From Sinorhizobium alkalisoli (lineage in GTDB: Bacteria; Pseudomonadota; Alphaproteobacteria; Rhizobiales; Rhizobiaceae), in contig NZ_CP034910.1 of the NCBI RefSeq assembly GCF_008932245.1, positions 806,001 through 870,000 of the forward strand: a DNA stretch of 64,000 nt. Direction: 5' to 3'. Each line of letters begins with the position of its first letter. Within the stretch, counting starts at the first letter, position 1. This document shows, piece by piece, positions 1-64,000 of this stretch. The notes under the pieces were generated by a model. It saw only the letters and a list, made by a program, of their open reading frames with translations. It searched no databases and was not told the origin of the DNA. The position numbers were made by a program, and so were the translations under genes.

Positions 1-1
1 G

Positions 2-1612
2 CCGGTGACGGTCGGGGCCATGTTCGTCCTCAGTGCGGCCTTGGAGAGGACCGGCGTCATCGACGGTTTGGGACGCGTCGTCTCCCGTGCGGCAAAGTGG
101 TCGCCGCTGGTGGCACTCGGGACGATGATGGTGAGCGTAATGCTCATGTCCGCCTTCATCAACAACACGCCTGTTGTCGTCATTCTCACCCCGGTGGTGA
201 TCGGTCTGGCTACCACGGTCCAGCTGCCCGCCTCCAAGTTCCTGATTCCGCTGTCTTTCGCCAGCATCTTCGGAGGCACGACGACTCTTATCGGCACGTC
301 GACGAACATCCTCGTCGACGGCGTCGCGCAGAAGCAGGGGCTCGCACCTTTCGGGATGTTTGAAATCACGGCCGCCGGCCTCATCATGGCCGTCGTCGGT
401 GTCGTCTACCTGGTTGTTGCCGGGCGATGGCTCCTGCCGGACCGCGACAGCCTCGCCGCGCTGCTTCCAAAATCGGAGGATCGGAAGTTCCTGGCCGAAG
501 TGCTCGTGCCGGTCGGGTCGACGCTCACCGGGAAGAAGCTGAAAGAGGCCGGATTCACGGCGGAGCGTGGCTTTCGGGTCGTCGACCTGGTGCGAAACGA
601 CGTTTCCTACCGCTGGAGCCTCGACACTGTCGAGCTGAAAGCGGGCGATCGGGTCGTGGTGCGCAGCAAGATCGGCGACATGCTCGCCCTGCGCGAAGCA
701 AGTGACGTCGCCTTTGGCGGTGGTGCGATCCATGCCGTGGAACCGATCGGTACCCAGGAAACCGTCGTCATGGAAGGCGTGGTGGGGCCGCAATCACGCT
801 TTATCGGCCGCCGAGCAGCTGACCTCAACCTGCGGCGCCTTTATGGCGCCTACGTGCTTGCCTTGCATCGCCAGGGCGAAAACATCAGGGGAAACTTCAA
901 CGACGTACGGCTGCAGATGGGCGATACGATCCTGCTCGAAGGGCCGGCTGAGAGCATGCGCCGAATGTTCGACTATCGGGAACTGGTCAACCTCATCCAG
1001 CCGAGTGAGAAGCCGCTCAGGCGCAACAAGGCTCCCATCGCGATCGGCGCCGTCCTGCTGGTGATGGGGCTGGCGGCTTTCGAGGTCCTTCCAATCGCTG
1101 CGCTCGCCCTGATGGCGGCGATCATCGTCGTGGCTTTCGGATGCCTCGAGGCCGAGGACGCCTATACCTCGATCCGCTGGAACATCCTGTTCCTGATCTT
1201 CGGTATGCTGGCTCTTGGTATCGCGATGGAGCGAACGGGGGCTGCACGCCTCGTCGTCGATGCCTTTGCCGGTCTCATCAGCTCTTTCGGACCGCTGGCG
1301 GTGCTTTCTGCTGTCTACCTGATCACGTCGCTTCTAACCGAGATGATGAGCAATAACGCGGCCGCGATCTTGCTGACGCCTATCGCCGTGGGGCTTGCCC
1401 AGGCGCTCGGCGTCGATCCGAGACCTTTCGTCGTGGCGGTTATGTTTGCGGCAAGCGCCAGCTTTGCCACGCCAATCGGTTATCAGACGAACACCTTCGT
1501 CTACAATGCCGGCGGGTATCGGTTCGCCGATTTCCTCCGGATCGGGGTCCCGTTGAACCTGGTGATGTGGGTGACGGCAACGATCGTGATCCCGATCTTC
1601 TGGCCGCTGTGA
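2..1612 (+). CDS. SLC13-family divalent anion permease, 5'-partial
   Basis: Inner-membrane carrier of the divalent anion:sodium symporter type (sulfate, dicarboxylates or similar). The reading frame is open to the window edge, so the true start lies upstream; a GTG at 5 is in frame but would cut into the first membrane segments. Seen: hydrophobic helices in both halves, the two SNT-like signature loops (GTSTN near visible residue 97 and MSNNAA near 447), and between them about 170 polar residues (roughly 150-330) that read as two tandem TrkA-C/RCK_C domains. This permease-RCK_C-permease plan is standard for bacterial SLC13 members of about 590 residues, so some 55-60 residues are missing. The substrate cannot be told from sequence. 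The next gene follows after 22 bases and may be co-transcribed. Confidence 0.85.
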   Translation, partial: PVTVGAMFVLSAALERTGVIDGLGRVVSRAAKWSPLVALGTMMVSVMLMSAFINNTPVVVILTPVVIGLATTVQLPASKFLIPLSFASIFGGTTTLIGTSTNILVDGVAQKQGLAPFGMFEITAAGLIMAVVGVVYLVVAGRWLLPDRDSLAALLPKSEDRKFLAEVLVPVGSTLTGKKLKEAGFTAERGFRVVDLVRNDVSYRWSLDTVELKAGDRVVVRSKIGDMLALREASDVAFGGGAIHAVEPIGTQETVVMEGVVGPQSRFIGRRAADLNLRRLYGAYVLALHRQGENIRGNFNDVRLQMGDTILLEGPAESMRRMFDYRELVNLIQPSEKPLRRNKAPIAIGAVLLVMGLAAFEVLPIAALALMAAIIVVAFGCLEAEDAYTSIRWNILFLIFGMLALGIAMERTGAARLVVDAFAGLISSFGPLAVLSAVYLITSLLTEMMSNNAAAILLTPIAVGLAQALGVDPRPFVVAVMFAASASFATPIGYQTNTFVYNAGGYRFADFLRIGVPLNLVMWVTATIVIPIFWPL

Positions 1613-1634
1613 CGAAGGAAACCGTGAAGGACCG

Positions 1635-2363
1635 ATGAGAGAAGACATGACGGAAGCCGAGCGGCACCCGCGCTGTCCAATCTGCGGCGGCACGAGCTTC
1701 GAGCCGGGGCCGCGCGGCCGCATGGCCCTAACCGGCGTCCTGCCCCGCTGCAGCGGATGCAAATCGCTGGAACGCCACCGTGCAGCCCGCGTCCTGTTTG
1801 ACAGGCTCGGCCCCGCACGTTTCGCCGGCTGGTCGGCAATCCAGTTCAGTCCCGATCCAACGGTCGATCCGGCATGGTTCGGCTCCTTCGAACTGTCGGT
1901 CTATGGCCCCCCGGATGGGATCGACATCCAACAGATCGACCGCCCCGACGGCGCTTATGACTACGTCGGCTGCTCGCATGTCCTCGAGCATGTCGGCGAC
2001 GACCGGGCGGCGCTCTGCGAGCTGTTACGGATCACCTCCCCGCGCGGTTTCGTCTATCTCAATATTCCGGATCCGTTTGCCGAGGAGGTGACGCGGGATT
2101 GGGGCTTTCCCAAACCGGAAAAGCATGGTCACTGGCGTGTCTACGGTCGAGACGTGGCCCTCCGCTTCGCTCGCTACATCCCGCGGCAGCCGGTCTTGGC
2201 CTATCGCGGAACCGATCCGGTCACGGGCGAGGCAACCGGCGCGTTCCTGCTGCCGAGGTCGGCGGAACCCTATCGATGGATCGTCGATCGGCTGGGAAAG
2301 GACGTGGAGCTCTTTTCCGGCCCTTCTCTCCAATCAGCGCATCGGTCCGACAATCGGAACTGA
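1635..2363 (+). CDS. SAM-dependent methyltransferase-like protein with N-terminal zinc ribbon
   Basis: A 242-residue soluble protein. Residues 13-40 carry CPICGG and, further on, CSGC, a four-cysteine zinc-ribbon pattern. The segment around residues 95-145 (DYVGCSHVLEHVGDD, then PRGFVYLNIPDP) matches the central and late motifs of class I (Methyltransf_11-like) methyltransferases. The glycine-rich SAM loop normally found before this region is not obvious, so catalysis is uncertain. Such ribbon-plus-methyltransferase proteins are common near glycan or wall genes, but the acceptor is unknown. The ATG at 1635 is used; one at 1647 is an alternative with a similar ribosome site. It lies 22 bases after the permease and converges on the GGDEF gene. 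Confidence 0.65.
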   Translation: MREDMTEAERHPRCPICGGTSFEPGPRGRMALTGVLPRCSGCKSLERHRAARVLFDRLGPARFAGWSAIQFSPDPTVDPAWFGSFELSVYGPPDGIDIQQIDRPDGAYDYVGCSHVLEHVGDDRAALCELLRITSPRGFVYLNIPDPFAEEVTRDWGFPKPEKHGHWRVYGRDVALRFARYIPRQPVLAYRGTDPVTGEATGAFLLPRSAEPYRWIVDRLGKDVELFSGPSLQSAHRSDNRN

Positions 2364-2390
2364 TTCTCGGCTTTTGTCGTGCCGGGTGGC

Positions 2391-3326
2391 TCAGCCGGCG
2401 AGGGCCGAGCGATCGGACGACGACTCCTCCAAATGAATTCGATCGCGGCCCGCAAGCTTCGCCCGGTAGAGAGCGGCGTCGGCGCGGGCATAGAGGCTAA
2501 GGGCGGTATCGCTCGCCCGGGCCGAGGCGATGCCGGCAGAGAAGGTGTAGCGAAAGTCCGGATGCTCCTGCAGAGGCCTGGACATACGCACGGAGGCGAG
2601 CATCCTTTCGACGATCAACTGCGCCTGCTCGAGCGAGGTGGCGGGAAGGGTGAGCACGAACTCCTCGCCGCCGACCCGACCGAAGCAGTCCGTGCGCCGG
2701 ACCAGGTCGTGGATCCGCTTCGCGAAATCCCGCAGCACCACATCGCCGACCTGATGGCCGAACTGATCGTTGATGGACTTGAAGCGGTCGATGTCGAGAA
2801 CGCAGAGGCAACCGAAAGACGCCTCCTTGCTACCTTGGGGCTGCAACATGTCCTCGACCCGGGCGGTCACGAAGCGGCGGTTGGCGACCCCGGTGAGTTC
2901 GTCGGTATAGGAGGCCTTGATCGCCAGGTCCCGGTCCTGCCGGACCGCCCGGGTCTTCGCCTTGAGGCCGGTCACGTCGGTGGCGACGCACAGCATCCAG
3001 CCGTCCTTCCGCATCGTTTCGGTCATCCATAGCCACCGGCCGTCGTGAAGATCGGTTTCCATAGCCCTGAAGCCAACCTTGCCGCGGCGCGACTGCGTGG
3101 ATCGCAGCCACTCTTCGAAATCGGTCGCATTGATCACGGTGCCGCGGCGCGCATGGAAATTCCGCCGCATCAGGTCCGGCCAGAGCGGCGTCTCGTCCGG
3201 CTCGATGAAGTAGGCCGAGCGAAAGGCCGGATTGGCGTAGCGCAGCCTGTCGAACTCGTCATAGGCGGCGACGAGGACAGGGGAAGATTCGAACAATTCG
3301 TATAGCCGGCTGATGTCCTTCTCCAT
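2391..3326 (-). CDS. PAS-GGDEF diguanylate cyclase
   Basis: Makes the second messenger cyclic di-GMP from two GTP. The 311-residue protein has no membrane segment or signal peptide and should be cytoplasmic. Residues about 5-125 form a PAS-type sensor (pattern AYDEFDRLRYANPAF, ending in a PAC-like stretch), followed by a short helical linker and the GGDEF domain (about 138-305). The active-site loop is GGEEF at 219-223, a functional variant, and an RxxD inhibitory site (R210-D213) sits five residues before it, so product feedback is expected. No EAL domain is attached. The ligand of the PAS domain is unknown. It stands alone, convergent with the preceding + strand gene. Confidence 0.9.
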   Translation of the reverse strand: MEKDISRLYELFESSPVLVAAYDEFDRLRYANPAFRSAYFIEPDETPLWPDLMRRNFHARRGTVINATDFEEWLRSTQSRRGKVGFRAMETDLHDGRWLWMTETMRKDGWMLCVATDVTGLKAKTRAVRQDRDLAIKASYTDELTGVANRRFVTARVEDMLQPQGSKEASFGCLCVLDIDRFKSINDQFGHQVGDVVLRDFAKRIHDLVRRTDCFGRVGGEEFVLTLPATSLEQAQLIVERMLASVRMSRPLQEHPDFRYTFSAGIASARASDTALSLYARADAALYRAKLAGRDRIHLEESSSDRSALAG

Positions 3327-3522
3327 GGCCCGACTTTAACCGATCTTCGTTATGCAAGCGTTAGACTGGCGGCGAGACTTCAGGGCTGTCTGCACCATCA
3401 TCATGTCGAGAAAACGGCTGTAATGTGCGGAAGGAATGCCCTCATAGCGTGCGGACTTCCGAGCGGAGCCGGTTCGTTTCTTGGGTGTTTGCCAATGGGC
3501 GGCGATGCCATCCGGCTGCAAA

Positions 3523-4572
3523 CTACAGCCGCCGGCCTTGCTTGTCGAAACCATGCAGGGTTTCCGGTCTTGCGACGACTTCGACCTCATCGTCTATGGC
3601 CATGCGCGAGCGGCCGGGTACGCGGAAAATGAGTGGCTCGCCATTGGCCAGAGTGCCGTGAACGTAGCTCTCTGCGCCGACGAGCTCGACGGCCCCTACG
3701 CGCACCTTTCCCCGGAAATGGTCGCCGCCCGCCCTCTCATCGGCGAGCGTGATATCCTCCGGCCGAATGCCGAGTGTCGCAATGTCGGGACGTCCGACGA
3801 CAGCGTCCGGTGCCGACCAGACCACATGGTCGTCGGCCATCTCGAGCAGATTCATTGAGGGCGAGCCGATGAAGGTGGCGACGAAAGCGGTCGCCGGCTT
3901 CTCGTAAAGCTCGATCGGCGTGCCGACCTGTTCGATCCTGCCGCCGTTCAGAACGACGAGCCGGTCGGCAAGCGTCATGGCTTCCAGTTGGTCGTGGGTG
4001 ACATAGACGCTCGTCGTGCCGAGGGTGCGCTGCAGGCGCTTGATTTCCACGCGCATCTGCACCCTGAGTTTTGCGTCGAGATTCGAGAGCGGTTCGTCGA
4101 ACAGGAATGCTGCCGGTTCGCGAACGATGGCCCGACCCATGGCGACGCGCTGGCGCTGACCGCCGGAAAGCTGCCGCGGCTTGCGATCCAGAAAGGCCTC
4201 GATCTCCAGCGACTGCGCCGCCTTGGCAATCCGACTCTCTATTTCCTCTTTCGGTGTGTTCCGGTTCTTCAGCCCATAGGCAAGATTCTGCCGGACGGTC
4301 ATGTGCGGATAGAGGGCGTAGTTCTGGAAAACCATGGCTATGTCGCGCTCGGAAGGCTCCAGCGCATTGACGACGCGGTTCCCGATCGCGATCTCGCCGG
4401 ATGTGATGCTCTCCAGCCCGGCGATCATCCTGAGCAGCGTCGATTTCCCGCAGCCGGAGGGCCCCACGAGGACGATGAACTCGCCGTCGGCGATGTCGAG
4501 CGAAACGCCACGAATGGCGTCGATATTGCCGTGATAGGTTTTCCGAACCTCATTGAGAGTGATCGTTGCCAT
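3523..4572 (-). CDS. ugpC: sn-glycerol-3-phosphate ABC importer, ATP-binding subunit
   Basis: ATPase of the glycerol-3-phosphate / glycerophosphodiester importer, working as a dimer on the cytoplasmic face of the UgpAE permeases. The 349 residues show Walker [10 protein letters not shown] (37-45), signature LSGGQ (135-139), Walker B FLFDEP (156-161), and a C-terminal TOBE-like region as in MalK/UgpC. Its ATG overlaps the ugpE stop (TAATG), so the two are translationally coupled. Order on the minus strand is ugpB-A-E-C; no ugpQ phosphodiesterase follows here. On its own the ATPase could be any CUT1-type subunit; the assignment rests on the operon. Confidence 0.92.
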
Positions 4573-5432
4573 TATTTCTCCGTCTCAACCAGGCCTTTGA
4601 CGAACCACCGCTGCATCACCACCACCACCACGACGGGAGGGATGATTGCAAGGATTGCGGTCACCATCACGTAGTTCCAGGGGGTGGATGCATCCGCGAA
4701 GTCCACCATCTTCCTGAGGCCGATGATGATGGTATTCATCCGGCTGTCGTTGGTGACCAGGAGCGGCCAGAGATATTGGGTCCAGCCATAGATGAAGAGG
4801 ATGACGAACAGGGCGGCGATGTTGGTCTTCGAAAGCGGCAGCAGGATATCGCGCATGAAGCGGAGGGGCCCAGCATTGTCGATGCGGGCGGCCTCCACGA
4901 GTTCGCCCGGAATTGTCAGGAAAAACTGCCGGAAGAGGAAGGTCGCCGTTGCCGACGCCATCAAGGGCAGCGTGAGCCCGGCATAGGTATCGATCAGGCC
5001 GAGATCGACGATCACCTTGTAAGTCGGCAGGATCCGGACCTCCACCGGCAGCATGAGGGTGATGAAGATCATCCAGAAGAAAGCCATGCGCAGCGGAAAC
5101 CGGAAAAACACGATCGCGAAGGCCGAGAGAAAGGAAATGACGATCTTGCCGACCGCGATCGCTATGGCGACGACGAAGGTATTGAACAGGAGCCGCTCGA
5201 GGCTGACGCCGACCACGCGTTCGACGCCGCCCGAAAGAGACTCGCCATAGTTCTCCGTCAGACGCCCGCCCGGGGCAAGTGGCATCGGAGGCCGGACGAT
5301 CTCGGCTGACGTCATGCTCGAGGCAACAAAGGTGTAGTAGATCGGAAAGACGACGACGATGATGCCGAGAATCAGCATCAAGTGTCCGATCAGATTGGAG
5401 ATGGGGCGCTTTTCAATCATCGGCGACATCAA
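4572..5432 (-). CDS. ugpE: sn-glycerol-3-phosphate ABC importer, permease subunit
   Basis: Second inner-membrane permease of the Ugp importer (286 residues, about six helices, MalG type). The cytoplasmic coupling loop is visible as [20 protein letters not shown] near residues 190-210, matching the EAA motif that docks on the ATPase. An N-terminal helix begins near residue 12. The start overlaps the ugpA stop by four bases (ATGA) and its stop overlaps the ugpC start, showing tight coupling. The long periplasmic loop after helix 1 (about residues 40-85) is typical of UgpE. Confidence 0.92.
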
Positions 5433-6310
5433 CCATAGTGGACCCGGCGTTCCACGAAGCGGAACTGGAACGCGGTGAGGGCGACGACGATGGCCATCAG
5501 GATGACCGACTGCGCGGCCGACGAGCCGAGGTTCAGATTGACGAAACCGTCATTATAGACCTTGTAGACGAGCGTTTCGGTCGCCTTTGCCGGACCGCCT
5601 CCGGTGACCGAGTGGATGATGCCGAACGTATCGAAAAAGGCGTAGACGGTGTTGACCACCAGCAGGAAGAACGTCGTCGGCGCGAGCAGGGGAAACACGA
5701 TCGTCCAGAAGCGCCGCGTTCCGCGCGCGCCGTCTATCGCGGCTGCTTCGATCAGGGATCTCGGAATAGCCTGGAGGCCGGCAACGAAGAAGATGAAATT
5801 GTAGCTGATCTGCTTCCAGGCCGCGGCAATGACGATCAGCGTCATAGCGTGATTGCCGTTGAGCAGCGGATCCCAGTGAAAGCCGTTTCGCCGCAGGAGA
5901 AAGGCAAAGGTCCCCATCGCCGGACTGAACATGAACAGCCACAGCATGCCGGCGACCGCCGGCGCGACGGCATAGGGCCAGATCAGCAGGGTCCGGTAGA
6001 ACGTCTGGCCGCGCACGACCCGATCGGCGGCTGTCGCCAGGAGCAGGGCGGCTCCCATCGACACCAGCGCCGTCAGCAGACTGAAGATCACCGTGACCTT
6101 CAGCGAGTTCAGATAGCTCGGGTCCGAGAGCACCGTGCTGAAATTGGCAATCCCGACGAAGCCGCTCTTCAGGCCGAAGGGATCCTCGCGCATGACCGAC
6201 TGGTAGAGGGCCTGGCTGGCCGGCCAGAAGAAGAAGACGATCGTCAGTACGATCTGTGGGGCGACGAGGAGATAGGGAAGGATCCTGTTGGGGAAAGTGA
6301 CGCGCTGCAA
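5429..6310 (-). CDS. ugpA: sn-glycerol-3-phosphate ABC importer, permease subunit
   Basis: First permease of the Ugp importer (293 residues, six predicted helices, MalF type without the extra periplasmic domain). The EAA coupling loop appears as [20 protein letters not shown] near residues 187-206. The best start is a TTG at 6310, preceded by GGAGA at suitable spacing; it yields the usual N-terminus [18 protein letters not shown] of rhizobial UgpA. It follows ugpB after 52 bases that hold a stem-loop, and overlaps ugpE by four bases. Confidence 0.92.
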
Positions 6311-6327
6311 AGCAATCTCCAGAACGT

Positions 6328-6355
6328 TGGCCGGCTCGCGATCGCGAACCGGCCA
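6328..6355. promoter_or_regulatory. Intercistronic stem-loop between ugpB and ugpA
   Basis: Outer arms TGGCCGG (6328-6334) and CCGGCCA (6349-6355) pair perfectly; inside them TCGCGA is repeated as a self-complementary core (6336-6347), with one C-A mismatch. There is no T-run, so it is not a classical terminator. Its place directly after the binding-protein gene suggests a barrier that stabilises ugpB mRNA or damps expression of the permeases. Confidence 0.6.
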
Positions 6356-6362
6356 TGATCAG

Positions 6363-7664
6363 TCAGTTGCTGATTGCTGCCGCGATGGCAGCGTTGCCGC
6401 GCTCGACGGCTTTGTCGAGGGTCGTCTTGGCATCCTGCTGTCCCGCCAGCATCGCCTCGAACTCCTCATTGAGGATGTCGCGCACTTGCGGCAGGTTGAC
6501 GAGGCGAACGCCCTTCGAATTCTCGGTCGGCGCCTTGCCCATCATCTGCAGGATCGGCGTTTCCCGGCCCGGGTTCTTCTCGTAGAAGTCCGACTTCTTG
6601 GTTTCTTCGTAGGCCGCCATCGTCACCGGCAGGTAGCCGGAGATCTGGTGTAGCTTGGCCTGAATATTCGTCTGGGAGAGGAAGTTGAAGAATTCGGCGA
6701 CGCCCTTGTATTCCTCGTCGGACTTGCCCCCGAAGACCCAGAGGCTTGCCCCGCCCGGGATCGTGTTCTGGGGGCCATGTCCCTCGTAATAGGGAAGTTG
6801 GCCGATGCCGTAGTTGATGCCGCTCTTGACGATATCGCCGAGGCCACCTGACGATTCCGTCATGATGGCGCATTCACCGGAGGTGAAGAGCTGCTTGGCT
6901 TCCGACGTGCGCCCGCCATAGCGGAACACGCCGTCCTTGGCGAGATCGGCGATAGCCTGAAAATGCTCCACATAAAGGGGTACATTGATCTGGAGCTGGA
7001 CGTCCAGGCCGGCGAGGCCGTTTTCATTGGTGCCGTAGGGCACGTCGTTCCACGCGGCGAAATTCTCGGTCTGGATCCACGTGAGCCAGGTCGAGGTCAG
7101 ACCGCAAGGCGCAGCCTCGCTCTCCTTGATCTTCTTTGCCGCCTCGAACACTTCCGGCCAGGTCTTGGGCGGATTGTCGACATCGAGACCCGCCTTCTGG
7201 AAGGCATCCTTGTTGTAATAAAGGATCGGCGAAGACGAATTGTAGGGGAAGGACAGCATCGTCCCGTCCGGCTTGGAATAATAGGCGACGATCCCAGGCA
7301 GATACTGCGACTTGTCGAAGGTGTAGCCGCCTTTCTCGAGGACCTCCATGGCCGGCACGATCGCGCCCTCGGCCGCCATCATCGTGCCGCTGCCGGCATC
7401 GAAAACCTGAATGATCGCCGGCGGCTGCTTCGCGCGGAAAGCCGCGATCCCTGCATTTAACGTCTCCGGATAACTGCCTTTGAATACTGGCACGACCTTG
7501 TAGTCGCTCTGGCTATCGTTGAACTCCTTGGCGAGTTCTTCGACCATTTCATTGTTGGCGCCTGTCATTGCATGCCACCACTGCAACTCCGTGGCAGCCT
7601 GGGCCTGCGACGTGACGGCGCCGAAAATGGCAACGACAGTCGTGGAAACGGAAATCAATCGCAT
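6363..7664 (-). CDS. ugpB: sn-glycerol-3-phosphate ABC importer, periplasmic binding protein
   Basis: Periplasmic receptor (433 residues) that delivers sn-glycerol-3-phosphate or glycerophosphodiesters to UgpAEC. An N-terminal Sec signal ends near AQA-A at about residue 23. Several stretches align with E. coli UgpB from memory: the start of the mature protein (WWHAM), FKGSYPETLNAGIAAFRA, PYNSSSPILYYNKDAF, WIQTENFAAWN and the end (LDKAVERGN). These include regions that bind the phosphoglycerol ligand. The start is an ATG preceded by GGGAGGAG. It is first in the operon ugpBAEC. I looked for PhoB boxes in the 270-base upstream gap and saw none convincing; partial dyads around 7755-7790 (GTGGT/ACCAC, ACCA/TGGT) might be operators. 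Confidence 0.94.
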   Translation of the reverse strand: MRLISVSTTVVAIFGAVTSQAQAATELQWWHAMTGANNEMVEELAKEFNDSQSDYKVVPVFKGSYPETLNAGIAAFRAKQPPAIIQVFDAGSGTMMAAEGAIVPAMEVLEKGGYTFDKSQYLPGIVAYYSKPDGTMLSFPYNSSSPILYYNKDAFQKAGLDVDNPPKTWPEVFEAAKKIKESEAAPCGLTSTWLTWIQTENFAAWNDVPYGTNENGLAGLDVQLQINVPLYVEHFQAIADLAKDGVFRYGGRTSEAKQLFTSGECAIMTESSGGLGDIVKSGINYGIGQLPYYEGHGPQNTIPGGASLWVFGGKSDEEYKGVAEFFNFLSQTNIQAKLHQISGYLPVTMAAYEETKKSDFYEKNPGRETPILQMMGKAPTENSKGVRLVNLPQVRDILNEEFEAMLAGQQDAKTTLDKAVERGNAAIAAAISN

Positions 7665-7936
7665 GGAAATCTCCTCCCTTGACGCGGCCGGACCCGAATG
7701 GATGCGATACGCGCCGACACCCTGCCGCTCCTCCCGTGAGCGGCGGACCTACTTCTAAAGTGGTCAAGTATCCAAACCACCGCTGGTCAAACATAGCGCC
7801 CCGAACACTCCTGTCGAGTGCCTCTTTCTTGCCATTTTGTCGGTGCGGATGGGTCGGCGGAACGGGCGAGCTTGTGCCGCAGTAGCGCTCGCCGAATCCG
7901 CAAGGAACCGGCGAGCGCTGACAGATCTTGCTGTTG

Positions 7937-8419
7937 CTACTTTCTCACGCCATCGGTGACGGCTTCGATGACCTGCGTGGCCATGGCGAATTCCCGGCCC
8001 CTGTTCTGGATGCGATGGCGTTTTGCGATCCAGCCGAAGTCCGTATAGGCGGCATAGACCGAGCCATCCTTCGCCTGATAGACGAGAACGCGCACGGGCC
8101 AGTCGAGGCCGGCGAGCGGATTGGCGGTGATGAACGTCGTGCCGAGCGCCGGATTGCCGAACAACACAAGGCGCGACGGCCGCACCTTGTTGCCGGCGTC
8201 GTTGCCGAGGCGCGCCTGGTCGATGACGCCGAAGAAGGTGATGCCCTTTTCTTCGACGCTGCGCTTGATCCGGTTCACCGTCTCGCTCACGGTGTAGCGA
8301 CTTTTAACCGTGACGATTCCGTCTCTGTCTCCGGCATCAGCCGTCGAGAAGTGAGCCGACGCCGCGATTGCGGTAGCGATCAGGGCGGCCGATCGGATTG
8401 CATTGCTGACCTTCATCAT
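7937..8419 (-). CDS. DUF302-domain secreted protein
   Basis: A 161-residue protein starting at the ATG pair 8414-8419, chosen because GAGGAG lies just upstream and a signal peptide follows at once (cleavage near ADA-GD, about residue 24). The mature part matches the DUF302 pattern: SRYTVSETVNRIKRSVEEKGITFFGVIDQ, then FGNPALGTTFITANPLAGLDWPVRVLVY. DUF302 proteins are small periplasmic or cytoplasmic domains of unknown role, often near redox or stress genes. It is followed on the same strand by nothing close; the MFS gene lies upstream with about 110 bases between. Confidence 0.85.
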   Translation of the reverse strand: MMKVSNAIRSAALIATAIAASAHFSTADAGDRDGIVTVKSRYTVSETVNRIKRSVEEKGITFFGVIDQARLGNDAGNKVRPSRLVLFGNPALGTTFITANPLAGLDWPVRVLVYQAKDGSVYAAYTDFGWIAKRHRIQNRGREFAMATQVIEAVTDGVRK

Positions 8420-8528
8420 CAGAAGCTCCTCTTTGTTGCCACGAGACCGCGCATTCTTTGGTGCCGGGTCGCTGTAGCGATTTGAATTGCTGCATGTTGT
8501 GTCCGAAGCCATGCAGTGGTGGTGCATC

Positions 8529-9803
8529 TCAAACATGCGGTTGGCCGGCTGATTTTGATAATGCCGTCTCTTGTCCGTTTCGATAATCGGACCTTATGGC
8601 GACCGGTTCGGCGCGCAGGGCCGAGGCAAACAGCATGGCGAGCGCTAGGGTGGCGACGAGCGCCAACACGCAGGCGTTCCATCCAAAATGATCATAGAGC
8701 TGCCCCACCAGCAGACTGCCGAAGAGTCCGCCGGTGTAATAGGAGGCGAGATAGGCGCCGCTGGCTGCCGCCTTCTCCGTGCCGGCAATGCGACCGACCT
8801 GGCTGGTTGCAAGCGCCTGAGCGAGAAAGGTGCCGATGGCGATCATGGCAAGGCCAACGAGCACCACGCCGAGGCTGTTGCTCAGGAGGGCAATGAGTCC
8901 GAGGACGGCGAAGAAGAGGGTGACGATAATGCCAACTCCGGCGCCGAGCCGACGCGCGATCAAACCGCCGAGCGATGTGGTGAACAGGGACGGCAGGAAA
9001 ACGAAATAAATGAGGCCGAGCTGCATCGGCGAAAGTCCGAGCTCGACGAGACGGAAGTTGACATAGGTGTATGTCCCTATAAACACGAAGAGGATCAGGA
9101 AGCCGATGGCGAGCACGCTCTGAAGGCGTCGGTTGCCGAGCACCGAGGGCCAACTCCCGTTTATCGCCCTCCCGCGCTGGTCCGGCATCATCCGCTCCGT
9201 TCGCTTCAAGGTGGTCCATACGAGGGCCGCGCCGGCGAGGTTGAGAAGCGCGAAGGTCTGGAAGTTGATCGACAATCCGCCGAGATCGGCAACCGCAGCC
9301 GAGAGAATGCGTCCAAAGAGGTTGCTGGCGACATTGCCGGTGACATAGGCCGCAAGCGCGCCCGTTATCCGCTCCGCCGGGAAGCGCTCCGCAAGATAGG
9401 CCATGGTGAGGGTGAAGGCGGTCGCCATGCAAAGGCCCTGTGCCACACGCAGCCCGGCAAAGAGAGCGATGTCCCGGGTTGTCGAAAGTAGCGCGGTCGG
9501 GACGGCAAGCAGTGCGAGACTGATCCAGATGCCGTTTCGCCGGTCCAGGGTGCGCCCGAAAAGGCCGACGACGAGGCTGGCGACCGCCATGCCGAAGGTG
9601 CTGGCATTGACCGCGAAGCCCATGGTGGCCCGGCTGACCCCGAACTCGCGCTGCAGCGACGGCAGGATCGCCTGCGCGGCGAAGAGGTCGACGAGGGTCA
9701 GGAATGCGATGAGGGCAATTATGCCGAAATGCCAGCGGTCGGCCGCCGGGCTTGCCAAGACGGACTCGGATGTCGGCAGCGAGACGCGATCGAGCTTCTC
9801 CAT
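8529..9803 (-). CDS. MFS transporter (YnfM-like, 12 helices)
   Basis: Major facilitator of 424 residues with about 12 membrane helices, running from residue 25 to about 400. The loop between helices 2 and 3 has GLFGRTLDRRNG, the MFS motif A variant (GxLxDRxGRR). It resembles YnfM/arabinose-efflux-type exporters, so drug or metabolite export is likely, but the substrate is unknown. The ATG at 9803 is preferred over the adjacent in-frame GTG at 9806 because the AAGGAGC box then has normal spacing. The upstream gap carries a 46-base palindromic repeat. Confidence 0.82.
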   Translation of the reverse strand: MEKLDRVSLPTSESVLASPAADRWHFGIIALIAFLTLVDLFAAQAILPSLQREFGVSRATMGFAVNASTFGMAVASLVVGLFGRTLDRRNGIWISLALLAVPTALLSTTRDIALFAGLRVAQGLCMATAFTLTMAYLAERFPAERITGALAAYVTGNVASNLFGRILSAAVADLGGLSINFQTFALLNLAGAALVWTTLKRTERMMPDQRGRAINGSWPSVLGNRRLQSVLAIGFLILFVFIGTYTYVNFRLVELGLSPMQLGLIYFVFLPSLFTTSLGGLIARRLGAGVGIIVTLFFAVLGLIALLSNSLGVVLVGLAMIAIGTFLAQALATSQVGRIAGTEKAAASGAYLASYYTGGLFGSLLVGQLYDHFGWNACVLALVATLALAMLFASALRAEPVAIRSDYRNGQETALSKSAGQPHV

Positions 9804-9871
9804 CACCTATGCTCCTTGGAAACGGACGCTTCCCGCCAGCGGCCGGAAACGTCCTGGGTGGGTGCGTTGCG

Positions 9872-9917
9872 ACCTACAGCGCCGCGTCTTTTAAGACGCG
9901 CAAAGATCGCTGTAGGT
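9872..9917. repeat. Sinorhizobium-type palindromic intergenic element, copy 1
   Basis: A near-perfect inverted repeat. Outer arms ACCTACAGCG and CGCTGTAGGT, inner arms GCGTCTT and AAGACGC around a TT centre. The same ACAGCG...GCGCGTCT...CTGTAG core recurs near 49059-49101 and 62581-62631. Transcribed, it would form a strong hairpin and could end or protect transcripts between the MFS gene and the cupin gene. Confidence 0.75.
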
Positions 9918-10070
9918 CTTTGACTTGGCGCATCGGTTCCAATCTCGGGCCGAGAACGGCGGACGAAGAGAAGTGTGCGCAGTCCCCGCCCGCATGCCGA
10001 ACTAACGCCCTCAAAACCGATCACGTGTATGTTTCAGCTCATCCTGAAATCATCGTGATCCGGCTGCGGC

Positions 10071-10562
10071 TCACATGGTGTGGTCGTCGTCCTGCATTGG
10101 CGGGAGGATGTCGGCCGAGTAAAGGAGGGCCGGCTTCGAGCCGTTGTTCTTCCACCAATGGGCAAGTTCGCCGAACTCGGCAGTTGTTTCGCCAGCCTTG
10201 TGTTCGATCGGGACCTTGCAGCTGCTGCGATATTCGGTGATCGAGCCCTCGACGATCAGAATGTTGGCTGGACGTGCCTCATGCGAATGCCATGGCACCA
10301 CGCCGCCCGGCTGGACGACGAGCTTGCGCAGACGCAAGGTGCTGCCCTTCCAATCACCGCCCTTTGGCGAAAGGTCGATCGAGGCGAGGACGTCGTCGGT
10401 GACGCCTTCCGGTGCGGTTGCACCCGGAGCCATGGCATCGGTCGCGACCTGGTCGGCCGGGCAATCCCCGGCGAAGGCTGGCATTGTGGTGAAGGTCGGG
10501 GCGAAAAGGCCAAGCGTTACAGCAAGGAGGGTCAGGCGGCCTGCGGTGAACTTCAAGGTCAT
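10071..10562 (-). CDS. Secreted cupin-domain protein
   Basis: A 163-residue protein starting at the ATG 10562, which has AAGGAGA upstream and begins a clear signal peptide (cleavage near AFA-GD, residue 32). The rest is a single small beta-barrel cupin: VVPWHSHEARPANILIVEGSITEY supplies the His-x-His metal pair and the following Glu, with a second half ending in LAHWWKNNG. Cupins of this kind bind one metal and may be enzymes or sensors; no specific reaction can be named. It is convergent with nothing and lies next to the LysR gene without being in its operon. Confidence 0.8.
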   Translation of the reverse strand: MTLKFTAGRLTLLAVTLGLFAPTFTTMPAFAGDCPADQVATDAMAPGATAPEGVTDDVLASIDLSPKGGDWKGSTLRLRKLVVQPGGVVPWHSHEARPANILIVEGSITEYRSSCKVPIEHKAGETTAEFGELAHWWKNNGSKPALLYSADILPPMQDDDHTM

Positions 10563-10738
10563 GTCGGATTCTCCTTTGTGGGATCGCCGGAGATATTCCG
10601 GCGGCACGAGAAGAGTGCGGGAGATTTCGCCGACAAAGAAATGCCGCCTGTTTTTGAATTCCATAGCCCAGGGCTATCGCAGAAGAGAGGGCGCGCAGCC
10701 GCTTTTGCGGCCGAAGAACTGATCGTGTTCCGGTAGGA

Positions 10739-11650
10739 TCAGGCGATACGCCGCATATCGATCCCGGAGTGCGGGGCGGCCCAGCCATAGGACTTCACCG
10801 ATCCGACGAAGGTCGCGACGGCCGGCGAAAACCGCCGACCGGCAACAGTCACGAGACACACATCGCGCGTCACTTCGGGATCGGTAACCGGTCGCACCTG
10901 CAGCCCTGGAATGACCGCACTGTATTCGGGGATGAAGCAGATGCCCAGGCCACCGGCGACCATATTCTGGATCCAGTCCTCCCGCTCGCTCGAATAGGAT
11001 ATCCGCGTCTTGACACCAACGGACTCGCAAAGATCGGTAAGATAATCCCAGTATTCGCAATTCACACGCCGGAGATAGATTTCGCCGTCTATAGCCGTAA
11101 TTGGTATGGCATCGTACTGGCAAAGGCGATGGCCGGGGGGAAACGCCAGCATGAATCTCTCGCGGAAAAGCGGCGTCACGTCGAAACGTTCGGGGAAGCG
11201 GTCGCTGCTCGCCATGATGGCGACGTCGATTTCACCGGACTCGAGCAGTTCCGACAGCCGGGCGGGCACGCCTTCCACAAGCTGAAGCTGAATGCCGCGG
11301 TGGCGCATGTTGAAGTCGGTGAGCAGGCCGGTAAAGCGGCGCGGCCCGATCGTGCACATGATTCCGACTTTGACATGTGCATCTTCGAGACAGAGAAAAC
11401 GCGTAGCCTCCTGCCGGACGCCGGACAATTCGTCCAGAATCGACTGGAAGCGCGGCCTCAGCAGGTTTCCAAGATCGGTCAGATGGGTAAGGTTGCGCTC
11501 GCGTCGGAACAAAAGGCCGCCGACCTCGTCCTCGAGTTGCTGAATGGCGCGGCTCAAGGCCGGCTGGGTGACATTGCATTTCTCCGCCGCGCGCGTGAAG
11601 TTGCGGGTATCGCATACCGCCAGGAAATAACGAACGTGGTGAATGTCCAT
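10739..11650 (-). CDS. LysR-family transcriptional regulator
   Basis: A 303-residue regulator. The N-terminal winged helix-turn-helix (residues 2-60; TRAAEKCNVTQPALSRAIQQ) is typical LysR, followed by the linker helix and two effector-binding lobes. The start at 11650 is preferred because GGGGGGCAGG precedes it and it gives the usual MDIHHVRYFLAV opening. It is divergent from the hydroxybutyrate dehydrogenase / patatin pair, the classic geometry for a LysR regulator of the neighbouring operon, and a perfect 16-base dyad lies between them. The co-inducer is unknown; 3-hydroxybutyrate or acetoacetate would be logical. Confidence 0.88.
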   Translation of the reverse strand: MDIHHVRYFLAVCDTRNFTRAAEKCNVTQPALSRAIQQLEDEVGGLLFRRERNLTHLTDLGNLLRPRFQSILDELSGVRQEATRFLCLEDAHVKVGIMCTIGPRRFTGLLTDFNMRHRGIQLQLVEGVPARLSELLESGEIDVAIMASSDRFPERFDVTPLFRERFMLAFPPGHRLCQYDAIPITAIDGEIYLRRVNCEYWDYLTDLCESVGVKTRISYSSEREDWIQNMVAGGLGICFIPEYSAVIPGLQVRPVTDPEVTRDVCLVTVAGRRFSPAVATFVGSVKSYGWAAPHSGIDMRRIA

Positions 11651-11842
11651 ACCTGCCCCCCGAAAAGCCTTTTTGGCATGTTCTTCGGATCGGATCCGGT
11701 CCAAAATGTATGATTTCAGATACTGTGGCGATCCGCCCTTGAGTCTCGATTAATGCGAAGCGCCGCAGTCGAGGCGATGAATTTCCTTTGTGCGCGCCGC
11801 CTTCGCCAATGCAATTCACCTATCGAATTCATAGCACAGTGG

Positions 11843-11858
11843 CATTTCAGTTGAAATG
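11843..11858. promoter_or_regulatory. Perfect dyad, candidate LysR operator upstream of the hydroxybutyrate dehydrogenase gene
   Basis: CATTTCAGTTGAAATG: seven-base arms CATTTCA and TGAAATG around GT, 63 bases before the dehydrogenase ATG and within the 270-base divergent gap. It contains the T-N11-A spacing expected of LysR boxes. A longer, weaker dyad (ATTCAT...ATGAAT) encloses it. Confidence 0.55.
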
Positions 11859-11921
11859 AATAGAGCGCCATTCTCTTCCCCGGAAAAAGGCCCTTCGGCC
11901 CAAATGTGAGGAGACGTGGAC

Positions 11922-12749
11922 ATGCTGAAAAGTACCGCAGAAATCGACTCGATGCTCGGGCGCAGAGCGCTCGAGGGCCGCAGCGCCATCGTCACCGGTT
12001 CCACCAGCGGCATTGGTCTTGGCATCGCTCAGGCGCTTGCCAAGGCGGGCGCGGCGGTGATGCTCAATGGCTTCGGCGACCCGGCCGAGATCGAACGGCA
12101 GCGGGCCGAAATGGCGGAGGAAAACGATGTCGACATTGCCTATGACAGCGCCGACATGTCGAGCTCCGCGGCAATCCGGATGATGGTCGAGCGCGCCAGC
12201 GCCCGCTTCGGGCAGGTGGATATCGTTGTAAACAATGCCGGCATCCAGCACGTCGCACCGATTGCCGAATTCCCGGCGGGGAAGTGGGACGCGATCCTCT
12301 CGATCAATCTGTCCGCCGCCTTCCATCTCGTCCAGGCGACCTATGGCGAGATGCGCGCCCGTGGTTTCGGGCGCATCATCAACGTCGCCTCGGCCCACGG
12401 CCTCGTCGCCTCGCCCTTCAAATCGGCTTATGTTGCTGCCAAGCACGGCCTCGTCGGATTCACCAAGGTGGTGGCTCTCGAGGGCGCGGAATTCGGTATT
12501 ACCGCCAATGCGATCTGTCCCGGTTATGTCTGGACGCCGCTCGTCGAACAACAGATCGAAGACCAGGCAAAATCGCATGGCATCGCTCGCGATGCGGTCA
12601 TCCGCGACGTGTTCTTGAAGAACCAGCCCACGAAGCGCTTCGCAACGGTCGAGGAGATGGGCGCGCTCAGCGTCTTTCTCTGCAGCAGCGCAGCCGCGTC
12701 GATTACCGGGACTGCCATCCCGGTCGACGGTGGCTGGACGGCCCACTGA
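11922..12749 (+). CDS. bdhA: 3-hydroxybutyrate dehydrogenase (SDR family)
   Basis: NAD-dependent interconversion of (R)-3-hydroxybutyrate and acetoacetate, the step that feeds polyhydroxybutyrate breakdown products into acetyl-CoA metabolism. The 275-residue cytoplasmic protein has the Rossmann glycine motif TGSTSGIG (25-32), NNAG (104-107), the catalytic Ser157 (INVAS), Tyr170 and Lys174 (YVAAK), and the family ending ASITGTAIPVDGGWTAH. The ATG 11922 is chosen over a GTG at 11916 because GAGGAGA then has normal spacing. The patatin gene follows after 17 bases, so they form an operon, probably controlled by the divergent LysR protein. It could be a paralogue with another hydroxyacid preference. 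Confidence 0.85.
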   Translation: MLKSTAEIDSMLGRRALEGRSAIVTGSTSGIGLGIAQALAKAGAAVMLNGFGDPAEIERQRAEMAEENDVDIAYDSADMSSSAAIRMMVERASARFGQVDIVVNNAGIQHVAPIAEFPAGKWDAILSINLSAAFHLVQATYGEMRARGFGRIINVASAHGLVASPFKSAYVAAKHGLVGFTKVVALEGAEFGITANAICPGYVWTPLVEQQIEDQAKSHGIARDAVIRDVFLKNQPTKRFATVEEMGALSVFLCSSAAASITGTAIPVDGGWTAH

Positions 12750-12766
12750 GCGAGAGGAAGAGAGCG

Positions 12767-13852
12767 ATGAACAAGCACGCCACCATGAACATGCCCGTAG
12801 TTCAGGACGAGGAGATATCCTCCAGGGTTGCGGCGCGACCGCCGCGAACCCTCAATCTGGCGCTGCAGGGAGGTGGCGCGCACGGCGCTTTCACCTGGGG
12901 CGTGCTCGACCGGCTGCTCGACGAGCCGAGCCTTTCCTTCGAAGGCGTCGTCGCAACGAGCGCCGGAGCCATGAATGCCGCGGTCCTTGCCTATGGGCTG
13001 GCAGAGGGAGGGCGCAGCGGCGCGCAGAAGGCGCTTGCCAATTTCTGGCGCCGTATCAGCCATGCAGCCGCCTTCAGCCCGCTTCAGCCGAGCTTTCTCG
13101 ATCGCATGACGGGCTCGAAATCATTGGAGCACTCGCCAGCCTTCGTCATCTTCGACATGGTGACGCGACTGCTGTCGCCCTACCAGTTCAATCCGTTGAA
13201 CTACAATCCGCTGCGTCGGGTGCTTGAGCAGTCCATCGAGCTCGATGCGATCCGCATGGCGCGTTGTCCGGTCAAGCTCAATATCTGCGCAACCAATGTG
13301 CGTACCGGCAAGGTCAAGGTGTTTTCGAATGACGAGATTTCGATCGATGCCGTCATGGCATCAGCCTGTCTGCCCTTCCTGTTCCAGGCCGTCGAGATCG
13401 ACGGCGAGGCCTATTGGGACGGCGGCTATATGGGGAATCCCGCGATCTTTCCGTTGATCTATAGCTGCGACACGCCGGACGTGCTGGTGGTCCATATCAA
13501 TCCCCTGGAGCGAACGGAACTGCCGCGAACGGCAGGGGAGATCCTCAACAGGATCAACGAAATCAGCTTCAACTCCTCGCTGCTCCGCGAGATGCGGGCG
13601 ATTGCCTTCGTGACGCAACTGATCGATTCCAAGGCCGGCGATGGCCTCGATCTGAAGCGCATCTTCGTGCACGGCATTTCCGACGACGAGACGATGAGAA
13701 ACTTAAGCGTCTCGAGCAAGCTCAATGCCGAATGGGGCGCCCTCGTCGACCTGCGCGACCGCGGCCGAGAATGCGCCGAGGCGTGGCTCGAGGAAAACTA
13801 TGACGCGATCGGCAATCGCTCCAGCGTCGACATCAGCACGCGCTATCTCTAG
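12767..13852 (+). CDS. Patatin-like phospholipase / depolymerase
   Basis: A 361-residue serine acyl hydrolase with the patatin fold. Seen: oxyanion loop LQGGGAHGAF (33-42), nucleophile Ser65 in ATSAG, and the second catalytic residue Asp218 in DGGYMGN. The first Gly of the usual GxSxG elbow is Ala here. There is no signal peptide, so it acts inside the cell. Coupled to 3-hydroxybutyrate dehydrogenase, it may release hydroxyacyl units from polyhydroxybutyrate granules or from lipids; this is inference from context. The ATG at 12767 follows GAGAGGAAGAGAG. Open frame continues far upstream but overlaps the dehydrogenase and has no start signal. Confidence 0.85.
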   Translation: MNKHATMNMPVVQDEEISSRVAARPPRTLNLALQGGGAHGAFTWGVLDRLLDEPSLSFEGVVATSAGAMNAAVLAYGLAEGGRSGAQKALANFWRRISHAAAFSPLQPSFLDRMTGSKSLEHSPAFVIFDMVTRLLSPYQFNPLNYNPLRRVLEQSIELDAIRMARCPVKLNICATNVRTGKVKVFSNDEISIDAVMASACLPFLFQAVEIDGEAYWDGGYMGNPAIFPLIYSCDTPDVLVVHINPLERTELPRTAGEILNRINEISFNSSLLREMRAIAFVTQLIDSKAGDGLDLKRIFVHGISDDETMRNLSVSSKLNAEWGALVDLRDRGRECAEAWLEENYDAIGNRSSVDISTRYL

Positions 13853-13947
13853 AGCGCGTTTCGATCTGACTGGATCAGATCGGCGCTCTAACGCTTGAGG
13901 CATGATCTTATCGATCCTCGTTTCACTCCGGTCGGATCATGCTCTAA
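13851..13947. repeat. RIME-type element (two palindromes)
   Basis: Two inverted repeats in tandem: AGAGCGC (13851-13857) with a matching GCGCTCT, enclosing GATCTGA/TCAGATC; and GCATGATC with GATCATGC ending near 13942. This is the layout of the rhizobial intergenic mosaic element RIME1. It begins within the stop codon region of the patatin gene and sits between convergent genes, where it can act as a bidirectional terminator. Confidence 0.8.
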
Positions 13948-13959
13948 CTTAAGCTAAAG

Positions 13960-15687
13960 CTAGTTGCTCCAAGCGGAATCATAGCTCCATGCCTCATACG
14001 TTTCGATACGGCCCCCGTCGGTGGACTTCACTTCAAGCGAGGTCAGGTCTGTGATCTTATAGGTACGGCGCGTCCCGCAGACCGCGCCCCCATTGGCGAA
14101 GACCTCGACGACGCCGCGATCGAAGAACAACGTCAACCGTTCGAGCGTCAGCGGCGCTGAGCGGTACTCGATGTCACCATTATCCTCCGCCACGGCCAGC
14201 TCAAGCCGGCGGGCGCTGTGAGCCAACCTAAAGCTCTCCCCGTCGCTGCCCCGCGCGATGATCTGAACTCCATCCAGATCGCCTGCCAAAGACAACTCGA
14301 TGGGACGCCCCGGTTCGCATGCGAATTGAAAAGGTGCAGACTGGGCAAGAGTGCGGGCGCGCAGGCGCTGGCAACCCTTCTCCGGCATCATTGTCAAATT
14401 GCGTTGGGCGTCGAGGCCGAGCACGCGCGGGAGCGACAGCTCCCCGCTATACGGCGAACCTCCTGGCTTGCGGAATTCCCAATTGAAGAGCCAGGCAAAA
14501 GCGATCTGGCGGTCCTTTGCCAGGAAGCTCTGCATCGCGTAAAAATCCGTGCCGAAATCCAACTCCTGCAAAGTGGGAGTCGCGGGCATGAAGCGGTCGC
14601 CCTCGAACGTGCCGACCTGTGCGTAAAGCAGGTTATGACGGCCGGTTTCCGGCTCAGTGTATCCTACAAAGCCCATCACCAGCACATGATGACAATCGAG
14701 CTCGAAAAAATCCGGGCACTCCACGCAGCGTGCGCCGTGCCGGCGAAAATGCTCGGGAGCGCGATAGAGGACGGACAAGAATTTCCAGTCCTCGCCGTCC
14801 TCGGACCCATAGAGCAGGACGGCCGGATCACCGTCGATCGCCGCGCCGAGGACCATCCGAAATGTGCCGCGGGCCGCATCGTACCACACCTTGGGGTCAC
14901 GGAAGTCGTGGGCACTACCATCGGGACCGTTGACAAGCACCAACTTATCGGCATCCGGACGCAGGAGATCGGCCGATGGCAGCACTCGCTTCTGCACCTC
15001 CTTGTAGTCCTTGAACAGGTCATAGGCCGGCAGTCGTTCTGTGTAGTAGAAGCTGAGCTTGCCCTCGGGGCCAACGAAGGCACTTCCCGAGAAGGCGCCG
15101 CCGGTGGCGCCTAGCGACCAAAGATTCTGTTCCGGATGCAGGAAGATCGGCAGATGGATCCAACGGTAGAGATCATCGCTGACGGCATGGCCCCAGTGCA
15201 TGGGTCCCCATTCGGATTCAACGGGGTGGAACTGGTAAAAGAGGTGATAGCGGCCGTCGACGAAACACAGCCCGTTCGGATCGTTCATCCAGGCCTGAAA
15301 CGGCGAGAATCTGAGCTGCGGGCGATTTGCATCGCTCTCGTACCACTCCGGCCAGGATGTCCTCGGTCGAGCGATGACGCGGCCATCGCGCAACTCCAAG
15401 AAAGTCACGCCTTTCTCAGCAACGTCGTCCGGGTTGAAGCTGTAAAGCAGTGGAATTTCAATGGCGCCATGGTCCCATTCTAGCGTGAGCGGACCGGCCG
15501 CATAATGAGTATAGGAATAGAATTGAAAATAGGGCGGCAGCCGCGCGATCCGGTAAACGACCCGATCGCCGGCACGCAGAACGAAGGCATCGGCGTCATC
15601 CTCCGGAGCTGATTTTCCAGGCTTCTTCCGAGCCCAGATCTCGAACCGCACGCCGCGCTCAGCATCCAATTGCGCCCTGTTCTTCAT
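13960..15687 (-). CDS. GH32 beta-fructosidase, intracellular
   Basis: Hydrolyses beta-fructosidic bonds (sucrose, inulo-oligosaccharides, levan-type chains). The 575-residue protein has the GH32 five-bladed propeller from about 125 to 430, with nucleophile Asp136 in WMNDPNG, transition-state Asp264 in FRDP and acid/base Glu323 in ECPD, then a C-terminal beta-sandwich to the end. About 125 residues precede the propeller, more than in typical invertases, and no signal peptide is seen, so it acts in the cytoplasm. It is the last gene of the divergent sugar operon, 57 bases after the GH91 gene. In context it would split inulobiose or similar products into fructose. Exact specificity cannot be read from sequence. 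Confidence 0.9.
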   Translation of the reverse strand: MKNRAQLDAERGVRFEIWARKKPGKSAPEDDADAFVLRAGDRVVYRIARLPPYFQFYSYTHYAAGPLTLEWDHGAIEIPLLYSFNPDDVAEKGVTFLELRDGRVIARPRTSWPEWYESDANRPQLRFSPFQAWMNDPNGLCFVDGRYHLFYQFHPVESEWGPMHWGHAVSDDLYRWIHLPIFLHPEQNLWSLGATGGAFSGSAFVGPEGKLSFYYTERLPAYDLFKDYKEVQKRVLPSADLLRPDADKLVLVNGPDGSAHDFRDPKVWYDAARGTFRMVLGAAIDGDPAVLLYGSEDGEDWKFLSVLYRAPEHFRRHGARCVECPDFFELDCHHVLVMGFVGYTEPETGRHNLLYAQVGTFEGDRFMPATPTLQELDFGTDFYAMQSFLAKDRQIAFAWLFNWEFRKPGGSPYSGELSLPRVLGLDAQRNLTMMPEKGCQRLRARTLAQSAPFQFACEPGRPIELSLAGDLDGVQIIARGSDGESFRLAHSARRLELAVAEDNGDIEYRSAPLTLERLTLFFDRGVVEVFANGGAVCGTRRTYKITDLTSLEVKSTDGGRIETYEAWSYDSAWSN

Positions 15688-15744
15688 TCGATGGCCTTAT
15701 TGATGATTTTTTCCGACACTGAATTTCGAGAGTCAGCGTTTGAT

Positions 15745-17139
15745 TTATATTGAAAGTTCCCCATTTTTCCCGGGAACTGGGGTGCCCCTAAATGCATTCT
15801 TTGTTTTGTCCATCTCAACCTGTTCGTCATTCCCTGAATCTAGGACTATATTACGTACAGAGCCTTTTTGAACTAGTACAGACGTTACTTCAAGCTCCTT
15901 CAAATTGCTAATTGAAAGCAACGCTCCCACTTGTGTTGAAAAACAGGCACTGTTTGGTGCATCAATGGTGTGCGATATTTCGGTTGTGGCCACGATATGA
16001 TTATTGGCTATGTAATTGCCGATACCGGAGACAACGTTGATTATCACCGGCTTTACGCCGGCAGGCTTGACATATTCGGTATCTATTGTTTCCGAGATGT
16101 GGTTCGCAATTATCGAATTGTTGCTGCCGTCGATTTGCAAAAGTCCGAACAGATCATCCAAGCCGTTATCGTACTTCTGCATCGGTGCCCACGGCTCGCG
16201 ATCTCGCAAAAAGTGATTTGAGGAAACCAAATTTTCGCAACAGTTGGCAGCAAAAACCAACATTCCGGGATAAAACGAATGGAATCTATTTCCTGTGAGC
16301 GAGGAACGCACCACGCCGGAAAAATAGACACTGCTGGCACCTCGAGGGAATACGTTGTTTGAGGATACTAGAATGCCTCCGTAATTTTCGGCATAAATGG
16401 AATGTCCTCTATATCCGGCTCCGACAAAATTATTCGCAATTCTTGAGGCCTGCCCCATACCTTTCAGTTCGATACAGTTCCCGCACTCGGCAATGAAGTT
16501 GTTGTCTATCGCCAGCGCATCTGCATCATAAACAATAACTCCATGCTCCAGATAGATGAGACCCATTCCCGTTATTCGGAATGAGTCATTGGCGCTACCT
16601 ACATATATTCCCGTTTTGCCATTCTTGTATGTATTTTCCGGATCATTTTGCTCCGAACCATCACTAATGAAGTGCAAGCCATCGATGCAAAAGTCGGCAA
16701 ACTCCACAGAGCTTATGCGAGGATTCCCAGTTCGCTTGACATAAAATGCAGCTCCGGCAGCCTCACCGTCGGCGGCATCTGGAGAAATGTCCACAAGCAT
16801 GCGACTTCCGCCCGGCCACACTTCGTGCCAGCGTGCCGCCTCGTGTGCGGGTGTGTTGAAACGGATGCTCGAAGACGTAAAACCGTGTCCGGAGCCCACA
16901 ATTTTCAGATAGCTCACGTCTATAACGACTTGAGTGGCAAGACGGTAATCGCCCGGCGGTACATAGATTACTGCTCCAGGTTTCCCGCCGTCATTTTGAT
17001 CGGAAACAGTTTGCCTGCTTTTAATATCCGCAATGATGCTATTGATGACCGCTCCAATATCCTCATAGGGATTACCCACCGGATACTTTGTCACGTCGTA
17101 ACAGTTTTCGCTAAGTATTGTTAATGTCTTCTCGGACAT
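15745..17139 (-). CDS. GH91 enzyme: difructose dianhydride hydrolase or inulin fructotransferase
   Basis: A 464-residue right-handed beta-helix protein matching, from memory, the inulin fructotransferase / difructose-anhydride (DFA) hydrolase family. Seen: DIGAVINSIIADIKSRQ (27-43), YVPPGDYRLATQVVIDVSYL (59-78), the acidic pair Asp207 and Glu218 in ADAL...IAEC with the family's 11-residue spacing, and FYPGML. Known members either cleave inulin into DFA outside the cell or hydrolyse DFA III to inulobiose. No signal peptide is present and the gene sits behind an ABC importer, which favours the intracellular hydrolase. Base composition is much more AT-rich than its neighbours (23 of 60 G+C in 15841-15900). 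A GGAGTAAG box precedes the ATG. Confidence 0.85.
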   Translation of the reverse strand: MSEKTLTILSENCYDVTKYPVGNPYEDIGAVINSIIADIKSRQTVSDQNDGGKPGAVIYVPPGDYRLATQVVIDVSYLKIVGSGHGFTSSSIRFNTPAHEAARWHEVWPGGSRMLVDISPDAADGEAAGAAFYVKRTGNPRISSVEFADFCIDGLHFISDGSEQNDPENTYKNGKTGIYVGSANDSFRITGMGLIYLEHGVIVYDADALAIDNNFIAECGNCIELKGMGQASRIANNFVGAGYRGHSIYAENYGGILVSSNNVFPRGASSVYFSGVVRSSLTGNRFHSFYPGMLVFAANCCENLVSSNHFLRDREPWAPMQKYDNGLDDLFGLLQIDGSNNSIIANHISETIDTEYVKPAGVKPVIINVVSGIGNYIANNHIVATTEISHTIDAPNSACFSTQVGALLSISNLKELEVTSVLVQKGSVRNIVLDSGNDEQVEMDKTKNAFRGTPVPGKNGELSI

Positions 17140-17317
17140 TTCTTACTCCAGAGCGGTAGTAGACTGATGTTCTTGATCGGCTTGTTACTTGCAAACTGAC
17201 CGGGTAACGCGTTCAACCAGCTCTCCCACTGGGTTTCCTAGCTGGAGACCCGAAGGAGCCACAGGCGATGGGTGGCGACACAGGGCTCGTCACTCTTGTT
17301 TTCTCCCGGCTATTCCA

Positions 17318-18460
17318 TCACCAGATGCTGGTGCGGGTGACCGGTTCAAAGAAGTGAAGTTCTTCGGCATCGACAGCGACGCGCGCGATGTCACCTGCGC
17401 GTACTGTGCTCTTCGGAGAAAAACGGGCTACAGCAGCTCTTTCGTCGCCAATATCGGCGACGGCGTCCGAGTCGCCAGCATCCACCCAAGGTGCGCCGAT
17501 ATTCAGATGCACCATGGATTCAGAGCCTAACGCCTCAACAAGAGTGACTGGGGCCGAGATCTCGGCCGAAGAAGGGCGGATTGCCGCGTCGTTCATGTGC
17601 TCGGGCCGGACTCCGACAATGACCTGACGGTTAGACGCACCGTTGAGAGAGGGGCGATATTCGAAGACCCGCTCAGGGACTTCGAAACTGTTGCTGCCCA
17701 GCGTGAGGGTCCTTCCATTCAGAACGGCCTCGTACAAGTTCATCGAGGGGGATCCGATAAAGGCGGCGACAAAGACATTGCCAGGGCGTTTGTACAGGTT
17801 TTGCGGTGTATCGACTTGCTGCAGCACGCCGCCTTTCATGACAGCTACGCGGTCGCCCATCGTCATCGCCTCGACCTGGTCGTGTGTCACGTAAACCGTG
17901 GTGACATTCAGTTTTCTTTGGAGGCTGGCGATCTCGGCGCGCATCTGCACGCGCAGCTTGGCATCCAGGTTCGACAACGGTTCATCCATGAGGAAGGCCG
18001 CCGGTTTGCGGACGATCGCTCGTCCCATGGCGACACGCTGTCGCTGACCTCCTGAAAGGAGTGCCGGCCTACGGTCGAGCAAAGTCGTCAATTCAAGGGT
18101 GCGTGCGGCTTCGTCTACGCGGCTCGCGACTTCGGCCTTCGGCAGCCCGGCCATCTGCAGGGGAAAGGCGATATTTTCGCGCACTGTCTTGTGGGGATAA
18201 AGCGCATAGGACTGGAACACCATGGCGATGTCGCGATCCTTGGGATCGACATCGTTAACTAACCTGCCACCAATCCTGAGTTCACCGCTAGTAATGCTCT
18301 CCAGGCCAGCGATCATCCTGAGCGCCGTTGACTTTCCACATCCTGACGGGCCGACGAAAACCATGAACTCGCCATCCCTGATGTCGAAGCTCAGATCGTG
18401 CAGAGCGTGAAAGCTGTTTCCGTAGACCTTGTTGATATTGCACAGCTCTATGGCGGACAT
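17318..18460 (-). CDS. Sugar ABC importer ATP-binding subunit (MsmK/UgpC type)
   Basis: A 380-residue ATPase with Walker [10 protein letters not shown] (37-45), signature LSGGQRQR, Walker B AAFLMDEP and a C-terminal TOBE-like region after about residue 240. Such subunits energise CUT1 sugar importers. It follows the second permease gene by 13 bases. The GH91 gene follows after 178 bases, the largest gap in this operon, so an internal promoter there is possible. The partner permeases and the downstream glycosidases point to a fructose-containing oligosaccharide as substrate. Confidence 0.9.
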   Translation of the reverse strand: MSAIELCNINKVYGNSFHALHDLSFDIRDGEFMVFVGPSGCGKSTALRMIAGLESITSGELRIGGRLVNDVDPKDRDIAMVFQSYALYPHKTVRENIAFPLQMAGLPKAEVASRVDEAARTLELTTLLDRRPALLSGGQRQRVAMGRAIVRKPAAFLMDEPLSNLDAKLRVQMRAEIASLQRKLNVTTVYVTHDQVEAMTMGDRVAVMKGGVLQQVDTPQNLYKRPGNVFVAAFIGSPSMNLYEAVLNGRTLTLGSNSFEVPERVFEYRPSLNGASNRQVIVGVRPEHMNDAAIRPSSAEISAPVTLVEALGSESMVHLNIGAPWVDAGDSDAVADIGDERAAVARFSPKSTVRAGDIARVAVDAEELHFFEPVTRTSIW

Positions 18461-18473
18461 GCTTCTGCCTCCC

Positions 18474-19310
18474 TCATCCCTTTACAGCGCCGAATGTCAG
18501 GCCGCCGACGATCTGTTTTTGAAGTGCGAGCGTTACGACGATTACGGGAAGCGAATAGAGCACCGCGGCTGCGGTCATCGCTCCCCAGGCAAGCCCGTAG
18601 ACCGAGTTATATTCGGCGATGACGATCGGAGCCGTTTTTGTAGCCTCCGAAGTCAGCAGCAACGCGTAGAGGAACTCGTTCCAACTCGTGATGAAGGTGA
18701 AGAGCGCAGTCACTGCGATCCCACCGATCATGACCGGAAGGACAATCTTCCGGAATGCCTGGAAACGTGTGCAGCCATCCATGCGTGCTGCTTCTTCGAG
18801 TTCCTTCGGCACGCCTTCGAAGAAGGCGGACATGAGCAACAACGCCAGCGGGACGGCAGCCGAGGTGTGGGCGAGAACCAGACCCGGAATCGTATCGAGC
18901 AGTCCCAGAGACTTTAGTAGCTGAAACAGTGGCACACCGAGGGACACCGACGGCACCATGCGCGTGACCAGCGCAAACAGCAGGAACAGGGTGGTGATCC
19001 TACGCCGGTACTGCGTTGCGACGTAGGCTGCGGGGACTGCCACCGCCAGCGACAGTACGGTTGTGAGCACCGCCACCGTGAGCGAGCTTGCGAACGCCTT
19101 CGGCAGAGCCGACGATTGCAGCACTTCGCGAAAGTTTTCGAGCGAGACCACGGCAGGCAGGAAGCTCGGCGGAATCTGCTGGACATCCGCCGCCGGCTTG
19201 ATCGAGGTCATGAGCAGGTAGACGTATGGCAGCGCATAGGACAGAACGAGCACGAGGGCTGCCGCGTTGACCAGGATGCCATTGATATTGAAGCGGCGTG
19301 CCCTACGCAT
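18474..19310 (-). CDS. Sugar ABC importer permease (MalG type)
   Basis: A 278-residue inner-membrane permease with six helices; the coupling loop EEAARMDGCTRFQAFRKIVLP lies near residues 171-191, fitting the EAA motif. The start overlaps the preceding permease gene by eight bases. With the neighbouring permease it should form the channel of a CUT1 importer. The short N-terminal cytoplasmic tail (RRARRFNIN) precedes helix 1. Confidence 0.9.
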   Translation of the reverse strand: MRRARRFNINGILVNAAALVLVLSYALPYVYLLMTSIKPAADVQQIPPSFLPAVVSLENFREVLQSSALPKAFASSLTVAVLTTVLSLAVAVPAAYVATQYRRRITTLFLLFALVTRMVPSVSLGVPLFQLLKSLGLLDTIPGLVLAHTSAAVPLALLLMSAFFEGVPKELEEAARMDGCTRFQAFRKIVLPVMIGGIAVTALFTFITSWNEFLYALLLTSEATKTAPIVIAEYNSVYGLAWGAMTAAAVLYSLPVIVVTLALQKQIVGGLTFGAVKG

Positions 19311-20184
19311 GAGCCGGCCTCCATATCTTCCAATATGCGGCTGCAGCGAGAAGCATCATGACGATCAGGAACAGGGCCGCGGATGCCGATGCCTCGCCAA
19401 GATCGCCGAACCGAACCATGCGCTGATAGATGTTCATCGAGAACACCTCCGATGCGTGATTGGGGCCCCCTTGCGTCTGTATCCAGATGAGGTCGAAGGT
19501 CTTGGCCGCATCTACAGCGCGGACGATGACAATGACGGCGATAACCGGACGCATCAGAGGCAAGGTGACGTGCCAAAACCGATTGAACGCATTCGCGCCA
19601 TCGATCCGGGCAGCTTCGAGCAAGTCTTTCGGAATGTTCGTCAATCCGGCGTAGGACACGAGCGCGACAAAGGAGGTCGTCAGCCAGATATCGGCGAAGG
19701 AAACGGAATAGATGACGATGTCCTCGTCGGACAGCCAGGCAATCGCATCGGGGTCTGTGATAATGCCAAGATGAACGAGCCCATAATTGAGAATGCCAAT
19801 GTTGCCGACGAGCAGGAAGCGCCACAGCAGGCCGGCGACGATCGGCGGCACCATCAGCGGCAGGGTGAAGACCGTGCGATGCCAGCGCGATCGGCCAGGA
19901 AGTGCCGAAAACAAGAGAGCGGCGCAAAACCCGAAGGCAAACTCGAAGAACAGGGCAAAGACCGAATATTGAATCGTTCTCAATGCGCTTTCGGCGACGC
20001 GCTTGGAGGTTAGCGCGTCGATATAGTTCTTGAGCCCGACCCACTCCCTTATGTGGGGGGTGATGGTGTCGACCTTGAAAAAGGAATCAAACACCAGGAG
20101 CCCCACCGGGTATGCGACCAGCAACCCCAGGATGGCGAACGCCGGCGCAAGCATGCAGAGCACAAATCGGTCTTCACCCGACAT
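19303..20184 (-). CDS. Sugar ABC importer permease (MalF type)
   Basis: A 293-residue permease with six helices and the EAA loop EAARIDGANAFNRFWHVTLP near residues 188-207. The ATG at 20184 has GGAGAC upstream. It is separated from the binding-protein gene by 65 bases containing a stem-loop, and overlaps the next permease gene. Paired with the MalG-type subunit. Confidence 0.9.
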   Translation of the reverse strand: MSGEDRFVLCMLAPAFAILGLLVAYPVGLLVFDSFFKVDTITPHIREWVGLKNYIDALTSKRVAESALRTIQYSVFALFFEFAFGFCAALLFSALPGRSRWHRTVFTLPLMVPPIVAGLLWRFLLVGNIGILNYGLVHLGIITDPDAIAWLSDEDIVIYSVSFADIWLTTSFVALVSYAGLTNIPKDLLEAARIDGANAFNRFWHVTLPLMRPVIAVIVIVRAVDAAKTFDLIWIQTQGGPNHASEVFSMNIYQRMVRFGDLGEASASAALFLIVMMLLAAAAYWKIWRPAHA

Positions 20185-20208
20185 GGCTGTCTCCGAAAGC
20201 TGATGATA

Positions 20209-20231
20209 GGCGGAGGATTTTCTCCTCCGCC
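20209..20231. promoter_or_regulatory. Intercistronic stem-loop after the sugar binding-protein gene
   Basis: Nine-base perfect arms GGCGGAGGA (20209-20217) and TCCTCCGCC (20223-20231) around a five-base loop, between the binding-protein stop and the first permease start. Read on the minus strand there is no T-run after it, so partial attenuation or mRNA protection is more likely than full termination. Confidence 0.6.
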
Positions 20232-20249
20232 GGCGATGCGGATATAGAG

Positions 20250-21509
20250 TTAGTTGAGGATGTCCTCGATCGTTTCCTTGGCATCCGTCAGCACCTCGCC
20301 GACATCCGCCTTACAGGTCAGGGCCTGTTGCACGGCGGGAAGGACAGCTTCATCGACGATTTCCTGATATTTTTCGTTCATCGGCCGCCCTTGGGTCGCC
20401 GGCGCACTCAACGTCTCGAGCAGCGGCGTGAAATGCTCATATCCCGGCTTGCCGGAATAGCTGCGATAGGCGGAGTTCGTCGCGGCGAGGCCGAGTGGCG
20501 CTTCGATGCCCAATGCATTGTTGGCGATCGCAAAGGCTATGAATTTCTTGGCTGCGTCCTTGTGCTGCGACGTCGAAGGAACAACATTGTACCAGGGCCC
20601 CGGAATGGCGGCGATTCCGGCATCGCCCGCCAGCATCGGTGCAACGCTGACCTTGCCGCTGACCTTGGAATCCGCAGGCGTCATCTTGTAGGCGTGGGCC
20701 CAGAATTTCATCATGGCTGTCTTGCCCTGATAGAACAGGTTCTGAGCCTCTCCCCAACCGATCTCATTCACATTCGCCGGCACCGATTGATCGGTGCAGC
20801 GCGGGGCGATGTAGAATTCGAGCGCCTTCTTGTGCGCTTCGTTGTCGATGATGACTTTGCCATCCTTGTCGAGGATCACACCGGGTGAACCCGCCTGAAG
20901 CACATGCGCCATCCACTCTTCGGAAAAGGTGCCGATGGTGTCAGTGCCCCAGAAGTCGGTTTTGCCGTCGCCGTCCGTGTCGCGGGTGAAGAACTTTGCC
21001 ATGTCGCGCCATTGTTGCCAGGTCTTCGGCGGAGCAAGGGGATAGCCATACTTGTCCTGGAACGCCTTCTGCTCCTCCGGTTTTTCAAAGAGGTCCTTGC
21101 GAAAAAAAACGATCTCCGCATTCGCCCACGCGGGCATTCCGATCATTTTGCCTCCAACCTCGGCGTCGGCGAGCAAAGCTGGTGGCAGATCCTTGCGAAC
21201 CGCGTCGGTGAAAAGGGGTGAGAGATCCTCGACATGGCCCGCGAATTTGGCATTCCAGACAACATCGATCGTAACAACATCGAACGCCGATGAACCGGAG
21301 GCGATCTCGGCCGAGAACTTGTCAAATACGCCCTGGTAGGGGACGACCGTGAACTTCACCTCAATGCCGGTCTCGGCGGTGAACTTATCGGCTACGGCCT
21401 TCTGCAGCATCTCGCCGCCGCCTTCGACCAGGATATTGATGGTTTCGGCATTCGCCGGCGCCGCCATGAAGATGAGCGCAAGCGCGCTGGCTGAAAGCAA
21501 ATTCTTCAT
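20250..21509 (-). CDS. Sugar ABC importer periplasmic binding protein
   Basis: A 419-residue extracellular solute-binding protein of family 1. The ATG at 21509 is chosen because GAGAGGAGG precedes it and a signal peptide follows (cleavage near ANA-ET, residue 22). The mature protein has the typical order INILVEGGGEMLQKAVADKF, DVVTIDVVWNAKFA, and GYPLAPPKTWQQWRDMAKFF. A DTDGDGKTD stretch near residue 170 looks like a calcium-binding loop. It is first in the six-gene operon under the divergent LacI regulator. The ligand is inferred to be a fructan-derived sugar, possibly difructose dianhydride. Confidence 0.9.
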   Translation of the reverse strand: MKNLLSASALALIFMAAPANAETINILVEGGGEMLQKAVADKFTAETGIEVKFTVVPYQGVFDKFSAEIASGSSAFDVVTIDVVWNAKFAGHVEDLSPLFTDAVRKDLPPALLADAEVGGKMIGMPAWANAEIVFFRKDLFEKPEEQKAFQDKYGYPLAPPKTWQQWRDMAKFFTRDTDGDGKTDFWGTDTIGTFSEEWMAHVLQAGSPGVILDKDGKVIIDNEAHKKALEFYIAPRCTDQSVPANVNEIGWGEAQNLFYQGKTAMMKFWAHAYKMTPADSKVSGKVSVAPMLAGDAGIAAIPGPWYNVVPSTSQHKDAAKKFIAFAIANNALGIEAPLGLAATNSAYRSYSGKPGYEHFTPLLETLSAPATQGRPMNEKYQEIVDEAVLPAVQQALTCKADVGEVLTDAKETIEDILN

Positions 21510-21577
21510 AGAGATCCTCCTCTCTTTCAGTGAGGCTCTCACTCCAGCCTCCGATGAAGGCCACCATAATCGGCGCA

Positions 21578-21634
21578 TGACGACGTTGTCAACGCCGATT
21601 GTCGACGTTGTCATGAAAGTTGTCGACGTTGTCA
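21578..21634. promoter_or_regulatory. Three tandem operator-like dyads (candidate LacI-family operators)
   Basis: Three 14-base sites fit TGnCnACGTnGnCA: TGACGACGTTGTCA at 21578-21591 and TGTCGACGTTGTCA at 21600-21613 and 21621-21634. Their centres are 22 and 21 bases apart, two helical turns, so bound dimers would lie on one face of the DNA. They sit between the divergent binding-protein and LacI genes, 69 and 43 bases from the respective starts. A central CG dyad is typical of LacI-family operators. Confidence 0.7.
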
Positions 21635-21676
21635 TTCCCTTGGTGTAAAACTGCTTTCGGATAGAAGGATTCCCAT

Positions 21677-22696
21677 ATGGTCAGCATCGTCAGTGTCGCT
21701 AAAGCGGCAGGGGTCTCGAACAAGACCGTGTCCCGTGTAATCAACGGCGAACCGCATGTGACCGAGGACACGCGAGAAAGAGTGGAAAAGGCCATTCGGG
21801 ATCTCGGCTACATTCCCAACATGGCCGCGCGCCAAATACGCTCAAGCCGCTCCAACACGTTCGGGATCATCACGGACTATGTTTCCACGACGCCCTATTC
21901 GGTGGATATCGTGCGCGGGATCCAGGATTGGGCCAATACGCATGGAAAAAGCATCCTGATGGCAAACTCCGGCGGGTTACCGGGAAGGGAGGCGGAAATC
22001 TGGAAGATGTTCCAGTCCCACCGTATCGACGGGGTGCTTTATGTGACGATGTACCATCGCGTCGTGGATCCCGAGGCCGGCGATGTGAGCATACCGACAG
22101 TAATGATCAACTGCCGGCCGCAGACGAGCGAACTCTTGCCATCCATCGAGCCTGACGACTTCCAGGGCGCCCGGGACCTCACCCGATATTTGCTTGAACG
22201 GGGACATCGAAGGATAGGCTACATCAGGCTCAACCCGATTCTGCTCGGCGCAGAACTGCGCCTCGATGCCTTCCGCCGCACTGCAAAGGAATTCGGCCTT
22301 GCGGAGAGCGACCTCTCCATTCGTCTTGGAATGGAAGGTCCGGTCGGAGCGGAGGAAAATTACGTGTTTGCGGCAGCCTCCGAAATACTGCAGCAAAAGG
22401 ATCGTCCGACCGCGATCATGAGCGGCAATGATGAAATGGCGATCCAGATCTATATTGCAGCTTTGACGTTGGGACTGAGAATCCCGCAAGACGTCAGCAT
22501 TGTTGGCTTTGACGATTTCAGAACGGTATCGTTGTCGCTGAAGCCCGAACTGACCACCGCGGCATTGCCGTACTATGATCTCGGTTTCCAGGGTGCCGAT
22601 TGGTTGAACAACGTCATTTCTGAAGAAAAGGTGCGCGCGAGTCGTCGTGTCATCTCGTGCAAACTTGTCGAGCGTACATCTGTGTGTGCTCTGTAA
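21677..22696 (+). CDS. LacI-family transcriptional regulator of the divergent sugar operon
   Basis: A 339-residue repressor. Residues 3-50 form the LacI helix-turn-helix and hinge (VSVAKAAGVSNKTVSRVINGEPHVTEDTRERV), followed by a periplasmic-binding-like effector domain (from about residue 58) with the usual GIITD..., RIGYIRL and SIVGFDDF segments. The start at 21677 leaves 167 bases of divergent promoter space carrying three operator-like dyads. It should sense the imported sugar or its breakdown product. Downstream lie only an insertion-sequence remnant and a terminator. Confidence 0.92.
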   Translation: MVSIVSVAKAAGVSNKTVSRVINGEPHVTEDTRERVEKAIRDLGYIPNMAARQIRSSRSNTFGIITDYVSTTPYSVDIVRGIQDWANTHGKSILMANSGGLPGREAEIWKMFQSHRIDGVLYVTMYHRVVDPEAGDVSIPTVMINCRPQTSELLPSIEPDDFQGARDLTRYLLERGHRRIGYIRLNPILLGAELRLDAFRRTAKEFGLAESDLSIRLGMEGPVGAEENYVFAAASEILQQKDRPTAIMSGNDEMAIQIYIAALTLGLRIPQDVSIVGFDDFRTVSLSLKPELTTAALPYYDLGFQGADWLNNVISEEKVRASRRVISCKLVERTSVCAL

Positions 22697-22752
22697 AACT
22701 GATGGAGCGATGCCGCCCGCGATCAATCCAGACGACTAGATTCGGGTCTTCC

Positions 22753-22993
22753 TCAATCTGCGTAGTGATGAGAGTTGTTGAGTGGCAGCAAGCGTGCTCC
22801 GTGGAGCTCCGGGCCTGCTCTGCCATTCACGTTTGATCGTCTTCAGGCGGATCATCTGGCCTTCTGCCTGGCCGTTGCTCCAGGGGAGTTCGATGGCGTT
22901 GCGGACGGCGCCGATGTCACGGCGCAGGACCCGCGCGAACCGGACGATCGGCGTGAGCCCGGAGCTGACGGCATCCTCGATCCAAGCGTCTAA
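22753..22993 (-). pseudogene. ISL3-family transposase C-terminal remnant, frameshifted
   Basis: Reading the minus strand gives DAWIEDAVSSGLTPIVRFAR, then LPWSNGQAEGQMIRLKTIKR, the conserved C-terminal block of ISL3-type transposases. Just after KTIKRE the frame breaks; the adjacent frame continues GRAGPELHGARLLPLNNSHH and stops at a TGA at 22753. Only about 80 codons of a transposase of roughly 400-550 residues remain, so it is inactive debris. No terminal repeats were recognised. It lies between lacI and the bufferin operon. Confidence 0.75.
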
Positions 22994-23027
22994 CTAACCC
23001 GTTCCATGCCCCTCCCACGGCAGCCTC

Positions 23028-23051
23028 GCCCCCCGATCCGGGGGGCTTTTT
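23028..23051 (+). terminator. Rho-independent terminator
   Basis: Stem GCCCCCC / GGGGGGC with a five-base loop (23028-23046) followed by TTTTT, oriented for + strand transcription. It would stop read-through from lacI before the bufferin operon. The rest of the 22994-23210 stretch shows no gene; it should hold the bufferin promoter, but no consensus I trust was found. Confidence 0.75.
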
Positions 23052-23210
23052 CGTAGGCAGGGTCCGCGCGTGGCCGCCTCTCTCAACGGATAGGCCGGAC
23101 CTATCGAAACGATGCCCGAACAGCATTTCAAAGAGCGCGAGCCGTCTGCGAAGCTTGTCTGCATCAGGCCGATACCCGGTCTGAACAATGTCAGATCCAG
23201 GAGATGTTTC

Positions 23211-23480
23211 ATGATCAACAATCGCACGCTCATCGGCTCGGCGCTTGCGGCCATCGCATCGCTGTCGGCCTCCACGGTATCCGCCGGGCCGGCTGCCCAG
23301 CCCGAGTTCTCGTTCGAGAAATGTTACGGCGTCGTCAAGGCCGGGCAGAACGATTGCCAGACCGCAACCCATTCCTGTGCGGGCACCTCGACGATGGACG
23401 ATCAGGCCGATGCCTGGATCTACCTGCCGGCCGGCACCTGCTCAAAGATCGCCGGCGGCAACAACGCGCCGAAGGCCTGA
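23211..23480 (+). CDS. bufA: Bufferin-type RiPP precursor (DUF2282)
   Basis: An 89-residue precursor with a signal peptide (cleavage near VSA-GP, residue 25) and a cysteine-bearing core: Cys38 (EKCYG), Cys49 (NDC), Cys56 (HSCAG) and Cys77 (GTCSK), with the family signature KAGQNDC...[12 protein letters not shown]2282 proteins have recently been described as bufferins: periplasmic copper-binding peptides whose cysteines are modified by a DUF692 enzyme before export. The DUF692 and DUF2063 genes follow directly, supporting this. The ATG 23211 has AGGAGAT upstream. Modification and metal are inferred from family knowledge. Confidence 0.88.
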
Positions 23481-23521
23481 CGGCCGGCGTCTTCAGCAAG
23501 ACTCTAGAAGGGAGTAGACCG

Positions 23522-24550
23522 ATGCCCAAGACGTTTCCAACCCACCCGGTGCCGTGCGCTGCGGGCATCGGCCTCCGTTCCATTCACATCGCAGAAGTGC
23601 TCGCCCGCAGACCGTCTGCGGGGTGGCTCGAGGTGCATGCCGAAAACTACATGGGTCAGTCGGCGGCCGTCGACGCGCTGGAAAAGCTGCGGGAGGTCTA
23701 TCCGCTATCGGTGCACGGCGTCGGCCTGTCGCTCGGAAGTGCATCAGGGCTTGACCTGGACCATCTCGAGCGGCTGCGGCTTGTCTGTCAGCGCTTCCAG
23801 CCCGCGCTCGTCTCCGAGCACCTCGCCTGGAGCGTCGCCGACGGCGCTTATCTCAACGATCTCCTGCCGCTTCGCTATGACGAGGAGGCCCTTTCCGTCG
23901 TCTCTCGCAACATCGGGCTGCTGCAGGAAACGCTGAAATGGCGGGTCTATATCGAAAATCTGTCCGCCTATCTCTCCTTTGAAGGCTCCATCATGAGCGA
24001 GGCCGAGTTCCTGGCCGAGCTCGTCCGCCGCACGGGCTGCGGATTGCTGCTCGATGTCAACAATGTCTATGTCTCGGCGAACAATCTCGACTTCGATGCT
24101 GCGGCATTTATCGATGCTCTGCCGGCCGATGCGGTCGGTGAGATTCATCTCGCCGGCCATGCGGTGAACGAGGCCGATGGCGACGTCATTCTCATCGACG
24201 ATCACGGCTCGCGCGTACCACCCGCCGTCTGGTCGCTCTATGCCCATGCCATCCGCAGGATCGGGCCCCGGCCGACGCTGATCGAATGGGATACGGACGT
24301 GCCGCCGCTCGACGTGCTGCTCGGCGAAGCCATGTGGGCGGACATGCTTGCGCGCAGCATCGCCTTCGACGCCCGCCCGGAGGAGCGAAAAGCCGCGCCC
24401 GACAGCCGTTTCGCAGCGATGACGCTGCCTCGCCGCGACGACGCGACAGGCATCCGCTTTCCGGCACTTGCCGCGATCGCAGCCCTGCAGGCGGCCTGCC
24501 GCGGCTGCGGCGCTGAGGAATGCAGGAGGGCTCGCCATGTCCTCCATTGA
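23522..24550 (+). CDS. bufB: DUF692 multinuclear iron oxidative enzyme (MNIO), bufferin-modifying
   Basis: A 342-residue TIM-barrel enzyme of the MNIO family (MbnB relatives), expected to oxidise precursor cysteines using a di- or tri-iron centre. Seen: GIGLRS near residue 16, WLEVHAENYMG (36-46), LSVHGVGLSLGS, LVSEHLAWS, IENLSAYLSFEGS, LLLDVNNVYVSANN and GEIHLAGH, which supply the His/Glu/Asp/Asn ligands of the family. The ATG at 23522 follows GAAGGGAG; an open frame upstream overlaps bufA and is ignored. The stop lies inside the next gene. A 41-base gap with a weak GTCTT/AAGAC hairpin separates it from bufA. Confidence 0.9.
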   Translation: MPKTFPTHPVPCAAGIGLRSIHIAEVLARRPSAGWLEVHAENYMGQSAAVDALEKLREVYPLSVHGVGLSLGSASGLDLDHLERLRLVCQRFQPALVSEHLAWSVADGAYLNDLLPLRYDEEALSVVSRNIGLLQETLKWRVYIENLSAYLSFEGSIMSEAEFLAELVRRTGCGLLLDVNNVYVSANNLDFDAAAFIDALPADAVGEIHLAGHAVNEADGDVILIDDHGSRVPPAVWSLYAHAIRRIGPRPTLIEWDTDVPPLDVLLGEAMWADMLARSIAFDARPEERKAAPDSRFAAMTLPRRDDATGIRFPALAAIAALQAACRGCGAEECRRARHVLH

Positions 24551-25340
24551 GACGATGCAGAGCATTGTCGCGCGCGCGGTGCTCGCGGCCGAACCCGCCG
24601 ATGTGCTTCCGCTGCTCGCGCCGGGACGTTTCGATCCCGCAAGGCGACTCGCCATCTATCGCAACAATACGCGCGCTTCGTTGATCGCAACTCTGAAGGT
24701 CGTGTTTCCAGTGACGGTGCGGCTCATCGATGAACGCTGCTTCAATTACGTCGCGGGTCGCTTCATCCGAAGCAACCCGCCGAGGGAACCGCGGCTATCG
24801 CGTTACGGGGCAGATTTTCCGGCCTTTCTCGCTGGTTTCGAGGCAACCGCCGGCATGCCCTTTGTCGCCGAGACCGCGCGGCTGGAGTGGTTGATCGCCG
24901 AGGCGCTCGACGCACCGCTCCAGCGGCCATGCCGGCTGATCGAGCTCTATGACGGGCTTTCGAACAGCTCGATCGGGTTGACCCTGCAGCCGTCGCTGCG
25001 GCTTCTCCTGTGCCGCTGGCCGGCCTTGAACATATGGGCTTCGCACCAGCCTGGCGCGGATGTCGACCGGCTCGGTGAACTCCAGCGCAAAGCGGAGCGG
25101 ATCGCGCTCTGGCGACACGGCGAAACCATCCGCTTCATGCGGCTCGACCCCGCGAATTTCGCTTTCTGGCGCGCGCTGGTGCGCGGGCTTGGACTGGAGG
25201 CCGCGGTCTCTCGCGCCTGCCGCCATGCGCCGTCCTTCGAAATCGCCCGCGCGCTGACGGGTCTCTTCGTCGGCGAGCTCGTCACCGCCGTCAACCATCA
25301 TCTGAAGGCATTTTCCAAAGAGGAGGAGAGAGTGTCATGA
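24537..25340 (+). CDS. bufC: DUF2063 partner protein of the MNIO enzyme
   Basis: A 267-residue protein with the DUF2063 N-terminal domain: FDPARRLAIYRNNTRASLIATLKVVFPVTVRLI (residues 31-63) followed by FIRSNPPREPRLSRYGADFPAFL. It is the usual partner of DUF692 enzymes, analogous to MbnC, thought to present the precursor to the enzyme. It overlaps bufB by 14 bases and its stop overlaps the next start (ATGA), so the operon is translationally coupled. No signal peptide. Confidence 0.88.
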   Translation: MSSIETMQSIVARAVLAAEPADVLPLLAPGRFDPARRLAIYRNNTRASLIATLKVVFPVTVRLIDERCFNYVAGRFIRSNPPREPRLSRYGADFPAFLAGFEATAGMPFVAETARLEWLIAEALDAPLQRPCRLIELYDGLSNSSIGLTLQPSLRLLLCRWPALNIWASHQPGADVDRLGELQRKAERIALWRHGETIRFMRLDPANFAFWRALVRGLGLEAAVSRACRHAPSFEIARALTGLFVGELVTAVNHHLKAFSKEEERVS

Positions 25341-25810
25341 CTACAATGCGCATCACCGGGGCCGGTGGCTCCAGATCCATCGTCAAGCTCCACAACCTTT
25401 TTGCGGAGCGGGCGACCGCCCTCCCACTGTCGATTGTTCAGCTGGCCGCCCGCATCGCCGTCGCCGAGGTGTTCTGGCAATCCGCCCAGACGAAACTCGC
25501 CTCCTGGCCGGTAACGCTTCAGCTCTTCGCCTTCGAATATCGCGTGCCGCTGATCGATCCCGGTCTTGCGGCGGTCCTTGCGACGGCGGCGGAACTGTCG
25601 GGAGCCGTGATGGTGGCGCTCGGCGTGCTCTCGCGGCTGGCGGCTCTGATGCTGCTCGGCGTCGTAGCCACAATCCAGATCTTCGTCTATCCCGGCCATT
25701 GGGCCGAGCATCTGATGTGGGCGAGCCTTCTCCTGCTCATTCTGTCGCGTGGGGCCGGGTTCCTCTCCGTCGACCACCTCGTCGCCCGCCGTATTCGTGC
25801 CGGGAGATGA
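25337..25810 (+). CDS. DoxX-family membrane protein
   Basis: A 157-residue inner-membrane protein with four predicted helices (about 28-48, 73-95, 98-115, 118-138), matching DoxX/DoxD-type proteins. DoxX proteins commonly close DUF2282-DUF692-DUF2063 operons, including the metal-stress operons of Caulobacter, but their biochemical role is unsettled (quinone-linked redox is often proposed). The start overlaps the previous stop by four bases. Confidence 0.85.
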   Translation: MTTMRITGAGGSRSIVKLHNLFAERATALPLSIVQLAARIAVAEVFWQSAQTKLASWPVTLQLFAFEYRVPLIDPGLAAVLATAAELSGAVMVALGVLSRLAALMLLGVVATIQIFVYPGHWAEHLMWASLLLLILSRGAGFLSVDHLVARRIRAGR

Positions 25811-25814
25811 GGCG

Positions 25815-27098
25815 ATGGACGCGAAGCGAGATCAACGTGGCGACCCGGAGCGTCGACCGCATGTAGTCATTCTCGGAGCCGGCTTTGGCGGCTTGAACGC
25901 GGCGATGTCGCTTCGCCGCGCGCCGGTCGATATCACAGTCGTCGACCGGCGCAACTATCATCTCTTCCAGCCCCTGCTCTACCAGGTGGCGACCGCCGGG
26001 CTTTCGCCGGCACAGATCGCCATGCCGATCCGCCGGATACTGTCGCAGCACTCGAACGCGACGGTGCTGATGGACAGGGTCGAGTCGGTGGACACGGCGG
26101 CAAGATGCGTCGTAACCGGCGCTCGGCGCATAGCCTATGATTATCTGATCGTCGCGACTGGAGCCCGCCACACCTATTTCGGCAACGATGCCTGGGCCGA
26201 GCATGCGCCGGGCCTCAAGACGATTGCCGACGCCACGGCGATCCGAGGACGCATTCTCGCCGCCTTCGAGATGGCGGAGGTGACTGACGACGTCGCCCTA
26301 CGTAAGCGCTTGCTGACCTTCGTCGTCGTTGGTGGCGGGCCGACGGGCGTTGAGCTTGCCGGAGCGATCGCCGAGCTGGCTCGCAACACGGTCGTGCGCG
26401 ACTTCCGGCGCATCGATTCCTCGACGGCCCGTGTCGTGCTGGTGGAAGCGGGGCCGCTGATTCTCCCAACCATGCCGTCATGTCTCTCGAAAAAGGCCCA
26501 GAGACAACTCGAAAAGCTTGGCGTCGAGGTCGTATGCGGCAATGCCGTCGCCGACTGCGACGAAAGCGGCGTGCGGCTCGCGAATGGAACGGAGATCGGT
26601 TCTGCTTGCGTGGTCTGGGCGGCCGGCGTCATGGCCTCGCTCGCCGCCAAGTGGATCCGCGCGCCCGCCGACCGGGCCGGGCGGGTTCTGGTCAACGCGC
26701 GCCTCAACCCGCCGGGGCACGGGGAGATTTTCGTGATCGGCGACACGGCTTCGGTGGTCGATGGGGCCGGGCGGCCGGTACCGGGCGTGGCGCCGGCGGC
26801 CAAGCAGATGGGTCGTTACGCGGCCCGGGCCATTTTCGACGACATGGCAGGACGGCAATCGGCGCCCTTCCGTTATCGCGACTACGGCAATCTGGCGACG
26901 ATAGGCCGCAAGGCAGCGGTCGCGGATTTCGGCAGGGCTCGGCTCTCGGGCTATCCGGCGTGGCTCGTCTGGAATTTCGCCCATCTCTGGTTCCTCGTCG
27001 GATTCCGCAATCGCCTCGTTGTCTTTCTCGACTGGGCGGTTGCCTATTTCCGCAACGATCGCGCCGCGCGGCTGATCACCGGGCAACATGAGGCCTAG
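25815..27098 (+). CDS. NAD(P)/FAD-dependent oxidoreductase (NDH-2-like)
   Basis: A 427-residue flavoprotein. Seen: FAD motif ILGAGFGGLNAA near residue 17, NYHLFQPLLYQVATAGL, second nucleotide motif VVVGGGPTGVELAGA near 172 for NAD(P)H, and FVIGDTAS near 306. This is the layout of type II NADH:quinone dehydrogenases, peripheral membrane enzymes without proton pumping. The C-terminal part (YPAWLVWNFAHLWFLVGFRNR) is the usual membrane-anchoring tail. ATG 25815 lies four bases after the DoxX stop, so it is probably part of the same transcript and may supply or drain electrons for it. Confidence 0.85.
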   Translation: MDAKRDQRGDPERRPHVVILGAGFGGLNAAMSLRRAPVDITVVDRRNYHLFQPLLYQVATAGLSPAQIAMPIRRILSQHSNATVLMDRVESVDTAARCVVTGARRIAYDYLIVATGARHTYFGNDAWAEHAPGLKTIADATAIRGRILAAFEMAEVTDDVALRKRLLTFVVVGGGPTGVELAGAIAELARNTVVRDFRRIDSSTARVVLVEAGPLILPTMPSCLSKKAQRQLEKLGVEVVCGNAVADCDESGVRLANGTEIGSACVVWAAGVMASLAAKWIRAPADRAGRVLVNARLNPPGHGEIFVIGDTASVVDGAGRPVPGVAPAAKQMGRYAARAIFDDMAGRQSAPFRYRDYGNLATIGRKAAVADFGRARLSGYPAWLVWNFAHLWFLVGFRNRLVVFLDWAVAYFRNDRAARLITGQHEA

Positions 27099-27100
27099 CG

Positions 27101-29023
27101 ATGTATCGCCCGAAGCTGGCCCAAGTCGTCGCCGTTCTCCTGTTGCTGGCAGTGCTGTCCACTGCGGCGATGATTCATCTCATTTGGCAGCGCGCGGCCG
27201 GCGAGAGCATCGAAGAGATCGTCGCGAGCCTTGATACCCAGACGGCGGGCTCCGTCAGGAACGACCTGTCGCAGACGCTGGCGCTTGTTTCGAGCTCGGC
27301 GGAAATCGTCCGTACCATCCTCTTCCAGGGAGCGATCAGCCCCGAGGATGAGGTCAAGCGCGAGTTCCTCTTCCTGTCGCTGCTGCGTGAGCAGCCGGCG
27401 ATCGCCTGGATCGGCTTCGGATTTCCCGACGGGCGCTTCTTCGGTTCGCACGCGACAGCTGACGGGCGGATCGAGATGGTGGAGATCGGCGCTGCGCAAC
27501 CCGGTGAACACCGCCCGCTGCGGCGCGACCTCTACCGACCGATCCCGGGTGACATCTTTTTCGAAGAGCGCATCAAGGCGGAGAGCGCCTATGTGGCGCT
27601 CGGTGCACCCTGGTTTCGGTTGGGCAAGGAAAGCGCAGGATCCGTCTGGACGGTCACCAATGTGCTGCCGAACGGTTTCGAGCCGGCAATCGTGCTGTCG
27701 AAGCGCGTCGAGAGCTTCGGAACGTTCACCGGTGTGGTGATGGCGGCCGTCAGCCTCCGCCGTCTGTCCGAGGCGCTGCAGGCGCTCGACATTCCCGCTG
27801 AAAGCAAAGCCTTCGTGCTGGACGAGCGCGGACGGGTACTTGCGACCTCGCAGCCGTCGGACGGGGTGATGGCGGCGCATTTTTCAGATTTCCCCGCATC
27901 CGATGCCATTGCCAGAGCTGCGGCGGAGGCAGTGACGGCGAACGGCGGTGACGCGTTTCGCGTCCTGGCGCCAAGCGTTGCCCTGGGACCTGTCTTCATA
28001 TCGTCGTCAAGGCTGCCATTTGAAAACTGGCGGCTGATCATTGCCACGCCCCGCTCGACCTTCGCCGGCGGCATCGACAAGAATATCCGGCGCATTGCCA
28101 TCGTCGTGCTTGCCATCGCGGTGCTTGCGGCAGTGACGGCCGTAGTGGTTGCCAATTTCCTCTTCGCGCAGCCGCTCGCGCGGCTGGCAGTGCAATTGCG
28201 CGCGATCGAGCGCTTCGCGCTAGGGAGCGTTTGCCATCATCCGACCTTTCTCTCCGAGCTCAACGACTTGTCCCAGGCTTTGAAGCGCATGTCGGTCGGA
28301 CTTTCCGCTTTCGCCCGCTATATGCCGCTCGACGTCGTGCGGCCGCTGGTAGAAGGCAGCATCGAGCCGAAGCCCGGCGGTGAGCTCTGTGAGGTGACGG
28401 TGATGTTCGCCGACCTGCCCGGTTTCACCGAACTGACCGAAAGGCTTGGACCGGACGTCGAGCCGCATCTGACGCGCTTCCTGACGATTGCGGTGGCAGC
28501 GATCCATGCCGAGGGCGGCACTGTCGACAAGTTTATCGGAGATGCCGTCATGGCGATCTGGAACGCGCCGGGAAGGCAGGCGGATCATGCCGCCCGCGCT
28601 TGCCGCACGGCGATCGCAATCCGGAACGCGATGCACGAGGAGCCGACGGCGGCAGTCGGCGAAAGTGCGATCCGCGTGCGCATAGGCATCAACAGCGGCA
28701 CGGCGCTGATCGGCAATATCGGCTCCGCGGAACGGCTCAGCTACACTGCTATCGGCGATACGGTCAATCTCGCCAGCCGGCTCGTGAATGTGGCCAAGGA
28801 GCGCGGCGTCGAGATCGTGCTCAGCGACGCGACCGCGCGGGAACTCGGCGCAGAGCCGATGACGAGGCCGCTCGGGCTTGTGACGGTGCGCGGCAAGGCC
28901 AGGCCCGTCGGCGTGCATACGATCGACCAGCCAAAAGCTCGGTCTACGGGAGGAAGCGATGGAGATGGCGATCACGACGGTGGCGATGCTCGCGTGCCTG
29001 CAGCTCAAGCATTTCCTTGCTGA
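27101..29023 (+). CDS. Membrane class III adenylate/guanylate cyclase with periplasmic sensor
   Basis: A 640-residue sensor cyclase. A helix at 8-28, a periplasmic Cache-like domain to about 325, a second helix (332-355), a HAMP-like stretch, then the catalytic domain (about 428-610). Metal-binding Asp438 (FADLPGF) and Asp481 (GDAV), adenine-selecting Lys477 and Asp553 (IGDTVN), and Arg560 are all present, so production of cAMP is expected. It starts two bases after the oxidoreductase stop. Its 3' end overlaps the DUF3307 gene by 65 bases. The signal is unknown; with the bufferin genes upstream, an envelope redox or metal cue is possible. Confidence 0.87.
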   Translation: MYRPKLAQVVAVLLLLAVLSTAAMIHLIWQRAAGESIEEIVASLDTQTAGSVRNDLSQTLALVSSSAEIVRTILFQGAISPEDEVKREFLFLSLLREQPAIAWIGFGFPDGRFFGSHATADGRIEMVEIGAAQPGEHRPLRRDLYRPIPGDIFFEERIKAESAYVALGAPWFRLGKESAGSVWTVTNVLPNGFEPAIVLSKRVESFGTFTGVVMAAVSLRRLSEALQALDIPAESKAFVLDERGRVLATSQPSDGVMAAHFSDFPASDAIARAAAEAVTANGGDAFRVLAPSVALGPVFISSSRLPFENWRLIIATPRSTFAGGIDKNIRRIAIVVLAIAVLAAVTAVVVANFLFAQPLARLAVQLRAIERFALGSVCHHPTFLSELNDLSQALKRMSVGLSAFARYMPLDVVRPLVEGSIEPKPGGELCEVTVMFADLPGFTELTERLGPDVEPHLTRFLTIAVAAIHAEGGTVDKFIGDAVMAIWNAPGRQADHAARACRTAIAIRNAMHEEPTAAVGESAIRVRIGINSGTALIGNIGSAERLSYTAIGDTVNLASRLVNVAKERGVEIVLSDATARELGAEPMTRPLGLVTVRGKARPVGVHTIDQPKARSTGGSDGDGDHDGGDARVPAAQAFPC

Positions 29024-29336
29024 CTATGTGCTGCAGCCGCTCTGGATCCTGCGCGGCAAGGGCGATTTCCGCAGGATCGGCGGTTATGTTCATGCGGGCG
29101 GGCACGCGGTCGGGACCGTGCCGGCATTGATGTTCGCCGGCACCGGCCCGACGCGCATCGCGCTTCTCGTGCTCGCTGAATTCGTTCTTCACTATCTCAT
29201 CGACTATGGAAAGGCGCTTTTGTCGCGGCGTTGTCGCGCCGACGCGACAACGCGTGCCTACTGGGCCATGCATGGCGCCGATCAATTGATGCACCAGCTG
29301 ACCTATGCGGCACTGATCCTGGCTGCGCTGGCATAG
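28959..29336 (+). CDS. DUF3307 membrane protein
   Basis: A 125-residue membrane protein with the DUF3307 pattern: LQLKHFLADYVLQPLW at 14-29, a His-bearing second helix (GYVHAGGHA), EFVLHYLIDYGK and AYWAMHGADQLMHQLTY. The conserved His/Asp residues within helices suggest a metal site or enzyme, but no function is established. The ATG at 28959 with GGAGG upstream lies inside the cyclase gene's 3' end. Last of the co-directional run that begins with bufA. Confidence 0.8.
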   Translation: MEMAITTVAMLACLQLKHFLADYVLQPLWILRGKGDFRRIGGYVHAGGHAVGTVPALMFAGTGPTRIALLVLAEFVLHYLIDYGKALLSRRCRADATTRAYWAMHGADQLMHQLTYAALILAALA

Positions 29337-29340
29337 TATT

Positions 29341-29712
29341 TCAGAATGGTTCCGGCCGCGAGACGATGAACAGGCCTGCCGCGATCATCATCATCGCAAC
29401 AATGGCTGCCGCCGGCACGGACGGCTCCACCCGGAGCCAGAAGATGAGGAAACCCACGGCCATGAGCGCAATTGCAAGGAACTTGGCGCCCCGCGATATG
29501 GCGCCGGACTCGCGCCAATCCCTGAGCGGACGCCCGAACATCGGGTGATCGAACAGCCATTGTTCGAGACGCGGCGAGGAGCGGGAGAACAGCCAAGCCG
29601 CTAATAGCAGAAAGGGCGTGGTCGGCAAGAGCGGAAGAAAGATGCCGGCGATACCAAGGCCGACCATCGCCCAGCCGAGGCCGAGAAGAATGAGGCGCAT
29701 GGGTAGGTTCAT
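29341..29712 (-). CDS. DUF454 (YbaN-family) membrane protein
   Basis: A 123-residue membrane protein: LILLGLGWAMVGLGIAGIFL, PLLPTTPFLLLAAWLFSRSS, then HPMFGRPLRDWRESGAISRGAK, which is the YbaN signature. Three to four helices. The start at 29712 has AAGGAAAGG upstream. It converges with the DUF3307 gene, whose stop is only four bases away. Function unknown; relatives often sit near haem or iron genes. Confidence 0.83.
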   Translation of the reverse strand: MNLPMRLILLGLGWAMVGLGIAGIFLPLLPTTPFLLLAAWLFSRSSPRLEQWLFDHPMFGRPLRDWRESGAISRGAKFLAIALMAVGFLIFWLRVEPSVPAAAIVAMMMIAAGLFIVSRPEPF

Positions 29713-29868
29713 CTGCCTTTCCTTGGGTGAGAACCAATGAAGTTGCGTCAGGCTCCCCCCTGAAGGTCCGCTCGAGCTGGACGGAGTGCCACCCCTTATC
29801 ACGGAGGCGAGATCCTGGTCGAGATAGTGACCGCGGGCGCGGAAACAAGAGCATTGCCCGCGTGACAC

Positions 29869-30627
29869 TCAGCCCTTCAGGATATGCCTGAGCGTCACGG
29901 CATCTTCGAGAAACGCTGTCGGGTCGTCATTCGCAACGAATTCCAGCATCGCAAAGCGTCGGCCGTTCCAGCGCGAGGCGGGCATGGCGGCGAGAGTTGT
30001 CCGGCCGATGCCAGCGGGAAGCGGTTGCGATCGCGGTCCCAGGCGAAAACATGCACGTGGGAAACATGCGGACCGATTTCGCCGATCTCGGCGAGCGCTT
30101 CTTCAAGCGGAAGCCTGGGCCGCGGCTGCCAATAGAGATAGACGTTTTCATGGGCGATCGCCTCGATCAGGCGGCGCGCCGATTGCGTGGTGTCGGTTAA
30201 GGACTGCGGATGATATTCGAGCGACACGCCTATCCTGTGTCGGGCCGCCTCGGCGCGCATCTTGCGGATCGCGTCTGCCGTCGCGCGCCGTTCGGCGGCA
30301 CTGTAGTCCTCTGAATCGCGCCCGCGGGTACCGGACCAGATACGGATATTGGTGGCGCCAATCGCAATCCCGCTCTGCAGGGCTTTTGAAAAGCCCCGGC
30401 ATGTCGTCTGTCGGCGGGGCGACATAGGATCCGTAGGAGGTTGCAAATCCCGCGACCTGGGACAGCCGCGCGACCTCTCTGGCGATCGGCTCCTCGCCGG
30501 GGGGACATGGATGTCGCCGGCCCATTCGACCGCGACAAGCCCGGCCCCGGCGGCCAGCGCCACGATCTGCTCCGCAGGCAGCTTCCGGAAAGTGACGGTG
30601 CAGAGCCCCCGGTTCGAAACCGGTCAC
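29869..30627 (-). pseudogene. Sugar phosphate isomerase/epimerase (TIM barrel), frame-broken
   Basis: Pieces in different minus-strand frames join into one xylose-isomerase-like protein of about 250 residues: GTG start then TGFEPG; GLCTVTFRKLPAEQIVALAA and VEWAGDIHVPP; GEEPIAREVARLSQVAGF and SYGSYVAPP; AIGATNIRIWSGTRGRDS through VSLEYHPQSLTD to HVHVFAWDRDRNRFPL; and RRFAMLEFVANDDPTAFLED to a TGA at 29869. Frame changes fall near 30608, 30500, 30385 and 30005; the first two are at G runs. The GTG overlaps the dehydrogenase stop, showing a former two-gene operon. Real decay is likelier than four sequencing errors given the broken neighbours. Confidence 0.7.
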
Positions 30628-30765
30628 GCCATTCGCTCCAGTTCTCCCTTTCGGACCTCGAAGAGCAGCGGCTGCCCTTCGACGAAGCGGGCGATCTCGT
30701 CGAGCGCCATCTCGCCGAGGGCTCAAGCCCGACGGCGCCGGCAATGTGCGGCGTCAGAAACACGT
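30624..30765 (-). pseudogene. D-isomer-specific 2-hydroxyacid dehydrogenase, C-terminal fragment
   Basis: The minus strand reads NVFLTPHIAGAVGLE, the C-terminal catalytic-His region of NAD-dependent 2-hydroxyacid (phosphoglycerate-type) dehydrogenases, then after a frame change EMALDEIARFVEGQPLLFEV and a TGA at 30624. Everything upstream is missing: at about 30766 the sequence switches to the VgrG remnant. About 45 codons of a roughly 330-residue enzyme survive. It was probably co-transcribed with the sugar isomerase. Confidence 0.65.
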
Positions 30766-32148
30766 TGGAACGAGACCGATCTCAACTATCTTATGCGCCG
30801 CTTCGAAGAGGACGGGCTTTATTTCTGGTTCAGCCACGAAAAGGGCAGCCATCGCCTCCATGTCGCCGACAGCGCCATCTCCTGGGCGAAGCCCGCCGCC
30901 TCGGCGCAAGGGGAGGGTCGGGTGCGGCTGGCGCAAGGATCCTCCGACCGCAACCACATCAACGAATGGGCGCGGCGCTTCTCCTATGTGCCGGGCCAGC
31001 GCGCCGGCGCCGACTGGAATTTCGAGACACCGCGTATGGTGCCGGGCAACGCCACGCCGTCGCTCGTGCAGATGCCGGAGGCGATGAAGCGCGAGCTCTA
31101 CGAATATCCCGAATCTCGACCGTCGCCGAGGCCGAGCGGGCGCAGAAGCTCAGGATGCAGGCCGTCGAGGCCGACCACGACCGCGTCTTCGGCAACTCCA
31201 CCTCCCGCGTCATCGAGGTCGGCCGCCGCTTCACCCCCTACGAGGTCGCCCATCCCGAGCATGCTTACGAGGAGCACGTCATCGTCTCGATGCGCCAGAC
31301 GGTGGTCGACCGCTCCTATGAGACGAATTCCAACGATCCGGAATATATGAATGGCTTCGAGGCGGTGCCCGCACGGGTGCCGCTGACGTCGCACCGCCAG
31401 ACGAAGCGGCCGCGCATCGAGGGCACGCAAGTGGCGATCGTCGCCGGTCCGCCCGGCGAGGAGATCCACCCGGACAAATACGGCCGCATCAAGCTCTGGT
31501 TCCCCTGGGACCGCAAGGCGAAGAAAGACGGTTCGGATACCTGCTGGGTGCGCGTCGCACAAAGCTGGGGCGGCGGCACCTGGGGCGCCCAGGTGATCCC
31601 CCGCGTCGGCATGGAGGTGATGGTCGCCTTCGTCGACGGCGAACCGGACCGGCCGCTGGTGACGGGCGTCGTGCCGAACCCGGCCAATCCGGTGCCCTAC
31701 GACCTGCCGGCCAACAAGACGCGCATGGTGCTGCGCTCGAATACCCACGAGGGCCAGGGCTTCGACGAAATCACCTTCGAGGACGAGGCCGGCCGCGAGA
31801 ACCAGTTCTTCCACGCCCAGAAGGACCAGACGACGCGAGTCCTGAACGACCGCACCAAGCGCATCGATCGCCACGAGGTCGCCTCGATCGGCGCCAACCG
31901 CGCCGTCGAAGTCGGCGGCAACCAGAAGCACGAGATCGGCGGTTCTATGAACACGGTGGTGGGCGGCACAGGCCCGATGGCGATGGCGCTGATGGGCGCC
32001 GTCCAGGGGCTCTCCGGCCACACCGCCGGACTGCTCTCCCAGGCTGGCCAGATCGCCGGCGGCGGCGGGCCGGCGCTTGCCGCCTTCGCCGGCACGCTCG
32101 CCTCTACGGCGTCGCGACCCCTTGCACGGACGGGGCGGACCATACATT
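30766..32148 (+). pseudogene. VgrG (type VI secretion spike) remnant, lacking both ends
   Basis: The frame from about 30768 reads NETDLNYLMRRFEEDGLYFW, the gp27-like part of VgrG, to about 31115; then a one-base shift continues in the next frame with VAEAERAQKLRMQA, VAIVAGPPGEEIHPDKYGRI, KLWFPWDRKAKKDG, the gp5-like OB fold WVRVAQSWGGGTWGAQVIPR, PDRPLVTGVVPNPANP and the repeat region to the insertion-sequence junction near 32149. The first 150 or so residues and the C-terminus are absent. No tss genes lie nearby, so this is an orphan fragment, not a working spike protein. Confidence 0.75.
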
Positions 32149-32469
32149 TTTTGCAAGAAGCTCGCGGAGTGCGGCGGCGTCCAGCATCTGCTCGGCGAGC
32201 AGCTTCTTCAGCTTGGCGTTCTCTTCTTCGAGAGCCTTCAGGCGCTTCGCCTCGGAGACCTCCATGCCGCCGTATTTGGCTTTCCAGTTGTAAAAGGTCG
32301 CGTCCGAAATCCCGTGCTTGCGGCAGAGCTCGGCCACCTTCGCGCCGGCCTCCTGCTCCTTCAGCACCGCAATAATCTGCTCTTCCGTAAATCTCTGCTT
32401 CTTCATGCGTCCGTCCTTCAATAGGCCGGACTCTAATCCAATCTGGAGGAAATTACCCGTGGCAGGTCA
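32149..32469 (-). mobile_element. IS3-family (IS407-like) fragment with truncated orfA
   Basis: The minus strand from ATG 32406 encodes KKQRFTEEQIIAVLKEQEAG, ELCRKHGISDATFYNWKAKY and KRLKALEEENAKLKKLLAEQ, the helix-turn-helix and leucine-zipper OrfA of IS3-family elements, ending at LLAK near 32149 where foreign sequence begins. OrfB is gone. A probable element end (TGACCTGCC read on the minus strand) lies at about 32461-32469. The element cuts the VgrG remnant. It cannot transpose. Confidence 0.75.
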
Positions 32470-32540
32470 AAGGCAGAGGCAAGTACACCATCGAATCGTA
32501 GAGTAATCTTTTTGGAAATTGCTGCCCTGACGGTCCTCCT

Positions 32541-33617
32541 TCATCGCCCCTCGATCAACCTCTTCCAGTCCTCAATAAAGCTCCGCCGCTGGATCTCGTC
32601 TTGCGCTGCGAGCAGGGCGGGTCCTATGCGGATCGGGCGGGCGATGCCGGATTCCATCAGCGATGCGGGGCCGTCGACGCCGGCGGGAAGGGGGCCTGTT
32701 TCGGAGAAGAAGAAGGAATTGTCGCGGGCGACCGCCCGACCGCGCGGCGACAGGAGATAATCCAGGAACTGCTTGCCGAGTGCCGGTTTGCGGGCATTGG
32801 AGGGGATCATCGCACCGCGCGAAAGCACCAGCGTGTAGTCGCCGGGCACCACGATACCGAGGTCCGGATTTGCCTTGGCCGCGGCATAGGCATAGGAGCC
32901 GAGCACGTTGTAGGCGAGATGCACATTGCCGGCCGCGATTTCCCCCAGCACCTCGTTGTTGCAGCAGCGTATCACCGTTTTGGTGCGGCTCAGGCTTTCG
33001 ATCAGCCGGCCGTAGGTGGTCGGCGCCTGGCGGGAATCGTTGAAGGCGAGCAGGTAGCCGACGCCGGAGGCCTCGATGTCGTAGGTGCCGATGCGGTTGC
33101 GATATTCCTCGGGCTTCCGGCGCAGCAGGTCGGCGAGTTCTTCGTGGCTGCGCGGCACCTCCTCAGCAGGAAGGGCGCGGCGGTCGTAGACGAAGACCAC
33201 GGGCTCGAAGGTGAAACCGAAAATCTCGTCGCGCCAGTTGGCCCAGGCCGGTGCTGCCGATGTCTCGTACGAAGTGTGAGCCTCTGCGCAGCCGTCATTG
33301 GCAAGCCGCACCAGCTGGTCGACGGAGGAGGAGAGCAGTATGTCCGCACTGCGGCTCTTGCCGGCGCAGGCGTCGACGGCTTGCCGGAAGAGATCGTTGG
33401 TGACGTAGTCGACGAAATCCACCGCGACACCGGGCCTCAGTCCCTGGAAATCCCGGATCAGCGGACGCATGGCTTCGAGATCGGTGGCCGCGTGGATGGT
33501 CAGCCGTTCCGTCTCCTTGCCGCTTGACGGAAAGAACGCCCTCTGTCCCTCGAGCGCGGCGGCAGCCGACGGCAGCAGCCAGACGAAGATTGCGAACGAT
33601 CGGAGAAGCAGCCTCAT
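32541..33617 (-). CDS. Periplasmic binding protein (iron-type ABC family), likely accessory sensor of TctDE
   Basis: A 358-residue family 1 solute-binding protein with an N-terminal signal peptide (cleavage near AAA-LE, residue 20-22). The pattern LTIHAATDLEAMRPLIRDFQ...SADILLSSSVDQLVRLANDG matches AfuA/FbpA-like binding proteins. No permease or ATPase gene accompanies it. Its ATG overlaps the histidine kinase stop (ATGA), making it the third gene of the tctD-tctE operon. In this place it more likely senses a ligand for the kinase than serves transport; this is inference from coupling. Downstream lies the insertion-sequence debris. Confidence 0.8.
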   Translation of the reverse strand: MRLLLRSFAIFVWLLPSAAAALEGQRAFFPSSGKETERLTIHAATDLEAMRPLIRDFQGLRPGVAVDFVDYVTNDLFRQAVDACAGKSRSADILLSSSVDQLVRLANDGCAEAHTSYETSAAPAWANWRDEIFGFTFEPVVFVYDRRALPAEEVPRSHEELADLLRRKPEEYRNRIGTYDIEASGVGYLLAFNDSRQAPTTYGRLIESLSRTKTVIRCCNNEVLGEIAAGNVHLAYNVLGSYAYAAAKANPDLGIVVPGDYTLVLSRGAMIPSNARKPALGKQFLDYLLSPRGRAVARDNSFFFSETGPLPAGVDGPASLMESGIARPIRIGPALLAAQDEIQRRSFIEDWKRLIEGR

Positions 33618-35005
33618 ACCCGTTCCTCCGTCGCAAGCGGCACCTCGATGAAGACGCAGAAGTCCTGCCCCTCGGCTTTCTCGCGGAAGCCGATCCGGCC
33701 ACCCAAGACGGACGCAACTTCGGAGGCTATGGCAAAGCCGAGACCCGATGCGCCTTTGTCGGGACGGGTCGAATAGAAGCGCTTGGTCACGTTTCCCCAT
33801 TCCTCCACCGGAATGCCCGGGCCGTCGTCCGAGACCTCGATACGCCCGTATCCGCCATCGCGCGTGACGCGCACATCGAGTCGCGAGGAGGCGCCGTGAC
33901 GCAGTGCATTGTCGATGACGTTTGCGATCGCCTCGCGCAGGCTGAGCATATCCCCCATGATGACAGGATCGTCTTCCGCCGCTTCGAAGGAAACGACCAT
34001 GTCCGGGTCGACGGTGATCGGGATCGCCGCGCGGAAGGCCTTGCGTGCAACGTCGTTCAAGGAAACGGCCGCAAGCTGGGTTGAATCGAAGCGATGGATG
34101 ACCATTGCGTGGTTCAGCAACTGATTGGTGAAACGCGCAAGTTCTGCTGTCCGGTTGCGCACCCGTTCGAGATGGCGGCGATCGTCCGGCGTGAGATTGT
34201 CCTCGTTGATCAGGCTCACCTGAGCGGTGAGCGCGGTGAGCGGCGTACGAATCTGGTGCGCACTGTCGGCCACATAACGCTGGAGCAGCTTCACACGCTC
34301 ATCGAGGCGATTGATGAAGTGGTTTATCGAGGTCATGAAGGGGATGAGCTCACGCGGCACGTCGGCGCTCATCGGCGTCAGGTCCTGGGGGTCGCGCTGG
34401 CGCAAGGCATCGCCCAGGACGTCAACCGGTCGCAGCGAGTAGCGAACGGCAAGCGCCGTGCCGCCAAGTGCGAGCAGGCTCATGACCGTGACGAGAAAGG
34501 TGGCGCGCGTGGTCAACTCGGAGGCAAGCGCCTGACGGGCTTCGACCGTCTGGGCGACGACGACATAGGTCCAGCCGGTGCCATCGTTGAGGGTCATCGC
34601 CCGGGAAAGGGTGACGGTGCGTACGGCAGCGCCGCGATACTCGGTATTTCCGAATACCGGACCATTGCGGCTTTGCGAGAGTGACGTTTTCGGCTCGAGA
34701 TCGGCATAGCCCGTGAGCGTCGAACCGGCCGGGTCTATCACGCGGTAGAAAATCCGGTCCCGCTGAGCGAGGCCGAGGAGTTCGAAGGCGGAGGGAGGCA
34801 GGACGAAGCGGAGTGCGCCGTCGGCCACGGTCAGGCTCTCCGACATCTGGAAGGCGGCGCCGAGAAGCAGTCTGTCATAGGCTTCGTCGGCCGCCGTACG
34901 GGCATAGAACCAGGCGGCGGTGATCAGCGATGCGGCGCCGAGCATGAGCACGATCGCCACGCGGCGCACGAGGCGCGCGAAAAGCGAGCTTCTATGCGTT
35001 GTCAT
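33614..35005 (-). CDS. tctE: Sensor histidine kinase, TctE-like
   Basis: A 463-residue membrane sensor kinase. Helices at about 15-33 and 168-187 flank a periplasmic domain of about 135 residues; then HAMP-like segment, phospho-acceptor His250 in the H-box SAHQIRTPLTALTAQ, and an ATP-binding domain with N box (AIANVIDNALRHG) and G box (VSDDGPGIPVEEWG). It overlaps the response regulator gene by 14 bases and the following binding-protein gene by four. It should control the divergent tctCBA transporter in response to tricarboxylates. Confidence 0.9.
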   Translation of the reverse strand: MTTHRSSLFARLVRRVAIVLMLGAASLITAAWFYARTAADEAYDRLLLGAAFQMSESLTVADGALRFVLPPSAFELLGLAQRDRIFYRVIDPAGSTLTGYADLEPKTSLSQSRNGPVFGNTEYRGAAVRTVTLSRAMTLNDGTGWTYVVVAQTVEARQALASELTTRATFLVTVMSLLALGGTALAVRYSLRPVDVLGDALRQRDPQDLTPMSADVPRELIPFMTSINHFINRLDERVKLLQRYVADSAHQIRTPLTALTAQVSLINEDNLTPDDRRHLERVRNRTAELARFTNQLLNHAMVIHRFDSTQLAAVSLNDVARKAFRAAIPITVDPDMVVSFEAAEDDPVIMGDMLSLREAIANVIDNALRHGASSRLDVRVTRDGGYGRIEVSDDGPGIPVEEWGNVTKRFYSTRPDKGASGLGFAIASEVASVLGGRIGFREKAEGQDFCVFIEVPLATEERV

Positions 35006-35669
35006 CCGCCACCAGCTGATAGCCGACGCCCCTCAGCGTCACGATGCGAGCCTTTGCGCGCTCGAGCTTCTTGCGAAGGCGGCCGATATAGAGCTCGATC
35101 GCGTTCGGGCCGGCGGCCTCTTCGAAGCCGAAGAGCTGGTCGAGAAGCTCCTCCTTGCTGAACACCTTGCCGGGGCGGGAGGCGAGAATCTCGAGCAGCG
35201 TCATCTCGCGGCGCTTGAGCTGGATCTCGCGCTTGCCGACCTTGACGCTGCGATTGGCCCGGTCAAGGCTGACATCGCCGCAGACGATGATGTTCGTCGC
35301 ATCGCCGCCGGTCCTGCGGCGCAAGAGCACGCGGGCTCTCGCTTCGAGCTCGCGGAAATCGAAAGGCTTGACCAGGTAATCATCGGCGCCGAGATCGAGC
35401 GCGCCGACGCGGTCGTCGATTTCCGAGCGCGCCGTCAGCACGAGAACGGGCACATTGCTTTTCGACTGGCGCAACTCGCGCAGGATGGCGAAGCCGTCGA
35501 GGCCCGGCAGCATGACGTCGAGGATGACGAGGTCGTATTCGGTGAAGCTCAGAATATCCGCTGCCGCCGATCCGTCGGTCTGCCAGTCGACGGTATGACC
35601 CGTCAGCTGGAACCGGCGACAGATCGCCTCGCCCACATCGATAGTGTCTTCGACCAAGAGAATACGCAC
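34992..35669 (-). CDS. tctD: Response regulator, OmpR/PhoB type, TctD-like
   Basis: A 225-residue DNA-binding regulator. Receiver domain with acidic pocket ED (7-8), phosphorylation site Asp51 (VILDVMLPG), and Lys near 101 (LVKPF); C-terminal OmpR winged helix (about 128-222) ending in IVTLRGVGYQL. It heads the operon with the kinase and a binding protein and is divergent from tctC, so it is expected to bind within 35670-35926. Confidence 0.9.
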   Translation of the reverse strand: MRILLVEDTIDVGEAICRRFQLTGHTVDWQTDGSAAADILSFTEYDLVILDVMLPGLDGFAILRELRQSKSNVPVLVLTARSEIDDRVGALDLGADDYLVKPFDFRELEARARVLLRRRTGGDATNIIVCGDVSLDRANRSVKVGKREIQLKRREMTLLEILASRPGKVFSKEELLDQLFGFEEAAGPNAIELYIGRLRKKLERAKARIVTLRGVGYQLVADDNA

Positions 35670-35852
35670 GTTTTAATGATCGCATGCGCTTACGGGCCGA
35701 TCAAGCGGGCATCTTTGAGGGTGATCATCAATGTGGCGGGAGGATGACAGGATGGTGACAGAAACGTCCCTTAGAGTGGCGTGGTCGGTCTAAGGGAGAG
35801 AGCTGTGGACCGGCCCGGGAGGGAAGCCCGAAAAAAATTGCGTCACGCCTCT

Positions 35853-35868
35853 GGTCCCGAGCGGGACC
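35853..35868. promoter_or_regulatory. Perfect dyad in the tctD/tctC divergent region
   Basis: GGTCCCG and CGGGACC around AG, 59 bases before the tctC ATG. It lies in the 257-base gap between the two divergent operons. It could be an operator or a hairpin in the tctC leader. OmpR-type regulators more often bind direct repeats, so its link to TctD is uncertain. Confidence 0.35.
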
Positions 35869-35926
35869 GGCCGGTGATCGTTGTCGCTGCTTCCGACCGG
35901 CAGCTTCAGAACAAACGGGAGAGATC

Positions 35927-36901
35927 ATGAACTCTGTGTTCACCAAGACCCTGTGTGGTGCCGCCTTCGCGGCTCTTATGATGTCAGCTTCCGCCCATGC
36001 GGAGCCGGCAAAGCCCGAATGCATCGCCGGCGCGAAACCGGGTGGCGGCTTCGACCTGACCTGCCGACTGGCCGCCAATGCCCTGCTCGAGGCCAAGCAG
36101 ATTTCCAAGCCCATGGCCGTCACCTACATGGAAGGCGGGGTCGGCGCAGTCGCCTACAACCACGTCATCGCGAAGCGCGGTTCCGACCCCAATGTCATCA
36201 CCGCCGCTTCCTCCGGCTCGGCACTGCTCATCGCGCAGGGCAAGTTCGGCCAGTATGACGAGACGGCCGTGCATTGGCTTGGTGCGCTCGGCGCCGACTA
36301 TGGCGTTCTCGTGGTCTCCGCCGATTCCCCCTACAAGACGCTCGGCGAACTGGTCGAAGCCTACAAGGCCTCGCCGGAAGACTTCGCGATCGGCGGTGGC
36401 GGTGCCGTCGGCTCGCAGGACTGGATGAAGGGTTCGCTTCTTGCCAAGGCCGCCGGCCAGGATCCGAAGAAGATGCGCTATGCCGCGCTTGAGGGCGGCG
36501 GTGCGGTGCTGACCGCGCTCGAGGGCGGCCACGTGAAGGTTGGATCCGGCGATGCCGCGGAGATGGTCAAGCACCACGTCGCCGGCAAGGTACGCATCCT
36601 TGCCGTCATGGCACCGGAGCGCCTGCCCGGTGAGCTTGCCGATGTCCCGACCGCAAAGGAACAGGGCTTCGATATCGAATGGCCGATCTGGCGTGGTTAT
36701 TACGTCGGCAAGGACGTCTCCGATGCCGACTATCAATGGTGGGTCAATGCCTTCGAAACAGCCTCGAAGACGCCGGAATTCGCCAAGGAGCTTGAAGCGC
36801 GCGGGCTTTTCGAATTCACCCTGCTCGGCAAGGACTTCGAAGATCGCGTGAAGGCCGATGTCGAGCGCTTCAAGATCCTCGCCAAGGAAGCCGGCATGTA
36901 A
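35927..36901 (+). CDS. tctC: Tripartite tricarboxylate transporter, periplasmic binding protein
   Basis: A 324-residue TctC-type receptor with a signal peptide (cleavage near AHA-EP, residue 25). The mature start PECIAGAKPGGGFDLTCRLAANAL and later NPNVITAASSGSALL-like and ERLPGELADVPTAKEQGFDIEW segments are typical of the Bug/TctC family, which binds citrate or other carboxylates for the TctAB permease. It heads the operon tctC-tctB-tctA and is divergent from the two-component genes. A 14-base-pair hairpin follows its stop. Confidence 0.92.
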   Translation: MNSVFTKTLCGAAFAALMMSASAHAEPAKPECIAGAKPGGGFDLTCRLAANALLEAKQISKPMAVTYMEGGVGAVAYNHVIAKRGSDPNVITAASSGSALLIAQGKFGQYDETAVHWLGALGADYGVLVVSADSPYKTLGELVEAYKASPEDFAIGGGGAVGSQDWMKGSLLAKAAGQDPKKMRYAALEGGGAVLTALEGGHVKVGSGDAAEMVKHHVAGKVRILAVMAPERLPGELADVPTAKEQGFDIEWPIWRGYYVGKDVSDADYQWWVNAFETASKTPEFAKELEARGLFEFTLLGKDFEDRVKADVERFKILAKEAGM

Positions 36902-36945
36902 TCGCGTTCCCCTCGCAAGATCCTCCCGAGACAACGAGGCGGACC

Positions 36946-36977
36946 CCTTCCGCCACCGGCCAACCGGTGGCGGAAGG
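36946..36977. promoter_or_regulatory. Long stem-loop between tctC and tctB
   Basis: Perfect 14-base arms CCTTCCGCCACCGG (36946-36959) and CCGGTGGCGGAAGG (36964-36977) around CCAA, 45 bases after the tctC stop. No T-run follows, so it most likely protects tctC mRNA or lowers read-through into tctBA, matching the need for more receptor than permease. The gap to tctB is 218 bases and shows no gene. Confidence 0.7.
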
Positions 36978-37119
36978 CGCGAGGGAAGCAACGACCAGGG
37001 TGCGCGAAACCGGCCTTAGGTCACGATGATATCTAAGCAACAGGGGATGCGGGATGCGGGCGGAGAAGCGCGCGACCGCTCTCACTTGACCAAACGAAAC
37101 GTCGGGGGGAGAGACATCC

Positions 37120-37590
37120 ATGTCCGAAGTCCACCATCCTACTTCCATGACCGTCCGATTGATTGGACGCGTCTCGGCGATCTGCCTTCTCGTCTTCGCC
37201 ATTGCCTATGGCGTCGGGGGCAGCGTCATCGAGTACTCCTTCGCGTCCGACCCGCTCGGGCCGAGGGTCTTTCCCGCCGCACTTGCCGTCATTCTCGGCC
37301 TGCTGAGCGTCTGGTATTGGTTCTCGCCCGGCTTCGCCGAAGGCTTCCCCACGGGGCCGCTGCTCGCGCGCGTCCTCGCCGTGCCGGTGGTGATGGTCGT
37401 TGCCGTCGCACTATTCGAGCCGGCGGGCTTTGCCGCCTCCATCTTCATCCTCACCCTCGGCGCCGCCATTGTTTTCGGCGCCCCGCCGGCAAAGGCGCTG
37501 ATCGGCGCCGTCGGTCACGCCGCCCTATGGTGGTTCGTCTTCTCCTATCTTCTGGAAGTCTATCTGCCGGCCGGCGCGCTGTTCGGCTGA
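37120..37590 (+). CDS. tctB: Tripartite tricarboxylate transporter, small membrane subunit
   Basis: A 156-residue membrane protein with four helices (about 14-35, 48-66, 80-115 as two, 125-147). The stretch DPLGPRVFPAALAVILGLLSVWYW fits TctB. Required with TctA for carrier function. ATG 37120 is preceded by GGGGGAGAG. It lies 31 bases before tctA. Confidence 0.88.
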   Translation: MSEVHHPTSMTVRLIGRVSAICLLVFAIAYGVGGSVIEYSFASDPLGPRVFPAALAVILGLLSVWYWFSPGFAEGFPTGPLLARVLAVPVVMVVAVALFEPAGFAASIFILTLGAAIVFGAPPAKALIGAVGHAALWWFVFSYLLEVYLPAGALFG

Positions 37591-37621
37591 TCGCGAGACT
37601 AAAACCGGAAAGGTCACGTCC

Positions 37622-39139
37622 ATGAATCTCGAATATCTCTGGCAAGGCTTTGCCGTCGCCTTGACCTGGCAAAATCTCCTGATCGGTTTCGTCGGCTGTT
37701 TCATCGGCACCATGGTCGGTGCCTTGCCGGCGATCGGCCCGATCAACGGCATCGCGCTTCTGCTTCCGATCGCCTACACAATGGGACTGCCGGCGGAAAG
37801 CACGATGATCCTGCTGGCCGCCATCTACTGCGGCGCCGAATATGGCGGGCGCATCTCCTCCATCCTGCTAAACGTCCCGGGCGACGCCGGCGCCGTCATG
37901 ACGGCTCTCGACGGCTATCCGATGGCGAGGCAGGGCCGGGCGGGTGAGGCGCTTGCGCTTTCGGGGCTCGCTTCCTTCGTCGGCGGCATTCTTGGCTCGA
38001 TCGGTCTTGCCCTCTTCGCGCCGCTCCTCTCCGGTCTGGCGATCGGCTTCGGTCCGGCTGAATATTTCGTGTTGATGTTGTTCGCCTTTGCGACGCTCGG
38101 TTCCATGGTCGGCGGCCAGCCTGCCAAGACGCTGATCGGCTGCGTGCTCGGCCTCATGCTGGCAACGGTCGGCCTCGACGCGACTTCGGGGGCCTATCGC
38201 TTCACCTTCAACGAACCGGAACTCGGCGACGGCATCGAATTCGTTGTGCTCGTCATCGGCCTTTTCTCGATTTCCGAAGCGCTGATCATCCTGGAACATC
38301 AGGGCAGGGGCATGACCGTGATCCGCGAACTCGGCCGCATGACGGCGCGGATGTCGGATGTCGTCAAGAGCATCGGCACCACGTTGCGCAGTTCGGTGCT
38401 CGGCTTCGTCGTCGGCGTGCTCCCGGGAACGGGCGCTTCGGTTTCGAGCGCCATCGCCTACACGACCGCCAAGCGGATTTCCGATACCGAAGGCACGTTC
38501 GGCAAGGGCGACGTGCGCGGGCTTGCTTCACCCGAGGCAGCCAACAACGCGACCGCCTGCGGCGCCTTCGTGCCGATGCTCACTCTCGGCGTTCCGGGCT
38601 CCGGCACGACCGCCGTCATGCTCGGTGCGCTGATGCTCTACAACATCCAGCCCGGCCCGATGCTGCTTGTCGAGCGTCCGGAGATCGTCGGCGGCCTGGT
38701 TGCCTCGCTCTTCGTCGGCAACCTGATCCTGCTGGCGCTCAACCTGCCGCTGGTGCAGATCTTCGCCCGCGTCCTGACGGTGCCGAACTGGCTCCTGGTG
38801 CCGGGCATCCTGGTGCTGTCGATCGTCGGCGTCTACTCCGCCCACTCCTCGGTCTTTTCGATCTATCTGATGATGAGTATCGGATTGGTTGGCTGGCTTC
38901 TGCGCAAGGCCGGTTTCGACATGGCGCCGATCATTCTCGGCTTCGTGCTCGGCCGGGTCATGGAGGTCAACCTGCGCAATGCGCTGGCGATCAGCGGCGG
39001 CGAACTGTCGATCCTGTTCAGCAGCACCATCTGCATCGTCCTGTGGTGCATGGCGCTGCTGGTAGCGATCCTGCCCCTCTATCTTTCGCGTCGCGCCAAG
39101 CGTCGCATCGCTGCAAAGAATCTTGCGATCGCGGAATAG
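37622..39139 (+). CDS. tctA: Tripartite tricarboxylate transporter, large membrane subunit
   Basis: A 505-residue permease with about 11-12 helices. Conserved TctA signatures are visible: GTMVGALPAIGPINGIALLLP near residue 30, YGGRISSILLNVPGDAGAVMT near 74, and GVLPGTGASVSSAIAYTTAKR plus SPEAANNATACGAFVPMLTLGVPGSGTTAVMLG in the second half. Uptake is driven by the sodium or proton gradient. A strong hairpin follows before the convergent NAGGN gene. Confidence 0.93.
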   Translation: MNLEYLWQGFAVALTWQNLLIGFVGCFIGTMVGALPAIGPINGIALLLPIAYTMGLPAESTMILLAAIYCGAEYGGRISSILLNVPGDAGAVMTALDGYPMARQGRAGEALALSGLASFVGGILGSIGLALFAPLLSGLAIGFGPAEYFVLMLFAFATLGSMVGGQPAKTLIGCVLGLMLATVGLDATSGAYRFTFNEPELGDGIEFVVLVIGLFSISEALIILEHQGRGMTVIRELGRMTARMSDVVKSIGTTLRSSVLGFVVGVLPGTGASVSSAIAYTTAKRISDTEGTFGKGDVRGLASPEAANNATACGAFVPMLTLGVPGSGTTAVMLGALMLYNIQPGPMLLVERPEIVGGLVASLFVGNLILLALNLPLVQIFARVLTVPNWLLVPGILVLSIVGVYSAHSSVFSIYLMMSIGLVGWLLRKAGFDMAPIILGFVLGRVMEVNLRNALAISGGELSILFSSTICIVLWCMALLVAILPLYLSRRAKRRIAAKNLAIAE

Positions 39140-39162
39140 GGCAGCCACCGCCAGAATTTCGA

Positions 39163-39196
39163 ACGGCCGGGCTTTGCGCCCGGCCGTTGCTTGTTT
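39163..39196. terminator. Hairpin terminator between tctA and the NAGGN synthetase gene
   Basis: Ten-base perfect arms ACGGCCGGGC (39163-39172) and GCCCGGCCGT (39178-39187) with a five-base loop, followed on the + strand by a T-rich stretch (TGCTTGTTT). It lies between convergent genes and its last bases touch the NAGGN gene stop, so it probably serves tctA chiefly. Confidence 0.75.
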
Positions 39197-41010
39197 CAGG
39201 GCCGTGACTGGCCGTCAGGCCATGCGCGGCTGCCCGGAAATAAGAGGTCCACGAATCGCTCGGCGGTCGGCTGCGGCTCGTGGTTGGCAAGTCCCGGCCG
39301 TTCGTTCGCCTCGATGAACACATAGTCCGACTTCTCAGGATCGCGCACGATGAAGTCGACGCCGACGACCGGTATTCTGATGGCTTCCGCCGCACGGCAG
39401 GCAGCGGCGACGAGTTCCGGATGCACCTTGGCCGTCACGTCGTGGATCGTACCGCCGGTATGGAGATTCGCCGCCTTGCGCACGGTGATCTCCCGCCCTT
39501 CCGCCGGCACGGTGTCGAGATCGAGATTCTGCTCGGCCAGGAAACGCTCGGTCTCTCCGTCGACGGGGATGCGGCTTTCGCCGCCGGTGGCCGCCGCGCG
39601 GCGGCGCGACTGGATATCGATGAGCTTGCGGATCGGCGACTCGCCGTCGCCGATAATGCGCGGCGGTCTGCGTATGGCGGCGGCGGCGAGCTTGTAGTCG
39701 ATCACCACCAGCCGCAGGTCCTCGCCGTCGAAATAGGCCTCCAGCAGCACCCGCTCCGAGACCGTCTTCGCCTGCTCGATCGCCGCGTGCAGCGTCTTCA
39801 TCGACGCCACGCCGACCGAGATGCCGCGACCCTGCTCACCACAGGCGGGCTTGACCACCAGTTTGCCGTGCGTTTCGAGAAATGCCCGCTTCTCATCGTC
39901 GCCGACGTCGGCCGAAATCTGCTCGGGTACGACTAGGCCGGCGGTGGATACGAGGCGGCGCGTCACCGCCTTGTCGTCGCAGATCGACATGGCGACGGCC
40001 GATGTCAGATCGGAGAGGCTTTCGCGGCAGTGGATCGTCCGGCCGCCATGTGAAAGCCTGAAGAAGCCGCCCTCGGCATCCGTCACCTCAACATGGATGC
40101 CGCGCCTGAGTGCCTCGTCAACGATCAGCCGCGCATAGGGATTGAGCCCCTCGTAGAACGGGATCGGCTGGGCAAAGAACTTCTCGTTGATTGCATTCTT
40201 GCGCTTCAAAGCGAAGATCGGCACGCGACGGAACCCCAGCTTTTCATAGAGACTGATCGCATGCTCGTTGTCGTGCATGACCGAGAGGTCCACATAGGCG
40301 AGCCCGCGCACCTGGAAGTGTTCGGCTAGCTTGCGAACCAGCCGCTCGCCGATGCCGGGCTGACGGGCCTGGGGATGGACCGCGAGGCACCAGAGCGATG
40401 CTCCATGTTCTGGATCGCTGAAGAGATGCCGGTGATCGATACCGGTCACCGCGCCGACGATCTGGCCGCTCGTATCGTCCTGCGCGACGAAATAGGTGAC
40501 CGCGCGGTTGTCGCGTTCGCTTGAAAAGAAGTCCGAGCGCACCTGCACCATACCGCAGGCGGCATAGACGGCATTGATGCCTTCGGCATCCGCCTCCGAG
40601 GCTACTCGGCGGATGGTGACGCCTCTCAGGCGCCGTCCGCCACCGCCGCGATAGTTCGACAGTTGGAGGCGAAAAGTGTGCGATGGATCGAGGAAGATTT
40701 CCTGCGGGGCGAGCGATAGGAGCACGTGCGGGTCGCGCACGTAAAAGGCGATGTCACGGCTCTGGGGCGCTTCCTCGCGCAATTCCCCAACCAGAGCCTC
40801 GTCGCTGTCGAAGGTCTGCGCAAAGAGCAGGCGACCCCAGCCGCAATCGAGCGTCACGTTGCGGTTTTCCGTCGCCGGCTCTTGTCTGCGGTCGCGCGGT
40901 ACGCCGGGCTCGGGGCCGACCGGCGCCCGCGGCCGGGTGAGGCGGTGGGAGACGGTTCGGTTCCCTCTCGGCTTTTGCCGAGGGGTAGGGGCTTGGCCGA
41001 GTTTCTTCAT
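39196..41010 (-). CDS. N-acetylglutaminylglutamine synthetase (GNAT + ATP-grasp)
   Basis: A 604-residue two-domain enzyme for the osmoprotectant dipeptide N-acetylglutaminylglutamine amide (NAGGN). After an Arg/Pro-rich, probably disordered N-terminus (1-50), residues about 130-285 are a GNAT acetyltransferase (LWCLAVHPQARQPGIGERLV is the acetyl-CoA loop) and about 320-600 are an ATP-grasp ligase (KLVVKPACGEQGRGISVGV; FIEANERPGLANHEP). The AGGAGGTG site overlaps the end of asnO, so translation is coupled. Together with AsnO and the M42 peptidase this is the conserved NAGGN gene trio. Confidence 0.92.
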   Translation of the reverse strand: MKKLGQAPTPRQKPRGNRTVSHRLTRPRAPVGPEPGVPRDRRQEPATENRNVTLDCGWGRLLFAQTFDSDEALVGELREEAPQSRDIAFYVRDPHVLLSLAPQEIFLDPSHTFRLQLSNYRGGGGRRLRGVTIRRVASEADAEGINAVYAACGMVQVRSDFFSSERDNRAVTYFVAQDDTSGQIVGAVTGIDHRHLFSDPEHGASLWCLAVHPQARQPGIGERLVRKLAEHFQVRGLAYVDLSVMHDNEHAISLYEKLGFRRVPIFALKRKNAINEKFFAQPIPFYEGLNPYARLIVDEALRRGIHVEVTDAEGGFFRLSHGGRTIHCRESLSDLTSAVAMSICDDKAVTRRLVSTAGLVVPEQISADVGDDEKRAFLETHGKLVVKPACGEQGRGISVGVASMKTLHAAIEQAKTVSERVLLEAYFDGEDLRLVVIDYKLAAAAIRRPPRIIGDGESPIRKLIDIQSRRRAAATGGESRIPVDGETERFLAEQNLDLDTVPAEGREITVRKAANLHTGGTIHDVTAKVHPELVAAACRAAEAIRIPVVGVDFIVRDPEKSDYVFIEANERPGLANHEPQPTAERFVDLLFPGSRAWPDGQSRP

Positions 41011-41011
41011 C

Positions 41012-42787
41012 TCACACCTCCTGGGCCTGCAACCACATCTCCAGCAGCCCGACCTGCCAGAGCTCGGATCCCTTGAGCGGCGTGATGTGCTCGAGCGGAC
41101 TGTCCAGCAACCTTTCGAGATAGGCGCGCTGAAAGAGCCCGCGTTCGCGGGCCGCCTGCGAAGACAGCGCGTCGCGCAACATATCGAGATAGGGGCCGGC
41201 GATATATTTGAGCTGCGGCACGGGGAAATAGCCTTTCTTGCGGTCGATCACCGCGCTCGGGATCACTTTTCGCGCGACATCCTTCAGGATTCCCTTGCCC
41301 TCGTCGCGAAGCTTCTCTTCCGGGGGAATGCGCGCCGCCAATTCCACCAGTTCGTGATCGAGGAAGGGTACGCGCGCCTCCAATCCCCAGGCCATGGTCA
41401 TATTGTCGACGCGTTTGACCGGGTCGTCTACCAGCATGACGGTGCTGTCGAGTCTCAACGCCTGGTCGACCGCCGTGTCGGCGCCGTCGCGCAACAGGTG
41501 CGCCTCGAGGAGATCGCCACTAACGTCACGGTCCGGCATCCACTCGTGCGAAAGCTGGGCTGCCAAGGTTTCGTGCGAACGGTCGCGGAAGGCGCCGGCA
41601 TAGTCGGCGACGACATTGTTGGAACTCATCAGTGGCGGGTACCAGTGATAGCCCCCGAAGACCTCGTCCGCTCCCTGTCCCGACTGCACCACCTTGACGT
41701 GCTGCGAGACCTTCTTGGATAGCAGGTAGAAGCCCACATTGTCGTAGGAGACCATTGGCTCGGACATGGCCGCGATGGTTCCCGGCAGGGCCTCCATCAG
41801 ATCGGCGGAGGGCACGAAGATCTTGTGATGATCGGTCCCGAAATGTTCCGCGATCAGATCGGAATAGACGAACTCGTCGCCCTTTTCCCCGTTCGCCTCC
41901 TCGAAGCCGACGGAGAAGCTCATGAGACCGCGTTGCCCGGCTTCGGCCAGCAGTCCGACGATCAGGCTGGAATCGACGCCGCCGGAAAGCAGCACGCCAA
42001 CCGGAACGTCGGCGATCATGCGCCGCTTGACGGCGAGCCGCAGCGCCGAGAGAAGCCGCTCCTGCCATTCCCCGCGACTGATGGCCGCGTCGCCTGTCTG
42101 GCGCCGGTAGGGCGGATCCCAATAGCGGCGCTCCTTGAAGCTGCCGTTCTTCTCGTAAACGCGGATTGTGGCCGGCGCCAGCTTGCGCACGCCCCGGAAG
42201 ATGGTGCGCGGTGGGGGCACGACGGCATGAAAAGTCATGTAATTGTGGAGGGCGTCCCGGTCGATGGCGGTGTCGACGCCACCCGCCTTGACGACCGCCG
42301 GCAGCGACGAGGCGAAGCGCAATGCGCCGTCGACATCGGCGAGATAAAGCGGCTTGATGCCGAAGCGGTCTCGCGCCATGACGAGCCTGCCGCTGTCACG
42401 CTCGTGGATGACGAAGGCGAACATGCCATGGAAGCGCGATACACAATCCTCGCCCCAGGCGTGCCAGGCTTTCAGCATCACTTCGGTGTCGCCGTCGGAG
42501 AAGAAGCGGTAACCCCTCTCTTCGAGCTCGGCCCTCAGTTCGCGGAAGTTGTAGATGCAGCCGTTGAAGACGATCGAGAGGCCGAGTGCGGCGTCGACCA
42601 TCGGCTGCTGGGATTTGTCGGAAAGGTCGAGAATCCTCAATCGTCGATGCCCCAACCCGACATTGGCGTGCACCACCAGCCCGGCCGCGTCCGGCCCTCT
42701 CGGGCTGAGCGCGTCGGCCATGACCGAAACTGCCGAAACCGACGGCAAACCGCCGCCGAACCTGACTTCACCGCAAATTCCACACAT
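41012..42787 (-). CDS. asnO: N-acetylglutaminylglutamine amidotransferase (asparagine-synthetase-like)
   Basis: A 591-residue enzyme that amidates the NAGGN dipeptide using glutamine. The start at 42787 gives MCGICGE, placing the Ntn nucleophile at Cys2; residues 2-200 are the class II glutaminase and about 215-570 the AMP-forming synthetase with the PP-loop VGVLLSGGVDSSLI. A longer open frame upstream is non-coding. Two bases separate its stop from the synthetase start. The 122-base gap to the GntR gene could hold a separate osmotically controlled promoter. Confidence 0.93.
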   Translation of the reverse strand: MCGICGEVRFGGGLPSVSAVSVMADALSPRGPDAAGLVVHANVGLGHRRLRILDLSDKSQQPMVDAALGLSIVFNGCIYNFRELRAELEERGYRFFSDGDTEVMLKAWHAWGEDCVSRFHGMFAFVIHERDSGRLVMARDRFGIKPLYLADVDGALRFASSLPAVVKAGGVDTAIDRDALHNYMTFHAVVPPPRTIFRGVRKLAPATIRVYEKNGSFKERRYWDPPYRRQTGDAAISRGEWQERLLSALRLAVKRRMIADVPVGVLLSGGVDSSLIVGLLAEAGQRGLMSFSVGFEEANGEKGDEFVYSDLIAEHFGTDHHKIFVPSADLMEALPGTIAAMSEPMVSYDNVGFYLLSKKVSQHVKVVQSGQGADEVFGGYHWYPPLMSSNNVVADYAGAFRDRSHETLAAQLSHEWMPDRDVSGDLLEAHLLRDGADTAVDQALRLDSTVMLVDDPVKRVDNMTMAWGLEARVPFLDHELVELAARIPPEEKLRDEGKGILKDVARKVIPSAVIDRKKGYFPVPQLKYIAGPYLDMLRDALSSQAARERGLFQRAYLERLLDSPLEHITPLKGSELWQVGLLEMWLQAQEV

Positions 42788-42909
42788 GAATTGGGTCGAA
42801 ACCTCCTTTGTTGGTACTCTTACAAGATCAGGGCCGCGGTGATCTCCGCGGCCCTGATGTCGCACGTCTTTGATAATGCGCGGGGCCGCCGATCGTTCCC
42901 GATCGGAGC

Positions 42910-43707
42910 TCATTCGTTTTCCTCATTGGCAAGCGCTTCCGCGCGCGCGAGCATGTAGCGTTCCGCGAAGTCCATGTGCTCGCGGGCGATCGCGCGGGCC
43001 TCCTCGCTTCTCCCGTCCTTCAGCGCCGCCATCAGGCGGTACTGGAAGAGCAATCCCTCCTCGCGCGAGGTCGGCTTTGGATCCGCATAGATCCGGCGTG
43101 CGAGCGGCAGATCGCGCAGGAGATTGTGCATCAGCCCGCACAGGAAGCCGAGCAGCCGGTTCGGGCAGAGCTGTGCGAGTTGCGAATGGAAGTCGAGCTC
43201 TGCGACGCGCTGGCGATACTGTTCGTCGACATTTTCCGGTGTTTGGTCGTAGATTCTGATCGTGCTTTCGAGTTCCGCAAGCTGTGCAGGCCGAAGGTGG
43301 CCGGCAAGCAGCCCAGCGATTTCCGGCTCTAGCGCCTTGCGGATTGCGTAGATCTCGGAAAGGTTCGGCTGGTCGAAGAAGAAATAGGCACCAAGCAGTT
43401 CCATGGCGTGCTGGGCCGAAGGCTGGGCGACGAAGGCCCCGCCGCCGGGTCCGCTGCGGGTGTAGATCAGGCCCTGCGTTTCGAGCGTCTTCATCGCTTC
43501 GCGCACGGTGCCCTTGGCGGCCTTGAATTCTTCGATCAGCGTTTTTTCCTGCGGCAGTCGATCGCCGGGCAGGAGTCTTTCCGTGCGGATGAAGTCCTTA
43601 ATCCGCTCGGCGATCGCCTCCGGCCTGCGGCGGGTCCGCTCCGCCGGCACGTAGAGGCGCTTTTCGTCCTCGCTGATGGGTTTCGTCTTTTCGATTGTGG
43701 CGGTCAT
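42910..43707 (-). CDS. GntR-family regulator (FadR/FCD subfamily)
   Basis: A 265-residue repressor-type protein: winged helix GDRLPQEKTLIEEFKAAKGTVREAMKTLETQGLIYTRSGPGGGAFV (about 48-92), then an all-helical FCD effector domain with the metal-binding His and Asp pattern. The start at 43707 is favoured because it sits five bases after the ATPase gene stop, so it is co-transcribed with the peptide importer. It may link the importer and NAGGN genes in one regulon. The ligand is unknown. Confidence 0.88.
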   Translation of the reverse strand: MTATIEKTKPISEDEKRLYVPAERTRRRPEAIAERIKDFIRTERLLPGDRLPQEKTLIEEFKAAKGTVREAMKTLETQGLIYTRSGPGGGAFVAQPSAQHAMELLGAYFFFDQPNLSEIYAIRKALEPEIAGLLAGHLRPAQLAELESTIRIYDQTPENVDEQYRQRVAELDFHSQLAQLCPNRLLGFLCGLMHNLLRDLPLARRIYADPKPTSREEGLLFQYRLMAALKDGRSEEARAIAREHMDFAERYMLARAEALANEENE

Positions 43708-43711
43708 GCCG

Positions 43712-44509
43712 TTATTCTTTCCTGATCCGGGGCGCACTGGCGATGAGCCGCTTGGTATAGGCGTGTTGCGGATCGGCAAAAAGCCGGGCCGCCGGCCCGA
43801 TCTCGACGGTCTGTCCGCGATACATGACCGCAATGCGGTCGGCGATCGCCTCGACGACGGCGAGATCATGGCTGATGAAGAGATAGGAGAGGCCGAAGCG
43901 CCGTTTCAGGTCACGCAACAGCAACAGGATCTGCGCCTGCACGGAGACGTCGAGCGCGCTGACGGGTTCGTCGAGCACGAAAATCTCCGCTTCCGCGGCG
44001 AGCGCCCGGGCAATCGCGATCCGCTGCGCCTGGCCGCCGGAGAATTCGTGCGGATAGCGCCGCAGCGTGTCGCCGGGCATCTGCACTGCGTCCAGCAGTT
44101 CCGCCACGCGGTGTCGTCGCTCCGCGCCACTATACCCGCAGAGCAACTTCAGCGGCGTATCGAGGATCTGCCCGATGGTCTTGCGGGGATTGAGCGAGGC
44201 GATCGGGTCCTGGAATACATATTGGATCATCTTGCCGAAGCCCCGCGCACCGGCACGCCGAAGCTCGGCGGCATCGCGACCACCGATCCGCAAGGTCCCG
44301 GAGGTCGGCTCCTCCAGGCCGACGAGCATACGGGCAAGCGTGCTCTTGCCCGACCCGCTCTCGCCGACGACGGCAAGCGTTTCGCCGCGGCCGACCGCAA
44401 GCGAGACCTGGTTGACGGCGGTCACCGCGTGAGGCGACCGCCCGAGAAGCGTGTGTCCGCCACCGAAGACCTTGGTCACGTCGTTTATTTCGATCGCGGC
44501 GGCACTCAT
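43712..44509 (-). CDS. Peptide ABC importer ATP-binding subunit (DppF/OppF type)
   Basis: A 265-residue ATPase: Walker [10 protein letters not shown] near 56-64, signature FSGGQAQRIAIARAL near 158-172, Walker B EIFVLDEP, and the OppF-type ending [13 protein letters not shown]. Its ATG overlaps the stop of the fused permease-ATPase gene. It forms a heterodimer with the ATPase half of that protein to drive peptide uptake. Confidence 0.9.
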   Translation of the reverse strand: MSAAAIEINDVTKVFGGGHTLLGRSPHAVTAVNQVSLAVGRGETLAVVGESGSGKSTLARMLVGLEEPTSGTLRIGGRDAAELRRAGARGFGKMIQYVFQDPIASLNPRKTIGQILDTPLKLLCGYSGAERRHRVAELLDAVQMPGDTLRRYPHEFSGGQAQRIAIARALAAEAEIFVLDEPVSALDVSVQAQILLLLRDLKRRFGLSYLFISHDLAVVEAIADRIAVMYRGQTVEIGPAARLFADPQHAYTKRLIASAPRIRKE

Positions 44510-46308
44510 GCCGTGCCCTCCCGCTGGCGCGCGGCGAAGAGGCCGGACACCCGGTCGAGGAAGTCCGCTCCCGTGCCTAGTTCCGGCACGCAGGCGATAA
44601 GCCGCTTCGTATAGGCGTGCTGCGGATTGGAGAGCACCCGCCGCGTCTCTCCCGTCTCGACGATCTCGCCATCCTTCATCACGGCGACCCGGTCGCAGAG
44701 TCCCGAGACTACGCCGAAATCATGGGTGATGAAAAGCAGTGCCATGCCGCGCTCGCGCTGCAACTGGCGCAAGAGGTCGAGGATATGCGCCTGAACGGTC
44801 ACGTCGAGCGCGGTGGTCGGCTCGTCGGCGATGATGATGTCCGGATCATTTGCGAGCGCGATCGAAATGCCGACGCGCTGGCGCTGCCCGCCGGAGAACT
44901 GGTGCGGAAACTGAGCCGCCCGTTCACGCGCGTCCGGTAGGCCGACCTTCTCCAGAAGCGCTATCGCCCTTTCCCGCCGTTCAGAGGCGCCGATCGGCTG
45001 ATGCGCCGCAATAGCCTCTTCTACCTGGCGGCCGACTGGAAGAAGCGGGTGAAGCGACATGAGAGGATCCTGGAACACATAAGCGACGCGAGCGCCGCGA
45101 CAGGACCTGAGCCTTTCCTCGGACATGGAGAGCACGTCCTCCCCATGGAGATAGATCGCGCCGTTGCGGATAAGGGCCGGCGGCGAGGCGACGAGGCCCA
45201 TGATGGAAAGCGCGGTCACGCTCTTGCCGGAGCCGCTTTCGCCGACGATGCCGAGGCACTCGCCGCGTCCCAGTTGAAGCGACACGCCGTTCACGGCGGG
45301 CGTGAAGGCGTCTCCCCCGCTAAAGCCCGTCTCCAGTCCTTCAATCGCGAGCGCGGCATCCGGCGCCGAATTGGCTGGCGCCAGTCGATCCTTTGCGATC
45401 GCGGTCTTCGAGCCGGGGCGGGCGAGAGTACCGGATCTGAGGCGCGGATCGAGCACGTCGCGGATGCCGTCGCCAAGCAAGTTGAGGCTGATGACGATGA
45501 GGAAGATCGTCATGCCTGGCACGATCGAGACATGCGGCGCGGTGAAGAGCTGGGCACGTCCTTCCCCGAGCATCGAGCCGAGATCGGCCTGCGGCGGCTG
45601 GGCGCCAAGGCCAAGGAAGCTCAAGCCCGCAGTTTCCAGGATCATCCAGCCTGCGGTCGTCGATATGGTGATGACGATAACCGGCAGCACGTTCGGCAGC
45701 ACCTCGGTCAAGACGGTCGAGAGCTGTCCCTTGCCGGAAAGGCGCGCCGCGTCGATGAACTCGGCATGGGCAAGCCCCACAGTCGCGCCACGGATATTGC
45801 GCGCGAAGAATGGGATATTGACGATGGCGATGGCATAGAGGGCGTTCAGCAGCCCCGGCCCGAGTGCGGCCACGATCGCAAGGGCCAGGAGCATATAGGG
45901 AAAGGCCATCAGCATGTCGATCGCGCGCATCATCAGGTTGTCCGCGCGCCCGCCGGCATAGCCGGCGACGATGCCGATCGTGGACCCGATCACGGCGGCG
46001 ATCAGCGTAGCGGTGAAGCCCAGAGCAAGCGAGACGCGCGTGCCCCACAGCAGTCGGCTCAGGATATCGCGGCCGAGCTGGTCGGTCCCGAGAAGGTGGC
46101 CGGCGGTCGCCACCGGCTTCAGCCGGTTGGCCGGCGCCGTCGCATCCGGGTCCGGCAGCGGCAAAAGCGGCACGAGCAGGATGATGAATGCGATCGCCAG
46201 CAGTAGGAAGAAGCCGGCGGCGGCGAGCCTGTTGTTCATGAGGAGCCGCCAGGACGTGAACCGCGCCGCGCCCGCCGGCCGTGGCGTCATCTCCGCAAGC
46301 GCACTCAT
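44506..46308 (-). CDS. Peptide ABC importer, fused permease-ATPase (DppC-DppD)
   Basis: A 600-residue natural fusion. Residues 1-285 are a DppC-type permease ([22 protein letters not shown] and the EAA-like loop [22 protein letters not shown]); after a linker of about 25 residues, 310-600 are a DppD-type ATPase with Walker A GESGSGKS, signature [12 protein letters not shown] and Walker B DIIIADEP. The ATG at 46308 overlaps the DppB stop (ATGA); the open frame extends about 330 codons upstream, but that part is antisense-frame noise over dppB. No frameshift or stop separates the halves. Confidence 0.9.
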
Positions 46309-47252
46309 GTGCGGATCCTCGGATCGAGAATGGATTGGACCACGTCCGCCATGAGGTTGAACAAGACATAGCTGGCCGCGACGATCAGCACGCCGCCCTG
46401 CACGAGCAGGACGTCGCGCGTCGAAATGGCTTTGACAAGCATCGCGCCGATGCCGGGCCACTGAAAAACGGTCTCGATATAAACGGCTCCGCCGAGCACG
46501 AAGCCGGCCTGTATGCCGATCACCGGTATGACGCTGACAAGGGCCGCGCGGAAGGCATGGCCGCAGACGACGCGGCGTTCGGGAAGCCCCTTGGCACGCG
46601 CCGTGCGCACGAAATCCTGGCGCAGCACCTCCAGCATCGCGCCGCGCGTAAGCCTTGCAATCACGCCCGCAGCCACCACCGCGAGCGTCGCTGCAGGCAG
46701 GATCAGATGGATGAGAAGGTCCTTGAGATCGCCGCCACCATAGACCGCGTACATGCCGGAGGCCGGCAGGATGCGCCAGTGGACGGCGAAGAGATAGATG
46801 AGCAGCAGACCGAGCCAGAAGGACGGCGTGGAGATGCCGGCGAGAACGACGAAGGTGATCGCGCGATCCGCCCAGCCGAACTGCCGGACGGCGGAAAGGA
46901 CGCCTGCAAGAAGTCCGAGGACGGAGGCAAGTACGAGTGATACGCCCGCAAGGATCAGCGTCGCCTGAAACCGCTCTAGCACCTCGTCGAGAACGGGTCG
47001 GTTGAGTGCGAAGGATCGGCCGAAATCGCCCTGCAGCAAATTGCCGATCCAGATCAGGTACTGCTGTAGCAGCGGCTTGTCGAGCCCGAGGTCGCGGTTG
47101 ATACGTTCGACGTTCTCCGGCGTCGCATAGGGGCCGAGGATCGCCGTCGCCGCGTCTCCCGGGATCATCGCCATGACGAGGAAGACGATGACCGAGAGGC
47201 CGATGAGTACCGGAACGACAGCGATCAGCCGCTTCAGGATGTAGGTCTGCAT
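46305..47252 (-). CDS. Peptide ABC importer permease (DppB type)
   Basis: A 315-residue permease with six helices and the DppB/OppB layout: ILKRLIAVVPVLIGLSVIVFLV at the start, PGDAATAILGPYATPENVERI in the first periplasmic loop, and the coupling loop DFVRTARAKGLPERRVVCGHAFR. Start at 47252 (MQTYILKR) preceded by GGAGGAGC. It follows the binding-protein gene after 50 bases that carry two dyads. Confidence 0.9.
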   Translation of the reverse strand: MQTYILKRLIAVVPVLIGLSVIVFLVMAMIPGDAATAILGPYATPENVERINRDLGLDKPLLQQYLIWIGNLLQGDFGRSFALNRPVLDEVLERFQATLILAGVSLVLASVLGLLAGVLSAVRQFGWADRAITFVVLAGISTPSFWLGLLLIYLFAVHWRILPASGMYAVYGGGDLKDLLIHLILPAATLAVVAAGVIARLTRGAMLEVLRQDFVRTARAKGLPERRVVCGHAFRAALVSVIPVIGIQAGFVLGGAVYIETVFQWPGIGAMLVKAISTRDVLLVQGGVLIVAASYVLFNLMADVVQSILDPRIRT

Positions 47253-47266
47253 GAAGCTCCTCCGCC

Positions 47267-47295
47267 GCCGGCATCGCTGCCGGCAACCGGTTGCC
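47267..47295. promoter_or_regulatory. Intercistronic dyads after the peptide binding-protein gene
   Basis: GCCGGC (47267-47272) pairs with GCCGGC (47279-47284) around ATCGCT, and a perfect 14-base palindrome GGCAACCGGTTGCC spans 47282-47295. The two are mutually exclusive. Position just after the receptor gene suggests mRNA protection or reduced read-through into the permease genes. Confidence 0.5.
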
Positions 47296-47302
47296 TTCAA
47301 TC

Positions 47303-48865
47303 CTACTGCTTGGACACGCCGTGCAGATGCAGGAGGAAGGACGGCTGTAGCTTGAAGCCCGCGACGGCCGCGGTCGTCACCGCATTCTGCTTCCAGTTGG
47401 CGACGAAGAGCCAGGGAGCGTCCTCATGCACAATCGCCTGCACCTCGCCGTAGAGCCTGCCGCGCTCTGCCTGGTCCGTGGAGGCGCGGGCCTTCTCCAG
47501 AAGTTCGTCGACTTTCGGATTGGAGTAATAGCCGGAATTGAAGCCGCCCTTGTCGGGCATGGCGTCGCTCCTGAGCGTCAGATAGGGAACCGTGTCCGGA
47601 TCATTGGTCATCCAGGCCATTTCCGCCATATCCGCCTTGGCTTCGAGCCCCGGATTGACCCGGCCGAGAAAGCTGTTCCATTCATAGGTTTCGATCTTCA
47701 CGTCGAAGCCGACAGCTTCAAGGTCTGCCTGGATGGCTGCGCCCATGGTGACCGGATCGAGCATCCCGGACCCTCCTTCGGTCACGTAGAAGGTGACAGC
47801 GGGACTTTCGGCTCCGGCTTCCTTCAGCAACGATTTCGCCTTTTCCGGGTCGTAGGGATAGGGTTCGACCGTGCTTTCGACCCAGTTGAAGGCCGGCGGG
47901 ATCGGGCCGGCCGCGACCGTTGCCGTGCCCTGCAGCACGTCGTTGACCAGCGTCTCCTTGTTGACAGCGTAATTGGCGGCCTGGCGCACGCGCTTGTCGG
48001 CGAAGGGGCCTTCCTTGGCGTTCAAAATGGCAAACCAGACATGCGGCCCCGCCTGCTCGACGACTGCGAAATTGTCGTCCTCCTTGAAGGTGGCGAGATT
48101 GTCCGGCGGTACCTCGACCATGACGTCGATGCCACCCGCCATCATTTCAGCGACCCGCGTATTGGCGTCGGTGATCGGCCGGAAGACGGCCGCCTCCAGG
48201 CGCGCCGGGCCGTCCCAATAGTCCGGATTGCGCTCGGCGACGACGCGCTGGTTGGAGACCCATTCGACGAATTTGAAGGGACCGGTGCCCGACGGATGGC
48301 GACCGTAGTCCTTTCCATACTTCTCGACTGCCGCCGGAGAGACGATCAGGCCGGTCGGGTAGGCGAGATTGGAAAGGAAGGGGGCGAAGGCTCCGTCGAG
48401 CTTGAACTCGACTGTGCGATCGTCGACGACATTCACCGCTTGGATCGAGGAGAAGTTGAAGGACAGCGGGAACGGACCGGTGTCGTAGAAGGCGTGATCC
48501 TCCTTCAACATGCGGTCGAAATTGAACTTGACGGTGTCGGCATTGAAGGGCGTTCCGTCATGGAATTTGACGTCTTCGCGCAGCTTGAATGTGTAGGTCT
48601 TCCCGTCCTCGGAAATCGTCCAGCTCTCTGCCAGTGCCGGCTCCACCTCCAATGTCCCGTCCTTGAACCGCACAAGCCCGTCATAGACATTGACGAGAAT
48701 GCGGAAATCATTGGTGGCGGTGACCGTATGCGGATCGAGCGATTGCGGCTCCGCGATCTGACCGACGACCAGGACATTGGGGGGAGTCTGCGCCTTAACC
48801 GGCGTGGCCGCGGCGGCAAGAATTACGGCAGCCGCCACTATGGCGCTCCGAAGTAGCCTCTTCAT
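47303..48865 (-). CDS. Peptide ABC importer periplasmic binding protein (DppA type)
   Basis: A 520-residue family 5 binding protein. Signal peptide 1-25 (cleavage near VKA-QT). Typical segments: AEPQSLDPHTVTATNDFRIL, LAESWTISEDGKTYTFKLRE, FHDGTPFNADTVKFNFDR, and GRHPSGTGPFKFVEW. The family carries peptides, but also opines, nickel or other solutes. As the first gene of an operon lodged between NAGGN genes, N-acetylated or glutamine-containing dipeptides are plausible ligands. Confidence 0.9.
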   Translation of the reverse strand: MKRLLRSAIVAAAVILAAAATPVKAQTPPNVLVVGQIAEPQSLDPHTVTATNDFRILVNVYDGLVRFKDGTLEVEPALAESWTISEDGKTYTFKLREDVKFHDGTPFNADTVKFNFDRMLKEDHAFYDTGPFPLSFNFSSIQAVNVVDDRTVEFKLDGAFAPFLSNLAYPTGLIVSPAAVEKYGKDYGRHPSGTGPFKFVEWVSNQRVVAERNPDYWDGPARLEAAVFRPITDANTRVAEMMAGGIDVMVEVPPDNLATFKEDDNFAVVEQAGPHVWFAILNAKEGPFADKRVRQAANYAVNKETLVNDVLQGTATVAAGPIPPAFNWVESTVEPYPYDPEKAKSLLKEAGAESPAVTFYVTEGGSGMLDPVTMGAAIQADLEAVGFDVKIETYEWNSFLGRVNPGLEAKADMAEMAWMTNDPDTVPYLTLRSDAMPDKGGFNSGYYSNPKVDELLEKARASTDQAERGRLYGEVQAIVHEDAPWLFVANWKQNAVTTAAVAGFKLQPSFLLHLHGVSKQ

Positions 48866-49058
48866 GGGGAAGATCCTTTCGATTTGGCTGAATTCGTGAG
48901 AGGGCGATTAATACTGATAAATGCCACAGAAGCAAGAATTTATCATCATTAATCCGCGCGAGGGAGTGATGCGCCTACGGGGCGATGACGGGAGGTACTT
49001 CCTGCATCAGCCTAAAAAACGTGCGCGTTTTCGGAGCGCGATGCGCCGCTTCAACGAG

Positions 49059-49101
49059 CTACAGCGCCTTTGCGCGTCTGAAATGGTGCGCGGGGCTGTA
49101 G
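49059..49101. repeat. Sinorhizobium-type palindromic intergenic element, copy 2
   Basis: CTACAGCGCCTTTGCGCGTC is followed after a short centre by GCGCGGGGCTGTAG, giving an imperfect inverted repeat related to the elements at 9872 and 62581. It lies between the M42 peptidase stop and the binding-protein gene, so it may terminate the former. Confidence 0.65.
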
Positions 49102-49135
49102 GCTTGGAAATCAGAGCGTAAGCAGCAGCGGCCTT

Positions 49136-50296
49136 CTACCCCTCCTGCCCATCCTCCGGCGTCAGGTCTTGTTCGGCCTCGGGCACCTTCTGGTGCGTGA
49201 AGCCCTTGAGGCCGACCGCGGTTTCTTCGGCGTCCCGTTCGATCTCGATCGGGCTCGCGAGATAGTGCACCACCAGCTTGGCGACGGAGATCAGCGCGTG
49301 CAGATGGATGCGCTCGTAGCCGTGCGAAGCGTCCACGCCGAAGGCGAGGAGGCCGGTGCGCACGTCGTGGCCCGCCTCGACGGCGGACGCGGCATCGGAA
49401 CGGTAGTAGCGGAACACGTCCTTCTGGACGCGAATGCCGTTCGTGCCGCAAAGCTCGAACAGCTTCTTGCACAGATGGTAGTCGAACGGGCCGGTTTGGT
49501 CGGCCATGACGAGCGTGACGCCGAACTCCGAGGAGTTCTGGCCCGGCGCCGTGGTGCCGTTGTCGACGGCAACGAGCGAAGCGATGTCGGGCGTGACTAC
49601 GGCCGAGGCGCCGACGCCGACTTCCTCGCCGATGGTGAAGAGCCAATAGGTGTCGACCGGCGTCTCCACCTTTTCCCTGTTCATCGCTTCCAGCGCCGCC
49701 AGCATCACCGCGACGCCCGCCTTGTCGTCGAGGTGCCGTGAGACGATGAAGCCGTTTTCCAGGAATTCCGGCGCCGGATCGATTGCCACGATATCGCCGA
49801 CGTCGATGCCAAGCTGGGTGAGGTCGTGTTGATTGCGCGCCAGCGCGTCGACGCGCAATTCCACATGGCGCCAGCCGCTCGGCTGGGTGTCTACCTCTTC
49901 GTTGAAGGTGTGGCCGGAGGCCTTCAGCGGCAGGATCGAGCCGCGATAGGTGCCCTTGACGGAAAAGATCGAGGCCCGGGCGCCCTCGGCAAAGCGTGCC
50001 GACCAATGGCCGATCGGCACCAGTTCGAGGCGCCCGTTCGGTTTGAGCAGCTTGACCTGTGCGCCGAGCGTGTCGAGATGCGAGACGATGCCGCGTGCCG
50101 GCCGCCTTGCCGCGCCGGGGCGGCGGGCACGAATGGCGCCACGCCGTGTCAGCACCACTTCCAATCCCAACCGCTCGAGCTCGCGGGCGGTGTGGCGAAC
50201 CGCCTCGTCGGTAAACCCGGTGGGACTCGCGATCGCCAGCAGCGCCTTCAGGCGAGCGACCAGATAGTGAGGGTCGATCGATATGGCCGAACTCAT
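49136..50296 (-). CDS. M42-family peptidase of the NAGGN system
   Basis: A 386-residue co-catalytic metallopeptidase. Metal and catalytic residues are visible: His73 and Asp75 (SHLDT), Asp190-Asp191 (RHLDDKAGVAVML), Glu224-Glu225 (GEEVGVGAS), the VDNGT Asp, and a late His (GVDASHGYERIH). A subfamily of M42 occurs almost only with the AsnO and GNAT/ATP-grasp genes of NAGGN synthesis, both found here about 6-10 kb downstream, so it probably hydrolyses or recycles NAGGN or a precursor. The start at 50296 (MSSAISIDP) is chosen for AAAGGCGG upstream; an in-frame start at 50419 is less likely. Confidence 0.88.
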   Translation of the reverse strand: MSSAISIDPHYLVARLKALLAIASPTGFTDEAVRHTARELERLGLEVVLTRRGAIRARRPGAARRPARGIVSHLDTLGAQVKLLKPNGRLELVPIGHWSARFAEGARASIFSVKGTYRGSILPLKASGHTFNEEVDTQPSGWRHVELRVDALARNQHDLTQLGIDVGDIVAIDPAPEFLENGFIVSRHLDDKAGVAVMLAALEAMNREKVETPVDTYWLFTIGEEVGVGASAVVTPDIASLVAVDNGTTAPGQNSSEFGVTLVMADQTGPFDYHLCKKLFELCGTNGIRVQKDVFRYYRSDAASAVEAGHDVRTGLLAFGVDASHGYERIHLHALISVAKLVVHYLASPIEIERDAEETAVGLKGFTHQKVPEAEQDLTPEDGQEG

Positions 50297-50735
50297 GCCG
50301 CCTTTGTCGCAAGATGCGGCGGAGGCGTCAACCTTGGGTGCCGCCGCCGAAAGCAGGTTGCTCAAGTCGACCGCCGTCTTTCCCGTCGAAACCGCGACTG
50401 ACCCCGGATTGCGTCGCAACCAAACGCCAGTACTGTTTTGGCGTGTATAGACTGCGCTTATCTCCTAATGCGTGCAGGAAATTCTTGCGATGCGGCAATT
50501 CTCTGATAAGCTGCATGATAAATCGATATGCGCCTAATGGATGTATTCGGACCTGCTTGCTGCACCGACCGGCGTCGTGCCTCGCGTTCCGACGATGGCA
50601 CGGCATCGCGCCGTTGAAGGCCAGCAGCTTCGTTCCGGCGCATGAATTGCCTGCTCGTCGCTTTCAAGCGGTTCCAATGATTCCGTGGAGAATTCATCGC
50701 GCCCCCAGTTGTCCTGCTTTCAGAGGAGAGAGACC
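50297..50735. other. Intergenic region, no gene recognised
   Basis: This 439-base divergent gap separates the M42 peptidase from the RTX/SGNH gene. No convincing coding frame, insertion sequence or strong hairpin was seen. It should hold promoters for both genes. An AT-richer core at about 50440-50540 is the best candidate area. Confidence 0.5.
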
Positions 50736-52247
50736 ATGGCAGAAAGCCTGTTCTTCGGCGGTCCGGGCCGGGACGTTTTCTATGACGATGATGGGCCAAA
50801 CTCATTCGATGGTGGCGGGGGTGCTGATGCGGTTAGCTATGCTCGCTCGTCGCGCGGGGTCGTTGCCGATCTTCAATCCGGACGAGCTTACAAATTGCTC
50901 TCGATATTGCCCTTCGGCGATTCCATCACCTACGGCGTGATCAGCAGCACGACCGATACCGAGAGTGGCGGATACCGGAAATTCATGCTGGATCATCTGC
51001 GCGCGCTCAATATCCACGTCAATTTCGTCGGGTCGCTCGCAAACGGCCCCGCCATGGAGGACCGCGACCATGAGGGGCATCGCGGTTGGACGCTCAATCA
51101 GTTGAATGGCATCGATGAAGGCGTCCTCGCCACGACGGCGCCCGACGCCGTGCTTTTGATCGCAGGCACCAATGACAGCAAGACCGACAGCGTGCAGACG
51201 ATGATTCAGGACCTGCGCGACCTTCTGCTTAGTGTGACAGCCGCGGATCCCGAGGTGACCGTTTTCGTCGGTTCTGTCCCACCCGTGCGGGTAGGGCAGC
51301 AGTCGCAGGCGCGGGCCGACAAGGTCGACGCCTATAACGACGCGATGCCCGCGCTCATCGAAGAACTGGCGGCGCTGGGGCTTGATGTGGTCTTCGTCGA
51401 CATGCGCGGCCTGACGCAAGACGACATCACGGCGCCTCCGCTCGACAGCGGCTTGCATCCGACGGCCGAAGGCTACGAGAAAATCGCCGCTTACTGGCTG
51501 CAGGCGCTGGAGGAGCATTTCGGCCTGGACGGAGAGGGCATCGGCAGCGACCGCGACACCTTCATCAGTATCGAAAACCTGATCGGCTCGGCGTTTGACG
51601 ATCGGCTGGCCGGAACTGATGGGGCCAACACCCTGGAAGGCCGCGATGGGAACGACGTCCTCGAGGGACGCGGCGGCGCTGACGTGCTGATCGGCGGAAC
51701 CGGCGCTGACGTGATGATCGGCGGCGCGGGCAACGACGTCTACTATGTCGACAATTCCGGCGACAGCACGATCGAGGAGGCTGGCGGCGGTGTGGACGAG
51801 GTTCACGCCTATGTCGATTGGACGTTCGCGGAGCACGTCGAAAACCTGTTCCTGCGATCGGCGGCCGGTCTAGCCGGCATCGGCAATGCCGCAGCCAATA
51901 GGATCATCGGCAACAGCGGGGCGAACAGGATTGAAGGGCGCGATGGAGATGACAATATCGACGGTCGCGGCGGCGCGGACCGTATCATCGGCGGCGCTGG
52001 CAACGATACCCTGACGGGTGACACCGGCAACGACACTTTCGTCTTCGCGATCGGCGATGGCCAGGACGTCATCACAGATTTCAGCGTTTCCGGCTACGAT
52101 CTCCTGGAGGTCTCCGGTTATCAAAGCTATAGCGAACTCCGCCAGATCGGTGCCGACACGCTGGTCGTCTTTTCCGCGACCGATACTGTGCTCTTGAAGG
52201 GCACTCTTGTCGCGAGCCTGTCTACAAGCGATTTCTTCTTTGCATAG
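50736..52247 (+). CDS. Secreted RTX protein with nested SGNH hydrolase domain
   Basis: A 503-residue, acidic, cysteine-free protein without Sec signal. Residues 7-50 are RTX-like (FFGGPGRDVF, FDGGGGADAVSYA). An SGNH/GDSL esterase follows (55-262): Ser63 in FGDSITYG, Gly99, Asn146 in AGTND, and His241 in DSGLHPTAEGY; the usual Asp three before His is Ser238, with Asp237 next to it. RTX calcium repeats resume at about 275 (TFISIENLIGSAFDDRLAGT, GGAGND, GGTGAD) to about 430, then a tail ending DFFFA, typical of type I secretion signals. Likely an extracellular deacylase. The ATG at 50736 follows AGAGGAGAG. Confidence 0.85.
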   Translation: MAESLFFGGPGRDVFYDDDGPNSFDGGGGADAVSYARSSRGVVADLQSGRAYKLLSILPFGDSITYGVISSTTDTESGGYRKFMLDHLRALNIHVNFVGSLANGPAMEDRDHEGHRGWTLNQLNGIDEGVLATTAPDAVLLIAGTNDSKTDSVQTMIQDLRDLLLSVTAADPEVTVFVGSVPPVRVGQQSQARADKVDAYNDAMPALIEELAALGLDVVFVDMRGLTQDDITAPPLDSGLHPTAEGYEKIAAYWLQALEEHFGLDGEGIGSDRDTFISIENLIGSAFDDRLAGTDGANTLEGRDGNDVLEGRGGADVLIGGTGADVMIGGAGNDVYYVDNSGDSTIEEAGGGVDEVHAYVDWTFAEHVENLFLRSAAGLAGIGNAAANRIIGNSGANRIEGRDGDDNIDGRGGADRIIGGAGNDTLTGDTGNDTFVFAIGDGQDVITDFSVSGYDLLEVSGYQSYSELRQIGADTLVVFSATDTVLLKGTLVASLSTSDFFFA

Positions 52248-52365
52248 CCACGGCTGAATTCCCCAAAAAATGAGGGTTGCTAACCCTTTTGGGCTACGCA
52301 CAATCGGGCTGGTCTTAAAATTGTCCGTCGAGAGAGCTATTCGATCGGAGCACTGGAGGCTAGCA

Positions 52366-53409
52366 ATGCGCCAGACTTGGCTCGATGTGGCCAAGGGCGT
52401 GGGCATCGTTCTCGTCGTCCTGGCCCACGTCCTGACCCACAGCAAATGGCATTTGGCACCGGAGGTCTTTTTCACGATCTCGCTGTTCTACATGCCTTTT
52501 TTCTTCGTCATATCGGGTTATCTCTTCACTGCCTCCGACCGGCAGGCCCTGCTCTCAAAGCGAGTGCGTGGTCTCATGGTCCCGTATGTCGCCTTTCTCT
52601 GCCTCCTCATCGCGGGCATGCTGCTCGTCGACCTTCTCCACGGTGACATACCGGCTCCCTGGCAAATCAGGGAACTGGTGACCAACGCCGCTTGGGGCGG
52701 ACGAAACCTTACCCGTGAACTCGGTGTCTTCTGGTTCGTGAGCTGCCTCTTTGCGACCCAGCTTCTCTACAACGAGGTTGCGCTGCTGACCAAAGGGCCA
52801 ACCGATCCCGTCATGCTGACCTTCGTGGCAGGCTCTGTCGTCCTCGCTTATCTCATCCAGGCCTCCTGGCCGGATATCCGCTCGCCTCTTGCCCTCAGCA
52901 ATGTACCTCTCGCCATCGGCGCCTTCTGGTTTGGGCACCTGCTGCGCGAAGAGAAGCTGGGCGTCAAGGCGCTTGCCCTGGCGGCACTTGCCGTTGTCGG
53001 CATCTCGATTGCCGCTGCCTCGGCAGGGTCCGACTTTACGTTCAGCATGAAGAACACCAAATTCGGACCACCGATCCTCGGCTTGCTGCTTGCGCTTTCC
53101 ATTTCAGCTGCTGTGCTCAGTCTCGCCCGCCTGGTCACGTGTGGTCTCCCTGAGCGGATGGCTCCGCTCGCCGAGCTCGGCAAGGCTTCACTGGTCATCA
53201 TGTTCGCCCATCAGTTCGTGCATTTCACGCTGCGAGAAACGGGTATGACTTCGGATATTCCGCTGATTGTCCTCTCTGTCGGTTTGCCCTATCTCCTCTA
53301 TCGGCTGCTGAACTCGTCGGCAGTTCTGTCGCCCTGGTTTCTGGGGCACGGATCGCTGTCGCTCAGCATCGACCGGATGCGGCGGACGCTCGCCAGTCGC
53401 GCGAGATGA
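52366..53409 (+). CDS. Acyltransferase-3 family membrane protein
   Basis: A 347-residue inner-membrane acyltransferase with about ten helices. The N-terminal pattern WLDVAKGVGIVLVVLAHV (catalytic-type His at the end of helix 1) and FYMPFFFVISGYLF are hallmarks of the OafA/YrhL/acyltransferase-3 family, which O-acetylates or succinylates surface glycans. The ATG at 52366 follows TGGAGG. It is 118 bases after the RTX esterase, so an acylation/deacylation pair acting on the same surface polymer is conceivable. The acceptor is unknown. Confidence 0.85.
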   Translation: MRQTWLDVAKGVGIVLVVLAHVLTHSKWHLAPEVFFTISLFYMPFFFVISGYLFTASDRQALLSKRVRGLMVPYVAFLCLLIAGMLLVDLLHGDIPAPWQIRELVTNAAWGGRNLTRELGVFWFVSCLFATQLLYNEVALLTKGPTDPVMLTFVAGSVVLAYLIQASWPDIRSPLALSNVPLAIGAFWFGHLLREEKLGVKALALAALAVVGISIAAASAGSDFTFSMKNTKFGPPILGLLLALSISAAVLSLARLVTCGLPERMAPLAELGKASLVIMFAHQFVHFTLRETGMTSDIPLIVLSVGLPYLLYRLLNSSAVLSPWFLGHGSLSLSIDRMRRTLASRAR

Positions 53410-53578
53410 GATTGGTGGCGACGCAGTCGCAGGGACAATGATCGCAACCCTGGGGTGGATTTCTCTTGATCTTCTCCCCTTTTTAAGAGAGATTGTGCAG
53501 TGCACAAGGTCGGCGGCCGGCGCTTGGCTGCCGTCGCCTCCGATAGATGCCTCGAACCCAGCAAGGGGACGAACCGGA

Positions 53579-53767
53579 ATGTTTCGCGACATGCATGTTT
53601 ACAAGAAACTGATCGCGCTCGGTGCTGTCGTCGTCGCCTTCGTCGGCGTTCTCGATGCGCTCGCCAATCTGCCCGTCGTCTCCGGCTGTTCGTTCTATGG
53701 CAATTGCGCTCTGGCCGACGCCTCGACGCCGCCGACGGACCTCGGCAACGATCCGGTGGCGCAATGA
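53579..53767 (+). CDS. Small single-pass membrane protein
   Basis: A 62-residue protein: basic N-terminus, one helix at about 10-31 (LIALGAVVVAFVGVLDALANL), then a short tail with two cysteines (SGCSFYGNCALAD) that would lie in the periplasm. No family recognised. Its stop overlaps the start of the DCC protein gene (ATGA), strongly arguing that it is real and coupled. The two cysteines make it a possible partner for the thiol-disulfide protein next door. Confidence 0.6.
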   Translation: MFRDMHVYKKLIALGAVVVAFVGVLDALANLPVVSGCSFYGNCALADASTPPTDLGNDPVAQ

Positions 53768-54180
53768 GCAACTCCGAAAAAGCGGCACTCATCGTTTATG
53801 ACGGCGATTGCGTGTTCTGTCAGAACTATGTCCGTTTCATGCGGCTGCGCGACACCGTGGGCCCGGTCGAACTGCTCGATGCCCGCTCGGGTGATCCGCG
53901 CGTCGCGGCTTTTCAACATGCGGGCTATGACCTGAACGAAGGCATGCTCTTCGTCTTCGACGATCGCGTCTATCACGGAGACGAGGCCGTCAATCTGTTG
54001 GCGATTCTCAGTTCGCCATCTTCGCTGTTCGGCTGGCTCAATCGTGCGATCCTTTCGAGCCGGCTGGCTGCGCGGCTGATCTACCCCGCGCTTAAGCTCG
54101 GGCGCCGCATCACGCTACGCCTGCGCGGCCGGCCGCTCATCCCCGCTGATCTCGACCACTCGCCCGAACGGGGCTGGTGA
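53764..54180 (+). CDS. DCC-family (DUF393) thiol-disulfide oxidoreductase-like protein
   Basis: A 138-residue thioredoxin-like protein with the family motif DGDCVFCQNYVRF (Cys17 and Cys20, CxxC) and the mid-segment EGMLFVFDDRVYHGDEAVNLL. DCC proteins are predicted redox proteins, often adjacent or fused to HTTM membrane domains; such an HTTM-like gene lies 0.8 kb away on the other strand. Coupled to the small membrane protein upstream. Confidence 0.85.
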   Translation: MSNSEKAALIVYDGDCVFCQNYVRFMRLRDTVGPVELLDARSGDPRVAAFQHAGYDLNEGMLFVFDDRVYHGDEAVNLLAILSSPSSLFGWLNRAILSSRLAARLIYPALKLGRRITLRLRGRPLIPADLDHSPERGW

Positions 54181-54212
54181 CCCGAGACGGTCTTCGGGCG
54201 CATGCATCGGAG

Positions 54213-54722
54213 TCATGGCAGCACTTCGCCGGGATAAACTCCCCAAATGTTCTGCTGTCTGACATAGCCGCTCCACCCGCCGTCCTTTCCTGTCACACGG
54301 CACCAAGTGCCACTGCAGGACCGCAGGCGAACGACAAGCCCCGTCCCCAGTCGAGCGGCGACGGGCGCAATAGACGATGCATGATCGCGCATGGGAACGT
54401 AGCCCTCTTTCCAAGGAGCGATCGCACCGGTCCGGCGACCCGACAGAAGTCCGTGATACATCCACCCGACCGTGCCGTCCTGATCTCTTACTTTTCGCCA
54501 GTTTCCATATTCGGCGAAGATCTCCAGCGGCAAGCCGGGCGAAAGGTACACCCATTTCACCATATAGTCCGTTCCGGGCCCGACACGCATGTTTGCGCGC
54601 TGGGCACCGAGCGAGACGTAGCGAGGGATGGGCAGACCCGTTACGCGGCCGTTGATGGGAGCGGCACTGGCAGGTACGGCGGACATGGCCGCAAGGAATA
54701 GACAAACAAACGTTCTGAGCAA
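54213..54722 (-). CDS. Secreted bacterial SH3-domain protein
   Basis: A 169-residue exported protein: signal peptide 1-20 (cleavage near ASA-AP), then two SH3b-like modules: YVSLGAQRANMRVGPGTDYMVKWVY...WRKVRDQDGTVGWMYHGLLSG and APVAARLGTGLVVRLRSCSGTWCRVTGKDGGWSGYVRQQNIWG. SH3b proteins bind cell-wall or surface ligands. It is convergent with the DCC gene. The gap upstream (54723-55009) shows no gene. Confidence 0.85.
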   Translation of the reverse strand: MLRTFVCLFLAAMSAVPASAAPINGRVTGLPIPRYVSLGAQRANMRVGPGTDYMVKWVYLSPGLPLEIFAEYGNWRKVRDQDGTVGWMYHGLLSGRRTGAIAPWKEGYVPMRDHASSIAPVAARLGTGLVVRLRSCSGTWCRVTGKDGGWSGYVRQQNIWGVYPGEVLP

Positions 54723-55009
54723 GGCTATTACTGGGCAATCAGAATCCAGGATTAGATCGTACCGTCAGGCAATGGGCATGTCCCCAAAGCGGGACGAGGA
54801 GGCGGCCAGCTAGATGGATGCCGTGCGTGGCTTCAAAACACGGCCGATGACAGGATGTCAATGCGACACAGAGGTGTCAGCTCGGAGGCGCCGCGGTTGG
54901 TCCTGGAGCGGGTAATCCTAAAGCTCCAAGCCGGTCGGGCAAGCCTGCCTGCACCGGGTCTGGTCCAGGCGGAGGCGTGTGCAAGTGCCCGGCCGTCGGG
55001 GGACAAACC

Positions 55010-56488
55010 TCAATGCGTGCAAACCTTCGGCCGCGAGAAGTCCACCAGCTTAAAGATCAAGAGCTTGCGTTCCAGGAGGTTCGGCATTTCGTCGGCGAGG
55101 CTGGCCGCGGTCGCCCGTGTGACGGTCACGCCGTCCCTTTCGTAGGTCACCCAGGCATCCGGCTTCCAGCGGAGCCACAGCTTCAGGTCATGCAGAATGT
55201 GATAGTAGCCGGCCTGCGACTGGCGTATCCAAAGTTCCCTCGAGGAATCGACGACCTTCACGACCTCGTTCTGGTAGTTGAAGAGATAGGGCGGCTTGGA
55301 AAAGAGCAGGTGGTTGGTCTGGCCAGCCTCCGTGTGCAGGTTGCTGAACATGTTGATCGAGCTTTCCGTCTTCAGCCCGACATAGGGGGAAAGGCAGGAA
55401 AGGAAAAACAGGCCGGGCACCACATAAACCCAGGCTGGCGCCCGCGGCGCGGCGGTATTTTCGCAAGGCAGGTTTTCGAGCGCCACATAGGTGAGCACGA
55501 CCAGGGCCGCGCCGCCCGCGACCGCCCAGACGAGGATCCAGACGGAATGGACGACCATGTCGAAGGAGCGCTCCGGGAAGACAAGCGTCAGGAGCATGAC
55601 GACGGCGACGGTAACGAGTGTGAGAGCCAGGCCGGGGAAGAGGGTACCGATGCGCCCGTAGTTCTCGCGCAACCGGTTCGCCACGTTCAGCGAAATGCCA
55701 TAGAGCATCTGGCTCGCGGGCTTCGGAATGCTCAGCACGTAGAGCGCGAAGACAAGGCTGGAAAAGTCCATATACCAGGAATAGGCGGAAATAGGGATGA
55801 TGTAGTGGAAGAGCAGCGCCAGTATGAAGCCCACGGCGAAATAGCGCTTCCAGTACAGGCACAGGATGGCGATCCCTTCGATGATGAAGGTCGAGTAAAT
55901 CGCCAGATAGCGGCCGAACAGATTGTCCTCCAGACCGAAGGGCCGGGCGAGCGGCACATAGAGGCCCACTGCGCAGCTGACGGTGGGGTCGAGAAAATCC
56001 GTGTTGATCTTGTGGAAGATGCCGTAGAAATACATGATCGCGAGCAGGGCGCGCGCAACGACGCGCACCTGGTCGTAAAGGGCCACGCGATCGATCGGGC
56101 CGCGGCCGGACTTCAGGTAGAGAAGCGCCGCACTGAGCAGCATCGCGCCGTCCATGACGGTGGTAATCGTCTTGTTGTTGGAGGCAACCGGTAGGCGCAC
56201 GGCATAGAGCGCCACCGAGACACCGGCAAGAGCCAGGAGGAGCCAGGTGCGCCGCGGGTATAGGAAGAGCAACAGGCTGAACAGGATGATCGCCCAACCG
56301 AGCGTCATGTAGATTGCACCCTTGTAGCCGATCAGGCCGTAGGTATCGCCGGCAATGCTGAAGATCGCCGCTAAGGCCCAGAAAGGCGTGAATGCCGTCA
56401 GACCGTCGTGGCTGTAGGCCAGTTCCCTGATCCTGGTGGCCTTCCTGCGGCCCATATTCCAGAAAGGTATCGCATCTGCCGTCATCAT
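55010..56488 (-). CDS. HTTM-like polytopic membrane protein
   Basis: A 492-residue membrane protein with about 10-12 helices. The spacing and motifs (AIMYFYGIFHKINTDFLDPTVSC; YWKRYFAVGFILALLFHYIIPIS) resemble HTTM (horizontally transferred transmembrane) proteins, relatives of vitamin K-dependent gamma-carboxylase membrane domains. The His-Lys near 'FHKIN' is the usual conserved pair. A soluble tail of about 110 residues ends the protein. The ATG pair at 56483-56488 follows GGAGTGGA. Function unknown; association with DCC proteins is known in this family. Confidence 0.65.
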   Translation of the reverse strand: MMTADAIPFWNMGRRKATRIRELAYSHDGLTAFTPFWALAAIFSIAGDTYGLIGYKGAIYMTLGWAIILFSLLLFLYPRRTWLLLALAGVSVALYAVRLPVASNNKTITTVMDGAMLLSAALLYLKSGRGPIDRVALYDQVRVVARALLAIMYFYGIFHKINTDFLDPTVSCAVGLYVPLARPFGLEDNLFGRYLAIYSTFIIEGIAILCLYWKRYFAVGFILALLFHYIIPISAYSWYMDFSSLVFALYVLSIPKPASQMLYGISLNVANRLRENYGRIGTLFPGLALTLVTVAVVMLLTLVFPERSFDMVVHSVWILVWAVAGGAALVVLTYVALENLPCENTAAPRAPAWVYVVPGLFFLSCLSPYVGLKTESSINMFSNLHTEAGQTNHLLFSKPPYLFNYQNEVVKVVDSSRELWIRQSQAGYYHILHDLKLWLRWKPDAWVTYERDGVTVTRATAASLADEMPNLLERKLLIFKLVDFSRPKVCTH

Positions 56489-57019
56489 GAATTCCACTCC
56501 AAGTGACCGGTGGTTGTCCGAACGGGGAATGCCGCAAAGTGCTTGGCAAATCCGTCTGAAGGCATATGCAGCCAAGCGGTGCTTCGCGACGACGTCACAT
56601 TCTTGCGGCGCCGCGGCCTGTAATCTTGGGAGAAATGCCCGCCTACGTCTCCTCGCTCTCCGTGCTTGCCACTGACGGGGATCTCGCCGGGAGCTGTACT
56701 CCCGATATTCCGCCCTCGCGTGACTCTAATGAGCAACTCTAGTTTGTAAACTTCCTCTATTACAACAAATTCGTGCACCGTTTCCATTGCCTCTTGCTCG
56801 ATGCGGGCACAGGGCATGGGATGGCCACGCCGAGTTCCCAAGAGGCGCTGCACCGCCAGGCCGTACGACCTATGGTTCAGTTGTAGCGAACTTACTACGC
56901 ATGATGCTGTGTTGCAATATTCAGTGTGCAGCGCAGCATAGGTTGCAGTCTCTGTTGCGCCGCAAAAGATATCTCGGTATTGCAATGCTCATGGAAACCC
57001 TGAAGGAGAGTAGGGAGAC
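56489..57019. other. Intergenic region upstream of the polysaccharide flippase
   Basis: A 531-base divergent gap. No coding frame with family resemblance was found; a 166-codon open frame on the minus strand looks accidental. It contains TGTTGCAAT at 56910-56918, whose complement also occurs upstream of the sugar-transferase gene at 62430-62438. An AGGAGAG-rich stretch just before 57020 is the flippase ribosome site. Confidence 0.5.
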
Positions 57020-58501
57020 TTGGACGCCAGCCCATTCGATCCGCCCGAGGGTTCGCTTCGCAGGTCCGTTGGCCGCGGCGCTGTCGCGACCGGCCTCGCC
57101 CAGGCCGTCAAGGTTGCCACCCAGATCCTTTCGGTCATCGTCCTTTCCCGCCTGCTTTCGCCTGAAGATTTCGGCATCGTGGCCATGTGCGCACCGGTGC
57201 TCGCCTTCATCGCGCTCTTTCAGGATTTCGGCCTGACGCAGGCGACCGTGCAGAAGAACGCAATCACGCATGACGAGGTGAATTACCTCTTCTGGGTCAA
57301 CGTCGCCGTTAGCGCGGCGCTCGCCTGCCTGATGGTGGGTGTGGCGCCGTTGATCGCCAGCTTCTATGGCGAGCCGCGGGTCGGCCCGCTGATTGCCGCC
57401 ATGGCCGCGCAGATCGTTGCGTACGGCCTGGGCGCGCAGCACCTCGCCCTCCTCAACCGCCGCATGGCCTTCGGTCGCCTCGCGCTGGTTGAAGTCACAA
57501 GCGCTGTCGCCGGCCTTCTGGCCGCGGTCTCATGGACGCTGGTCGACCGGTCCTATTGGGCGCTTTATGCAGGCACGCTCACGAGTGCCGTCCTGCCCAG
57601 TCTCTGCTATTGGGTGAATTCGCATTGGCGCCCGGGCTTTCCGCGAAAGGTGCAGGGTATCGGCGCTCTGCTCAATTTCGGCGCCGGAATCACCGGGTTC
57701 AACTTCGCGAACTTCTTTGCCCGAAATCTCGACAACATCCTGATCGGGCGCTACTGGGGCAATGCGGAGCTCGGCCTTTACGACCGCGCCTACAAGCTTC
57801 TCCTGTTCCCCTTGAGCCAGATCGCCAACCCGCTCTCGAAAGTGATGGTGCCGGCGCTCTCACGGCTTGCCGGCGAGCCCCATCGTTACCGCAGCGCCTA
57901 CTTGCGCGTGATCCCCCTGATGCTGGTTGTTGCGCTGCCGGGGGTGGCGACTGCGGTGGCGACTGCCGACCGGCTCATTCCTTTCGTGCTCGGCGAACAA
58001 TGGCGGGAAAGCGCCGACATTTTCCGAGCGCTCGGTTTTGCCGGCCTGCTTCAACCGCTTAACAACCCGGCGGGCTGGCTGTTCATCAGCCAGGGTCGCT
58101 CCGGCGACTTCATGCGCTGGGGGATCATCACCGCCGCAAGCTCCGCCATGGCTTTCATCATCGGCCTTCCTTACGGCGCGCTCGGAGTTGCGGTCGCCTA
58201 TGCCACGAGCGAATATCTGCGGACGCCGGTCCTATGGCTCTATATTGGAAGAAAGGGCCCATTGACCGCCGGCGACATGGTCCGCGCCGCCGGTCCTTTC
58301 GTGCTTGGGGCGCACGTCGCGCTCGCCATCCTGTGGCTGGTGCGGCCGCATCTGCCGGACCAGACGATCGTCGCTCTCGCGGGCGCTGCAATTCTTTCCT
58401 ATGCCGTGACGGTTGCCGTCGCGCTTGTCTTCCCTTTCGGCCGCCGGTCGCTACGCGAGGCGCTCGATCTGCTGCCGAAGAGACGAAGCGGGCAAAGCTG
58501 A
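57020..58501 (+). CDS. Polysaccharide flippase (Wzx/ExoT-like)
   Basis: A 493-residue membrane protein with about 12-14 helices of the MOP/polysaccharide-export superfamily. The N-terminal VGRGAVATGLAQAVKVATQILSVIVLSRLLSPEDFGIVAM and the mid-segment NFARNLDNILIGRYWGNAELGLYDRAYKL are the usual family signatures. It moves lipid-linked surface-polysaccharide units across the inner membrane. The start appears to be TTG at 57020 with GGGAG close upstream; no ATG fits. The sugar transferase at 61720-62373 may initiate the same polymer. Confidence 0.87.
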   Translation: MDASPFDPPEGSLRRSVGRGAVATGLAQAVKVATQILSVIVLSRLLSPEDFGIVAMCAPVLAFIALFQDFGLTQATVQKNAITHDEVNYLFWVNVAVSAALACLMVGVAPLIASFYGEPRVGPLIAAMAAQIVAYGLGAQHLALLNRRMAFGRLALVEVTSAVAGLLAAVSWTLVDRSYWALYAGTLTSAVLPSLCYWVNSHWRPGFPRKVQGIGALLNFGAGITGFNFANFFARNLDNILIGRYWGNAELGLYDRAYKLLLFPLSQIANPLSKVMVPALSRLAGEPHRYRSAYLRVIPLMLVVALPGVATAVATADRLIPFVLGEQWRESADIFRALGFAGLLQPLNNPAGWLFISQGRSGDFMRWGIITAASSAMAFIIGLPYGALGVAVAYATSEYLRTPVLWLYIGRKGPLTAGDMVRAAGPFVLGAHVALAILWLVRPHLPDQTIVALAGAAILSYAVTVAVALVFPFGRRSLREALDLLPKRRSGQS

Positions 58502-58677
58502 GAGAAACGACCGCATGTCTCCTATCGTGGATCTCAGTTTGATTATTGAGGGCGACACATGCAGCAGTGCGGAGGTCGCTGACGGCCCGTGGCCGGGTGC
58601 CGGAGACCGGATTGACGGGTGTCGCACCCGTGCCCGCCAGCGCACCGGCCCTACTCGGCGGCCAAATTTCGCGCCAA

Positions 58678-59673
58678 TCAGGCCGGCTTTCTGACCTTGC
58701 TTTTCAGTGCCTCGTAGCCTCGCTCACCCAGCATGGCCCGGGCCGCTGCTTTCAGCAGCGCATGCCTTCCCTCTGCCGTTTTTGCCAGGTTCAGGCGCTC
58801 GCGCACCAGGGCCGATGCGGGTGTGATGATCTCGTGCGTTTCCACGCAGAGGACCGGCTTGCCCGAGAGTTTCGCAATGTTGACGGCCTGGCCGTGTTCG
58901 CTCTCGATGAACAGGACGGCATTGGAGCGTCGGTAGACCTCCGCCTTGAAGCGGCCGTGAGCGGCAAGACGCTGGCGCTCTTCCTTGCTCGGCAGGTCGA
59001 GCATAACGAGCTCGTCGTATTCGATGCCCCGCCCGGCCAGCCAGTCCTCCGTCTCGGAGCGATATTTCTCCAGCCGGCTGGTCACCAGGGAGGCGATCTT
59101 GCGCGTCGGCACGTAGAGCGGGTGTGCTTCGGCGAGAAAGCGAAGATAGGCGGGACCGTCATCGTTTTCGTCGTTCGTCGGGTCGAGGCACAGCACGCCG
59201 TCGATGTCGACGCAGCTCTGCCCAAGGAACTTGTGATGCATGAAGTTCCATTGGAACAGTCGTGGCTGCTGGACGACCTCGAGCACGAAGTCCGTCTCCT
59301 CGTAGCGTTCGTAGCTGCCGTAAACGGCGGCGAAGATCAGCCGGTCGCGCGGTATGCCCGCGGCCGCCGCCTTCACCCTGGCCTCTCTCATGGCACTGCC
59401 GCCATTGATGCTGTCGTCGAGGATCAGAATCCTGCGCATTTCGGCCATGCTACGTCCGAGCGCCGCGGAGCGCTTGGTAATCCCGCTCGAGAAAATCTTG
59501 CCGGCGACGAAGCTGTCGAGATCGGTCATCTGGATGTTTGCCGTCAGGCTGAGGAGATTGGCGGCCAGCATGCCGCTGCGCGGGATTCCGACGACCAGAT
59601 CGATATCGCCGGGCAGGCGATGCAGGTTTCTGGCAATCGTGGCATTCATGTCGGCGATCGATCGATACTGCAT
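58678..59673 (-). CDS. Phosphoribosyltransferase-HAD-like fusion protein
   Basis: A 331-residue soluble protein. The N-terminal half has a phosphoribosyltransferase PRPP loop, RILILDDSINGGSAM, preceded by a GIPRSGMLAANLLSL segment as in orotate-type enzymes. The second half carries SCVDIDGVLCLDPTNDE, a HAD-like phosphatase nucleophile motif (DxDG), followed by DGPAYLRFL and VTSRLEKYRSETEDWL. A nucleotide- or sugar-phosphate role is possible but unproven. Start at 59673 with GAGGTG upstream. It is convergent with the flippase gene; a TCG-looped ACGGGTG/CACCCGT hairpin at 58615-58631 lies between. Confidence 0.7.
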   Translation of the reverse strand: MQYRSIADMNATIARNLHRLPGDIDLVVGIPRSGMLAANLLSLTANIQMTDLDSFVAGKIFSSGITKRSAALGRSMAEMRRILILDDSINGGSAMREARVKAAAAGIPRDRLIFAAVYGSYERYEETDFVLEVVQQPRLFQWNFMHHKFLGQSCVDIDGVLCLDPTNDENDDGPAYLRFLAEAHPLYVPTRKIASLVTSRLEKYRSETEDWLAGRGIEYDELVMLDLPSKEERQRLAAHGRFKAEVYRRSNAVLFIESEHGQAVNIAKLSGKPVLCVETHEIITPASALVRERLNLAKTAEGRHALLKAAARAMLGERGYEALKSKVRKPA

Positions 59674-59707
59674 CTTGTTGCACCTCTGAGTGGTGTTTGC
59701 GACCGCG

Positions 59708-60151
59708 CTAAGCCGCTTCAAAATTTGCGAACGGGTTTACGCAGACTTGGCTTCCGGAATAGGTGATGGGATCGTCCGGCCCGCGCCGCCAGACATAGTC
59801 GGTGAGAAGATGGAAATCCGCGAGCAACAAGCGCTCGAACCGCTCCAGCCGGTGCGCGGGATCCTCGGGCAGGAGCGGGCGCGCCATGTCTCCGATGTGA
59901 AGCTTCTCGAAAAGCGTCGTCGCGTCTGCCAGCTTGCCCGTGGGAAAGTCCCACGGATTGCGCCTACGGAACTCCAGAACGAAGGCGCGCAGGTGATCGT
60001 CCGAGATGTTGAGATTGCCGAGATATCTCTCGAGCGTCGCGCGCACCATCTCCAGCTCCGAAAAGGATCGCACGGCGGCATAGGCAAGGCCGGTCGACGC
60101 GAGCCCGCCTGCCGCCAGCGCGAGCACGGTGCGCCTCGAAACTCCCTTCAT
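59708..60151 (-). CDS. Tat-exported small subunit-like protein
   Basis: A 147-residue protein starting at 60151 with a twin-arginine signal, SRRTVLALAAGGLASTGLAY (residues 5-24). The mature part is helical, with LRAFVLEFRRRNPW and LLLADFHLLTDYVWRR, no cysteine cluster. It lies 11 bases downstream of a GMC oxidoreductase gene that lacks its own signal. In FAD sugar/gluconate dehydrogenases a small Tat-bearing subunit carries the folded GMC subunit out, so this is its likely role. Family not recognised by name. Confidence 0.6.
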   Translation of the reverse strand: MKGVSRRTVLALAAGGLASTGLAYAAVRSFSELEMVRATLERYLGNLNISDDHLRAFVLEFRRRNPWDFPTGKLADATTLFEKLHIGDMARPLLPEDPAHRLERFERLLLADFHLLTDYVWRRGPDDPITYSGSQVCVNPFANFEAA

Positions 60152-60162
60152 GCTTGCCTCCT

Positions 60163-61605
60163 TCACGAGATGCGCATGGCGGCTCTCAGCGAAAGCGCCG
60201 CCGCCGTCAGGCTGGGATTGGCACAGGAGCAACTGGGAAATGTGCTCGTGCCGACAATCGCAAGATTGCGGAATTCGTGATGGATCAGATCCCGGTCGAT
60301 GACGGAGTCGCTTCGATCTTTGCCCATGCGAAGCGTGCCCTGGACATGCGATTCCGTGCCGCGAACGCCGCGGTCCATGATCTCCTCCACCGGCAGCGGC
60401 GCAAGAATATCGGGCAGCTTCTCCAGCGCCCGCGCCATGCCCTCGACCGCATAACCGGCCGGCCCCTTGTAGTTGATCAAGGCGTTTTCGTTCTCGTCGA
60501 GACCGACGAAGTTCTCCGGTTCCAACAGGTCCTCGGTGACGATGACAAGCGGTAGGGTCTGGCGCAGCCGGCCCTTTTCGGCACGCAGCCCATGCTGCCA
60601 GCGGTTCTCGAAATAGACGAGCGCGGCAGCCTGCTCCGAGCGGTGCTGCCCGTCATAGAGGCCATAATTCAGCCCCGTGGTGATCGTGCTGCCATCGAAA
60701 TTATCGATGCCGTCGAGATATGCTTCGACGTTGCGGCCGTAAGATTCGTGCAGTCCGCGCCCGACGAATTCGCCGCCAAGACCGGACCTGAGCATGATGG
60801 CGGCACTCTGGATCCCATTGGCGCCGAGCACGAAGAGATCGCCGCTGGCGGTGTATTCCCTGCCGCCATGGCGAAACGTCACTGCCCGGATGGAACCGGC
60901 GGCATGATCCAGCCGGCGCACTTCCGAGCCGAGACACACCGATATATCTGGGTGCTCGAACACATGCATCAGGCCGTTGTTCGCGGTGAACTTCGCATCA
61001 GCCGGGCAAAGCCAGCACCGAAGCGAAGCGCAGCAGGCCGACCGCGTCTCCGTTGCGACACGGGCACGCGCCGTCGGCATGACGAAGTGCTGGTCTGGTT
61101 GAGCTGCCTTCATCAGGCGATCCGGCGTGGACATGCGATGCGGTGGCTGCGGGAAGGGCTTTGAACGCGGCATGATTGCCGCCATGTCGGGATCGCCCGA
61201 TATGGCCATGACCGTTTCGGCCTCACAATAGAACGGCTCGAGCTCGTCGTAGCTGATCGGCCAATCATGGCCGATCCCGTAAAGGCTCTTCAGCCGAAAA
61301 TCGTTCGGATGCAGCCGGGGCGTCTGCGCGAACCAACAGTTTGTTCCGCCGCCAAGTCCGATCGTATAATTCCACGGCTTGGTCGCGTTGCTGCTGTAGG
61401 TCTGCTCGTCCTTGAGATCGGTATTAGCCCCATGTTCGAGCTGCCAAGCATGCGAATTGTGGCGCCCCCATTCAAGGAGGAGAATGCGCGCTTTGCGCCG
61501 TTGGAGAAAGCCGTGCAGGAAAAAGGCCGAGCCAAAGCCGGAGCCGATCACCACAATGTCGAAATGTTCTCCGGCGATCTTGTCTGGGCGGATATCCAGG
61601 ACCAT
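60163..61605 (-). CDS. GMC-family FAD oxidoreductase
   Basis: A 480-residue flavoprotein. FAD-binding motif VVIGSGFGSAF (18-28, third Gly replaced by Ser), LLLEWGRH, the GLGGGTNCWFAQTPR loop, and the C-terminal catalytic region SHVQGTLRMG...FPSCSCANPSLTAAALSLRAA, which gives the conserved His and Asn. GMC enzymes oxidise alcohols or sugars. No signal peptide, but the next gene encodes a Tat-targeted small protein, suggesting a periplasmic heterodimer. It lies between polysaccharide genes; substrate unknown. Confidence 0.83.
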   Translation of the reverse strand: MVLDIRPDKIAGEHFDIVVIGSGFGSAFFLHGFLQRRKARILLLEWGRHNSHAWQLEHGANTDLKDEQTYSSNATKPWNYTIGLGGGTNCWFAQTPRLHPNDFRLKSLYGIGHDWPISYDELEPFYCEAETVMAISGDPDMAAIMPRSKPFPQPPHRMSTPDRLMKAAQPDQHFVMPTARARVATETRSACCASLRCWLCPADAKFTANNGLMHVFEHPDISVCLGSEVRRLDHAAGSIRAVTFRHGGREYTASGDLFVLGANGIQSAAIMLRSGLGGEFVGRGLHESYGRNVEAYLDGIDNFDGSTITTGLNYGLYDGQHRSEQAAALVYFENRWQHGLRAEKGRLRQTLPLVIVTEDLLEPENFVGLDENENALINYKGPAGYAVEGMARALEKLPDILAPLPVEEIMDRGVRGTESHVQGTLRMGKDRSDSVIDRDLIHHEFRNLAIVGTSTFPSCSCANPSLTAAALSLRAAMRIS

Positions 61606-61719
61606 CGACTAGCCTTCTCTCACGAAAACGGGGTGGACGCACTCGGACGCTGGGATCAATCCAGCTTCGGTCATGCGGGCAAGCCCGGGATCGGGCTCGC
61701 AGCTTCACATCCGGCGATT

Positions 61720-62373
61720 TCAACTGCTCCGTGTCAAGCAGGCTGCCGTGACTGACTTGGCGATGATGCGCAAATCGTTGAAAAACGACCAGTTCTCAAC
61801 GTAACGCCGGGCGAGGGCCGGCCGATGCGTGTGGGCGCTCTCCTCGCTCGCGCCCGCTCGCCATGGCCCCGTCATTCCCGGGCGCGACTCCAGGTAAAGC
61901 TCCCCGGCGCTCCCGAGGAGCTCGGGCGCCCCCGGCGCAACCGGGCGTGGCCCGACGAAGCTCATGTCCCCCCGCAGCACATTGAGGAACTGCGGCAATT
62001 CGACCAGGCCGAGCTTTGTAAGCACTGCACCGATCGGCGTGAGGTGCGGATCGTGCTCCGACTGCTCAGCCGGAAGCCGTGAAGGCGGTGACTGCAGGCT
62101 CGTCAGTCTGCCTTCCCCCTCGGCCGTCGTGCGGAACGTCAGGCAGGTGAAAAGTGAGCCGCCGCGCCCAATCCGGATATGTCTTTGAAACGCGGGCCCA
62201 CCGTCGGAGAACGCGACGAGGCATGCAAGCAGAACCAGCAGGGGCCCAAGGAGGGCAAGTCCCAGGGAAGCGGCGCCGATGTCGAACCCACGCTTCGCAA
62301 GTCCGCCCACAGGGCGCTTTGCTCTCACTGCGCGTTGAAAATTCCGGCTGCTTGACCAGACAAAGTCCTTCAT
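61720..62373 (-). CDS. Undecaprenyl-phosphate sugar phosphotransferase (ExoY-like)
   Basis: A 217-residue bacterial sugar transferase that starts surface-polysaccharide synthesis by moving a sugar phosphate to undecaprenyl phosphate. Seen: one membrane helix (RGFDIGAASLGLALLGPLLVLLACLVAF, 28-55), QRHIRIGRGGSLFTCLTFRT, the core LGLVELPQFLNVLRGDMSFVGPRP, and ESRPGMTGPWRAG. The usual Asp-Glu of the catalytic LDELPQ is replaced by LVELPQ, leaving the Glu. Divergent from the epimerase gene. Confidence 0.88.
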   Translation of the reverse strand: MKDFVWSSSRNFQRAVRAKRPVGGLAKRGFDIGAASLGLALLGPLLVLLACLVAFSDGGPAFQRHIRIGRGGSLFTCLTFRTTAEGEGRLTSLQSPPSRLPAEQSEHDPHLTPIGAVLTKLGLVELPQFLNVLRGDMSFVGPRPVAPGAPELLGSAGELYLESRPGMTGPWRAGASEESAHTHRPALARRYVENWSFFNDLRIIAKSVTAACLTRSS

Positions 62374-62520
62374 GGCACAACCTCAGGAGGCAATAAATCG
62401 AAGCTTGCACCTTAACAAAATACTGCCGCATTGCAACATACGAGTGAAGGTTTTTGCAATTGCACGGAGTCGCCTGCGCCAGCCGATCGTTAGAAACGCC
62501 ATGCCGGCTTAGTTGTTCCC

Positions 62521-62631
62521 TACTGCATGTCTCCCTTATCGACCTCCGTTAAGGACAAAGACATGCAGCAATTCAAAGTGCTACAGCGGCCTTTGCGCGT
62601 CTAAGTGCGTCTATGACACGCGGCGCTCTAG
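62521..62631. repeat. Composite Sinorhizobium intergenic repeat, copy 3
   Basis: First palindrome: CTGCATGT (62523-62530) with ACATGCAG (62561-62568). Then ATTCAAAGTG links to CTACAGCGGCCTTTGCGCGT, an element of the same type as at 9872 and 49059, closing with CGCGGCGCTCTAG at about 62619-62631. It ends 12 bases before the next gene's ATG, so it also overlaps the leader. The rest of the 62374-62642 gap shows only the TTGCAACA motif and AT-rich promoter-like DNA. Confidence 0.75.
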
Positions 62632-62642
62632 GGAGATGATAA

Positions 62643-63524
62643 ATGCAGGTGTTCGTAATGGGTGGGACCGGCACTATCGGCCTGGCGGTCGTACGTGAAC
62701 TCGTCGAGAGGGGTCATGAGGTGGTCGGCCTTGCACGCTCTTCCTCATCGGCCGCGGCGCTGGAAGAAGTCGGAGCATCGGCGCTTGCGGGGGATATCCG
62801 GATGCCGGGGGTCTGGCTGAAAGATCTGCCGAAGATCGAGGCTGTCATTCATGCGGCCACCGATTTTGCCGCCGACATGGGCGACGTCGATTCACAGCTG
62901 CTCGACGCGCTCCTTCCGGTCCTAGCCAAGATGGGGAAGCCTCGTTTCGTATACACCGGCGGCTGCTGGCTATATGGTGCCACGGGCTCCAAACCGGCCG
63001 TTGAGACCAGCCCTTTTGATCCCTTGCCCGCCTTTGCCTGGATGGTTCCACAATTGCGACGCGTGCTCGCCGCCACGGAGATTCGCGGGACCGTCGTGCA
63101 TCCGGCGATGGTCTACAATCGAAGCGGCGGCGTATTCCTCTCCTTCCTCGATCACGCCCGCAAGGGTGGGCCTGTACCTGTCGTTGACGGCGGCCATGTG
63201 CGTTGGCCCCTGGTGCATGCCGACGATCTCGCCGTACTCTACGCCCTGGTTCTCGAGTGCGCAGAGGCAGGTCAGTCCTACAACGGCGCCGCCTTGACCG
63301 GTTTGCCGGTGGGGCCGCTTGCCTCGGCGATTGCCACAGTCTTCGGCGGTGCGGACTGCAATACCCGGATCATCAGCGCCGATGAGGTGGCAAAGCTGCG
63401 CGGCGAATGGGCGCGGGGCTATGCGCTTGACCAGTCGATGAGCGGCGAAAAGGCCCGCTCTGCGCTCGGTTGGCGGCCCGTGCATCTAGATCCCTTGGCC
63501 GATCTGCTCCTCCCGTGGTCGTGA
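62643..63524 (+). CDS. NAD(P)-dependent epimerase/reductase (extended SDR)
   Basis: A 293-residue Rossmann protein: MGGTGTIGLAVVRELVERGHEVVGLAR (6-32) is the nucleotide loop, VIHAATDFAADMGDVDSQ gives the next strand, and RFVYTGGCWLYG stands where YxxxK enzymes have the catalytic Ser/Tyr, without a clear YxxxK. This pattern fits atypical extended SDRs (NmrA/epimerase-like). Substrate unknown. The ATG is at 62643 with GGGAGATG upstream. It precedes a divergent-in-role AraC gene on the same strand. Confidence 0.8.
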   Translation: MQVFVMGGTGTIGLAVVRELVERGHEVVGLARSSSSAAALEEVGASALAGDIRMPGVWLKDLPKIEAVIHAATDFAADMGDVDSQLLDALLPVLAKMGKPRFVYTGGCWLYGATGSKPAVETSPFDPLPAFAWMVPQLRRVLAATEIRGTVVHPAMVYNRSGGVFLSFLDHARKGGPVPVVDGGHVRWPLVHADDLAVLYALVLECAEAGQSYNGAALTGLPVGPLASAIATVFGGADCNTRIISADEVAKLRGEWARGYALDQSMSGEKARSALGWRPVHLDPLADLLLPWS

Positions 63525-63647
63525 CGACGGGACCAAAGCAGCCAGCCCAACCCCGGATACGAGCGCCTGGAATTCCTTGCCAATGCCGCTGGCCAGGGAT
63601 CATTGTGCGGGTCAACTGAACGACGTTAGCGAAACGCGAGAGCATGC

Positions 63648-64000
63648 ATGAGCCGCCGGCCCTTCGATCCGCATCACTTCTGGCGCGATCAGGCGCTTCC
63701 CTTTCTCGAGGCGCGCCAAGTCGCCGATGGGCGCAATGCCTGCTACGGCTTGCACAGCCATCGTACCTTTTCGATCGGCGTGGTGAGCACCGGACGGAGC
63801 AGCTACCGAAATGGACGCCTGCGGCACGAGATCAAGGCGGGCACGGTTGTACTCGTGAATCCGGAAGAGGCGCATGCCTGCAATCCGCTCAAGGGATCTC
63901 CCTGGGCCTATCGCATGCTCTATGTGGATCCAGCCTGGCTCAGCGATCAAAGCGAGAGTGCGGAGTTTCGCCCCTACGCTGCGGCGGCGAGCGACGACCC
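63648..64000 (+). CDS. AraC-family regulator, 3'-partial (sensor domain only)
   Basis: 117 codons are present, running off the window. The sequence HSHRTFSIGVVSTGRSSYRNGRLRHEIKAGTVVLVNPEEAHACNP is the cupin-like AraC ligand-binding domain. The C-terminal helix-turn-helix pair should follow beyond 64000. ATG 63648 is used; another ATG at 63644 is out of frame. The gene starts 123 bases after the epimerase stop on the same strand. Confidence 0.8.
   Translation, partial: MSRRPFDPHHFWRDQALPFLEARQVADGRNACYGLHSHRTFSIGVVSTGRSSYRNGRLRHEIKAGTVVLVNPEEAHACNPLKGSPWAYRMLYVDPAWLSDQSESAEFRPYAAAASDD

What the first reader, a model, noticed from the sequence alone, without database searches (positions are those of the whole stretch)
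13960..22696. A rhizobial operon apparently dedicated to difructose dianhydride (or inulin fragment) uptake and breakdown
Seen: LacI gene divergent from binding protein, two permeases, ATPase, a GH91 protein and a GH32 protein, all close-set on one strand. The GH91 protein keeps the family's acidic pair (Asp207, Glu218, spacing 11) and, like the GH32 protein, has no signal peptide. Known: GH91 covers inulin fructotransferases and DFA III hydrolases. Inference: the cell imports a cyclic fructose disaccharide made by other soil bacteria from plant inulin, opens it to inulobiose with GH91 and splits that with GH32. This would be a cross-feeding route in the rhizosphere of inulin-storing plants.
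Basis: partly seen in the sequence, partly recalled or inferred. Interest (0 to 1): 0.85.

Follow-up and report, generated by a model that had tools for sequence, protein, structure and literature searches.

The report
Rhizobial operon eating cyclic difructose
A rhizobium-type soil bacterium carries a compact, self-regulated gene set that very probably imports a ring-shaped double fructose (DFA III), opens it and splits it to fructose; the route is known from other bacteria but seems undescribed in rhizobia, where a sister operon and exchangeable parts go with it.

Summary
In detail: a divergent LacI gene and a close-set operon (binding protein, two permeases, ATPase, GH91, GH32) lie where stated. 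By sequence the GH91 protein is a DFA III hydrolase: 62% identity to solved DFA-IIIase 5zks against 49% to two fructotransferases, the 30-residue lid in 74 of 74 DFA-IIIase-clade rows and 0 of 41 fructotransferase rows, and tree placement with 5zks. The same gene set is published for Blautia (PMC11538131), so the kind is known. Added here: three operator-like palindromes, with no exact copy elsewhere in the genome; binding protein and GH91 in the same 9 of 394 family genomes; a sister operon in the same genome built on GH172, the DFA I hydrolase family; and, against strict dedication, three relatives without GH91 whose 76%-identical binding protein serves an operon with another GH172 in the GH91 slot. 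The system looks modular: one importer and regulator frame, exchangeable ring-openers. Activity, specificity and the ecological story are untested. Novelty: new member of a known kind.

The parts
13960..15687 (-). GH32 beta-fructofuranosidase, 575 aa, no signal peptide seen; predicted to split inulobiose to fructose
   Evidence: PF00251 E 2.2e-68, PF08244 E 8.1e-9; WMNDPNG at 133, FRDP at 262, ECPDF at 323 (that these hold the GH32 catalytic residues is recalled); falls in a GH32 clade shared with GH172-linked genes
15745..17139 (-). GH91 DFA III hydrolase, 464 aa, Asp207/Glu218, lid at about residues 385-415 with Cys399
   Evidence: phmmer 619 bits to DFA-IIIase 5zks against 361, 351 and 277 bits to fructotransferases; tree; lid
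17318..18460 (-). MalK/UgpC-type ABC ATPase
   Evidence: NF008653 463.5 bits, cut-off 432; PF17912 OB_MalK
18474..19310 (-). ABC permease
   Evidence: PF00528 E 8e-23
19303..20184 (-). ABC permease
   Evidence: PF00528 E 1.6e-14
20250..21509 (-). Periplasmic sugar-binding protein, 419 aa with signal-peptide-like N-terminus (start re-assigned from 21635)
   Evidence: PF01547 E 1.2e-34; hydrophobic N-terminus; co-occurrence with GH91
21578..21591 (.). Operator-like palindrome TGACGACGTTGTCA; overlaps a TTGACA-like hexamer that starts at 21592 on the - strand
21600..21613 (.). Operator-like palindrome TGTCGACGTTGTCA
21621..21634 (.). Operator-like palindrome TGTCGACGTTGTCA
21677..22696 (+). LacI-family regulator, divergent, 339 aa; predicted local repressor
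   Evidence: PF00356 and PF13377; 60% identity or more beside GH91 in 29 of 30 rhizobial loci

Best explanation
The operon is a catabolic unit for difructose dianhydride III (DFA III). Shown by sequence: the genes and their order, the GH91 subfamily with its lid and catalytic pair, a GH32 without signal peptide, a sugar ABC importer and three operator-like palindromes. Inferred: DFA III released from inulin by other microbes, or formed by heat, is bound in the periplasm and imported intact. GH91 opens the ring to inulobiose; this step is reversible in a characterised relative and would be pulled forward because GH32 splits inulobiose to two fructose. LacI would sit on the three palindromes, one of which overlaps a likely -35 box of the transporter promoter, and let go when the sugar or a product is present.
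For: GH91 is 62.2% identical over 444 positions to DFA-IIIase 5zks and 49.1% and 48.9% to fructotransferases 2inu and 9j4i. It groups with 5zks in a 74-row clade (SH-aLRT 100), while both solved fructotransferases sit in the other 41 rows. The lid, whose removal turns a DFA-IIIase into a fructotransferase (as stated in PMC11538131), is in 74 of 74 against 0 of 41 rows. The binding protein (E <= 1e-100) and GH91 occur in the same 9 of 394 Rhizobiaceae genomes. Near-matches to the operator-like site are in 39 of 39 LacI/binding-protein intergenic regions, three of them in 35 of 39. The same genome has a GH172 DFA I-type operon with a related GH32; GH172 at E <= 1e-100 occurs in 3 of 394 genomes, all three among the 9 with GH91. 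In Blautia four strains with the same kind of cluster degraded DFA III and three of them grew on it; the fourth cannot use fructose (PMC11538131).
Against: No assay here. Binding-protein specificity cannot be read from sequence; its solved relatives are distant (best E 1.8e-27). Three Sinorhizobium-type genomes keep a 76%-identical binding protein and three operator-like sites without GH91, so the frame is not exclusive to DFA III. A characterised DFA-IIIase also acts on GF3, GF4 and inulin in vitro (PMC11538131). The one characterised DFA-IIIase in the tree lies in the sister clade and does not bracket the rhizobial one (quick tree, midpoint root, long-branch warnings).
Confidence: 0.85

Rival explanations
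1. Inulin-fragment operon: short inulin-type fructo-oligosaccharides are imported; GH91 cuts them and GH32 finishes. DFA III would be a by-product, not the main substrate.
For: A characterised DFA-IIIase converts GF3, GF4 and inulin (PMC11538131). GH32 alone can handle oligofructans (general knowledge).
Against: GH32 alone would suffice for oligofructans, and this genome has another ABC/GH32 cluster beside an RTX-type GH32. In three relatives the GH91 slot holds GH172, a family known for alpha-fructofuranosyl and alpha-arabinofuranosyl substrates (PMC8605356), which fits cyclic alpha-linked sugars better than linear beta-linked inulin. GH172 and GH91 co-occur.
Confidence: 0.08
2. Broad difructose-dianhydride importer: the transporter takes several isomers (DFA I, DFA III, others) and GH91 covers only the DFA III part. 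This overlaps with the best explanation and differs in transporter specificity.
For: A close transporter serves operons with GH172 in the GH91 slot. GH91 and GH172 lie within 10 kb of each other in 5 stretches seen: L005, L006, L030, L021 and L091.
Against: The own-genome GH172 operon has its own binding protein, permeases, ATPase and LacI, so isomers seem to be split between transporters.
Confidence: 0.15
3. GH91 is an intracellular inulin fructotransferase or a NosD-type protein, as database names say ('NosD domain-containing protein', 'inulin fructotransferase (DFA-I-forming)').
For: Names given by sources for close homologues; PF05048 NosD scores 31.3 bits, above its cut-off of 23.6.
Against: Tree, lid and identity. 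The NosD maturation family model scores 18 bits against a cut-off of 300; the NosD match is best explained by the shared beta-helix.
Confidence: 0.02

Closest known systems
DFA III gene cluster of Blautia species (GH91 + GH32 + ABC transporter), PMC11538131
   Same: Same three functional parts; GH91 with lid; proposed import and degradation through inulobiose
   Different: Blautia itself was not aligned here. In 13 other Bacillota GH91 loci the binding proteins, found in 11, are only 35-41% identical and a MalK-type ATPase match is in 2; the rhizobial unit has a divergent LacI with three operator-like sites
DFA I operon of Bifidobacterium dentium (LacI, GH32, GH172, ABC), PMC8605356
   Same: Same logic: import, conversion between the dianhydride and inulobiose, GH32; close in make-up to the sister operon in this genome
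   Different: Ring-opener is GH172 (retaining), unrelated to GH91
Arthrobacter DFA-IIIases (PMC4640833; solved enzyme 5zks)
   Same: Same enzyme subfamily, same Asp207/Glu218 (PMC4640833), lid and lid cysteine (5zks)
   Different: A. aurescens also has the extracellular fructotransferase that makes DFA III (PMC4640833); in this genome only one GH91 gene was found
Inulin fructotransferases (2inu, 9j4i, 8hsn)
   Same: GH91, same catalytic pair
   Different: No lid, separate clade, 49% identity for 2inu and 9j4i; 8hsn compared only by score (277 bits)

Membership tests
GH91, DFA-IIIase subfamily | Catalytic Asp/Glu pair, spacing 11 | tested here: met
   Asp207 and Glu218; both in 115 of 115 rows of the two clades, so not specific to the subfamily
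GH91, DFA-IIIase subfamily | C-terminal lid insertion that separates hydrolase from fructotransferase | tested here: met
   The stretch aligned to window residues 380-422 has 38-48 residues in 73 of 74 clade rows (99 in one) and 13 in 41 of 41 fructotransferase rows
GH91, DFA-IIIase subfamily | Tree placement with characterised DFA-IIIase, apart from fructotransferases | tested here: met
   74-row clade with 5zks, SH-aLRT 100; 2inu and 9j4i in the 41-row clade
GH91, DFA-IIIase subfamily | Hydrolysis of DFA III to inulobiose | not testable with these tools
   needs an assay
GH91, DFA-IIIase subfamily | No signal peptide | tested here: met
   simple hydropathy only
Inulin fructotransferase (DFA-forming) | Lid absent, clade of 2inu and 9j4i | tested here: not met
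DFA III degradation cluster (Blautia type) | GH91 DFA-IIIase, GH32 and ABC transporter together | tested here: met
DFA III degradation cluster (Blautia type) | Growth on DFA III | not testable with these tools
   no culture data
Sugar ABC importer (CUT1 type, name recalled) with LacI control | Solute-binding protein, two permeases, MalK-type ATPase | tested here: met
Sugar ABC importer (CUT1 type, name recalled) with LacI control | LacI binds palindromic operators at the promoter | tested here: inconclusive
   conserved palindromes found; binding itself not testable here

The most novel reading that the evidence does not exclude
Rhizobia run a modular fructose-dianhydride ('caramel sugar') catabolism: one LacI/ABC/GH32 frame with exchangeable ring-openers from two unrelated families. 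GH91 serves DFA III (window), GH172a serves DFA I (sister operon in the same genome, next door in other rhizobia), and a second GH172 sits in the GH91 slot in three relatives. That second GH172 keeps both catalytic Glu but lacks the +1-subsite Glu and Lys of the DFA I enzyme, and may open a further, unidentified alpha-fructofuranosyl ring sugar. The GH32 of the window operon is of the type found in most of the GH172 operons seen in rhizobia, which points to exchange of the inulobiose-splitting part between the routes.
Probability: 0.55. Interest if true: 0.6.

Novelty: new member of a known kind. Interest (0 to 1): 0.45.

Why it matters
Cyclic difructoses are mostly studied as food-chemistry products and gut prebiotics. 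Paired import and ring-opening operons for what look like two isomers, on rhizobial plasmids and large replicons, suggest that these sugars are a real carbon source in soil. The swap of two unrelated ring-openers in one operon frame gives a direct test of transporter specificity and predicts a third substrate. It also bears on database names: many GH91 relatives from rhizobia are filed as 'NosD domain-containing protein' or as DFA-I-forming enzymes.

Tried and rejected
One search used a wrong Pfam accession (DUF3737) and says nothing about GH91. One search failed because one of the coordinates that I gave held stop codons; corrected coordinates were scanned. Rfam search of 13000-23500 gave no match. 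Fructotransferase 8hsn could not be put in the tree because its sequence was not printed; only its score is used. (second-type GH172, E <= 1e-130) rang in 0 of 379 genomes; that sample holds no known positive, so it only says that the type is not common in it. Three near-identical Sinorhizobium terangae contigs (L001-L003) were not taken as three copies: a complete S. terangae replicon shows one place. From the GH91 tree I dropped L002 and L003 (near-copies of L001) and L012, L026 and L067 (reading from the first matched base met a stop within five codons, not looked into), 2 of 9 family matches hold one in-frame stop, also not looked into. The 39 unsolved fructotransferase rows are every third protein of 380-480 aa from one search seeded with 2inu, so they are chosen for closeness to it. 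The limits 1e-100 and 1e-150 are mine, and only the best 3 or 4 candidates per genome were scored there; the 76%-identical binding proteins of G394, G396 and G402 pass 1e-100, but those genomes were not in that sample. The strict 'dedicated transporter' reading was rejected because of those three genomes. Structure prediction was not run: a solved relative at 62% identity made it redundant. Fructokinase and further fructose metabolism were not looked for.

Full report
WHAT IS THERE. The binding protein most likely starts at 21509, not 21635, because a signal-peptide-like sequence begins there. The window lies at C2:806001-870000 of a 6.13 Mb genome in three contigs; C2 is 1.98 Mb. The nearest named plasmid-collection DNA is a 2.09 Mb Sinorhizobium terangae replicon, 93.0% identical over 88% of a 10 kb query; the species itself was not determined.

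WHAT THE GH91 ENZYME IS. The closest solved sequence is DFA-IIIase 5zks (619 bits, residues 10-457); fructotransferases 9j4i, 2inu and 8hsn score 361, 351 and 277 bits. Identity to 5zks is 62.2% over 444 positions, to 2inu 49.1% and to 9j4i 48.9% over 395. In a 115-row tree the window protein sits in a 74-row clade with 5zks (SH-aLRT 100); both solved fructotransferases are in the other 41 rows (quick method, midpoint root, some long branches). The catalytic pair Asp207/Glu218 is in all 115 rows, so it cannot tell the two activities apart. The lid can: the stretch aligned to window residues 380-422 is 38-48 residues long in 73 of 74 rows (99 in one) and 13 in 41 of 41. PMC11538131 (text parts 1-3 of 6 read) states that removing the lid turns a DFA-IIIase into a fructotransferase. 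Window Cys399 matches the lid cysteine mutated in 5zl5 and is kept in 69 of 74 rows. PMC4640833 (parts 1, 3 and 4 of 6 read) reports that D207 and E218 mutants of the Arthrobacter aurescens enzyme are inactive and that the enzyme has no signal peptide.

SURROUNDINGS IN OTHER GENOMES. Of 72 GH91 loci from genome contigs (the best 80 hits were kept), I count 30 as rhizobial; 29 of 30 have the binding protein and 29 of 30 the LacI at 60% identity or more within about 10 kb, and 30 of 30 some GH32 (L007 lacks the first two). In 12 other alphaproteobacteria the figures are 11, 11 and 10. Twelve gammaproteobacteria have no match to these ABC genes; all 12 have a relative of the L033 carrier (MFS_2 family) instead, and 3 of 12 a GH32. 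Of 13 Bacillota 11 have a distant binding protein and 11 a GH32; of 5 Actinomycetota 5 and 3. So GH91 often keeps company with importers and GH32 across phyla, and the importer type changes. These are presence counts within the fetched stretch, not proof of co-transcription. In the plasmid collection GH91 relatives are in 85 of 72,556 records, 70 of them Rhizobium.

CO-OCCURRENCE. In 394 Rhizobiaceae genomes GH91 occurs in 9, the binding protein at E <= 1e-100 in the same 9, and GH32 at E <= 1e-150 in the same 9. Against strict dedication: among 20 relatives, three Sinorhizobium-type genomes (G394, G396, G402) have a binding protein 76% identical but no GH91 (1 of the 11 congeners searched, G397, has GH91). 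Their operons keep LacI (67-68%), permeases (79-80%), ATPase (75-76%) and three palindromes with 21-22 spacing (one of them altered at one more base in G402), with a GH172 gene directly behind the ATPase, where the window has GH91. A 75%-identical GH32 follows in G402 only; none is in the fetched stretches of the other two, where a LacI 92% identical to that of the sister operon lies next door. The other listed binding-protein matches in these 20 genomes are 33% identical or less, apart from one 62-residue match at 40%; that list was cut.

THE SISTER OPERON. The window's genome carries at C2:981.7-990.4 kb a LacI, two permeases, a binding protein, a GH172 protein, an ATPase and a divergent GH32. 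The GH172 is 57.7% identical to the Bifidobacterium dentium DFA I synthase/hydrolase 7v1v and keeps all eight active-site residues probed (residues from PMC8605356, passages read). B. dentium has the same gene set (PMC8605356, same passages). GH172 at E <= 1e-100 occurs in 3 of 394 genomes, all among the 9 with GH91; ignoring kinship the chance is 8e-6, but two of the three are congeners. GH172 at 50% identity or more lies within 10 kb of GH91 in 4 of the 72 loci (L005, L006, L030, L021) and in R. phaseoli pRphaR620a, where the neighbouring gene named 'NosD domain-containing protein' is 86% identical to the window GH91. Rhizobium sp. T136, T1473 and T1470 have GH91 and GH172 on different plasmids. 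GH172 operons also occur without GH91 nearby (L093, L094).

GH32 EXCHANGE. In a 62-row GH32 tree (a few rows are the same gene twice) the window GH32 falls in a 16-row clade (100/100). Half of it is GH32 from GH91 operons like the window's, the other half GH32 from GH172 operons, including the own-genome sister (74% identical). GH32 from the other rhizobial and alphaproteobacterial GH91 stretches forms a different clade (29 rows). One result does not fit neatly: the GH32 beside GH172 in Rhizobium sp. T136 (L092, 48% identical to the window's) belongs to that second clade. The simplest reading is that the window lineage took over a GH32 of the kind used in GH172 operons, which makes sense if both routes end in inulobiose.

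REGULATION. Three palindromes (TGWCRACGTYGTCA) start at 21578, 21600 and 21621, spacing 22 and 21. The slightly wider pattern TGWCRACGTYGWCA, made from these sites, occurs in the whole genome at these three places only; the reversed control pattern occurs 0 times and 0.26 matches are expected by base composition, so the news is three in one promoter and no exact site elsewhere. Near-matches (3 mismatches or fewer) are in 39 of 39 LacI/binding-protein intergenic regions, three of them in 35 of 39; the 39 include the window and three near-identical S. terangae contigs. Shuffled windows give 1.35 such matches per 64 kb. A TTGACA-like hexamer at 21592 (-) runs into the first site. LacI binding is inferred, not shown.

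SECOND-TYPE GH172. The three GH172 proteins behind the ATPase in G394, G396 and G402 keep both catalytic Glu, Asp292, Trp267 and Trp298, have Phe for Tyr187, and lack Glu85 and Lys147, the +1 residues that matter for inulobiose in the DFA I enzyme (PMC8605356 table passage). They may act on another alpha-fructofuranosyl or alpha-arabinofuranosyl compound; the GH32 behind one of them favours a fructoside.

WHAT IS NOT SHOWN. No activity, binding or growth. The source of DFA III for this organism is unknown: only one GH91 gene was found in the genome, so DFA III would have to come from others or from heat chemistry. The genome also has an ABC/GH32 cluster beside a 1342-residue GH32 ORF with RTX repeats, so it may attack fructans itself.

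LITERATURE. Searches of the open library for difructose with Rhizobium, inulin fructotransferase with rhizobi-, GH91 with rhizobi-, and GH172 with rhizobi- gave 1, 1, 1 and 0 papers. From the listings (not opened) none is about a rhizobial DFA route. Most subscription papers are not held, so this is no proof of absence.

VERDICT. A well-supported new member of a known kind of catabolic cluster, with an unexpected sister operon and evidence for exchange of ring-openers and GH32 among such operons.

Noticed in passing
L080:708-9365 (own genome C2:981.7-990.4 kb): Sister operon with a GH172 protein 57.7% identical to the DFA I hydrolase, own LacI and ABC importer, and a GH32 74% identical to the window's.
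   Followed up: yes
L084:12414-13538, L085:3291-4415, L086:2947-4071: A second type of GH172 sits in the GH91 slot of an otherwise homologous LacI/ABC operon with three operator-like sites; the DFA I +1-subsite residues are missing.
   Followed up: partly
L079:9552-13580 (own genome C2:1880.6-1884.6 kb): GH32 ORF of 1342 aa with RTX calcium-binding repeats near the C-terminus; the GH32N match is split in two by a long insert, and the N-terminal part looks like a decayed partial copy of GH32 (by eye only).
   Followed up: partly
L091 (R. phaseoli pRphaR620a): GH172 and GH91 operons side by side on a 356 kb plasmid; the GH91 gene is named 'NosD domain-containing protein', a misleading label also seen for many homologues.
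   Followed up: yes
L087:4707-11287 (S. meliloti pSymB) and L090:4697-10179: Another LacI/ABC/GH172 operon with no GH32 in the stretch; its GH172 lacks the DFA I +1-subsite residues. Substrate unknown.
   Followed up: no
L093 (Arthrobacter plasmid) and L094 (Chimaeribacter plasmid): GH172 with ABC importer, GH32 and a sugar kinase in one, with a GPH-type symporter in the other: the GH172 route too changes importer type between lineages.
   Followed up: no
window 23112-25810: DUF2282 small protein, MbnB/TglH-type enzyme, DUF2063 and DoxX in a row: looks like a metal-responsive RiPP (bufferin-type, name recalled) operon next to the finding.
   Followed up: partly
L001, L002, L003: Three contigs of one Sinorhizobium terangae draft carry nearly the same DFA locus; a complete S. 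terangae replicon has one, so probably assembly redundancy.
   Followed up: partly
L007: Rhizobium sullae isolate: GH91, GH32 and ATPase are kept, but LacI, binding protein and this operon's permeases are not beside them; other ABC-like genes lie upstream.
   Followed up: no
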